Source of the DNA: Butyrivibrio sp.
GTDB lineage: Bacteria > Bacillota > Clostridia > Lachnospirales > Lachnospiraceae
Direction of reading: 5' to 3'
Assembly: GCF_017635265.1 (NCBI RefSeq)
Contig: NZ_JAGBLU010000027.1
Span: 1 to 34,845 of the forward strand
DNA length: 34,845 nucleotides
Numbering within the stretch: position 1 is the first letter of the stretch; each line of letters starts with the position of its first letter. This document shows, in pieces, positions 1 to 34,845 of the stretch. The position numbers and the translations under genes were made by a program. Below the pieces are notes generated by a model. That model had not been told where the DNA came from and ran no database searches. It saw only the letters and a program-made list of their open reading frames with translations.

Positions 1-40
1 CGTTTATATTATATACCATAACGATGTAAAATGCAATAGA

Positions 41-74
41 AAAACCCAGAAAAAGCAAGATTTTTTCTGGGTTT
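41..74. terminator. A/T-rich terminator-like hairpin
   Basis: A 13-bp stem (AAACCCAGAAAAA pairing with its complement) closes a short loop. Read on the – strand the stem runs into a T-rich tail, which is how an intrinsic terminator would look for a leftward transcript; the + strand tail is weaker. No gene is visible between it and the window edge, so its partner gene is unknown. Confidence 0.5.
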
Positions 75-224
75 GAGACAATTTTAATATGTGATTTTTA
101 ATCGTTAGGGTTGTGCGTCAAGCTAGGGTCTGAACTGTAACCATATTCGTGGCAGGCGCAGTTTTCACTGCATATTTCCCTTGATATGGAAGTTACTAAA
201 ATTTATAATTAAAGGAGATTTAAC
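75..224. other. Non-coding leader upstream of the Rpn-like gene
   Basis: I see no gene here. The only clear signal is the ribosome binding site AAAGGAGAT at 211–219, which sets the TTG start at 225. Confidence 0.5.
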
Positions 225-1127
225 TTGACTAACGATGTAGTTATAAGCGCCACCAGGGAGCATAAAGACAGACTCTTTAACTTTATCTTTGGGCGTGAAG
301 AAAACAAAAAATGGACACTCGCACTTTACAATGCAGTAAATGGCTCAAACCATGAGGATGAATCACAGATAGAGTTCAACACCCTTGAAAACTATCTGTA
401 TGTCAGCATGAAAAATGACACTTCTTTTTTATTTGCTGATTACGTGAGCCTCTATGAGCACCAGTCCACCTTTAATCCGAACATGCCTCTTAGGATGATG
501 CAGTATATCTCTGCCATGTATGAGCGGTATGTAACTGCCAATGATCTGAATAAGTATGGAAGTGATTTATTGCTCCTCCCAACTCCCAGATTGGTTGTAT
601 TTTATAACGGCTCAAAGAAGCAGCCTGACGAAAAGATTCTTAAATTGAGCGATTCTTTTTCAAAAGAAACGAAAAGCAAGGCGGATATTGAAGTAAGGGT
701 AAAAATGCTAAATATAAACCAGGGGCATAATACTAATCTCATGGAAGCATGCAGACCTCTTTATGAGTACTCATGGTTTGTTGACAAAGTCAGGACTCAA
801 AAAGGAAGTACTGATGACCTTGAGAATACTGTAAGCAGAGCTGTACAGACTATGCCTGAGGAATTTATACTTAAGCCATTTCTTAAAAAGCACATGTCGG
901 AGGTAGCAATTATGTTATCAGAAGAATTACAGGAACTTAATGCTAAAGAGCTTATTGCAAGAGCAAGCAAAAAGGAAGGCATAAAGAAAGGTATCGCCGA
1001 TACAAACTCGCTTTACTCATGGTTATTTGCGCAGGATCGCGCCAATGATGTAAAGAAAGCAGCTTCTGATATTAACTATATGGAAAAACTCATGGCAGAA
1101 TATAACAACATAACCAAGGAGGAATAA
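225..1127 (+). CDS. Rpn-family PD-(D/E)XK nuclease/transposase-like protein
   Basis: The 300-residue protein has the layout of the Rpn (recombination-promoting nuclease, PDDEXK_2) group common in Lachnospiraceae. An acidic residue in FLFADYVSLYEHQ is followed by E-x-Q (EHQST), the variant of the E-x-K pair of PD-(D/E)XK nucleases, then NPNMPLRMMQYIS and later the LPTPRLVVFYNG strand. Members of this group are known as DNA endonucleases that promote RecA-independent recombination, but many clade-specific copies are untested. The start is TTG, chosen because AAAGGAGAT lies five bases upstream. The C-terminus is lysine-rich and charged. The stop is 25 nt before the next gene, so the two could share a transcript. 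Family assignment is fairly secure; activity is inference. Confidence 0.72.
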   Translation: MTNDVVISATREHKDRLFNFIFGREENKKWTLALYNAVNGSNHEDESQIEFNTLENYLYVSMKNDTSFLFADYVSLYEHQSTFNPNMPLRMMQYISAMYERYVTANDLNKYGSDLLLLPTPRLVVFYNGSKKQPDEKILKLSDSFSKETKSKADIEVRVKMLNINQGHNTNLMEACRPLYEYSWFVDKVRTQKGSTDDLENTVSRAVQTMPEEFILKPFLKKHMSEVAIMLSEELQELNAKELIARASKKEGIKKGIADTNSLYSWLFAQDRANDVKKAASDINYMEKLMAEYNNITKEE

Positions 1128-1129
1128 TC

Positions 1130-1144
1130 AGGAATAAATCCTGT
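1130..1144 (+). repeat. Small hairpin in the Rpn–DUF5721 gap
   Basis: CAGGA and TCCTG pair across AATAA just after the Rpn stop. It overlaps the place where a ribosome binding site for the next gene would be expected, and that gene has only a weak CAGG before its ATG, so translation of the downstream gene may be modest or coupled. Confidence 0.3.
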
Positions 1145-1152
1145 TCAGGCAG

Positions 1153-1650
1153 ATGATAGCAATAAAAATAACACAGCAAAAAGATTTCATGGGAAAGCTT
1201 CTTACCACTGATGTTTTTGATTCTTTTCTAGTAAATGATGCCACCATAGAGACATTTAATACATTTCACATAGATGGCAAAATCCATAAAAATTTTTATT
1301 CTGAAGATGATAAAGAAATTATTGATAACAAGGAATATTCATCATGGAAAACTCTTCGTCCCACCTGTTTTGATCTTATAAAAGGTAAAAGAACTCCCCT
1401 TGGATTCAAATTCGTTTTCTATCTCAATGATGAAGAAAAAAACAAGCTTATAAGTGAACACGATAATTCTATACTCCCCCAGCAGGTGAGTCTCGGGCTT
1501 AACATCAAATATTCAAATGGAGAAATGATTCTTACTACCGGAACAGCCTTTAACATCTTCACCCTGGACAAAGAAATAGAAAAAGCCTGGGATAGCTATA
1601 TCCCAAGCTTTCTTGACAAGAATAATATAGAATACGAAATTATGACCTAA
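1153..1650 (+). CDS. DUF5721-like protein of unknown function
   Basis: A soluble protein of 165 residues without signal peptide or membrane segment. The opening (MIAIKITQQKDFMGKLLT) followed by FDSFLVNDATIETFNTF and FHIDGKIHKNFYSEDD matches my memory of DUF5721, a family largely restricted to Lachnospiraceae and relatives. No catalytic motif is visible; the pattern of alternating hydrophobic stretches suggests a mostly beta fold. The ATG is preceded by only a weak Shine-Dalgarno sequence. It follows the Rpn-like gene by 25 nt, so co-transcription is possible. The function is unknown and the family name was not checked. Confidence 0.6.
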   Translation: MIAIKITQQKDFMGKLLTTDVFDSFLVNDATIETFNTFHIDGKIHKNFYSEDDKEIIDNKEYSSWKTLRPTCFDLIKGKRTPLGFKFVFYLNDEEKNKLISEHDNSILPQQVSLGLNIKYSNGEMILTTGTAFNIFTLDKEIEKAWDSYIPSFLDKNNIEYEIMT

Positions 1651-1852
1651 TATACTGTCATTGGAAAAAAACCGTAAATGACGTCCCTTTTCCAAGCTTT
1701 TGGAACTTATGAACAATTCAACGCATTAGTCTAAAATAAAAATAAAATAGCCCTCTCTTTAATTGAAGTGGAAAAATAAAAGGTGTAGAATTGTTGTATA
1801 TAGTTGATAAGTATCTTTATAAACGTACATTTTTAGGATGGATTGGAGTTTT
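1651..1852. other. Intergenic region before the Hpt gene
   Basis: Contains a TTCCAA/TTGGAA inverted repeat near 1690–1704 that lacks a T tract and so is a poor terminator, and AT-rich DNA before the Hpt gene in which I could not place a convincing promoter. Confidence 0.3.
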
Positions 1853-2212
1853 ATGGACACTAATTTTAAGGCTGAGTTAATCGAATGGGGTGTTGATTGG
1901 GACGAAATATTGGATAGGTTCATGGGTAACGAGGATCTGATTGCGAAGTTTATGTTCAAGTTCTTAAATGACCAGAGCATGAACGACTTAACCAAATACC
2001 TTGCCGAAGAAAATGTTTCGGAAGCATTCAAGGCTGTTCATACGCTTAAAGGCGTTGGAGCAAATTTAGGGCTTAAAGGCTTCTTAACACCTGTTTGCGA
2101 GCTCACTGAAATTTTAAGAGCCGGTTCAATGGAAGGCTACAAAGAAAAATACGACCAGATCAAACCAAAATACGACGACCTCATAGCCATCCTCAACAAA
2201 TATAATGCTTGA
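1853..2212 (+). CDS. Stand-alone Hpt (histidine phosphotransfer) domain protein
   Basis: A 119-residue all-helical protein whose centre holds the Hpt motif AVHTLKGVGANLGL; the His is the predicted phospho-acceptor. Hpt proteins relay phosphate between receiver domains in phosphorelays. No kinase or receiver gene lies nearby, so its partners are elsewhere in the genome. An ATG at 1838 is also in frame, but its AGG touches the start codon; the ATG at 1853 has GGAG four bases upstream and is preferred. Just after the stop comes a large inverted repeat shared with the convergent prfA gene. The domain call is strong; the relay it serves is unknown. Confidence 0.85.
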   Translation: MDTNFKAELIEWGVDWDEILDRFMGNEDLIAKFMFKFLNDQSMNDLTKYLAEENVSEAFKAVHTLKGVGANLGLKGFLTPVCELTEILRAGSMEGYKEKYDQIKPKYDDLIAILNKYNA

Positions 2213-2290
2213 TCTAACATACGTTGCCAATCCGCCCATAGTTTTGTCTATAACTCGGGTAGTATTTGCAAAGACACAGTAAATATAACA

Positions 2291-2487
2291 GCATGAGTAG
2301 AAATAATTAAGTGAACATTTTTTGAACGATTTATCTAGAGCAGATGATGTATGACAATAATTAAAAGAGCTTTGACTTGTGTTTTGAATAACATGAAACA
2401 AGGCAAAGCTCTTTCAATTATTGTCATATACATCACTGCGAAAGATACCCGAGTGAAAAAAATTCTCTTAATTATTTCTACTCATGC
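2291..2487. repeat. 197-nt inverted repeat (MITE-like or giant hairpin)
   Basis: The ends are a perfect 20-nt inverted repeat (GCATGAGTAGAAATAATTAA at 2291–2310, complement at 2468–2487). A second well-matched block of about 36 nt lies inside (about 2343–2380 against 2399–2436), and the part between is weaker but alignable. The loop is about 18 nt. It separates the convergent Hpt and prfA genes. I see no target-site duplication and no coding capacity. It could be a MITE, a decayed insertion or a bidirectional transcription barrier. Confidence 0.75.
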
Positions 2488-2510
2488 GTCCATTCTAAAT
2501 AATGCATATT

Positions 2511-3575
2511 TTATTGTTCTGACAGCTTGGCGGCCTGATCTGCGGCGATGAGGGAATCAATTATCTCATCGAGGTCACCGTCCATTATCTGGTCAATTTT
2601 GTAAAGAGTTAAGTTAATGCGATGATCTGTAACCCTTCCCTGATGGAAATTGTACGTTCTTATTTTATCGGAACGGTCTCCGCTTCCAACCTGAGACTTT
2701 CTAAGGGCAGCTTCACTGTTGTGTTTTTTCTGTTCCTCAAGCTCATAGAGCTTGGCTCTAAGGACTTTCAGTGCCTTGGCCTTATTCTGCTGCTGGCTCT
2801 TCTCATCCTGACAGGATATTACGATTCCGGTAGGAAGGTGTGTAAGTCTTACAGCTGAGTCTGTGGTATTTACACACTGACCGCCATTTCCCGAAGCTCT
2901 AAATACGTCGAACTTACAGTCATTCATATCAATCTCAACTTCAACGTCCTCTACTTCAGGCATAATAGCAACTGTTATTGCCGAAGTATGGATTCTACCG
3001 CCTGATTCTGTAGCCGGTATTCTCTGGACACGATGAACTCCACCTTCAAATTTAAGTCTTGAATAAGCTCCGTTTCCCTTTATCATAAAGCTTACATCCT
3101 TGATACCACCTATACCTGTATCTTCCAGACTCATGGTTTCTACCTGCCAGTTCTGTCTCTCCGCATATCTGGTGTAGAGTCTGTACATATCTGATGCAAA
3201 AAGAGCTGCTTCTTCTCCACCAACTCCCGCGCGTATTTCGACGATAACATTTTTTTCATCATTGGGGTCTTTGGGCAAAAGAAGTATCTTAAGCTTCTCT
3301 TCCAGTTCCGGAATCCTATCCTTGGCATCTGAAAGTTCTTCTCTAAGCATTTCCTTCATCTCCGGGTCTGACTCTTCATCCAAAAGCTGCAAGCTCTCAT
3401 CAATAGTCTGCTTATATTTTTTATATTCCTGATAGCACTCCACAAGAGCCTCAAGACTCTTTTGCTCCTTCATAAGGCTTCTGAACTTATTCTGATCAGA
3501 TACAACAGATGGATCATTAAGCTCCATAGTTATATCCTCATACCGTCTTAATATATCTTCTATCTTATCAAACAT
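2511..3575 (-). CDS. prfA: Peptide chain release factor 1 (RF1)
   Basis: RF1 recognises UAA and UAG in the ribosomal A site and triggers peptidyl-tRNA hydrolysis. The 354-residue protein carries the stop-codon-reading tripeptide PAT in [15 protein letters not shown], which marks RF1 rather than RF2 (SPF), and the catalytic GGQ in [17 protein letters not shown] near residue 230; this Gln is the target of the PrmC methyltransferase encoded just upstream. Length fits the family (E. coli 360). The reading frame extends 12 codons further upstream, but the ATG at 3575 ([15 protein letters not shown]) has GAGGAT at the right distance and matches the family N-terminus. It is probably co-transcribed with prmC, although a partial copy of a dispersed repeat lies in the 121-nt gap. 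Confidence 0.97.
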
Positions 3576-3608
3576 AGTATCCTCAACCAAATCACATAAT
3601 AAAAATAT

Positions 3609-3667
3609 CATATTCTCACGAAATCCGCAGTTTATGCGGATTTCTGAAATTTAGTTCAAAAAGTCAT
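3609..3667 (+). repeat. Partial copy (copy D) of the three-hairpin repeat
   Basis: This 59-nt stretch matches the last third of the elements at 20473–20618, 21012–21156 and 21155–21300 with only a few differences: the hairpin GAAATCCGCA/TGCGGATTTC, then a tail ending in AGTTCAAAAAGTCAT. Hairpins 1 and 2 are absent. It lies in the prmC–prfA gap, so on the mRNA of that operon it would appear as its complement. Confidence 0.8.
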
Positions 3668-3696
3668 ACTTTTTTACATAAACCTTATGAGCATTG

Positions 3697-4539
3697 CTAA
3701 TAAAAACACGCCCTTACAACTCTGTCATTTTCTGAATAGTCTTTTATTACCTCTATGTCGTGATATCTTTTATCCTGCTTAAGTAGGCTGACCACAGCCT
3801 CTCCCTGATCATATCCGATTTCCATAACAAGATAACCATTTGAAAAAAGATAATCAGGAACACTTTTTATAATCCGTCTGTAAAAAACAAGACCATCCTC
3901 TGCTCCATCAAGGGCAAGCCTGGGTTCATAATCCTTAACTTCAGGTGCAAGAGTCTCAATTATACCGCTTGCTATGTACGGAGGATTAGATACTATCAAA
4001 TCAAATTTTGCACCGTTATTTTCAGGAAAAAGATCTGTGCAGAAAAAATCAGCTCTGTTGTCAAGTCCCAAAGTAACCGCATTTTCCCTTGCAACATTTA
4101 GAGCTTTTTCAGAAATATCCGTGCATACAGCCTTTGTTTCATTGGTAAAATTCAGAATACTAAGTGCAATGCATCCAGAGCCTGTACAAAGATCAAGAAC
4201 CCTCATTCCATCCTCACAATACCTAAGAGCCTCTTCTACAAGTATCTCCGTATCCTGTTCAGGAATCAGTACATTTTCATTAACCTTAAACGTAAGTCCC
4301 ATAAAATCCCAGTTGCCTAATATATATGCAAGTGGCTCTCTTTGTGCCCTCCGCGAAATAAGCTCCATATAGCTTCTTTCTTCCAAATCTGATATTTCCC
4401 TGTCAGGATGGGCAAAAAGAGTACTGTGATCTGTCTTACAAACATATTCCAAAAGGAGTCGGGCATCCAGCCTGTCATCCCGGATTCCGACTCTTTTTAA
4501 TATATCTGTTCCTTTTTCATAGATTTCTTTATAAATCAT
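3697..4539 (-). CDS. prmC: Release factor glutamine N5-methyltransferase
   Basis: PrmC methylates the Gln of the GGQ motif in RF1 and RF2 using S-adenosylmethionine, which speeds termination. The 280-residue protein has a helical N-terminal domain with PLAYILGNWDFMGL, the SAM-binding loop VLDLCTGSGCIALS, and the hallmark NPPY (LIVSNPPYIASG) that holds the substrate Gln. The following YEPRLALDGAEDGL is also typical. Its place directly before prfA, its substrate gene, is conserved in many bacteria. The start has only a weak GGTG upstream; the 54-nt gap to yqhQ holds a small inverted repeat GTTAC…GTAAC around 4565–4588. Confidence is high. Confidence 0.96.
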   Translation of the reverse strand: MIYKEIYEKGTDILKRVGIRDDRLDARLLLEYVCKTDHSTLFAHPDREISDLEERSYMELISRRAQREPLAYILGNWDFMGLTFKVNENVLIPEQDTEILVEEALRYCEDGMRVLDLCTGSGCIALSILNFTNETKAVCTDISEKALNVARENAVTLGLDNRADFFCTDLFPENNGAKFDLIVSNPPYIASGIIETLAPEVKDYEPRLALDGAEDGLVFYRRIIKSVPDYLFSNGYLVMEIGYDQGEAVVSLLKQDKRYHDIEVIKDYSENDRVVRACFY

Positions 4540-4593
4540 AATATTACACCAAACGGAGTATCAGTTACCTCAGGTACTGAGCAGTAACCAAAA

Positions 4594-5589
4594 TTATGCT
4601 TCTTCAGTTTCCTCGTCATCTTTAAGCCAGCTGTCATCTATTTCATAGCCAAATGAATCTTTAAGATAATCCTTCCAGTCAAATACTGCTTCAACCGACT
4701 TGATTGCTACTTCAATCATACTATCATCTGGCTCTTTGGTTGTAAGTTTCTGAAGCCACAGACCGGGAGCTGAAATAATTCTTATCAAAAAGAAATTACT
4801 TCTTCCGGCAAGTCTTATAATCTCATAAGAGATTCCCGATATAACCGGTATAAGAAGAATTCTTACCACTATTCTCCATAAATATGAATCTACTCTTATA
4901 AAGAAAAACAAGACAATACTTACAAGCATTACAAATAATATAAAGCTGCTGCCGCATCTTCTGTGAAGTCTTGAACTTCTTCTTACATTCTTAACCGTAA
5001 GAGGCCTTCCTTTTTCAATACAGTTGATACATTTATGCTCAGCTCCGTGATACATGAAAAGTCTCTTAATATCCTTCATCCTGGATATCAAAAGGATATA
5101 AAGGATAAATATCAATATTCTCAAAACACCTTCAATAATAGCAACCAGCGAAGTATTTCTCACAAATTTACTGATAACTTCCGAAAGCGCATAGGGAAGT
5201 ACCATAAAAAGCGCAATTGCAAACACAAAGGACAGTGCTGTCGTCAGAATCATAAGGAACGTATCCTCATGTCCACCTGAAACCTGATCAATTCCTTCAT
5301 CAAGCTTTGAAGGCTTTTCTTTTTCCTCTTCATAAAATGTAGAAGAATAGTTAAGGGATTTAAGCCCTAAAATCAACGAATCAATAAATACAAATACTCC
5401 CCTGACAAAAGGAATGCTAAGAAGCTTACTCCCATATGCAATGCCATGATATTCATCCACCTCAACAGCAATATCACCATCAGGCTTTCTTACTGCAACG
5501 GCATACATATCCTTATTTCTCATCATAACGCCTTCAAGAACAGCCTGACCACCTATTCCTGAATAATGCTTTACTTTTCTTTTCTTCAT
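4594..5589 (-). CDS. yqhQ: DUF1385 membrane protein (YqhQ family)
   Basis: A 331-residue protein of the DUF1385 family (Bacillus YqhQ). The N-terminus has the family signature GIGGQAVLEGVMMRN, and the core has EHKCINCIEKG and RRSSRLHRRCGSSF. At least four hydrophobic segments (roughly residues 110–135, 150–170, 215–235 and 240–260) make it an integral membrane protein. Its function is unproven, but in Firmicutes it commonly sits between rpmE and prmC/prfA, as here. The ATG is preceded by GAGGT, which lies immediately after the T tract of the rpmE terminator, so expression may depend on read-through. An acidic tail ends the protein. Confidence 0.9.
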   Translation of the reverse strand: MKKRKVKHYSGIGGQAVLEGVMMRNKDMYAVAVRKPDGDIAVEVDEYHGIAYGSKLLSIPFVRGVFVFIDSLILGLKSLNYSSTFYEEEKEKPSKLDEGIDQVSGGHEDTFLMILTTALSFVFAIALFMVLPYALSEVISKFVRNTSLVAIIEGVLRILIFILYILLISRMKDIKRLFMYHGAEHKCINCIEKGRPLTVKNVRRSSRLHRRCGSSFILFVMLVSIVLFFFIRVDSYLWRIVVRILLIPVISGISYEIIRLAGRSNFFLIRIISAPGLWLQKLTTKEPDDSMIEVAIKSVEAVFDWKDYLKDSFGYEIDDSWLKDDEETEEA

Positions 5590-5599
5590 ATTTACCTCG

Positions 5600-5634
5600 A
5601 AAAAAAGAGGTCAAGGCCAAAAGCCTCAACCTCT
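5600..5634 (-). terminator. Intrinsic terminator between rpmE and yqhQ
   Basis: On the – strand AGAGGT and AGGC pair with GCCT and ACCTCT (two mismatches in the middle) and run into seven T. It lies 20 nt after the rpmE stop and ends ten bases before the yqhQ start codon, which would make it a leaky or regulated terminator inside the operon. Confidence 0.8.
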
Positions 5635-5653
5635 CAACTCTACACTTTATGAA

Positions 5654-5860
5654 TTACTGATTGTTCATGCCGTACTTCTTATTGAACTTATCAATACGTC
5701 CACGAGCAGTTGTAGCCTTCTGCTGACCAGTATAGAATGGATGGCACTTTGAGCAGATTTCTACGTGAATCTCACTCTTTGTTGATCCAACTGTAAATGT
5801 GTTACCGCAGTTGCAAGTAACAGTTGCCTGATGGAATTCTGGCTGAATATCCTGTCTCAT
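5654..5860 (-). CDS. rpmE: 50S ribosomal protein L31 (zinc-binding type)
   Basis: L31 bridges the two ribosomal subunits. The 68-residue protein has the zinc-binding cysteines of the C+ form, CNCGNTF and [10 protein letters not shown], and ends in the usual basic [11 protein letters not shown]. The start at 5860 is set by GAGAGGTGAG nine bases upstream. The 89-nt gap to sigH holds a palindromic AACTATAGTT; Firmicute rpmE mRNAs often carry an autoregulatory L31 leader, but I could not fold one with confidence here. A terminator follows directly. Confidence 0.97.
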
Positions 5861-5949
5861 CTCTTCTCACCTCTCTATATACAAAAAATCTTCATAATTA
5901 ACTATAGTTACTACTGTTTGCACAGCTATATCAATATAACATAATAAAG

Positions 5950-6564
5950 TTACTTTCGCAAGTATTTTTTTAATTTCTTTCTAATGCGCTGCATTGCATT
6001 ATCCGTGGACTTAAGATCTCTGGAAAGCACAGCGGAAATCTGCCTTACACTCATTCCGGTTATATAAAGATCCAGAATCTGTCTTTCAAGAGCACTTAAT
6101 TCTCTGTCAATTGCATCTTCAAGATCCTTTATATTCTCCTGCTCAATAACATGCTCTTCAGGAATCGAACTTGAATCGGATTCCAAGATACTCTCAATAG
6201 CACTTCCACTACTATCCTCGCCCTCCCTACTCGAATATATGGAAATATAAGAATTAAGAGGCGCATGCTTTTTTCTGGCTGAAGATGCTATAGCCGAATA
6301 CATCTGCCTTGAAATACATAGATCTGCGAATGTCATAAAGCTGGCATCTCTACCAATGTCATAATCTCTTACAGCCTTAAAAAGACCAATCATGCCCTCC
6401 TGGATCAGATCATCTCTGTCTGCCCCAAGAATATACATTGATCCTGCTTTTTTTCTCACAAGATCCTTGTATTTATTCATGATATAGTCAACAGCTTCGG
6501 ATTCGTTGTCATCGTGAATCTTTAGTACTATCTGTTCATCAGTATAGTCTTTATAATTCTTCAT
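5950..6564 (-). CDS. sigH: RNA polymerase sigma factor SigH (sigma-70 family)
   Basis: The 204-residue protein matches SigH/Spo0H, which in Bacillus directs early sporulation and stationary-phase genes. Region 2 is clear (GADRDDLIQEGMIGLFKAV, then SFMTFADLCISRQM), followed by the SigH-typical HAPLNSYISI and a region 4 helix-turn-helix (RQISAVLSRDLKSTDNAMQR). The serine-rich, acidic linker at about residues 115–140 is the least conserved part. The rlmB stop and this ATG are adjacent, so translation is probably coupled. The order cysS–mrnC–rlmB–sigH is also found in Bacillus and Clostridium. Whether this organism sporulates cannot be told from here; in many non-sporulating Lachnospiraceae SigH is kept. 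Confidence 0.9.
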   Translation of the reverse strand: MKNYKDYTDEQIVLKIHDDNESEAVDYIMNKYKDLVRKKAGSMYILGADRDDLIQEGMIGLFKAVRDYDIGRDASFMTFADLCISRQMYSAIASSARKKHAPLNSYISIYSSREGEDSSGSAIESILESDSSSIPEEHVIEQENIKDLEDAIDRELSALERQILDLYITGMSVRQISAVLSRDLKSTDNAMQRIRKKLKKYLRK

Positions 6565-7326
6565 TTACTTAAGTCTCTGTCTCACTATTTCAAAAGCCAG
6601 TACACCGGTAGCCACAGAAGCATTAAGAGAATCAATATCACCCTTCATCGGAATAGAAGCTATCATATCACATTTTTCCCTGACAAGTCTGGAAACACCG
6701 CTTCCTTCATTACCAATCACAAGACCAATGGCTCCTTTAAGATTCAGGTCATACATTGTGGTTCCGCCCATATCGGCACAAACAAACCATAGTCCCTTGT
6801 CTTTAAGTTCTTCAATTGTCTGTGCAATATTCGTAACCTTTGCAACAGGTGTATAATTAATGGCTCCTGCAGAAGCCTTGGCAACAGTAGCAGTAAGTGA
6901 AGCTGCCCTGTGTTTTGGAATAATAACTCCATGAGCTCCCGAAAGATTAGCTGTACGAATGATTGCTCCAAGATTATGCGGATCTTCTATATTATCCAGA
7001 ATAATAATGAATGGATCCTCGCCTTTTTTTCTGGCCATCTCCAGAATATCATCCACCCCGGCATATTCATAAGCAGCTGCATATGCTATAACCCCCTGAT
7101 GCTTACCGGTTTCCGATAACTGATCCAGCCTTTCCTTTTTAACAAAAGAGATAACAGTATCCTTGTGCTTTTTAGCTTCACGCATAATGCTTTGAACCGG
7201 CCCGTCTTTGCAGCCGTCAAGTACAAACAGTCTGTCTATTACCTTGCCTGATCTAAAAGCCTCAAGGACAGCGTTTCGTCCCTCTACTATCCTGCTTTCT
7301 GTTTTTTCTTCCATATCTTTCCTCAT
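6565..7326 (-). CDS. rlmB: 23S rRNA 2'-O-methyltransferase, RlmB type (SpoU family)
   Basis: A SPOUT-class methyltransferase that in E. coli methylates G2251 of the 23S rRNA P-loop. The 253-residue protein has the small N-terminal substrate-binding domain (RIVEGRNAVLEAFRSG) and the SpoU domain with motif 1 DNIEDPHNLGAIIRTA, motif 2 GLVIGNEGSGVSRLV and motif 3 SIPMKGDIDSLNASVA, which form the trefoil knot and SAM site. Length fits the family. The ATG overlaps the mrnC stop as TAATG, implying coupled translation. Some Firmicute homologues at this locus (YacO) have less certain targets, so the exact nucleotide is inferred. Confidence 0.93.
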   Translation of the reverse strand: MRKDMEEKTESRIVEGRNAVLEAFRSGKVIDRLFVLDGCKDGPVQSIMREAKKHKDTVISFVKKERLDQLSETGKHQGVIAYAAAYEYAGVDDILEMARKKGEDPFIIILDNIEDPHNLGAIIRTANLSGAHGVIIPKHRAASLTATVAKASAGAINYTPVAKVTNIAQTIEELKDKGLWFVCADMGGTTMYDLNLKGAIGLVIGNEGSGVSRLVREKCDMIASIPMKGDIDSLNASVATGVLAFEIVRQRLK

Positions 7327-7766
7327 TACTTTAATAAATCCAAATTAGCTTTTTCGATAGCAATCTTTACAATATCACACACCCTGTCCATATCTCCCTT
7401 AAGATAAAGGAATCCTATAACAGCTTCAAATCCTGTGGCATCAAGATAGTCCATAGTCGTAGCATTTTTGGCCTTGGTGTGCGGTTTGGAATTGCGGCCT
7501 CTTCTGTATATGTCTTTTTCTTCGTCAGTAAGATCATCCATAACCGTCTTGATGATCATAGCCTGAGTTCCCGCTTTAACAATGGAGCTGGCTCTTACAT
7601 GGAGCTTATTAACTGCTGTGTTGCCCTTATTGACCAAAATTGAGCGCACAATAACATCAAAAACAGCATCTCCTATGTAAGCCAGTGTCAAGGGCGAAAA
7701 AGTTCTTATATCCTGTTCTTTAATTCCAAACTGTTCATTAAAATATTCATTTAGCGAAGCTGCCAT
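7326..7766 (-). CDS. mrnC: Mini-ribonuclease III
   Basis: Mini-III trims the ends of 23S rRNA precursors in Firmicutes. It is a homodimer of bare RNase III catalytic domains lacking the double-stranded RNA-binding domain. The 146 residues show LTLAYIGDAVFDVIVRS (the catalytic signature, with Asp of GDAVFD), RRGRNSKPHTKAKNAT, and YLDATGFEAVIGFLYL with the second metal-binding Glu. It overlaps the 3' end of cysS by 16 nt and has GAAGGTG before its ATG. The cysS–mrnC–rlmB order is classic. Confidence 0.95.
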   Translation of the reverse strand: MAASLNEYFNEQFGIKEQDIRTFSPLTLAYIGDAVFDVIVRSILVNKGNTAVNKLHVRASSIVKAGTQAMIIKTVMDDLTDEEKDIYRRGRNSKPHTKAKNATTMDYLDATGFEAVIGFLYLKGDMDRVCDIVKIAIEKANLDLLK

Positions 7767-9178
7767 TTAACACCTTCCCTGGTATCTTTAATCTCAACAC
7801 CCTTCTCAAGAAGCTCATTTCTGATAGAATCGGCAAGCGCAAAATCTTTTGCCTTCTTGGCATTGGCACGACGCTCAATAGCATCAAGTACATAAGCCTC
7901 AAGTTCAGGATCAATTTCAGAAACAGATTCTTTCATGTTTTTGGCATGACCAATAAGATCAAGAGAAAGAACCTTATCAAAACTCTCGATAATTGCAAGC
8001 TTTGTAGTATCATTGGTATCTGCCTTAAGAGCATCATACAAAACTGTTATAGCCATTGATGTATTAAGGTCTCCGCAAACAGCATCCGCAAAACTTTCTT
8101 CAAATTTTTTTAGTACGGCTTCATCCACTGTTCCATCATTTTTAAGTTCCGCTACTCTTTTGATGAGCTTATCAAATACTGTCGCTGCATTATCCAAAGC
8201 ATCAAATGAAAACTCCAGAGGCTTGCGATAATGTGACTGAAGGCAAAAGAACCTGTAAACTAAAGGATCGTATCCTTTTTCTTTTAGCACGGAAACAGTA
8301 AGAACCGCACCCTTGGATTTACTCATTTTTCCTGCTCTGTCATTTAAATGATTGCTGTGGAACCAGTATTTGCACCACTCATGGCCAAGATAGCTCTCTG
8401 ACTGGGCAATTTCGTTTGTGTGGTGTGGGAAGATATTATCCACGCCGCCGCAGTGAATATCAATATATTCTCCAAGGTGTTTCATTGAAATGCATGAACA
8501 TTCAATATGCCACCCCGGATATCCTACTCCCCATGGGCTTTCCCATTTAAGGGCCTGATCCTCAAATTTGGATTTGGTAAACCACAGAACAAAGTCCGTT
8601 TTATTTCTCTTGTTTACATCCTCTTCAACATCATCACGAACACCAACCTGAAGCTGTTCTTTTTCTATGTCTGATGAAAAGACATAATAATCTTTTAACT
8701 TACTTGTATCAAAATATACATTGCCGCCTGCAACGTATGCAAAGCCCTTCTTAAGAAGAACTTCCACCATATTTATAAACTCAGGTATGCAGTTTGTTGC
8801 CGGTTCAACCACATCAGGGCGCTTATTTCCAACAGCATCAAAGTCTGTAAAGAAAGCATCTGTATAAAACTTTGCAATTTCCATTACTGTCTTGTGCTCT
8901 CTTTTTGCTCCTGCTAGCATCTTGTCTTCGCCTGTATCAGCATCTGATGAAAGGTGTCCGACATCGGTGATGTTCATAACTCTTTTCACATCATATCCCG
9001 CATATTCAAGGGACTTAATGAGGACATCCTGCATGATATATGTTCTGATATTACCGATATGAGCGTAATGATATACAGTAGGTCCGCAGGTATACATTGA
9101 TACCTTGCCTTCCTCTCTTGGTATGAAATCTTCAACTTTTCTTGATAAAGTATTATAAAAAGTAAACGAATGTGCCAT
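7751..9178 (-). CDS. cysS: Cysteinyl-tRNA synthetase
   Basis: A class I aminoacyl-tRNA synthetase charging tRNA-Cys. The 475-residue protein begins with the family hallmark YTCGPTVYHYAHIGN; the HIGH motif appears as HIGN. The zinc-binding residues include the Cys of YTCGPT and the WHIECSC and HHTNE segments, KMSKS is present as GKMSKSKG, and the C-terminal anticodon-binding region ends in KDTREGVKWQ. The start is supported by GGAGAG seven bases upstream. It lies 21 nt after ispF in a dense operon and overlaps mrnC at its 3' end. Confidence 0.97.
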   Translation of the reverse strand: MAHSFTFYNTLSRKVEDFIPREEGKVSMYTCGPTVYHYAHIGNIRTYIMQDVLIKSLEYAGYDVKRVMNITDVGHLSSDADTGEDKMLAGAKREHKTVMEIAKFYTDAFFTDFDAVGNKRPDVVEPATNCIPEFINMVEVLLKKGFAYVAGGNVYFDTSKLKDYYVFSSDIEKEQLQVGVRDDVEEDVNKRNKTDFVLWFTKSKFEDQALKWESPWGVGYPGWHIECSCISMKHLGEYIDIHCGGVDNIFPHHTNEIAQSESYLGHEWCKYWFHSNHLNDRAGKMSKSKGAVLTVSVLKEKGYDPLVYRFFCLQSHYRKPLEFSFDALDNAATVFDKLIKRVAELKNDGTVDEAVLKKFEESFADAVCGDLNTSMAITVLYDALKADTNDTTKLAIIESFDKVLSLDLIGHAKNMKESVSEIDPELEAYVLDAIERRANAKKAKDFALADSIRNELLEKGVEIKDTREGVKWQLR

Positions 9179-9199
9179 CTTTTCTCTCCAATTATTCTC

Positions 9200-9742
9200 T
9201 CAATTTTTGGGGCATCCGGCGCAGCCTGCGCACTTTGCCTCACTGTCATATACAGTAGCTCCTTTTTCAAAAAAGCTACTGATCATACAGACTGCCTGAG
9301 AGGATATTCCTTCACCGGTTCCAGTAAATCCAAGGCCTTCCTCTGTTGTAGCCTTAACATTGACCTGGGAAATATCAATATCCAGCGCACCGGCTATATT
9401 CTCTCTCATGGCATCAATATGTGGTCTCATCTTGGGCGCCTGAGCTATGATTGTAGCATCAATATTCTCTACCATAAAGCATTTTTCCGAAAGCATTTCC
9501 CCCACTGCCTTTAAAAGAGCAAGTGAATCAGCTCCTTTGTAATCAGGATCAGTATCGGGAAAGTGTTTTCCTATATCTCCGAGAGCCGCAGCTCCCAAAA
9601 GTGCATCCATTATGGCATGCAGAAGTACATCTGCATCTGAATGGCCTAAAAGTCCCTTTTCATACGGAATCTTAACTCCACCAATGATCAAATCTCTATT
9701 TTCAACCAGGCGGTGGACATCATATCCCATTCCAACTCGCAT
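9200..9742 (-). CDS. ispF: 2-C-methyl-D-erythritol 2,4-cyclodiphosphate synthase with a cysteine-rich tail
   Basis: IspF makes the cyclic diphosphate intermediate of the MEP isoprenoid pathway and works as a trimer with a zinc and a divalent metal at the subunit interface. Zinc ligands are visible in MGYDVHRL (D-x-H) and in [12 protein letters not shown] (His); also [19 protein letters not shown] and [16 protein letters not shown]. The usual protein is about 157–160 residues; this one has 180, the extra tail after [11 protein letters not shown] carrying [10 protein letters not shown] with three cysteines. The ATG has only a weak upstream GGGG. It sits between azlD and cysS. Confidence 0.95.
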
Positions 9743-9786
9743 GTCTAATTACCCCGTTCTTTTAGTCTATGAACTATATAATAATC

Positions 9787-10092
9787 TCAATGAAGAAATA
9801 TTTCCACTACAAATGCTACAGCGCAGGCAGCACCTGCAACCGTAAGAAGACTTTTTTTGTTAAGAGCAAGTATCAAAGCCACTATAAAGCCCATGACTGA
9901 GGATACAACATAATCTGTAGCATGAAGTATCGCCGGGAAAGTCATGGCTGCAAGAGTAGCATAAGGCACATAATGTAAAAAAGATTTAATGAACCTGCTC
10001 TTTATTTCTTTTCTGATAAGAGTTAGCGGAAGCGCCCTGATAAGGTATGTTACAAGCGCCATAACAATGATATAAGAAAAAACATTATTCAT
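9787..10092 (-). CDS. azlD: AzlD-family subunit of a branched-chain amino acid exporter
   Basis: A 101-residue membrane protein with about four hydrophobic helices and the family motifs TYLIRALPLTL and FLHYVPYATLAAMTFPAIL. AzlC and AzlD form a two-component exporter for branched-chain amino acids (and the 4-azaleucine analogue). It overlaps azlC by eight bases, so the two are translationally linked. No Lrp-type regulator is next to it, unlike Bacillus azlB. Confidence 0.9.
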   Translation of the reverse strand: MNNVFSYIIVMALVTYLIRALPLTLIRKEIKSRFIKSFLHYVPYATLAAMTFPAILHATDYVVSSVMGFIVALILALNKKSLLTVAGAACAVAFVVEIFLH

Positions 10093-10843
10093 GGCTTTCC
10101 TCCTTTACAGGCGCTATTACAGCCGCGGCGGCAGCTACAACAATAGTTACTATTATAATTCTGAAGCCGGATGATATTTCTTTTAACAAAGGAGCATAAG
10201 TAAATACGGTGCTAAGTGTCATCGCTGATATCACCACATACATGATTGCTTTACTTGTCTTTGTATCAGGTATGATAATAGCTATGAACATACCATAAAT
10301 AGCAAGTCCCAGGCAGCTGATAATACGTGCGGGCATGACTGCTCCCGCAGTAGCCCCAAGACCTGTTCCCAGAACCCATCCAAACACTGATGTAACAATA
10401 AGCCCATAGGAATACATTGGATAAAGATTTCCCTGTTTTAATATACTGACACCAAAGATCTCATCGGTAACTCCGTAAGATATCCCCAGTCTGTGAAGAG
10501 TTCCAAGTCCGGTATCCAGTTTTTGTGAAAGCGCTGTGGACATAAGGCTGTAGCGCAGATTGATAATAAGCTGAAGCATGATAAGTTCAATGTAGCTTCC
10601 ATTTCTTGCAATAACGTCAAGAGCCGAAAACTGCCCTGCACTGGTGACATTTAACAGTGAAGTCATTATAGCTTGAAAAACAGACATTCCGATTTTGGAA
10701 CTCTCAATTCCAAAAGCAAACGAAACCGCCAAATAGCCAAGGCAGATTGGAATGGCATCCCTGCATCCATCCCTGAAATCCTTTATTGTTCCAGCACTCA
10801 TTTTTTCATAATCCCCGTAATGTGAAGCAGACAAACTCTCCAT
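10085..10843 (-). CDS. azlC: AzlC-family branched-chain amino acid permease
   Basis: A 252-residue membrane protein with a soluble N-terminus of about 25 residues and six to eight hydrophobic helices. Family signatures are FRDGCRDAIPICLGYLAVSF, then NVTSAGQFSALD and NLRYSLMSTALSQKL, and YGVTDEIFGVS. It is the large subunit partnered by AzlD. The ATG overlaps the stop of the alaX-like gene as TAATG, with GAGGAG upstream inside that gene. Grouping with a tRNA-Ala editing enzyme and IspF is probably operon economy rather than a shared pathway. Confidence 0.92.
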   Translation of the reverse strand: MESLSASHYGDYEKMSAGTIKDFRDGCRDAIPICLGYLAVSFAFGIESSKIGMSVFQAIMTSLLNVTSAGQFSALDVIARNGSYIELIMLQLIINLRYSLMSTALSQKLDTGLGTLHRLGISYGVTDEIFGVSILKQGNLYPMYSYGLIVTSVFGWVLGTGLGATAGAVMPARIISCLGLAIYGMFIAIIIPDTKTSKAIMYVVISAMTLSTVFTYAPLLKEISSGFRIIIVTIVVAAAAAVIAPVKEESHE

Positions 10844-12057
10844 TACAACTCCTCTATTTTTTCTATTACATCTGTTATTTTTGTCCCCGGTAAACTTCCC
10901 TGAACCATCAGGGCATTTCCTCCGCCCTTTGCAAGGAAGCTTTCTCTTAAGACTTTCATAACTTCATTTAGATCTTTTTTCTTTTGACCGGATGAAAAGA
11001 CAAATTTATAGCCCTTTTCATCGGATCCGGCAAACACTCCGCAAAAGCCATCATGACTCTGCACAAGGCAGTTGACAATTTTTCTCATGGAATTTCCATC
11101 GGTAGCTGCATCTTTTACCAGAATAACATTTTCCTTGTCCGAAGGAATTTCTTTTAGCTCATACTCTATTAAACTGTCTTTTGCACAAGACAGCTCAGCT
11201 TTGAGGTCTGCATTTTCAGACAAAAGCTTATTTACAGAAGAAATTATATTATCGGAAGATGTCGTAAAGCTTCTCGACAGTTCATCTACTATTTGCTGCC
11301 AAAAAGTCATATACTCAAGCGCACGCCTTCCGCACAAAATATTGACTCTGACACCGCCCTTATAATTCTGAAGTCCTATGACCTTAAGGATTCCTATTTC
11401 TCCTGTTCTTTCAACATGGGGAGCACAGCAGGCGCAGACATCGTAGCCTTTGACTGTGACAATACGGACATCTCCTGACAGTTCTTTTTTACTCCTATAG
11501 TCTAATGACTTAAGAGTCTGTTCATCCGGAAACTCACATATAACGGGGACATTCTCCCAGATAGCTCTGTTTACCTTAAATTCAATATCTCTGATATTTT
11601 CTTCAGTAAGAATCCCGTTGTAATCCATGGTAACTTCTGAGTCGCTCAGGTGAAATCCCACGTTGTCATATCCATACTCGGAAGAAACAACTCCCGAAAA
11701 AATGTGTTCTCCGGTGTGCTGCTGCATATTGGAAAACCTGTGATTCCAATCAATAACGCCATGGACTTTATCCCCTTTATTTAAGGGCTTGTCAATCACA
11801 TGCCTTATCACAGCGGTAAAGCCACCTGCATCTTCTGACTCATTTTTTATTGAGACATGATTAACTTCGTGCTTTACTCCGTTTTCATCCAATATAACTC
11901 CCACATCAGAACCCTGTCCGCCCTGTTCGGGGAAAAAAGCCGTTCTATCAAGGATAACATCATAATTCCCGTCTTTTCGTGCCTCACAGGACAGTACACT
12001 TGCGTCAAATTCTTTAATATATGCACTTTCATAATATATTTCTACTATTTTTTTCAT
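10843..12057 (-). CDS. alaX: Alanyl-tRNA editing protein, AlaX-L type
   Basis: A free-standing relative of the AlaRS editing domain that hydrolyses mischarged tRNA-Ala (Ser or Gly). The 404-residue protein has the N-terminal barrel with FFPEQGGQGSDVG, the zinc/catalytic site HTGEHIFSG (HxxxH) and CACCAPHVERTGEIG (CxxxH), and a C-terminal DHHA1/C-Ala-like domain with KGGGNALMVQGS. A helical linker around residues 255–295 joins them. This long form, with a tRNA-binding tail, is AlaX-L. No ATP-binding aminoacylation motifs exist, so it is not AlaRS. Upstream, TGCTAAAAT ends seven bases before the ATG, so the mRNA may have almost no leader. Confidence 0.93.
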   Translation of the reverse strand: MKKIVEIYYESAYIKEFDASVLSCEARKDGNYDVILDRTAFFPEQGGQGSDVGVILDENGVKHEVNHVSIKNESEDAGGFTAVIRHVIDKPLNKGDKVHGVIDWNHRFSNMQQHTGEHIFSGVVSSEYGYDNVGFHLSDSEVTMDYNGILTEENIRDIEFKVNRAIWENVPVICEFPDEQTLKSLDYRSKKELSGDVRIVTVKGYDVCACCAPHVERTGEIGILKVIGLQNYKGGVRVNILCGRRALEYMTFWQQIVDELSRSFTTSSDNIISSVNKLLSENADLKAELSCAKDSLIEYELKEIPSDKENVILVKDAATDGNSMRKIVNCLVQSHDGFCGVFAGSDEKGYKFVFSSGQKKKDLNEVMKVLRESFLAKGGGNALMVQGSLPGTKITDVIEKIEEL

Positions 12058-12064
12058 AGCCCCA

Positions 12065-12073
12065 ATTTTAGCA
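12065..12073 (-). promoter_or_regulatory. Extended -10 promoter of the alaX-L operon
   Basis: TGC-TAAAAT on the – strand, seven bases before the ATG at 12057, downstream of the carD terminator. No convincing -35 is seen, but an extended -10 can work without one. It would place the transcript start at or within a base or two of the start codon. Confidence 0.4.
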
Positions 12074-12086
12074 CATTAAAGTACAG

Positions 12087-12114
12087 AAAAAAAGAGACTG
12101 CTTCATGCAGTCTC
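12087..12114 (-). terminator. Intrinsic terminator overlapping the carD stop codon
   Basis: On the – strand GGAGACTGC/GCAGTCTC forms an 8-bp stem with a five-base loop followed by seven T. The 5' arm is made of the last sense codons of the CarD-like gene and its TGA lies in the loop, so the terminator and the gene end are the same sequence. Confidence 0.88.
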
Positions 12115-12621
12115 CAGTGGTAAATGTGATAACTCTTCGAGTACACGGCTCTTGACTACATCCTTCTCGGTTTCAAGTGCAAAAGCCATCTCGGTATAAA
12201 GAAGTTTCTCAGCAATATTCAAGTATTTTTCATTCAGCGCGGCGAACTTCTTGCCTTCAGCTTCACGAACCGCTTTAATCTTGTGAAGTGTCTTTACAAG
12301 GCTCATCATTTCATCCACAACGTTCCTCTTGACAATACTCATGATCATGGGTTCAGCCTTCTTGCCCTCAAGCAGTTCAATTTCAGGAGTATCCTCAATC
12401 TCATCTATAAGTCCCATAGCCTCATCAGCGCTCATAACATCACGAACCTTATCCTCAGCTCCATCAACCGGAACATAAAGGACACTGCCCGCATCTACAG
12501 CAGAAATCATCATGTAATATTCCTTTTCATTTCCCCTCTCAAGAAACGACGGTACGAGAATCTCACGTACCTTACATAAACCATGACTACCGTAAATAAC
12601 GCACTCTCCTACATTTAACAT
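12103..12621 (-). CDS. CarD/CdnL-family RNA polymerase-binding regulator
   Basis: CarD-type proteins bind the RNA polymerase beta lobe and stabilise open complexes at promoters. The 172-residue protein has the N-terminal Tudor-like RNAP-interacting domain (MLNVGECVIYGSHGLCKV, then EKEYYMMIS and SVLYVPVD) and a helical C-terminal domain with LHKIKAVREAEGKKF and the alternating-charge helices of the family. The ATG has GAAGGAGGAAC upstream. Its ~100-nt leader has a cre-like box and a terminator-like hairpin, and its stop codon is inside its own terminator, so it is a single-gene unit. In Firmicutes many CarD paralogues exist and their targets are poorly known. Confidence 0.88.
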   Translation of the reverse strand: MLNVGECVIYGSHGLCKVREILVPSFLERGNEKEYYMMISAVDAGSVLYVPVDGAEDKVRDVMSADEAMGLIDEIEDTPEIELLEGKKAEPMIMSIVKRNVVDEMMSLVKTLHKIKAVREAEGKKFAALNEKYLNIAEKLLYTEMAFALETEKDVVKSRVLEELSHLPLETA

Positions 12622-12662
12622 ATTGTTCCTCCTTCTGAAAAAAACAACCTGCTGTATCTGTT

Positions 12663-12676
12663 TGAAAGCGCTTTCA
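12663..12676. promoter_or_regulatory. cre-like box (CcpA operator) in the carD leader
   Basis: TGAAAGCGCTTTCA is a perfect 14-nt palindrome matching the catabolite-responsive element consensus of Firmicutes. It lies about 40–55 nt downstream of the predicted transcript start, a position where CcpA acts as a roadblock. No CcpA gene is in the window. Confidence 0.7.
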
Positions 12677-12689
12677 TCTATGGGCTTTT

Positions 12690-12709
12690 AAAAAGTGCCG
12701 GCGGCACTT
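12690..12709 (-). terminator. Attenuator-like hairpin in the carD leader
   Basis: On the – strand AAGTGCC-GCC-GGCACTT runs into a short T stretch. It lies between the predicted promoter and the cre-like box, so it could terminate part of the carD transcripts. A near-identical hairpin occurs at 34708–34726. Confidence 0.5.
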
Positions 12710-12724
12710 CTTGAACGTGGTTAA

Positions 12725-12754
12725 ATTATAACATATTATTACATTTTTTGTAAT
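12725..12754 (-). promoter_or_regulatory. carD promoter with a dyad over the -35 region
   Basis: TGT-TATAAT (extended -10, 12725–12733) is a clear sigma-A element; a poor -35 (TTACAA) lies 17 nt further up. The dyad ATTACA-N5-TGTAAT (12738–12754) covers the spacer and -35, the usual place for a repressor. Confidence 0.65.
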
Positions 12755-12795
12755 ACTTAATCGTTTGATTTTTATGACTTTTTTGTGTCCTAATC

Positions 12796-13350
12796 TCAGT
12801 ATCCATGCCGTTCCCAATCAGAAGCGGATATTACATTTACATACTCTTTTCTGGTTTCCTTAAGCATTGCTATGTATGTTTTTTCGTTAATTTTATAATG
12901 AGTGAAACCACACTTTTCCTGAACCCGTTTTGACTTCACATTTCCATCAAAATAACAGCAAAATATGCGATCAAGCTTTAAATCCACAAATCCCCGTCTA
13001 AGCATTTCCATAGCCGCTTCAGATGCTATGCCTCTGCCCCAGAACGGCACTCCGACCCAATATCCCAGCTCGGCTTCACCGCTTTTTATCGGCCTTTCTT
13101 TACTTCCATCCAAAGTAAGACCAATACTTCCTATCGGCTCATTATTACCACCTTTAAGGCAAATAGCATAAACTTCTTTTTTATTAAAAATGGTTCTGAT
13201 CACAGCTCTGCTGTAACCAACACTCTCATGGGGAAGCCACCCCGCAGCAGGTCCTATTCTCTCATCACTTGCATACTTAAAAAGGCTGGCAGCATCGCTA
13301 TCCTGCCAGCCCCTAAGTATTAGTCTTTTTGTCTCAAGTACCGTTCCCAT
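12796..13350 (-). CDS. GNAT-family N-acetyltransferase (RimJ/RimL type)
   Basis: The 184-residue protein opens with ETKRLILRGWQDSDA, the usual start of the RimJ/RimL (Acetyltransf_3) group, followed by EAELGYWVGVPFWGRGIASEA with the acetyl-CoA-binding loop (GRGIASEA) and NVKSKRVQEKCGF. Members acetylate ribosomal protein N-termini or small molecules; the substrate here cannot be read. The ATG sits one base after the stop of the upstream gene (TGATATG), so translation is probably by reinitiation. The C-terminus ends in SASDWERHGY. Confidence 0.88.
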   Translation of the reverse strand: MGTVLETKRLILRGWQDSDAASLFKYASDERIGPAAGWLPHESVGYSRAVIRTIFNKKEVYAICLKGGNNEPIGSIGLTLDGSKERPIKSGEAELGYWVGVPFWGRGIASEAAMEMLRRGFVDLKLDRIFCCYFDGNVKSKRVQEKCGFTHYKINEKTYIAMLKETRKEYVNVISASDWERHGY

Positions 13351-13351
13351 A

Positions 13352-13789
13352 TCAGTGACTCATATATGAAAATCCGGTCTTTTCCGTAAAAATATCAAAC
13401 GCTTTTTTAAAGAGAATAAAGTAGGCTTCCTCTTTATACAGCGCATCATGTGCAAGGAAAAAAATAACCTGCCCGCTCTTAATATCCCACTCAATATCAT
13501 GCTGAGGATCAAGTGCGTCTATATCCTTAAATGAAAGCCCATATTTTTCTCTGCAAAAATCATCCCTGTTCTCAAGATCCATGGTTGCTTCAATAATGCC
13601 GGCCTTGATCTTAAGCAGATGATCAAGCTGTTCCAACATGATCTGCTGTACAATATTCAAGGAAGAAATCTCATATCCTACAAGACGCATATCCGATATA
13701 ATCCTGTCAAAATCCACCTGTGCCTTTGCGAATGGATCCACCTTTTTCTCACCATAGCCAAATACCGCATCATACAACGCCTCGTTCAT
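13352..13789 (-). CDS. Small protein of unknown function
   Basis: I do not recognise this 145-residue, acidic, mostly helical protein. It has no signal peptide, no transmembrane segment and no cysteine cluster. The N-terminus has FGYGEKKVDPFAKA and the C-terminal half has IEWDIKSGQVIFFLAH. Two in-frame ATGs lie close together: the first (13795) is one base from GGAG, the second (13789) is seven bases away and is preferred. It starts two bases after the EAL gene stop and ends one base before the GNAT start, so the three are one translational unit, perhaps linking it to c-di-GMP signalling. That link is only context. Confidence 0.6.
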   Translation of the reverse strand: MNEALYDAVFGYGEKKVDPFAKAQVDFDRIISDMRLVGYEISSLNIVQQIMLEQLDHLLKIKAGIIEATMDLENRDDFCREKYGLSFKDIDALDPQHDIEWDIKSGQVIFFLAHDALYKEEAYFILFKKAFDIFTEKTGFSYMSH

Positions 13790-13791
13790 AG

Positions 13792-15711
13792 TCATTCTCC
13801 TTTCATATTAGGCTCAAACAGCCCTTTTTGTGCATTTAAAAACTCCAGATACTCTTTTTCCGGAACAGGTCGTGAATAATAAAATCCCTGAAGATACTCA
13901 ACTCCGTTATCGATAAGTATTTTGGCCTGCTCCATCGTTTCCACGCCTTCAGCCAGAATATGAAGTCCATATTCCTTAAGGAAATTTATGGTATACTGCA
14001 GCATCTTCATATTATCGGGTTTATCCTTATCAAGACACTGCCACACAAATTCTTTATCCATTTTCACCAGAATATAATCCATCTTTAGAATTTCCAATAG
14101 ATTTGAATATCCCGATCCAAAATCATCCATTGAAAATGTGCTTCCCATTTCCTTTAATCTTCGCACATTTTCTTTGAACGCATCATCATTGTTTATATAA
14201 GATGTCTCTGTTATTTCAAAATTGATGAACTTCGGTGGTATGTGGTATTTTTCCATTTTGCGGCTCAGTCTGTCAAAAGCCTGAAAATCCACCACTTCAT
14301 TTCCGGAAAGGTTAACTTCGATTGTTTTTACTCCAAAGCTTTCAAGGTTCTCTTTGGCAATAAATGAACACACCTTTTCAAATACCAAGTCATCGATCTG
14401 CTGTATCAGTCCGCATTTTTCGGCGATAGGAATAAAATCTTCCGGAGATATATAATTCTCTGAATCCGGTCTTTTTAGTCGTACAAGTGCTTCGGCAGAA
14501 GAGAATTTTCCGTCTGCCACCGAAAGAATCGGCTGATAGTACACTTCAAATGCCTTATTCTTTACCGAATCCCTCACAACATCTTCTATAGTATTTCTGT
14601 AAATCATCTTATCGATGACTCTTTCATCGATTACAAGATTTGGGGCAGACTGTTTATAAATATATTCACCTGAAACATAGGTCAGAATCTGAAGTGCTTC
14701 ATTGGCATCTCTTGCACACTTAAGTCCATCAATCACAGTAAATGTCAATCTGTAATTACTGGAATCGTCTTTATAGTTATTTACAATTGTCATACACTTT
14801 TCGATTTTTTCCGGCGAAGATGTAACAAAACTCAAGGCATTCCAATTTGAAAGAAATCCATCCAGGTCAATCCTATCCTGAACAATTTTTGCCACATTTC
14901 CCTGAAGCCTGTACAATTCATCTCTGTTAGCCGCAGTCTGAACACTGGTCTTTCCGGTAAAAATAACAGATATTATGTAAAAAAGCTTTCCATTACCATA
15001 TTTTTCCAGAAGAAGCATTGTAAAAGCATCCTTATTCTTAACATTGGGAATGGCTCTTTCAAATAGTTCTTTTGGATTTTCTATAATAATAAAAATTATG
15101 AGAGCCATGAGCATCATGGCTATAGACGACACCTGAATACCCTTATTGATATACTGGTAACCGGCAAAGAACACCCATATCAGTGTACCAATAATAAGAG
15201 AAAAAAAATCCTCTCTTCTTAACCTGCTCCTATATATGACAAGTCCTGCCACCATACCGATAAGGTAAATAAAGCCCACAGCATAACAAATCTTTATCAT
15301 TGAACCGATGTTATAGTAAAAACCGCTTTCAGTTCTGCCATAGCTTGCTTTTCCAATAATCAATGAAACAATTCCCACAATCAGTGGTATGGCAAAAATT
15401 GCGCTTACTTTCGCTGATACAGACCTTCTTACTGTAAGCTTGGAATATACATATATGGAAATAGTGTAAGTACATAGCAAAAGTGAACCAATATAGAAGT
15501 TCTGAACCCCGTGTCTTAAAGTATTATATGCGCTGCCTAAATATACAAATACATAGCATTCTGTTATTTCACTGAGTATGTTTACAAATGCCAATATCAG
15601 AAATGCGAAAAAAACACGCGAAGAACTAAGCTGCGGCCTAGTCTTTCGCAGGTAAATCACAATCAGTGTAGTTAATACTAAAATTGCAACAATAGGTGTA
15701 CGAATTTCCAT
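13792..15711 (-). CDS. Membrane-bound EAL-domain c-di-GMP phosphodiesterase
   Basis: The 639-residue protein has seven or so hydrophobic helices in residues 5–210, a middle region (about 225–370) that looks like a degenerate GGDEF or other sensor domain with no GGDEF motif, and a C-terminal EAL domain (about 385–625). The catalytic set is intact: EALVRL, EVNLSGNEV, FEITETS, DDFGSGYSN, the Lys of LVKMDKEF, AEGVET and LQGFYYSRPVP. It should therefore cleave c-di-GMP to pGpG, probably under control of a membrane input. There is no ribosome binding site; a TATAAT box ends six bases before the ATG, suggesting a leaderless mRNA. It overlaps the next frame as ATGA. Confidence 0.92.
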   Translation of the reverse strand: MEIRTPIVAILVLTTLIVIYLRKTRPQLSSSRVFFAFLILAFVNILSEITECYVFVYLGSAYNTLRHGVQNFYIGSLLLCTYTISIYVYSKLTVRRSVSAKVSAIFAIPLIVGIVSLIIGKASYGRTESGFYYNIGSMIKICYAVGFIYLIGMVAGLVIYRSRLRREDFFSLIIGTLIWVFFAGYQYINKGIQVSSIAMMLMALIIFIIIENPKELFERAIPNVKNKDAFTMLLLEKYGNGKLFYIISVIFTGKTSVQTAANRDELYRLQGNVAKIVQDRIDLDGFLSNWNALSFVTSSPEKIEKCMTIVNNYKDDSSNYRLTFTVIDGLKCARDANEALQILTYVSGEYIYKQSAPNLVIDERVIDKMIYRNTIEDVVRDSVKNKAFEVYYQPILSVADGKFSSAEALVRLKRPDSENYISPEDFIPIAEKCGLIQQIDDLVFEKVCSFIAKENLESFGVKTIEVNLSGNEVVDFQAFDRLSRKMEKYHIPPKFINFEITETSYINNDDAFKENVRRLKEMGSTFSMDDFGSGYSNLLEILKMDYILVKMDKEFVWQCLDKDKPDNMKMLQYTINFLKEYGLHILAEGVETMEQAKILIDNGVEYLQGFYYSRPVPEKEYLEFLNAQKGLFEPNMKGE

Positions 15712-15717
15712 ATATCG

Positions 15718-15746
15718 ATTATAATATATTTTTATTGCGACAACAA
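15718..15746 (-). promoter_or_regulatory. Promoter giving a leaderless EAL transcript
   Basis: On the – strand TTGTTG, 17 nt and TATAAT, with the -10 box ending exactly six bases before the ATG at 15711. No Shine-Dalgarno sequence exists in the gap. The promoter lies partly inside the 3' end of the preceding lyase-like gene. Confidence 0.5.
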
Positions 15747-18020
15747 CTTATTTGCTTTAACCAATTGTGTATAAAAATATGCAAGAGGTAAGAACCCTTG
15801 AGCAAACGCCTTTGGAGCTCCCACTCCGACTATCACGCTGTCTTCAATAATCTTTTTTTGTCCCAGACTAAAGCCTGATGATGCCATGTGCTTTCTAAAA
15901 GTTTTTATCCCTTTTTCAAGATACTCATCATTTCCGGTAAGCTCGTAAGCTATTGCCATAGCTTCCAGCAAAAGAGGATTGTTTCCGTTTCTTGATAAGC
16001 TCGGTAGTTCTTTGTAATAGAAAAGTCCATAGGGAGTCATCTGATTTTCAACAAGATCGTCAATGGCACCTATAATCATCTTTTTTAGCTCATCAGAAGG
16101 AAATACCCTGTAATATCTCATAAGCGAACCTACAGCCACCGAAATCATAAATCCAACACGTATTGTTGTATTATCCGTATATGGTGCAAGCCAGTGACCG
16201 TATTTATCATTCCAGCTCTCAAACTGTGAGACAATCCAACTGCACTTTTTTGTCCACTTTGCATCACCTGTCTCAAGGAAAAGCGCCGTAAGACTTCTCA
16301 AGGCCCAGCCTGTCTCTCTTGCGTTTGCCTCTCCGGGAGTTTTAAACATAGGTGTATCAAGCAGTTTCAGAACATTATCGCCAATTCCAAGGGCAGTTTC
16401 CAAAGCTCTCTCATCACCACTAAAATGATAGTAGTCCAAAAGCCCTTCTACCCACTCATGACTGCAGGCAAGTACGCCTGCACAGCCATTTCCATCCTTA
16501 GAACCACCGGTGTGACCGTTTATATGTTCCCACTGGCCTCCTATCTGAAGCTCATCTTTACTGTAATGACAAACATCCACATCCATCCAGTGCATAGCTG
16601 CCACATTGGCATAATCAAGAAATCTTCGTATACCACTTCTGGCATACATCATGTACATGGCGTGAGGGTAGTCGTACTCGTTATTGGTCCAGACAAGTCT
16701 TCCACCGCCTCTGCCCTGACTTGTATATCCGGGGTCCGGTCCATCGCCCCAGTTTAGCATTCCGTAACATCTCACATGATTGTCAGCTTTATCAATAAGC
16801 GATATCTCATAGTCATCAACCTTTTTATCTTCAGGTAAAAAAATATCCGGCATAACACCTGCTTTTTCAAAAACTTCAGGGGATATAATTCCAACATCAG
16901 GCATCTGATAAATAAGGCTCCTGTTATTTATCTCATAGGTATCAAGGTCTGCGCTGTGAAAATGAAGTAAAAATTTCTGTTCTCTTGCCATTCCGGAACT
17001 GAAGATTACAGGTTCACTCTTTGATTCCTTTTCCATTTCATTCTGATCAGGAATAAGAAAAACACTAATTCCATCTCTTCCTGCCTTTACTGCCTTTGGA
17101 TAGTTTTGCTGCGCCTGATATACTGTTGCACAGATTCCCACTCCTGACGAAAAATTCGTCCGATCAGCAAAAAATGTTCCGTAAAAGACTTCCGCAAAGT
17201 GCTCATTTGCTTCCTTTTCAAGCATTTCAGCAGTTATTTTTAAAGATACATCACTGCCATCATCACTACTTGTAAAGTTTGTTCTGTAATTGGATTTTGC
17301 GACCATAGTTCTGATTTTGTCATTTTTATCATCGGAAGATGTCTTTATCTCAAATAAAAGAGAATCCGGCTTAAAATCAGCATCTGTACAGTTAAACAGT
17401 CTGACTGCACACTCTATCCACGGCTTACCTGCAGTGACATATATTCTAAATGTAAATCTAATACCTTCGCCTGTAAGCTTATTCTTTTCTTCGATAAATC
17501 TGCCATCAGCCTCCAGGCAGGAGAAAATTTCACTTTTTTCGACTACTCTGAACCTGTCAAAGATGGTTTCATATTTTTCCCCATATGCACTTAAAACAGG
17601 ACCTGAAAATTCGTCTTTTGCATACTTTCGGCCCTCATATGTCAATTCTTCAAATACATTCTTAGTGTTATTTTTTACCTTAAAGCTAAGATTCCCGTTA
17701 GAGACACAAATGCAGTCGCCATCCTCACTTATCGTGACATTTTCATTTATATCCGCTTTTTTTCCCGAAAACTCAAGCTCAAAGTCCTTGTCTGCGTTAC
17801 CCGGAAGATTGGCAAGAAATCTGGCAAAAACATACCGTATACTGCCATCATTCCATTTGGAAGTAATCTTAAACTGCGAAGGCATCGCTTTCTCACCATC
17901 CATTATGCATATGGATTCAAACTCAGAGGCAGTAACTTCCCCCTTTGCAAAAGGAATACCAATGCCGCATAACTCACTGTTTCTGTCATCTTTATAGAGC
18001 TTGTCGAAATGGATTTTCAT
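15732..18020 (-). CDS. PcRGLX/YetA-like putative polysaccharide lyase
   Basis: The 762-residue protein resembles the YetA/PcRGLX group (exo-rhamnogalacturonan lyase type, PL26-like). The N-terminal RIFT-barrel part has GIGIPFAKGEV and SKWNDGSIRYVFARFLANLP, a pattern I know from that family. The C-terminal third is an alpha/alpha barrel with HINGHTGGSKDG, ACSHEWVEGLLDYYHFSG and EANARETGWALRSL. No signal peptide is seen, so it should act inside the cell on imported oligosaccharides, as other rumen Butyrivibrio enzymes do. The start has GGAGG seven bases upstream. Substrate and clan are inferred from memory; a specific activity is not proven. It lies upstream of the EAL gene and downstream of a GH13 gene. 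Confidence 0.7.
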   Translation of the reverse strand: MKIHFDKLYKDDRNSELCGIGIPFAKGEVTASEFESICIMDGEKAMPSQFKITSKWNDGSIRYVFARFLANLPGNADKDFELEFSGKKADINENVTISEDGDCICVSNGNLSFKVKNNTKNVFEELTYEGRKYAKDEFSGPVLSAYGEKYETIFDRFRVVEKSEIFSCLEADGRFIEEKNKLTGEGIRFTFRIYVTAGKPWIECAVRLFNCTDADFKPDSLLFEIKTSSDDKNDKIRTMVAKSNYRTNFTSSDDGSDVSLKITAEMLEKEANEHFAEVFYGTFFADRTNFSSGVGICATVYQAQQNYPKAVKAGRDGISVFLIPDQNEMEKESKSEPVIFSSGMAREQKFLLHFHSADLDTYEINNRSLIYQMPDVGIISPEVFEKAGVMPDIFLPEDKKVDDYEISLIDKADNHVRCYGMLNWGDGPDPGYTSQGRGGGRLVWTNNEYDYPHAMYMMYARSGIRRFLDYANVAAMHWMDVDVCHYSKDELQIGGQWEHINGHTGGSKDGNGCAGVLACSHEWVEGLLDYYHFSGDERALETALGIGDNVLKLLDTPMFKTPGEANARETGWALRSLTALFLETGDAKWTKKCSWIVSQFESWNDKYGHWLAPYTDNTTIRVGFMISVAVGSLMRYYRVFPSDELKKMIIGAIDDLVENQMTPYGLFYYKELPSLSRNGNNPLLLEAMAIAYELTGNDEYLEKGIKTFRKHMASSGFSLGQKKIIEDSVIVGVGAPKAFAQGFLPLAYFYTQLVKANKLLSQ

Positions 18021-18086
18021 ATAGCAACATACCTCCAGGAAATTTTTAGTAGATTAGTATAATACGATTCTACCTTATAATTTCTC

Positions 18087-18129
18087 TTAAAAAGTATTTT
18101 CTTATGTGCCATGCCGATTCAAAATACTT
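18087..18129 (-). terminator. Probable terminator after the GH13 gene
   Basis: On the – strand AAGTATTTT and AAAATACTT pair across a 20-nt loop, followed by TTTTAA. The stem is A/T rich, so the call is weak, but the position, 20 nt after the GH13 stop, fits. DNA from 18021 to 18086 leads to the lyase gene and has GTATTATAC as a possible -10. Confidence 0.45.
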
Positions 18130-18148
18130 ATCATTTGCCAAATACATT

Positions 18149-19453
18149 TCAGACCTGAATCAAATAACCTGTATATGGAGGGATATCAAGTCCGCCGCCA
18201 AAATCAATGTCAGCGCCCGTAATCAGATCTTTTCCCCTGCCGGCTCTTGCATTAAAGTCCGCGTGAAATCCATTTTCATCGGCATTTATCACCACTATCA
18301 CCCTATCCCCATCAGCTTCTCTCTCAAATATGCACTGTCTGTTAGTCAAAAGAAGTGACGCAAAGCCTCCGTAGCTTAGTGCCTTTGAACCGTTTCTTGC
18401 CTTACAAAGAGAGGATACGGTATCTGTAAGTTCATTCCATTTTGGCTCATCAAAACAAGGTCGTAGTGCCGGATCTCCCTGAGATTTGTCTGCTTTTTCA
18501 CCCCATTCACTGCCATAGTAGATTGTGGGAATACCGGGTATTCCAAACATAAGTATATAAATAAGCTTTAAATGCTCCGGCTTTGAAAGAATGCTGGCGA
18601 TTCTGCTTACATCATGATTATCGACAAAGGATAACAGGTGCTTTTCTTTATAGAGAGTCCAATTCTCCGGGCCAAACTGACGCAAAAGTGAATGAACTAT
18701 TTCAAACATGTTCATACTGTTAAAAGATGAATACATTCCCTTGTAGCACTCGTAGTTTGTTGCGGAATGGCAAAGTTCATCGGACATGATACGGTTATAA
18801 TCGCCGCCTATCATCTCCCCCATCAAAAAGAAATCTTCTTTCCAGCCTGAAGTTTTTTGCCTTAAGCTTCTTAAAAAATCCGTATCGACGCAGTACGCCA
18901 CATCAAGCCTGAGTCCATCTATTCCGAACTCATCTATCCAGTATTTAACACTTTCAAAAAGATAATCTGTAACTGCAGGATTTTTTAAATTAAGCTTTAC
19001 AAGGTCATAATTGCCTTCCCATCCTTCATACCAAAAACCGTCATTATAATTACTGTTCCCGTCAAAGCTGATATTAAACCAATCTTTGTAGGGTGAATCC
19101 CACTTTTTTTGACGTACATCTTCAAATCCAAAAAAGCCTCTTCCGGCATGATTAAACACGCCGTCCAGTACGATCTTTATTTTTTCCTTATGCAGTGCTT
19201 TGCAAACCTTTTTAAAATCAGCATTTGTTCCCAGGCGAGAGTCTATTTTTTTATAATCTCGTGTGTTGTATCCATGGGTATCCGACTCAAATAGCGGGTT
19301 AAAAATAACCGCTCCAACCCCAAGTTTTTTAAGGTGCGGAATCCAATCAATCACTTTGAGTATTCTGTGCTGAAGTACCCCGTCATTTTCAAAAGGCGCT
19401 CCGCAAAATCCCAATGGATAAATCTGATAAAAAGAAGTTTCATAAGCCCACAT
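18149..19453 (-). CDS. Intracellular GH13 alpha-amylase-family glycosidase
   Basis: The 434-residue protein has the four GH13 regions in order: DGVFNHAGRG (I), GIDGLRLDVAYC (II, nucleophile Asp), FFLMGEMIGGD (III, acid/base Glu) and LLSFVDNHDVSRI (IV, third Asp). IPTIYYGSEWGEKADKSQGD and a small C-terminal beta domain follow. Without a signal peptide and without the N-terminal domain of neopullulanases, it is a short cytoplasmic maltodextrin-acting enzyme; the exact specificity is open. GGAGG of its ribosome binding site is formed by the last codons (AGG AGG TAA) of the PAP2 gene upstream, so the two genes are translationally linked. Confidence 0.9.
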   Translation of the reverse strand: MWAYETSFYQIYPLGFCGAPFENDGVLQHRILKVIDWIPHLKKLGVGAVIFNPLFESDTHGYNTRDYKKIDSRLGTNADFKKVCKALHKEKIKIVLDGVFNHAGRGFFGFEDVRQKKWDSPYKDWFNISFDGNSNYNDGFWYEGWEGNYDLVKLNLKNPAVTDYLFESVKYWIDEFGIDGLRLDVAYCVDTDFLRSLRQKTSGWKEDFFLMGEMIGGDYNRIMSDELCHSATNYECYKGMYSSFNSMNMFEIVHSLLRQFGPENWTLYKEKHLLSFVDNHDVSRIASILSKPEHLKLIYILMFGIPGIPTIYYGSEWGEKADKSQGDPALRPCFDEPKWNELTDTVSSLCKARNGSKALSYGGFASLLLTNRQCIFEREADGDRVIVVINADENGFHADFNARAGRGKDLITGADIDFGGGLDIPPYTGYLIQV

Positions 19454-19456
19454 ATT

Positions 19457-20416
19457 TTACCTCCTTACCTCACCAAAAGCCTTCAGTAATTTTTTTTCAA
19501 ATCTAAATACATACGGGTATAATCCAATAGCCGCAAAAGAAACAAAGAAATACCTGATGCTTCTTACAACTCCGGACATAAATACTCCGGAGTTTAAGAA
19601 ATCCTTATCAAACGGAAGCTTCAAAAGTGTATTTATGGCAAAATATACTACAACACCACCAATAATCCTCGTCACACAAAACAGCGGATTTTTTGTATTT
19701 TCAAAATTGATATATTTCTTTTCAAATAATAAGGAAACAAAAAATCCTCCCATAAGTCCCAAGGAAGTGAAATAATCTGAAGTTTTACAGTAAAATAAAC
19801 CCAGACAGGAAAATACAAATATTACAAGATATACGATCCAATGTCTGTTTTCATCTACTTTATTTAAAGCAACCGGAACTATAAAGATTATGGCAAGTCC
19901 CAAGAGCCAGCCGCACAAAACATCTGTAGGATAATGAACCCCAACCGAAACTCTTGAAAATCCTACAAGTAGCGGTATTATAAACCCCGCCACCGTTAAA
20001 ATCTTATTCTTTTTATACCTTGCTATTGAACCGTAAGCTGTAACCGAGTTTGTAGAATGTCCGCTGGGAAAAGAAAATCCCTGAGCAGCTATATCGTAAA
20101 TATCAGCATTCTTTTCCACAGGTCTGAAGCACTTAATTGCTTCATGATCAAAATAAGGCCTTCTTCTCCAGAATATATTCTTAATAAGCGGATTAAATAC
20201 AAGTCCAACCATTACGTTTATTCCCACGTAAGAACCATATTTTTTGTCATAACACCAAAACAAAAATCCCAATATCGCAATAAGTATCATCTCTTCCCCA
20301 AAAGCTGAAAACATTGATATAATCCCTATACTCTTCTCTCCCAAAACGCTTTGAAGCCACTCCATAACAGCCACTTCAAAATCAAAATAAAATGTTTTTC
20401 CTACTACTGCTCCCAT
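19457..20416 (-). CDS. PAP2-family membrane phosphatase (first)
   Basis: The 319-residue integral membrane protein has the three PAP2 phosphatase motifs: KNIFWRRRP (K-x6-RP), FPSGHS (PSGH) and SRVSVGVHYPTD (SR-x5-H-x3-D). They sit between hydrophobic helices, with about eight in all; the last third is an extra helical region of unknown role. Family members remove phosphate from lipid phosphates such as phosphatidate or undecaprenyl pyrophosphate. Its neighbours are a GH13 enzyme downstream and the repeat island upstream. The start has AGAGGAT before the ATG. Confidence 0.9.
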   Translation of the reverse strand: MGAVVGKTFYFDFEVAVMEWLQSVLGEKSIGIISMFSAFGEEMILIAILGFLFWCYDKKYGSYVGINVMVGLVFNPLIKNIFWRRRPYFDHEAIKCFRPVEKNADIYDIAAQGFSFPSGHSTNSVTAYGSIARYKKNKILTVAGFIIPLLVGFSRVSVGVHYPTDVLCGWLLGLAIIFIVPVALNKVDENRHWIVYLVIFVFSCLGLFYCKTSDYFTSLGLMGGFFVSLLFEKKYINFENTKNPLFCVTRIIGGVVVYFAINTLLKLPFDKDFLNSGVFMSGVVRSIRYFFVSFAAIGLYPYVFRFEKKLLKAFGEVRR

Positions 20417-20472
20417 TACAATCCTCTTTCATACATAAATTAAGCCGGCCGGGCATAATTGTCACTTAAATC
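20417..20472. other. Spacer between PAP2 and the repeat island
   Basis: I see no gene. There is a short GC-rich palindrome (CCGGCCGG) near 20446. Confidence 0.3.
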
Positions 20473-20618
20473 ATGCATTCTTGAATCAACAATTCAAGAA
20501 TGCATCAACCAAGCCAATTTGAATCGACTTCGTCGATGAGGCTTGGTTGACTCTTTACTCATATTCTCACGAAATCCGCAGTATATGCGGATTTCTGATA
20601 TTTAGTTCAAGATGTCAT
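20473..20618 (+). repeat. Three-hairpin repeat, copy A
   Basis: Hairpin 1 is a 14-bp stem (20473–20486 with 20492–20505, ATGCATTCTTGAAT). Hairpin 2 is an 11-bp stem (TCAACCAAGCC, 20505–20515 with 20540–20550) enclosing a small TCGAC/GTCGA hairpin. Hairpin 3 is a 10-bp stem (GAAATCCGCA, 20571–20580 with 20586–20595). A conserved tail ends in GATGTCAT. Two more full copies follow after the tRNA gene. Confidence 0.9.
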
Positions 20619-20777
20619 CTTTTCATGCATCCTCATCGCAATGCCGGAGGTGCCACTCAAATAGTAACAATGCGACCGCTACTTATATCTTAACACAAAT
20701 GCATATTCGGTGTTTGGATAACTTATGTTTGAGCAAGCATAAACTTCGAATTTTATGGAATTTTTTTTAAAATTATG
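20619..20777. other. AT-rich spacer upstream of the tRNA promoter
   Basis: No gene. A loose inverted repeat TTATGTTTG/CAAGCATAA occurs near 20727–20746, followed by a T-rich run before the tRNA promoter. Confidence 0.3.
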
Positions 20778-20807
20778 TTGACAACTAATGCTCCTCTGGA
20801 GTATATT
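20778..20807 (+). promoter_or_regulatory. Strong promoter for tRNA-Met
   Basis: Consensus TTGACA at 20778–20783, then TATATT at 20802–20807 with an 18-nt spacer. The tRNA begins 41 nt after the -10 box. Confidence 0.8.
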
Positions 20808-20848
20808 ATACAAGTCGGCTGCGACAGACAGTTCGATAGAAACCTTAT

Positions 20849-20922
20849 GGCGAGATAGCTCAGTTGGCTAGAGCACGCGGTTCATACCCGCGGTGTCGAG
20901 GGTTCGAATCCCCCTCTCGCTA
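20849..20922 (+). tRNA. tRNA-Met (anticodon CAT)
   Basis: A complete cloverleaf: acceptor GGCGAGA/TCTCGCT with G·T at the first pair, D arm GCTC/GAGC, anticodon stem CGCGG/CCGCG enclosing TTCATAC, T arm GAGGG/CCCCC with a G·A-type irregularity at its end and the TTCGAAT loop, discriminator A. CCA is not encoded. The mismatch-type first pair and stem fit elongator tRNA-Met, but a CAT tRNA modified to lysidine and reading Ile AUA cannot be excluded by eye. It is the only RNA gene found, in the middle of the repeat island. Confidence 0.95.
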
Positions 20923-20930
20923 CTAATAAT

Positions 20931-20971
20931 AACTCTGAAATGCAGATAATTACTGCGTTTCGGAGTTTTTT
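20931..20971 (+). terminator. Intrinsic terminator of the tRNA transcript
   Basis: AACTCTGAAATGCAG pairs with CTGCGTTTCGGAGTT (two mismatches) around a seven-base loop, ending in six T. It lies eight bases after the tRNA. Confidence 0.9.
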
Positions 20972-21011
20972 GTTTTAAGTCAAAAGCAATGTCTTAAAAA
21001 TGTCTTAACCT

Positions 21012-21156
21012 ATGCATTCTTGAATCTACAATTCAAGAATGCATCAACCAAGCCATTTTAAATCAACTTTGTCAATGAGGCTTGGTTGACTCTTGACTCA
21101 TATCCCACGAAATCCGCAGTTTATGCGGATTTCTGAGATTTAGTTCAAGATGTCAT
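21012..21156 (+). repeat. Three-hairpin repeat, copy B
   Basis: Same order as copy A. Hairpin 1 and hairpin 3 stems are intact. In hairpin 2 the outer stem is intact but the inner TCGAC/GTCGA has become TCAAC/GTCAA, losing two pairs. The tail ends GATGTCAT, and copy C starts within it. Confidence 0.9.
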
Positions 21157-21300
21157 ACATGCTTAAATTAAAAATTTAAGCATGTATCAACCAAGCCATT
21201 TTAAATCGACTTCGTCGATGAGACTTGGTTGACTCTTCACTCATATTCTCACGAAATCCGCTGTATATGCGGATTTCTGATATTTAGTTCAAGATGTCAT
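21155..21300 (+). repeat. Three-hairpin repeat, copy C, with a different but still paired stem 1
   Basis: Hairpin 1 has an unrelated sequence (ATACATGCTTAAATT, 21155–21169) that still pairs perfectly with 21173–21187 (15 bp, loop of three). Hairpin 2 keeps most of its outer stem, one pair lost, and its inner TCGAC/GTCGA. Hairpin 3 is GAAATCCGC/GCGGATTTC. The tail is identical to that of copy A. B and C are in tandem. Confidence 0.9.
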
Positions 21301-21327
21301 ACTATAGAAAGGGGTTATACCCTGCTT

Positions 21328-21720
21328 TTTACCCAATGTTCCGGCCAGCCATTGGGTAATTCGACAATTCTCCACATATTTACCCAAGCTTACTCAATAT
21401 TCATTGGTAAATAACTGTTTTTTGCTTTCTTTACCCATGGCATTCCTTTTTCAAGAGCATCGCGGGTAAAAAGAACAAAATGCAGGTTTTTACCCATGAG
21501 TTAGTGAATGATTTGGGTAAAGGAATAAAAAGAGTTATTTTTACCCGAGAATTATTAAAAAGCTTGGGCAAATATGAAAAAAATAATAGATTTACCCAAT
21601 GAATGTTTTGATAACTCGGGTAAAAGTCAGAGAAAATTAAATATTGCCCATGGGCACTATGAAAATACGGGCAAAAGGTCAGAAAATTAAAAAATTACCC
21701 GGAGGTAGAAAAGTGTCCGT
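21328..21720. repeat. 51-nt periodic array of paired TTTACCC/GGGTAAA motifs
   Basis: Eight TTTACCC-like motifs start at 21328, 21379, 21430, 21489, 21540, 21591, 21643 and 21694, spaced 51, 51, 59, 51, 51, 52 and 51 nt. Each of the first seven is followed 26–27 nt later (34 in unit 3) by its complement GGGTAAA. Unit 7 reads TTGCCC…GGGCAA, a matched change in both arms. The DNA between the motifs has diverged. On the – strand one frame is open for about 85 codons (about 21694 to 21433) and reads as 17-residue repeats with LP and WVK/RVK at fixed places, but is broken by a stop and a one-base shift further on. It may be a decayed repeat protein or a hairpin array. Confidence 0.75.
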
Positions 21721-21760
21721 CACAACTGTTCCTAGATTCGGAACCTGAGGCAGAAAAAAA

Positions 21761-21939
21761 GCCACACCGCAGGTGCTTGCCCTTTACTGGTTCTGATGGA
21801 AACGCTACAATGCTGTGTCAGACGGTGTGCGAAAATCTACTGTTCCAATCATCCTCGCCGTCGGCAAGATGGCTGCTGCGCTTCCATCAGGTTCAGTCAA
21901 GGGTGGCGTACGCAACCGATTCACTTACAACCATACAAA
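21761..21939 (+). repeat. Nested-hairpin repeat, copy 1
   Basis: A ~180-nt element repeated at 22848–23028 in the same orientation with roughly 85% identity by eye. Its two halves pair: CCCTT-ACTG…CTGATGGAA around 21780–21803 with the complementary stretch ending near 21904, and inside it GACGGTG with CGCCGTC. A short open frame with an ATG inside is not conserved at protein level between the copies. Confidence 0.85.
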
Positions 21940-22034
21940 GTTTGAATTCTTTTGCTTATAATAATACTTTCGCACATATAAAGGGATAGTATTTTGACGT
22001 AAGCTAAATGCTTCATTTGCATTTCGCTTTTTGA
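21940..22034. other. Spacer with a 17-nt motif repeated in inverse orientation
   Basis: AGTATTTTGACGTAAGC (21988–22004) recurs as its exact complement at 23055–23071, after the second nested-hairpin copy. The two copies therefore frame the membrane-protein gene and the inverted repeat. Confidence 0.6.
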
Positions 22035-22514
22035 TCATCCTACCTTCTTAAGTACCATATCATTTGACCATGTATAACTCTCTGTGTTTGATCTTCTTCC
22101 AAGATAACGTTTGGTCGTGAAAAGTACAAACTGAACAATTCCACAGATCAAAAGCTCTATCGCCGAAAACGCAAGAGCAAAGCCCTGTTCTTCAACGCAA
22201 AGCTCTCTGATCATCCCAATCACAACGATAGCTATAGATAATGATGATAGTGAAAAAAGAATATTCACTTTAACTCTGCTTACTGCAGAGAGAGTTGACA
22301 TAATGCATAGGAACACGAGCATACTTCCATTTAAAGCAAGAGCACTTCCGTGAATAAAAGCATCTATCATTATATTTGTAATAAATATATCCCTGCTAAA
22401 GCTAATTACACCTGCCACAAGCATAGCCATTCCAAATATCAGTTCTGCAAGACCAAGCATCATAAATGCTAAAGTTATATCGTTAATTTCCCTCATACGA
22501 ACAATCTTCTTCAT
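22035..22514 (-). CDS. Small four-helix membrane protein, unknown
   Basis: A 159-residue protein with four hydrophobic stretches (about residues 14–38, 48–72, 80–102 and 112–134) and short charged ends; the C-terminus is rich in polar residues (RRSNTESYTWSND). I do not recognise the family; the general size resembles small DUF membrane proteins of Clostridia. The start has GGGAGG upstream. It is the only gene between 20416 and 23084 and is bracketed by two copies of the nested-hairpin element, so it may be cargo of a mobile or rearranging segment. The function is unknown. Confidence 0.65.
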   Translation of the reverse strand: MKKIVRMREINDITLAFMMLGLAELIFGMAMLVAGVISFSRDIFITNIMIDAFIHGSALALNGSMLVFLCIMSTLSAVSRVKVNILFSLSSLSIAIVVIGMIRELCVEEQGFALAFSAIELLICGIVQFVLFTTKRYLGRRSNTESYTWSNDMVLKKVG

Positions 22515-22685
22515 ACAAACCTCCCGTTTTCTTCTGTTTTTGGTTCCGATATTTTATACGAACCAAAATAAGAAAAGTCAAAAAATCTATATTTAGTATA
22601 GTCGGGATATCGTACGAAAACGATTAAGAAAGTATAAATTATAGTAAATATTTAATAATAAATCTTAAGCAAAATACTATATCTA
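22515..22685. other. Upstream region of the membrane-protein gene
   Basis: AT-rich DNA with no gene. It should hold the promoter of the leftward membrane-protein gene, but no convincing -35/-10 pair was found. Confidence 0.3.
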
Positions 22686-22845
22686 GTGTGGCTGTTTTTA
22701 TATTTCTCGACTATATTGCTTAGATATAATTTGCAATCTACAAGGCGGAAGATGGAGTCGATGGGCGTCCATCGACGACTGATGACAACGCAGTAGATTC
22801 AAATTATAGCAAGCATATAGTCGAGTTAATATAAAACAGCTACAC
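22686..22845. repeat. 160-nt MITE-like inverted repeat
   Basis: The arms 22686–22741 and 22793–22845 are about 55 nt each and nearly complementary (GTGTGGCTGTTTTTATAT…, CTCGACTATAT, TATAATTTG, AATCTAC). The 51-nt centre carries its own hairpin GTCGATGG/CCATCGAC. There is no coding capacity. Its right end abuts the start of the second nested-hairpin copy within two bases. Confidence 0.85.
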
Positions 22846-22847
22846 CA

Positions 22848-23028
22848 GCCACACCGCTAGGTGCTTGCCCTTTACGGGTTCTGATGGAAACGCTAAAATG
22901 CGGTACCCGACGGTGAGTGAAAATTCACTGTTCCCATCATCCTCACCGTCGGCAAGATGGCTACTGTGTTTCCATCAGGTTCAGTCAAGAGTGGCGTACG
23001 CAGCCAATCCACTTACGTACATACAAAA
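22848..23028 (+). repeat. Nested-hairpin repeat, copy 2
   Basis: Direct repeat of 21761–21939. The inner stem is longer here (CCGACGGTGAG with CTCACCGTCGG) and the outer stem GATGGAAAC/GTTTCCATC is perfect, although the sequence differs from copy 1 at many points. Confidence 0.85.
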
Positions 23029-23083
23029 AGAGAGCATTCTGTCCGAAGCTAAATGCTTACGTCAAAATACTCTCCTAAGTCTT

Positions 23084-23554
23084 TTACAGCAACGTCTCTG
23101 CTCTGTGTTCTATATTCTGTCTAAAATTGATAACGTCATGATCATACTCTTCATCCATATATGATGAATGAAGCAAAAAGTCTGCTGTAGCTTTATTGTT
23201 AGCAAAAGGAATATCATAAACCTGCGCAATCCTCATAAGCGCCTTAACGTCGGGATCGTGAGGAGCAGCAGTTAAAGGATCAGAGAAAAAGATTACGAAG
23301 TCCACTTTTCCTTCTACAATTTTGGCTCCAATCTGCTGGTCTCCGCCAAGTGGACCTGAATTGTAGCCCCTTACAGGAAGTCCTGTTGCATCTGTTATCA
23401 TACGAGCCGTAGTTCCTGTACCGCACAAAAAGTGCTTATTCAGTATTTCAGCATTATCCTTGCACCATTTTATAAGTTCAGCCTTTTTTCCATCATGTGC
23501 AATAAGTGCTATGTTTTTTTGCTTTTTAATAGTCAGAGTAATTGTTTCTGCCAT
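23084..23554 (-). CDS. mgsA: Methylglyoxal synthase
   Basis: MgsA converts dihydroxyacetone phosphate to methylglyoxal and phosphate, a bypass of lower glycolysis used when sugar phosphates pile up. The 156-residue protein has NIALIAHDGKK, the phosphate loop CGTGTTARMI, GPLGGDQQIGA with the catalytic Asp, and FFSDPLTAAPHDPDVKAL with the His and Asp that complete the active site. The fold is a hexamer-forming Rossmann-like domain. The start has GGAGGG seven bases upstream. It is a single gene; its 3' end is next to the repeat island. Confidence 0.97.
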   Translation of the reverse strand: MAETITLTIKKQKNIALIAHDGKKAELIKWCKDNAEILNKHFLCGTGTTARMITDATGLPVRGYNSGPLGGDQQIGAKIVEGKVDFVIFFSDPLTAAPHDPDVKALMRIAQVYDIPFANNKATADFLLHSSYMDEEYDHDVINFRQNIEHRAETLL

Positions 23555-23646
23555 ATTTCCCTCCAGGTATTTTACTGATATCCATTATATATCAATGATT
23601 ATTCCAGTAAAATACACAAAAGTTCATAATTTCCATATTTTCGGTG

Positions 23647-23655
23647 TGTTATAAT
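23647..23655 (+). promoter_or_regulatory. Extended -10 promoter of a leaderless MATE transcript
   Basis: TGT-TATAAT ends six bases before the ATG at 23662, so the expected transcript start is the A of that ATG. No Shine-Dalgarno sequence precedes this ATG or the in-frame ATGs at 23695 and 23704. No good -35 is seen, as allowed for extended -10 promoters. Confidence 0.6.
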
Positions 23656-23661
23656 TATTTT

Positions 23662-25023
23662 ATGAAAAAATCTAATACAAATCTTAATCGAACAATGACA
23701 AATATGATAGAAGGGACTCTTTTAGACAAAATAGTCCTGTTCGCACTTCCTCTTGCCATGACAAGTATCCTGCAGCAGCTTTTTAATGCAGCTGATCTTG
23801 CTGTGGTAGGACGTTTTGCTTCCCCCCAGGCCATGGCCGCTGTAGGAAGTAATTCCTCTGTAATAAATCTTATAATCAGTTTTTTTGTGGGACTGTCGGT
23901 AGGAGCCAACGCCCTGATTGCCATGGAAATAGGCGGCGGTCATAAGGAAAGGATCAATGAGACCGTACACACCGTTATTACAGTTTCTCTCATCGCCGGA
24001 TGTTCGCTTATTGTAATTGGCTTTTTTGTGTCTAAGCCTCTTTTGATACTGATGGCTGCACCAACAGAGGTTTTAAGCCTCGCAATCCTTTATCTTCGGA
24101 TTTATTTTTTTGCCATGCCTGCACTTATGATATACAACTATGGCTCTGCAATACTCAGAAGTAAAGGTGATTCCAAAAGACCTCTCTATGCCATGATTCT
24201 TTCAGGCATCATCAATATCATATTGAATCTGATATTTGTAATTATCTTCCATCTTCATGTAATAGGAGTTGCCCTTGCTACCGTTTTTTCAAACATGTTT
24301 GGTGCAGGACTTGTTTTATACTTCCTTATGACAGAAGATGCTACTTTCAGATTAAGCTTTAAAAAACTTAGTGTAAACAAAAATTACCTTCTTAAGATGA
24401 TGCAGATTGGACTTCCGGCAGGATTACAGGGCGCTGTTTTCTCTTTGTCAAACGTAGTCATTCAATCTACGGTAAACAGCTTTGGTGCTGATGCTATAGC
24501 AGGTGCTACAGCGGCAGCCAATTTTGACTTCATATCCTACTGCGCCATGAGTGGATTTGCTCAGGCGGCTGTAACCTTCACCAGTCAGAATTATGGTGCC
24601 AAAAGATATGACAGATGTAAGAAGGTTTTCAGAATATGCATGAGTTGCGGAATTGGAGCATCGGTTGTTGTAGTCATCATTCTTAGCCTGTTAAGATATC
24701 AGGTAATAAATCTTTTTACTACTGATCCGGCCGTTATAGAATATGCCATGATAAGAATTAACAGTGCTTTCTTATTCCACTATCTTATCGGAACCTATGA
24801 AATAAGCGGAGGGTGCCTTAGAGGTATGAACCGCTCACTTTTCCCGGCACTTATTTCAATATTTGGAACCTGCATATTCAGACTGATATATGTTTTTACC
24901 TATATTCCAACCCATCACACCTTCAGTTCTCTGTTCCATGTATATCCACTTTCATGGCTCCTTACAGGTGCCGTAACTATAAGTGTATACTTCATAGTAA
25001 GAACAAAGGTTTTTAAAGAGTAA
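23662..25023 (+). CDS. MATE-family multidrug/cation antiporter
   Basis: The 453-residue protein has twelve hydrophobic helices in two similar halves and family motifs: LPLAMTSILQQLFNAADLAVVGRF near the N-terminus and LPAGLQGAVFSLSNVVIQS, GADAIAGATAA and GFAQAAVTFTSQNYGA in the second half. MATE proteins expel drugs or metabolites in exchange for Na+ or H+; the substrate is not predictable. The reading frame extends further up to an ATG at 23644, but this lies before the -10 box and would not be in the transcript. The start at 23662 has no ribosome binding site and fits a leaderless mRNA. A terminator follows the gene. Confidence 0.93.
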   Translation: MKKSNTNLNRTMTNMIEGTLLDKIVLFALPLAMTSILQQLFNAADLAVVGRFASPQAMAAVGSNSSVINLIISFFVGLSVGANALIAMEIGGGHKERINETVHTVITVSLIAGCSLIVIGFFVSKPLLILMAAPTEVLSLAILYLRIYFFAMPALMIYNYGSAILRSKGDSKRPLYAMILSGIINIILNLIFVIIFHLHVIGVALATVFSNMFGAGLVLYFLMTEDATFRLSFKKLSVNKNYLLKMMQIGLPAGLQGAVFSLSNVVIQSTVNSFGADAIAGATAAANFDFISYCAMSGFAQAAVTFTSQNYGAKRYDRCKKVFRICMSCGIGASVVVVIILSLLRYQVINLFTTDPAVIEYAMIRINSAFLFHYLIGTYEISGGCLRGMNRSLFPALISIFGTCIFRLIYVFTYIPTHHTFSSLFHVYPLSWLLTGAVTISVYFIVRTKVFKE

Positions 25024-25032
25024 TAAAAAATA

Positions 25033-25072
25033 TCCCGGTCTGGACCTTAGATCCATGACCAGGAATCTTTTT
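25033..25072 (+). terminator. Intrinsic terminator after the MATE gene
   Basis: TCCCGGTCTGGA pairs with TCCATGACCAGGA with small irregularities and is followed by TCTTTTT. It is ten bases after the MATE stop. Confidence 0.8.
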
Positions 25073-25133
25073 ATTCTCATGCAGCATTATATGCAGTTTT
25101 TTGTCTCCGGTTCTAAATCCATATTCTCAATTA

Positions 25134-26072
25134 TTATTTGCACTCTTTTTTTAATACGATTGGCCATACACACATAGCAAAAAGAAGCATTATGCAACGA
25201 GCAAGTAAATGTCCCCAATGTGGTCCAAATGCTGCAACAATTGTTGCCGGTGCAAACAGCTCTTTCCACACAAATGTGATTGCTACTCCTATACACACAA
25301 GTAAAGGAAGATTTCTTGAGCCAAACGGAATTTCATAGTGAATATAGTGACGCTCTATAAAACTTCCAATCAGGAAACCAATAAATGCGCCACAGGCCTT
25401 AAAACAATCATTCATCATCTTCTGCGGATCAACCAGAAGGCTTCCGGATGCGTCATAATCCATCGGATATGGCTTTACCTGAATATATATCAGAGAAATA
25501 ATAACAAAAATGACTCCTGCAAAAGTCAGAATATCTATCAGTTTTTCATTGCCTTCTATTTTCTTTGAAACTGCCAGAACAACGCAAATAATGATAATTG
25601 ACTCTATAAAAGCAACCAAAACATCCTGAGGAGTATGCACTCCAAGGAAATTTCTCGAAAAAGCGGTAAGCAGAATCAAAACACCGCAAAGAATAGAAAT
25701 TCCTTTTCGCTTATCTTTCTGCCAGGCTATGACAGTCCCATAATTTGTTGTTGCAGTTCTTGTGTGACCACTTGGAAAAGAATATCCGGTTGCCGCTACT
25801 TTGGAATCACCAGCAGGTTCAATTAAATCCGACCTTATCCATGGACGATAAGCACAAACCGTAAGTTTGATAAGTCCATTGATAATTTCTCCAAAGAAAT
25901 GGTTGGTCAGAAAAATGTAGCCCCATCTCTTGTCAACTCCCCAAAAGATCACAAAGGGAAGAAAAGGCAAAATATCAACGGCAAACTTCGAAATGGCATT
26001 AAAAAACTCATCAAACAATCCTCCGGTAGCATTTCGAAGTTCCTGTAACCACAATAAGTATTGAATATCCAT
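25134..26072 (-). CDS. PAP2-family membrane phosphatase (second)
   Basis: The 312-residue membrane protein has KLTVCAYRP (K-x6-RP), FPSGHTRTATTNYG and SRNFLGVHTPQD (SR-x5-H-x3-D), so all catalytic residues are present. About eight helices are predicted. It has the same plan as the protein at 19457–20416 but is not a recent duplicate, since the sequence outside the motifs is different. Many Lachnospiraceae copies sit alone, as here. The lipid phosphate substrate is not known. The start has GAAGGAG upstream. Confidence 0.9.
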   Translation of the reverse strand: MDIQYLLWLQELRNATGGLFDEFFNAISKFAVDILPFLPFVIFWGVDKRWGYIFLTNHFFGEIINGLIKLTVCAYRPWIRSDLIEPAGDSKVAATGYSFPSGHTRTATTNYGTVIAWQKDKRKGISILCGVLILLTAFSRNFLGVHTPQDVLVAFIESIIIICVVLAVSKKIEGNEKLIDILTFAGVIFVIISLIYIQVKPYPMDYDASGSLLVDPQKMMNDCFKACGAFIGFLIGSFIERHYIHYEIPFGSRNLPLLVCIGVAITFVWKELFAPATIVAAFGPHWGHLLARCIMLLFAMCVWPIVLKKECK

Positions 26073-26202
26073 AGCGTTTTCTCCTTCTTATGTAATTGCG
26101 TATATATTTTTATTGTATCACGTTTTGTTATTGATGAGAAAACACCTTGAGAAAATGTAGCAAAATATTCAAATTGTTTCACTCCAGTTCCTTATATACA
26201 AT

Positions 26203-26230
26203 GAAAGCATGCCGCAAGCGACATGCTTTC
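26203..26230. terminator. Strong hairpin between the ferritin-like and PAP2 genes
   Basis: GAAAGCATG pairs with CATGCTTTC (9 bp, with further inner pairs possible). It lacks a T tract on either side, so it may be a processing or stabilising hairpin at the 3' end of the leftward ferritin-like transcript. Confidence 0.45.
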
Positions 26231-26305
26231 CTCAATCATAGTTGCATTTATGCAATCAATCCATTTTCCACGGATATGTATCTTAAAAGGATTGCTTTTA
26301 TTCTT

Positions 26306-26752
26306 TTACCCAAGCTGTTCGATCAAATAGTTTTCATACCCTATCTCTTTGATAAGATTAAGGTGCTGTTTAACCCAACTGTAGTGTTCCTGCTCATCAA
26401 CAATAAACTGCTCAATCATTTTTTTAGTAACGTAATCATCCTCAAACATAGAAAGACACTTGCTCATCTCCGGAAGCGCCTGCGCACTGTCCTTACAGTC
26501 ATACTCCAACATTTCTTTTATATCAGTAATAATGGGGTATTCTTCAATAGCTACAACCGGTGTCTCACCCAGCTGAATAAGTCGTTCATTTACTTTTTTG
26601 GCTTCGTCCCACTCTTCATCTGACTCAGCCATAATCTTATCAGCAAGCTTTCCAAAGCCTCTCTGCTTAAGAAGCTGAGCATGAATAGAATGCTGCTGAG
26701 AATTTCCAAACCAACCTTTTGCAAAACCTTTAAGTAGCTCGATCTTTGTCAT
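26306..26752 (-). CDS. Ferritin-like (bacterioferritin-type) protein with an altered di-iron site
   Basis: The 148-residue four-helix protein aligns with bacterioferritin: QQHSIHAQLLKQRGF against the first helix, ESDEEWDEAKKVNERLIQLGETP against the second, and VDEQEHYSWVKQHLNLIKEIGYENYL against the last. The C-terminal E-x-x-H is intact (EQEH). The first E-x-x-H is E-x-x-E, and the Glu expected in helix 1 appears to be Trp or Gly, so a normal ferroxidase centre is unlikely. Alternative roles are iron or haem storage without oxidation, or a DNA-binding or rubrerythrin-like function. The longer frame from 26773 is excluded because GGAGG lies inside it; the ATG at 26752 has seven-base spacing. 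Confidence 0.75.
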   Translation of the reverse strand: MTKIELLKGFAKGWFGNSQQHSIHAQLLKQRGFGKLADKIMAESDEEWDEAKKVNERLIQLGETPVVAIEEYPIITDIKEMLEYDCKDSAQALPEMSKCLSMFEDDYVTKKMIEQFIVDEQEHYSWVKQHLNLIKEIGYENYLIEQLG

Positions 26753-26951
26753 ATAAATACCTCCTTTATGCAATTAATATTTCTATAACCCTTTTTAAAC
26801 AGCACCATCCTATACTTAACGCTCTATCATTTTATTGTGCTATTTAATTGTTTGCAATTCATATCTTAAACCTTATTTTTTGTAAAAGCAATACACTAAA
26901 TATTAAAAAAAGTATAAAATAATTTTTATATTGTTTTGAAAGGGGTAATAA

Positions 26952-27512
26952 ATGTTACCAATTAAATTAGTCAGAAGTAAAAGAAAAACTTTATGTATAG
27001 AAGTAACCTCCGACTGCCGGGTTATAGTAAGGGCACCGCTACGAATCTCTGAAAAGGAAATAAACAACTTCATTGGCGAAAAAGCTGACTGGATTGAAAA
27101 AAACTTATCCAAAATGAATGAACGTCAGAAAATAAAGAAAATAAATGAAGAGAATTCAACGCCTCTAACCGAACAGGATATACGCCTGCTTACTACCAGA
27201 GCCAAACGAATAATCCCTGTTAAGGTAAAAAAATATGCAGACATAATCGGAGTTGATTATGGCCGCATAACGATCAGAATGCAAAAAAGCCGCTGGGGAA
27301 GCTGCAGTTTTAAAGGAAACCTCAATTTCAACTGTTTGCTAATGAACGCCCCGGAGGAAATACTGGACTATGTAATTGTACATGAGCTCTGTCACAGAAA
27401 AGAAATGAATCACTCTCCCAGATTCTGGGCTCATGTGGAATCTGTTTTGCCTGATTACAAAAAGTGCCGTAAGTGGCTTAAAGATCACGGAAATGAACTA
27501 TATTTCTTTTGA
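26952..27512 (+). CDS. YgjP/SprT-like zinc metallopeptidase (DUF45)
   Basis: The 186-residue protein carries the zinc site VIVHELCHRKEMNHSPRFW: H-E-x-x-H and a third His seven residues later. The strand before it is KSRWGSCSFKGNLNFN, characteristic of the DUF45/YgjP family (M48-like). The N-terminal part (LVRSKRKTLCIEVTSDCRV) is the usual beta-rich domain. It is cytoplasmic, without signal peptide. In some bacteria relatives are linked with type I restriction or with ribosome-associated proteolysis, but here no such neighbour is seen. The start has AAGGGG. The 3' end overlaps the convergent fusion gene by 15 nt. Confidence 0.9.
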   Translation: MLPIKLVRSKRKTLCIEVTSDCRVIVRAPLRISEKEINNFIGEKADWIEKNLSKMNERQKIKKINEENSTPLTEQDIRLLTTRAKRIIPVKVKKYADIIGVDYGRITIRMQKSRWGSCSFKGNLNFNCLLMNAPEEILDYVIVHELCHRKEMNHSPRFWAHVESVLPDYKKCRKWLKDHGNELYFF

Positions 27513-29003
27513 AAGCTCGCTCTCTAAAAGCTCTGGATTTTCAATGAGCTTCTGAACAAGCCTTAATGATCTTCCATAATAAAAACCATCAGAAATTCTC
27601 TCATCCAGTGTGATTGCAAGATCAATCACTCTCTTCATGGTAACATTTCCGTCTTTGTCATAATAGGGCTTATATTTCTTGGTTCCAACTATGACAAATA
27701 TGGAGTTTGTTCCCCAATTCATAAGATGATGATAACCGATATCCATTCCAAGAGATCCCAAATTGGTAAGTACTACAGAACACTGATAAGGATCTGTGGC
27801 AATCACAGACTTTGGCATCCAGCCGTGTCTGTCTAAAAATCTGGCTGCTGCTCCTATACAATGCTTGGCAGGAAGCTTCTTTATAAAATTCATAGCATCT
27901 GTGGATTCATCATCCTGAACTTTACACTTGGCTATCTGATCTCTGACTTTAAAGCTTATGCTTTCAAGGGTGTCGGTATCTTCTGCAACGATTCTGGCAA
28001 GAGTCTCATCTCCATCATCTCTGAATTCTTTTTTTACAGTAAATGCGGCAGTTATAGCGTTTCGCTGATACATAGTCTGATTTGCTATAAAGCGGTTCAT
28101 CTGCGGACGATGTCTTAAGGTTTTTAGCATCGCTGCAATAATGATATCAAAAATGGCTACTCTGCTCTCAGGATGGTTTTCATTGTATTTCTTAATGTAA
28201 TCTTCGGTTTTTGATATATCAACAGAAAGTTTCATATACGCTTCATTATCACATCTGTTTGGATACATAAGAGGCATAACATAATGCATAGCATCAATAT
28301 CTCTTATCTGTACCCCATCAGATCTGTCGCCTAATCTTCTTTTTCCCAACTTAATATTCCTCCAAAACAGTAAAACTTCCAGAAACAAATATAATACAAC
28401 TGCAGCCCATACATCGGTAAATGAGTGCTGCTTAACAAAGCAGACTGAAATACATATAAGAAATCCCCATATTGTTATAAAAGCCTTTTTCCATAACCTG
28501 ACGCCATTCCACGTAATCCAGGCAGAAAGCACAGCCAATGTGTAACCTACATGAAGTGAGGGACATACTCCTGTAGGAGTATCTACCCCATATATTATCC
28601 CCAGGATCCATGTACAAAAATTGGTGTACTCAAAATGATCAGGACGAAGATATTGAACAGTTGGCCATACAATATACGTTATAACTGATATTATCTGCAT
28701 TCCTACTATTATCTTCTGTGCCCTTAAAAAGCTCTCTATATCATAGAGCGCAAAAACAAGTAACGATCCTGCCATAAAAAAGTACCAGGAAACATAGAAA
28801 AGTACAAAGTACTCATTAAAAGGTATGATGTCATCCACAGGGCTATGAACTATATGGCATCTGCTTTCGGGGATCAGACGTTCCGTAACAAAATACATAA
28901 AAAAGTAAGCAATCCAACCGATAAGAAGCAGTAAATGTCTATATTCTTTACTTGTAATATTTGATAATCTAAGTTTTCTATAATCTACAACAGGTCTTTT
29001 CAT
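27498..29003 (-). CDS. Fusion of a PAP2/IPC-synthase-like membrane domain and an E2/CAT-like acyltransferase domain
   Basis: The 501-residue protein has about six helices in residues 20–215 with the PAP2-superfamily variant motifs TGVCPSLHVGY (PSLH) and VKQHSFTDVWAA (H-x3-D), as in inositol-phosphorylceramide synthases. Residues 230–501 resemble the catalytic domain of 2-oxo acid dehydrogenase E2/chloramphenicol acetyltransferase: MYPNRCDNEAYMKLSVDISK, HRPQMNRFIANQTMYQR, SVVLTNLGSLGM and ITLDERISDGFYYGRS. The last aligns with E2 DHRVVDGA, so the catalytic His of HxxxDG is Glu. No lipoyl domain is present. The gene overlaps the PlsC-like gene (ATGA), so the pair probably acts in one lipid pathway. 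The exact reaction is unknown. Confidence 0.75.
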   Translation of the reverse strand: MKRPVVDYRKLRLSNITSKEYRHLLLLIGWIAYFFMYFVTERLIPESRCHIVHSPVDDIIPFNEYFVLFYVSWYFFMAGSLLVFALYDIESFLRAQKIIVGMQIISVITYIVWPTVQYLRPDHFEYTNFCTWILGIIYGVDTPTGVCPSLHVGYTLAVLSAWITWNGVRLWKKAFITIWGFLICISVCFVKQHSFTDVWAAVVLYLFLEVLLFWRNIKLGKRRLGDRSDGVQIRDIDAMHYVMPLMYPNRCDNEAYMKLSVDISKTEDYIKKYNENHPESRVAIFDIIIAAMLKTLRHRPQMNRFIANQTMYQRNAITAAFTVKKEFRDDGDETLARIVAEDTDTLESISFKVRDQIAKCKVQDDESTDAMNFIKKLPAKHCIGAAARFLDRHGWMPKSVIATDPYQCSVVLTNLGSLGMDIGYHHLMNWGTNSIFVIVGTKKYKPYYDKDGNVTMKRVIDLAITLDERISDGFYYGRSLRLVQKLIENPELLESELSKEI

Positions 29004-29737
29004 GATTTTCTTTCATTAAACGGATAATTCTTTTTTGATACATTGGGATATGGTACAACCCTGTGCCTTAGCAGGCTATACGCAATCTCAGAAATACTCT
29101 CCTGCAGATATTTGCAGATTCTATCTGCCTCAACATCCACTTTAGAATCAGGGTCATACATAACAGGCTTTCCAAAAACAAGCTTTTTTAGTTCAGGGCA
29201 AACGTACATTGGAACAAAAGAAACTGCAACATTATTCTGCCTATAGTAATACTTGGCCACATGAACAAAGCCCCTTTGAAATTCATGAACAATGTTATTG
29301 TACTTTGTATAATCTTCCGGAAAAATAACTATAGCGGCGCCAGCTTTTAGCTTATCACAAGAAAGCTGAAAAGTCTTCAGCACACGCCTATCTCTATATA
29401 CCGGAATCGTATCTGCATTGGTAAAAATGAGCTCTGAAAGCGGAGGAATGATATGGGAAAAAAGTTTAAAGAAAGGTCTTAAAAGAAGCGGCTTTTTTGA
29501 CCAGAAATCCTTGTATGCATAGTCTGCAACTTTGTCCCTTTCCATCATTTCAGATATACACCAGGTGTAATGGTTTCCCGGAAAATATAGCTCAACTGCA
29601 AGAGGACCAAAGGCCTGTGAATGGTTTCCCACAATTACCGACGGTCCATGAGAAAGATTTTCAATACCTTCAACCTGATAAACAGGAAATACCGCTGATA
29701 CTATTCTTTTTATAACGAGATAAAGAGAACTCTTCAC
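29000..29737 (-). CDS. PlsC-like 1-acylglycerol-phosphate acyltransferase family protein
   Basis: The 245-residue protein has the acyltransferase layout of PlsC/AGPAT: VIVGNHSQAFGP (block I), NADTIPVYRDRR (block II), GAAIVIFPEDYTKYN (block III) and SFVPMYV (block IV). Block I should be N-H-x4-D, but the Asp is Gly here (NHSQAFG), and block III has FPED instead of FPEG. Activity may therefore be altered. The frame opens with TTG directly after GAGGAG with no spacing; the GTG two codons later has a six-base gap and is preferred. Translation of the PAP2–E2 fusion is coupled through ATGA. It acts on the inner face of the membrane if it works as its relatives do. Confidence 0.8.
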   Translation of the reverse strand: MKSSLYLVIKRIVSAVFPVYQVEGIENLSHGPSVIVGNHSQAFGPLAVELYFPGNHYTWCISEMMERDKVADYAYKDFWSKKPLLLRPFFKLFSHIIPPLSELIFTNADTIPVYRDRRVLKTFQLSCDKLKAGAAIVIFPEDYTKYNNIVHEFQRGFVHVAKYYYRQNNVAVSFVPMYVCPELKKLVFGKPVMYDPDSKVDVEADRICKYLQESISEIAYSLLRHRVVPYPNVSKKNYPFNERKS

Positions 29738-29843
29738 TTCCAACTCCTCATATTCTTAATTCAAACCAACTAAAAAAGTATACAACTTTTTCAGTATATT
29801 AGCCATACATAATCCTTTAAGAAATCAGTCGAAATCAAACTTG

Positions 29844-29852
29844 TGGTATAAT
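29844..29852 (+). promoter_or_regulatory. Extended -10 promoter for the ABC permease gene
   Basis: TGG-TATAAT about 60 nt before the ATG at 29912. The divergent PlsC-like operon starts in the same 174-nt gap; for it only weak TATACT boxes (around 29780–29800) are seen. Confidence 0.55.
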
Positions 29853-29911
29853 TGTTTTATAGACTACTAATGCTCTGTATTTCAAGAAACAATAATAGTG
29901 GAGATTTCTTC

Positions 29912-32900
29912 ATGCTGAAAGTATGGCTAATTGACGCACTCCGTAACATTAAAGTAAGAATAGTATCCTGGCTTTCTATAGTCACAATAGTGTTTATTGG
30001 AACAACGCTCATTTTAGGCCTGTACTTCGGTTCATCTACTGTAAAAAAAGCCAGTTCTTCTTTTATATTGCAACAAAACTTCAAGGACTTTGATATATCC
30101 TGCAATATGGGAATTAAAGAAGATGAAATTGCCAAGATAAAAAGCTTTGATGGTGTAAATGAAGTGGAAGGGCAGATTTCCTTTCCAGGTGAATTGTCGC
30201 TAGATAATAAAAGCACAGGCGTTACTGTCCTTTCAACCACGGAAAAGATCAGCACTCCCACAGTAATTGAAGGAACGCTGCCTTCTTCTGAGTCCGAATG
30301 TATAGTTTCCTACAGCGCCCTGAACAAAATTGGGGCAAAAATTGGTGACGAAATTATAGTAAATATTGCATCTGCCAGATTCGATGGCATTATTTCCAAT
30401 AAGAAATACAAAATAACAGGAATTGCTTCCCATCCGGATTATATGGTCAACATTTCTACAGATTATATTGTCCTTCCACTCTCATGCTTTAACACATCTA
30501 CTCTGTCCTTTGACTACTCCAATGTCCTTATAGATGCTGATATTACAGAGGATACCTTCTCAACATCCTATAAAAAAAGAAGTACACAGATAAAGAGCTT
30601 ATTGGAAGACCATATCTTTTCAATGTCAGATGAAAGGATCCTTACCCTTAATGAAGAACTTAACAATGAGTATGACAACGCAAAAGAAACAATTAATGAA
30701 GAACTCTCTAAAGCCAAAAGTGAGCTTGATAAGAACATTAACACTTTCAAATCCGGTATAGATACTGCCCGCATCACACTTGAAAATGGCGAAGAAGAAT
30801 TAAATACTATCAAAGCCACCGCTGAAAAAGAGCTTGCAGAAGCAGCTGCAAAAATACAATCCGGCGAAGAAGAATACAATACGATGCTTACAGATGGTAA
30901 GTCTCAGCTCGAGCAGGCAGAAAAAGACATGGAAAAAGAGCTAAATGATGCAAAGTTTCAGCTCTTCGATGCCTTTTTGACTCTTGATGCTTCGGAAAAA
31001 TATCTTAAAGAAAAAGAAGCTGAATACGCAGAAGGTCTTGAAAAGCTCGCTGAGGGAAAAGAAAAACTTAACGAGGGTTATGCAAAATACAATGAAACAA
31101 CAAGCATGCTTGACAGTGTAATAAATGACAGCGTCATAGAAGAAACTATCAGCATTCTGGAATCCATTGAAGGAACTGAAGAAACTATTGAAATACTAAG
31201 AGATGCCGAAGGAAAAAATACTATTGAAAGATATCAGCAGCTTTTTGTGGCCTATGACAATGCCCCTGAAAGTTTTCACGATGCTTTTTCAAATATAGGT
31301 GATATAGATTACGCCATACAGCAGTTTTCCAATTTAGTAAACATCAAAGAGGAATTGGAAGAAGGTCAAAAGAAATACGATGACAGTTTGGAAATGTTAA
31401 ATGAAGCCAGACAAATGCTAGACCAAGGCTGGTACGATCTCCAAAAAGGTCAGGAGAAACTTGAAGAGGGAAAAGCAGAACTGGCCAAAAGAGAACCTGA
31501 AGCAAGAAAGCAGCTTGAAGATGCCAAAAATGAATTTGAAGAAAAAAAGGCCGAAGGTGCAGCTAAGTTAGAAGAAGCAAGGAATACTCTTAGTTCTAAA
31601 AAAATAGATGCAGATGAAACAATAAAAACTCTTGAAGATAAGCTTTTACTTGCAAAAGATGAATATGCCGATCAAAAAGAAAAAGGTGAAAAAGCAATCA
31701 TTGAAGCTACTTTAGAATATAACAATGCAAAAAAAGAAGCTGATAACAAACTTGCTGAATATATGCAGCAAATTGAAACAGCCAAAACAACACCATGTAC
31801 ATATGTTGTGCAATCTAGAGATGTAAATTTTCCTTATGTCCAGACTAAATCATACATGAAGGCTATTAACGGCTTTTTCGCTGCTTTTACACCTTTATAT
31901 GCAAGCATAATTGCAATAGTTTGCTTTTTTACCATGACTATTATCATAGAGGAACAAACCAGCCAAATCGGCACTTGCAAAGCCTTCGGAATGCATGAAT
32001 CGGAAATCATGCGAAAGTATATTATTTTTGGTGTATCAGCTGCTCTTTTAGGTGCCGGCACGGGCATAGCAGGAGGCTTTGCGATAGAGAAACTTCTTAT
32101 CCATACCATGAGAAACAATTTAGCTTTTCCTCTAAGTGGCACAGGGCACAATATCCCAATGATCATACTACTGCCATCAATTGAGGTTCTTGTAACAGCT
32201 ATAGCAGTCTTTTGGTCCTGTCACAAATATATACATTGCTCTGCTGTTGGACTTATAAATGGCAACGAGCCTGTTAAAAAATACGCAAAAAAAGCAGGAA
32301 AAAGCTTTACCAATGGTGTGTATTTTAAACTTATAATACGAAATCTTTTTACTGATATAGGCAGGGAAATTGTCTCAATAGTTACAATCGTAATATGCGT
32401 ATTTGTAGTAGGATTTGGAATTGATATAAAGCTTGCCTACGAAGGAGCTCTAAGCCGCCAGATGTTTGATATATGGCATTATGATCTGTCTGTAACAGAA
32501 TCAGGTACTATAACTGATGAAGAAAAAGAGTATTTGAAAGAAGCAATCTCTGAATATGAAACGCTTTATCTTCCTATCAGTGCTGGAGTTATCACCAAAG
32601 ATAACTCTCAGATACTTACTACAATAATATGCGTCGATAACATGGAGAATTTTGAAAAGTTTTACACATTAAAAGATGAATATGGGAAAAACATCTCTCT
32701 TACTGATGATGGAGTACTGATAACAAAAGAGATGGAAGAAAAAAATGGACTTTCCAAAAATGACACTCTTCATTTGATAAGTGGGAATCTGAAAGACTCA
32801 GAAGTTAATGTTCAGGAAGCTTTTATGCTTTACGCGGGGAAAACCATTATTATGACAAGGGATTACTATGAAAAAGTATTTGGACAGGCTCCTGATCCAA

Positions 32901-33427
32901 ATACCTATTATATAAAAACTACAGATCAATCCCCAAAGGAGCTTAAAGCCAAATTATCTGAAATTCCGGGCGTTTCAACTGTTGATCTCACAAAAGATTT
33001 GAGAGATGGAAATATGGCTGTAGTTAGCTTATATAACACAGTCGTTGCTATAGTAATAATATTCTCAGTACTTCTTACATTTATGATTCTTTTAAACTTA
33101 AGTAACATACTTGTAGCTCATAGAATGAGAGAACTTCTTACCATGCGCGTAAATGGCTTTTACAATTCACAGGTTATAGGATATCTTGTGCGTGAGATTC
33201 TCCTGACTAATATTTTGTCCATGGTCATTGCACTTACATTTGGAATACCACTTACAGGAATCATCATCAAAAGCCTCGAAACTGACGCCTTTATGTTTGT
33301 AAGAAGTCCCTTTGCTTTTGCCTGGGCGGCATCAGTCGTAATAAATGCCCTGTTCTCCATAGTGATAAACTATATTGCTTTTAAAAAAGTTAATTTGGTT
33401 CCTCTTACCAGCATAAACAAATACTGA
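29912..33427 (+). CDS. Giant FtsX-type ABC permease with an extracytoplasmic coiled coil
   Basis: The 1171-residue protein begins with an amphipathic segment and TM1 (MLKVWLIDALRNIKVR, then a hydrophobic stretch at 17–38), followed by a MacB-like outer domain (about 45–230). A long, Glu/Lys/Ala-rich coiled coil of about 380 residues (250–635) comes next, then a first FtsX core with three helices (about 655–790), a helix at 830–855, a second outer domain, and a final FtsX core with three helices (about 1025–1165). This plan is typical of large Firmicute ABC exporters that act on cell-wall or peptide substrates. The ATG at 29912 has GTGGAG eight bases upstream; the frame extends further up but has no signal. 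It ends seven bases from the convergent ATPase stop. Confidence 0.9.
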   Translation: MLKVWLIDALRNIKVRIVSWLSIVTIVFIGTTLILGLYFGSSTVKKASSSFILQQNFKDFDISCNMGIKEDEIAKIKSFDGVNEVEGQISFPGELSLDNKSTGVTVLSTTEKISTPTVIEGTLPSSESECIVSYSALNKIGAKIGDEIIVNIASARFDGIISNKKYKITGIASHPDYMVNISTDYIVLPLSCFNTSTLSFDYSNVLIDADITEDTFSTSYKKRSTQIKSLLEDHIFSMSDERILTLNEELNNEYDNAKETINEELSKAKSELDKNINTFKSGIDTARITLENGEEELNTIKATAEKELAEAAAKIQSGEEEYNTMLTDGKSQLEQAEKDMEKELNDAKFQLFDAFLTLDASEKYLKEKEAEYAEGLEKLAEGKEKLNEGYAKYNETTSMLDSVINDSVIEETISILESIEGTEETIEILRDAEGKNTIERYQQLFVAYDNAPESFHDAFSNIGDIDYAIQQFSNLVNIKEELEEGQKKYDDSLEMLNEARQMLDQGWYDLQKGQEKLEEGKAELAKREPEARKQLEDAKNEFEEKKAEGAAKLEEARNTLSSKKIDADETIKTLEDKLLLAKDEYADQKEKGEKAIIEATLEYNNAKKEADNKLAEYMQQIETAKTTPCTYVVQSRDVNFPYVQTKSYMKAINGFFAAFTPLYASIIAIVCFFTMTIIIEEQTSQIGTCKAFGMHESEIMRKYIIFGVSAALLGAGTGIAGGFAIEKLLIHTMRNNLAFPLSGTGHNIPMIILLPSIEVLVTAIAVFWSCHKYIHCSAVGLINGNEPVKKYAKKAGKSFTNGVYFKLIIRNLFTDIGREIVSIVTIVICVFVVGFGIDIKLAYEGALSRQMFDIWHYDLSVTESGTITDEEKEYLKEAISEYETLYLPISAGVITKDNSQILTTIICVDNMENFEKFYTLKDEYGKNISLTDDGVLITKEMEEKNGLSKNDTLHLISGNLKDSEVNVQEAFMLYAGKTIIMTRDYYEKVFGQAPDPNTYYIKTTDQSPKELKAKLSEIPGVSTVDLTKDLRDGNMAVVSLYNTVVAIVIIFSVLLTFMILLNLSNILVAHRMRELLTMRVNGFYNSQVIGYLVREILLTNILSMVIALTFGIPLTGIIIKSLETDAFMFVRSPFAFAWAASVVINALFSIVINYIAFKKVNLVPLTSINKY

Positions 33428-33434
33428 TTAAAAA

Positions 33435-34643
33435 CTACCAGGAAAGATCTAAAGCGTGCACAGGCCACAGATTGACTCTGATACTTGATATTTTTCCATC
33501 TCTTACTCGTATGACTCTGTTAGCCATCTTGGCAATTTCTGCATTATGAGTAACCATAACCACTGCGGTGTGCCTCTTTGTAATAAGCTCTTCTATAAGC
33601 GCAAGAACCTCTTGCCCCGTTTCAAAATCAAGAGCCGCGGTAGGTTCATCTGCTAAAATGATTCTGGGGTTTTTTACTATTGCCCTTGCAATTGACACTC
33701 GCTGCTGTTGTCCTCCGCTCATCATTGAAGGATAATTGTTGGCACGGCTGCTAAGTCCAACCATATCAATAGCTTCTGCAGGATCAACAGGATCCTTGCA
33801 TATTTCAGATATAAACTTAACATTTTCAAGAGCTGTAAGATTGGGCATAAGATTATATGACTGAAAAATAAAGCCAATATAATTTCTCCTGAATTCAACC
33901 AGCTCTTTTTCTGTTGGGCGGGAAAAATCCTTGCCATCAAGAGTTATCTCTCCTGTTGTAGGACTATCCATACCTCCGATTATATTAAGAAGCGTTGTTT
34001 TACCACAACCACTCTCTCCCAATATTACAAGCAGTTCATTTTCATAAACATCAAGATCTACTCCCTTAAGGACATGGGTTACATCCATTCCGGAAGGGTA
34101 ATCTTTAGTAATACCTCGAAGAGTCATTATTGCTTTCTTGTCAGAATCTGCAACATAGGAATACCCATTTTCATTGATAAAAAGAGTGATGATTCCTGCA
34201 AAAGAATGAATAAGGGCTATATCCTCTTCCGGTATCTGATCCTTATCCATATTTACTATTTCAACACATCCAACTGTCTCTCTTCTATAAATCATAGGCA
34301 TAAAAAAAGCATTGCTAATCTCTATGCCGGATATCTCATCCTTTCCTCCGGGGAACCGTTCGTCTTTTGAAGTGTCAGAAATATGTATAGCCTCCTTAGC
34401 CTTACATGCTTCGCCAATTATTCCATGGTCCTTTTCAACTGAAAAACCTGCAATATTATCCTTTCCAATAGAAACTATGCTGTTTATCAGCCCTGTATCA
34501 TCATTTTTAAGCCATATTGCCCCTGAAGAAGCACCAATCTCTGAAACAAGTGCTTCAAATGCGTCTGTCAAAGCACTTTCCACATGCTCATCTTCAAGAA
34601 GCTGCATTATTTTCCATAGAACCTGTGTATTAATTCCTTTCAT
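33435..34643 (-). CDS. GAF-domain ABC transporter ATPase (LolD/MacB-like)
   Basis: Residues 1–165 form a GAF domain (SALTDAFEALVSEIGASSG, GFSVEKDHGIIGEACKAK, RRETVGCVEIVN), which usually binds a small ligand such as a nucleotide or redox cofactor. Residues 175–402 are an ABC ATPase: Walker A GESGCGKTT, Q-loop IFQSYNL, signature MSGGQQQRVSIARA, Walker B ILADEPTAALD and switch His VTHN, closest to the LolD/MacB/FtsE type that drives FtsX permeases. The FtsX permease is the neighbouring gene on the opposite strand. The ATG has AGGAG seven bases upstream and a good promoter lies before it. GAF at the N-terminus of an exporter ATPase is unusual. Confidence 0.92.
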   Translation of the reverse strand: MKGINTQVLWKIMQLLEDEHVESALTDAFEALVSEIGASSGAIWLKNDDTGLINSIVSIGKDNIAGFSVEKDHGIIGEACKAKEAIHISDTSKDERFPGGKDEISGIEISNAFFMPMIYRRETVGCVEIVNMDKDQIPEEDIALIHSFAGIITLFINENGYSYVADSDKKAIMTLRGITKDYPSGMDVTHVLKGVDLDVYENELLVILGESGCGKTTLLNIIGGMDSPTTGEITLDGKDFSRPTEKELVEFRRNYIGFIFQSYNLMPNLTALENVKFISEICKDPVDPAEAIDMVGLSSRANNYPSMMSGGQQQRVSIARAIVKNPRIILADEPTAALDFETGQEVLALIEELITKRHTAVVMVTHNAEIAKMANRVIRVRDGKISSIRVNLWPVHALDLSW

Positions 34644-34666
34644 TCCATCACTCCTTCTATAGATTA

Positions 34667-34695
34667 ATTGTACAAACTTTTTAACGGTATATCAA
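34667..34695 (-). promoter_or_regulatory. Promoter of the GAF-ABC ATPase gene
   Basis: On the – strand TTGATA (34690–34695), 17 nt, and TACAAT (34667–34672), with the ATG about 24 nt after the -10 box. This is a near-consensus sigma-A promoter. Confidence 0.75.
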
Positions 34696-34707
34696 ACACA
34701 ACTTTAA

Positions 34708-34726
34708 AAAAGTGCCTGCGGCACCT
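34708..34726 (-). terminator. Hairpin related to the carD-leader hairpin
   Basis: On the – strand AGGTGCC-GCA-GGCACT then TTTTTT: a short intrinsic terminator. It lies just upstream of the ATPase promoter and would stop a leftward transcript from the right. The same core occurs at 12690–12709. Confidence 0.55.
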
Positions 34727-34770
34727 CAACTCCCCTGCCCCTCACTCATGAGGGGTTAGGGTTGTTTTTT
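34727..34770 (+). terminator. Rightward terminator-like hairpin before the window edge
   Basis: CAA…CCC pairs with GGGTTG and, inside, CCCCTCA with TGAGGGG, followed by six T. It would stop a rightward transcript that has run through the ATPase gene, or it may be the end of a mobile element. Confidence 0.6.
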
Positions 34771-34796
34771 GCCCTAAATCCTTCATAATGATATCT

Positions 34797-34845
34797 ATGA
34801 AACGTAATACACTACAGGAACTGTTCCGAGATCACTATGAAGAAA
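34797..34845 (+). CDS. 5' end of a possible IS91-type transposase (cut by window edge)
   Basis: Sixteen codons are visible, reading MKRNTLQELFRDHYEE; I remember this start from Clostridial IS91-family Y2 (rolling-circle) transposases. No Shine-Dalgarno sequence is present; an in-frame ATG at 34788 is an alternative. The preceding 70 nt contain two hairpins, as the ends of IS91-type elements do. The identification is tentative because the gene continues beyond the window. Confidence 0.4.
   Translation, partial: MKRNTLQELFRDHYEE

Follow-up and report, generated by a model that had tools for sequence, protein, structure and literature searches.

What are the three-hairpin repeats that lie on either side of a tRNA-Met gene in this Butyrivibrio genome? 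They could be structured RNAs, palindromes of the REP/BIME type or mobile hairpins, and a preliminary description made from the letters alone named all of these. The window (the whole stretch of DNA that was analysed, 34,845 nt) contains three full copies, A, B and C, and a fragment, D.

Copies in the window

The preliminary description was accurate as to the sequence, the coordinates and the three-hairpin order of A, B and C, and as to fragment D. The features are as follows (H1, H2 and H3 are the three hairpins, and H1 is stem 1).

20473..20618, + strand: copy A, full element including both AT ends
20473..20505, + strand: H1 of copy A, with 14-bp arms; the left terminal repeat is its 5' arm
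20506..20549, + strand: H2 of copy A, with outer stem CAACCAAGCC/GGCTTGGTTG, internal loop and inner stem ATCGAC/GTCGAT
20550..20570, + strand: linker of copy A, unpaired, carrying the conserved TCATATTCTCAC
20571..20595, + strand: H3 of copy A
20596..20618, + strand: tail of copy A; the right terminal repeat is its final 14 bases, which match the complement of the 5' end imperfectly
20849..20923, + strand: tRNA-Met, between A and B and outside the element
21012..21156, + strand: copy B, full element, unit 1 of the B-C tandem
21155..21300, + strand: copy C, full element, unit 2 of the B-C tandem, with the other H1 allele
21155..21187, + strand: H1 of copy C, with 15-bp arms; three pairs are changed on both sides relative to A
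21155..21156, no strand: AT common to B and C, the dinucleotide duplicated upon insertion
3608..3667, + strand: fragment D, consisting of the end of the linker, H3 and tail and nothing else

All three copies fold stably, with energies of -60 kcal/mol for A, -58.4 for B and -51 for C and z-scores of -9.5, -9.3 and -9.1; among 200 shuffles of each copy none folded equally well. Stem 1 of C had been described as changed on both sides with its pairing kept, which is correct: the double changes relative to A are G-C to A-T, T-A to G-C and G-C to A-T, and an extra pair on the loop side has been gained through a one-sided change. B and C are tandem units with one common AT (21155-21156). Hairpin 3 is separable, as had been proposed, for D retains only H3 and tail and other copies also show H3 alone. 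All copies in the window point the same way; genome-wide there are matches on both strands, so the common direction holds solely inside the window.

A second dispersed repeat family is found just downstream of the element copies, at 21447-21940 and 22847-23027 of the window. Its stretch 21501-21732 occurs again at 96% in G000:C141, 21447-21918 is matched at 89% in G076, and 21760-21939 is matched at 87% within the window itself (22847-23027).

Distribution of the family

A DNA search of the same genome gave 45 matches at E<=1. They are spread over many contigs and both strands, and at least one of them (C137:21155-21187, minus strand) is the palindrome of C itself read a second time. Nineteen of the 45 cover at least 126 of the query's 153 bases. 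The element is about 131-148 bp in size and has no gene inside. At least 106 stretches in Butyrivibrio carry the 39-base core pattern. Copies for the counts of target sites, tandem units, orientation, G-T and A-C events and private changes given below were picked by a CACGAAA..CGCA-like pattern; this fixes CACGAAA..CGCA or close forms, so the 5' arm of H3 is biased in those counts.

5'-truncated copies like D are present elsewhere in the genome (L023-L029), and stem 1 is found alone as a copy (L039, L041 and L042). In L023-L029, L015 and L019 the 3' end is kept and the 5' part is gone, with several breaking near the H2-H3 linker; the breaks may mark a hotspot, or these copies may be a mobile unit of their own. 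Solo H1 hairpins, made up of the terminal repeat and its complement, were observed at L039, L041, L042, L067, L268 and L364, some with a target duplication. The preliminary description had considered that C might be a chimera of two unrelated hairpins. This is ruled out, since its stem-1 allele TTAAATT..AATTTAA recurs in nine other copies (L002, L012, L013, L031, L035, L036, L039, L041 and L042). The T-A to G-C pair of C is present in one of 37 sequences of alignment A2, described below.

Among 61 genomes searched by DNA, 23 match, all of them within the 37 of the same genus; none of the other 24 does. A covariance model built from 37 copies finds the dispersed family, sought in the genome and its relatives as the preliminary description had advised, in at least 19 of 150 genomes of the bacterial family, namely its own genome and 18 other genera, with several copies apiece in many of the 18. 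In a phylum-wide search of 299 genomes with the model, only two genomes match, both of the same genus. Copy and genome counts from the model are lower bounds, as at most 21 candidates per genome were scored (10 in the 299-genome search) and the filters were strict. G012 contains many copies that are 97-99% identical to the query; so many near-identical copies at G012 sites are a sign of recent spread. G021, a genome 83% complete, has 15 DNA matches. Phage records and viral contigs gave no element match, and the sole plasmid record with matches is NZ_CP146964.1 of Butyrivibrio fibrisolvens (242,710 bp), where there are 4 places, the best with 72.1% across the whole query. Rfam 15 has no gathering-threshold match on the window's copies (those reported fell below the gathering scores), and in nine sources with related elements the elements themselves are likewise unmatched at that threshold. 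A literature search by title and start of abstract found no paper on this repeat.

A and B do flank tRNA-Met in the window, but the arrangement is not conserved in orthologous regions. In G012 the corresponding region lacks the three copies, and its single element is at another position, beyond the tRNA; in G073 and G076 the stretch examined contains no element. The placement beside tRNA-Met is thus insertion history.

Conserved pairing of the fold

Alignment A2 consists of 37 copies. A, B and C were joined by 34 of 38 cluster representatives; L037, L021, L027 and L156 were left out as not full length or with H2 deleted. Double changes occur in 21 of its 40 pairs; shuffles average 11.7, with 0 of 500 reaching 21, and slid versions give 3-7. 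Overall, 93.3% of 1449 cells are paired. The preliminary description had named copies in which stem 1 differs without pairing as counter-evidence. The copies do not bear this out: the inner eight pairs of stem 1 are formed in 94.2% of cells and the outer six in 75.9%. Alignment A3 comprises 28 core sequences from several genera (18 of 20 representatives, without L332 and L368, and 10 that were hand-picked), and its outer H2 is partly misaligned. Here 21 of 24 pairs are double-changed, compared with 17.7 in shuffles, of which 1 in 500 reaches this number, and covariation is 0.687 against at most 0.217 when slid. The stems therefore covary in both alignments, as the covariance check put forward at the outset was meant to reveal, and the pairing of the H2-H3 core is conserved.

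Folded singly, most A3 sequences form the same two hairpins; L063, L066, L317, L330, L344 and L358 differ in H2. Most of them, whatever the genus, retain the asymmetric internal loop of H2, and the unpaired linker and the top of H3 are conserved with their orientation kept. Private changes affect 33 of 8193 stem positions and 75 of 6805 others (103 copies, 8 clusters). In L193, L265 and L276, H2 is perfected or shortened, as template switching or between-arm deletion would leave it; perfected palindromes (L193 and L265) are few among the copies seen. Of the earlier statement that the folded form is under selection, the part on pairing holds, as it is kept far beyond chance, but the double changes could also have come from copying between the arms.

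Insertion and AT-duplicating ends

The suggestion of a mobile hairpin was right. In B. proteoclasticus P18, a duplicated segment (99.6% identical over 254 bases on one side) provides a filled and an empty allele of one site, L143. The filled allele has gained 144 bp, and AT is found once in the empty site and at both ends in the filled one; the pair requires AT, so that a TA duplication is ruled out for L143. G012 has an empty B+C site, whose form is compatible with the same AT rule. L261 and L270 are a third filled/empty pair and fit AT or TA; L270 is positioned exactly at an old tail, and L261 is its empty form. Where the two flanks of the element meet, exactly two bases are shared in 25 of 32 same-locus rows (the L143 empty site being set aside), and 7 of 32 show other spacing.

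The target has a one-sided preference: across 150 sites, some of them at truncated copies, where the 5' boundary does not mark a genuine end, its right half resembles the left end of the element (R0 A69/G18, R1 C69, R4 T67). The terminal inverted repeats of the AT form are imperfect, with a median of about 10 matches in 14. In 29 of 37 copies the 5' arm is a closer match to its H1 partner than to the tail; 1 copy is a tie, and in 7 the tail fits better. The element is short, multicopy and gene-less, has terminal inverted repeats and duplicates its target site; empty sites and duplications identify it as mobile and MITE-like.

A second kind of ends

The H2-linker-H3 core is not tied to the AT form. 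In the Butyrivibrio copies L030, L195, L204, L213 and L236 it is preceded by a GTTACTGTTCA-like repeat, and of the best matches from the 18 other genera, 11 have GTTACTGTTCA-like ends, as against 7% of random 40-base stretches. Ends were paired around the linker motif, giving 30 pairings at 27 places (L320, L321 and L371 count twice) in which, by construction of the search, both terminal repeats are within 2 mismatches of GTTACTGTTCA. The flanks are duplicated at 8 of 8 bases in 13 of these pairings and at 7 of 8 in 6, while 11 have no duplication shown; the 19 of 30 that reach 7-8 bases compare with 2.45% for shuffled partners. The duplication made on insertion is thus 2 bp (AT) for the usual Butyrivibrio form and 8 bp for the form with GTTACTGTTCA ends. 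Solo or internally deleted forms retain the duplication (GCTTATAT at L364, TGATAATC at L372), as would follow from deletion between the 3' arm of H1 and the tail, which are direct repeats. In one other genus (L317 and L353) the ends resemble those of the Butyrivibrio AT form. The core is present in the best match of G121 (L326).

One reading is that H2-linker-H3 is a portable folded module used by at least two unrelated transposition systems, in which the fold and a few unpaired bases are passed on while stems, ends and target rules are exchanged; we regard this as a tentative idea, somewhat short of an even chance.

Search for the mobilising transposase

Five transposase families (HTH_38, Y1, DDE_3, Transposase_mut and DDE_Tnp_1) were scanned for both kinds of ends in 5-10 genomes, and in these loci no transposase could be recognised with certainty as a mobiliser with matching ends. 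For HTH_38, 0 of 15 loci in 10 genomes have a matching end pair; the hits are scattered, with 2 mismatches. Y1 genes, which the preliminary description had linked to a REP-type transposase (TnpA_REP), were found in 9 of 10 genomes, G021 having no hit. None of 20 Y1 loci is bordered by a matching end pair, although the L303 locus does contain a complete element. In view of this result and of the target duplications, REPIN/RAYT was rejected, and the REP/BIME interpretation is not supported. An autonomous partner was also sought in paired terminal repeats: the pair in G151:C8, 1.5 kb apart, brackets, among the matches listed, a coding stretch which from its ORF we take to be seryl-tRNA synthetase. 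A further 20 loci, each surrounding a single end in G007 or G151, have no inverted pair at IS distance.

IS4-family genes (NF033592 above cut-off; PF01609) were found in insertion sequences at L411 (1058-2805) and L412 (924-2806), bordered by GTTACTRTTCA-like sequence. The L412 insertion sequence, with ends CAATGTCATTTAG, lies within the tail of a complete three-hairpin element and has a 10-bp duplication, CTGTATGAAC; the host element has its own 8-bp duplication, AACTTTTT. With its duplication inside the element tail, L412 reads as a nested visitor and not as the parent. At L411 both tips are GTTACTATTCACAGTC and the 8-bp flanks are near-identical (AAAATTCG/AAAATTTG). It is ambiguous: the ends may belong to an autonomous element, or an insertion sequence may have entered a solo hairpin. 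Among the loci scanned it alone fits an autonomous partner, and it is the best candidate lead to a mobiliser. IS4-family insertion sequences with CAATGTCATTTAG ends were seen in or beside hairpin repeats, and L415 lies between CTACTGTTC repeats.

Strand signals

Conservation of pairing through double changes is what a structured RNA would show, and it does not separate RNA from DNA. If selection acted on RNA, G-U should exceed A-C on the transcribed strand. Independent events in the stems amount to 8 G-T and 13 A-C (p 0.38), and the cells of A2 without the three outermost H1 pairs contain 10 G-T and 26 A-C (n=1338). G-T is not commoner than A-C, so no transcribed strand is visible, which speaks against the structured RNA of the preliminary description. 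In 31 tRNAs, G-T makes up 45 of 665 pairs, a comparison that holds for the G-T share alone because ARAGORN brackets hide tRNA mismatches. Relative to co-directional neighbour genes, 66 of 127 classified elements are antisense and 31 sense; a further 15 elements are in ORFs of at least 100 aa and 13 are without a flanking ORF. Both the orientation and the surplus of A-C point, if weakly, to transcription of the minus strand.

Proposed explanation and alternatives

The explanation we favour, to which we give about an even chance as a whole, is a gene-less mobile element whose transposase is supplied in trans and whose H2-H3 core probably has a role other than serving the transposase. The element begins at its 5' end with a terminal repeat that folds with its complement into H1, followed by H2 with its asymmetric internal loop, an unpaired linker (CTGAATCAtnTTCTyACG in most copies) and H3 with a conserved CAG-nnn-TG top. 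The tail is also complementary to the 5' end, though more loosely, and 5' end and tail would together act as the terminal inverted repeats for the transposase. Solo H1 hairpins, judging from their form, may have arisen by deletion between the 3' arm of H1 and the tail. As the core is common to two kinds of ends that differ in the length of their duplications, its function most likely lies elsewhere than with one particular transposase. The core may act on neighbouring sequence or transcripts and so make the insertion tolerable to the host, for instance by stopping read-through or protecting a transcript end; such a host-level effect is a weak best guess, preferred because the two kinds of ends share the core, and RNA function, DNA recognition and arm-copying are also in play. 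Clean cut-and-paste does not explain the 5'-truncated copies, and the double changes may partly stem from arm-copying.

The fold might instead matter as DNA, with a mobilising enzyme or host protein reading the hairpins on single-stranded or cruciform DNA and the linker and H3 top serving as sequence marks during transposition. Pairing that is nearly all Watson-Crick and strand-symmetric agrees with this, as do the linker and H3 top that keep their orientation in A3. One core with 2- and 8-bp duplications suggests two enzymes, however, and no such enzyme was found in the transposase loci scanned; we consider this reading rather unlikely. Polymerase template switching between arms has been described (PMC8794818, in the part available), and if one arm were copied onto the other both sides would change together, so that pairing would be kept by mutation. 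The perfected palindromes of L193 and L265 and the lack of wobble bias are in keeping with such copying. Perfecting would nevertheless erase the asymmetric loop of H2, which persists across genera in most of A3, and the conserved linker and oriented H3 top are unpaired; it is a serious rival, but as the main cause it seems improbable.

If the elements were genes for a structured RNA that have become mobile, this would account for the stable fold, the covariation, the conserved unpaired bases and the orientation bias against neighbouring genes. The reading is doubtful, as neither strand has G-T in excess of A-C (the weak minus-strand lean apart), tRNAs do carry G-T at 45 of 665 pairs, and the elements examined gave no Rfam match. 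A separate question is which enzyme moves the AT-duplicating form. IS30 elements duplicate 2 bp and insert beside their own ends. An IS30-like transposase would fit the resemblance between the right half of the target and the left end of the element at 150 sites, the insertion of L270 at an old tail with L261 as its empty form, and the two bases shared by tandem units in 25 of 32 rows. The one-sided target preference and the 0 of 15 HTH_38 loci with a matching end pair tell against it, and we judge it unlikely.

Comparison with known elements

Small gene-less mobile elements have mostly been described by sequence, one genome at a time. Here one fold with largely free stems links elements in 19 sampled genera of a single bacterial family and with two duplication lengths. 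It offers a natural data set on a long-standing question, whether such hairpins are under selection as RNA or as DNA or are simply kept perfect by arm-to-arm copying.

ERIC, RUP and Correia elements duplicate TA on insertion. The Butyrivibrio form differs from such TA-duplicating MITEs in duplicating AT, which L143 needs and L261/L270 fits as well as TA. Prokaryotic MITEs are, in the parts of the sources consulted, small, multicopy, gene-less and intergenic, with terminal inverted repeats, target duplications and stable folds (PMC10969869, PMC4133298). In the same partly consulted accounts, the element is like Correia/CREE, ERIC, RUP, TIMEs and QMITE2 in size, copy number, repeats, duplications and folds. 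It has three separate hairpins, whereas MITEs have one long fold; in a comparison that is not exhaustive, it also stands apart in stems that covary across genera and in one core with two kinds of ends. REP/REPIN sequences with RAYT (Y1) are likewise dispersed palindromes and may be cross-mobilised, but the element has target duplications and terminal repeats, and G021 has its 15 matches without Y1. The IS4-group insertion sequences at L411 and L412 share GTTACTRTTCA-like borders with it and differ in their own ends, CAATGTCATTTAG. Rfam families resemble it in their covarying hairpins; at the gathering threshold neither the window's copies nor the elements of the nine sources match any of them, and its nearest likeness is to the MITEs.
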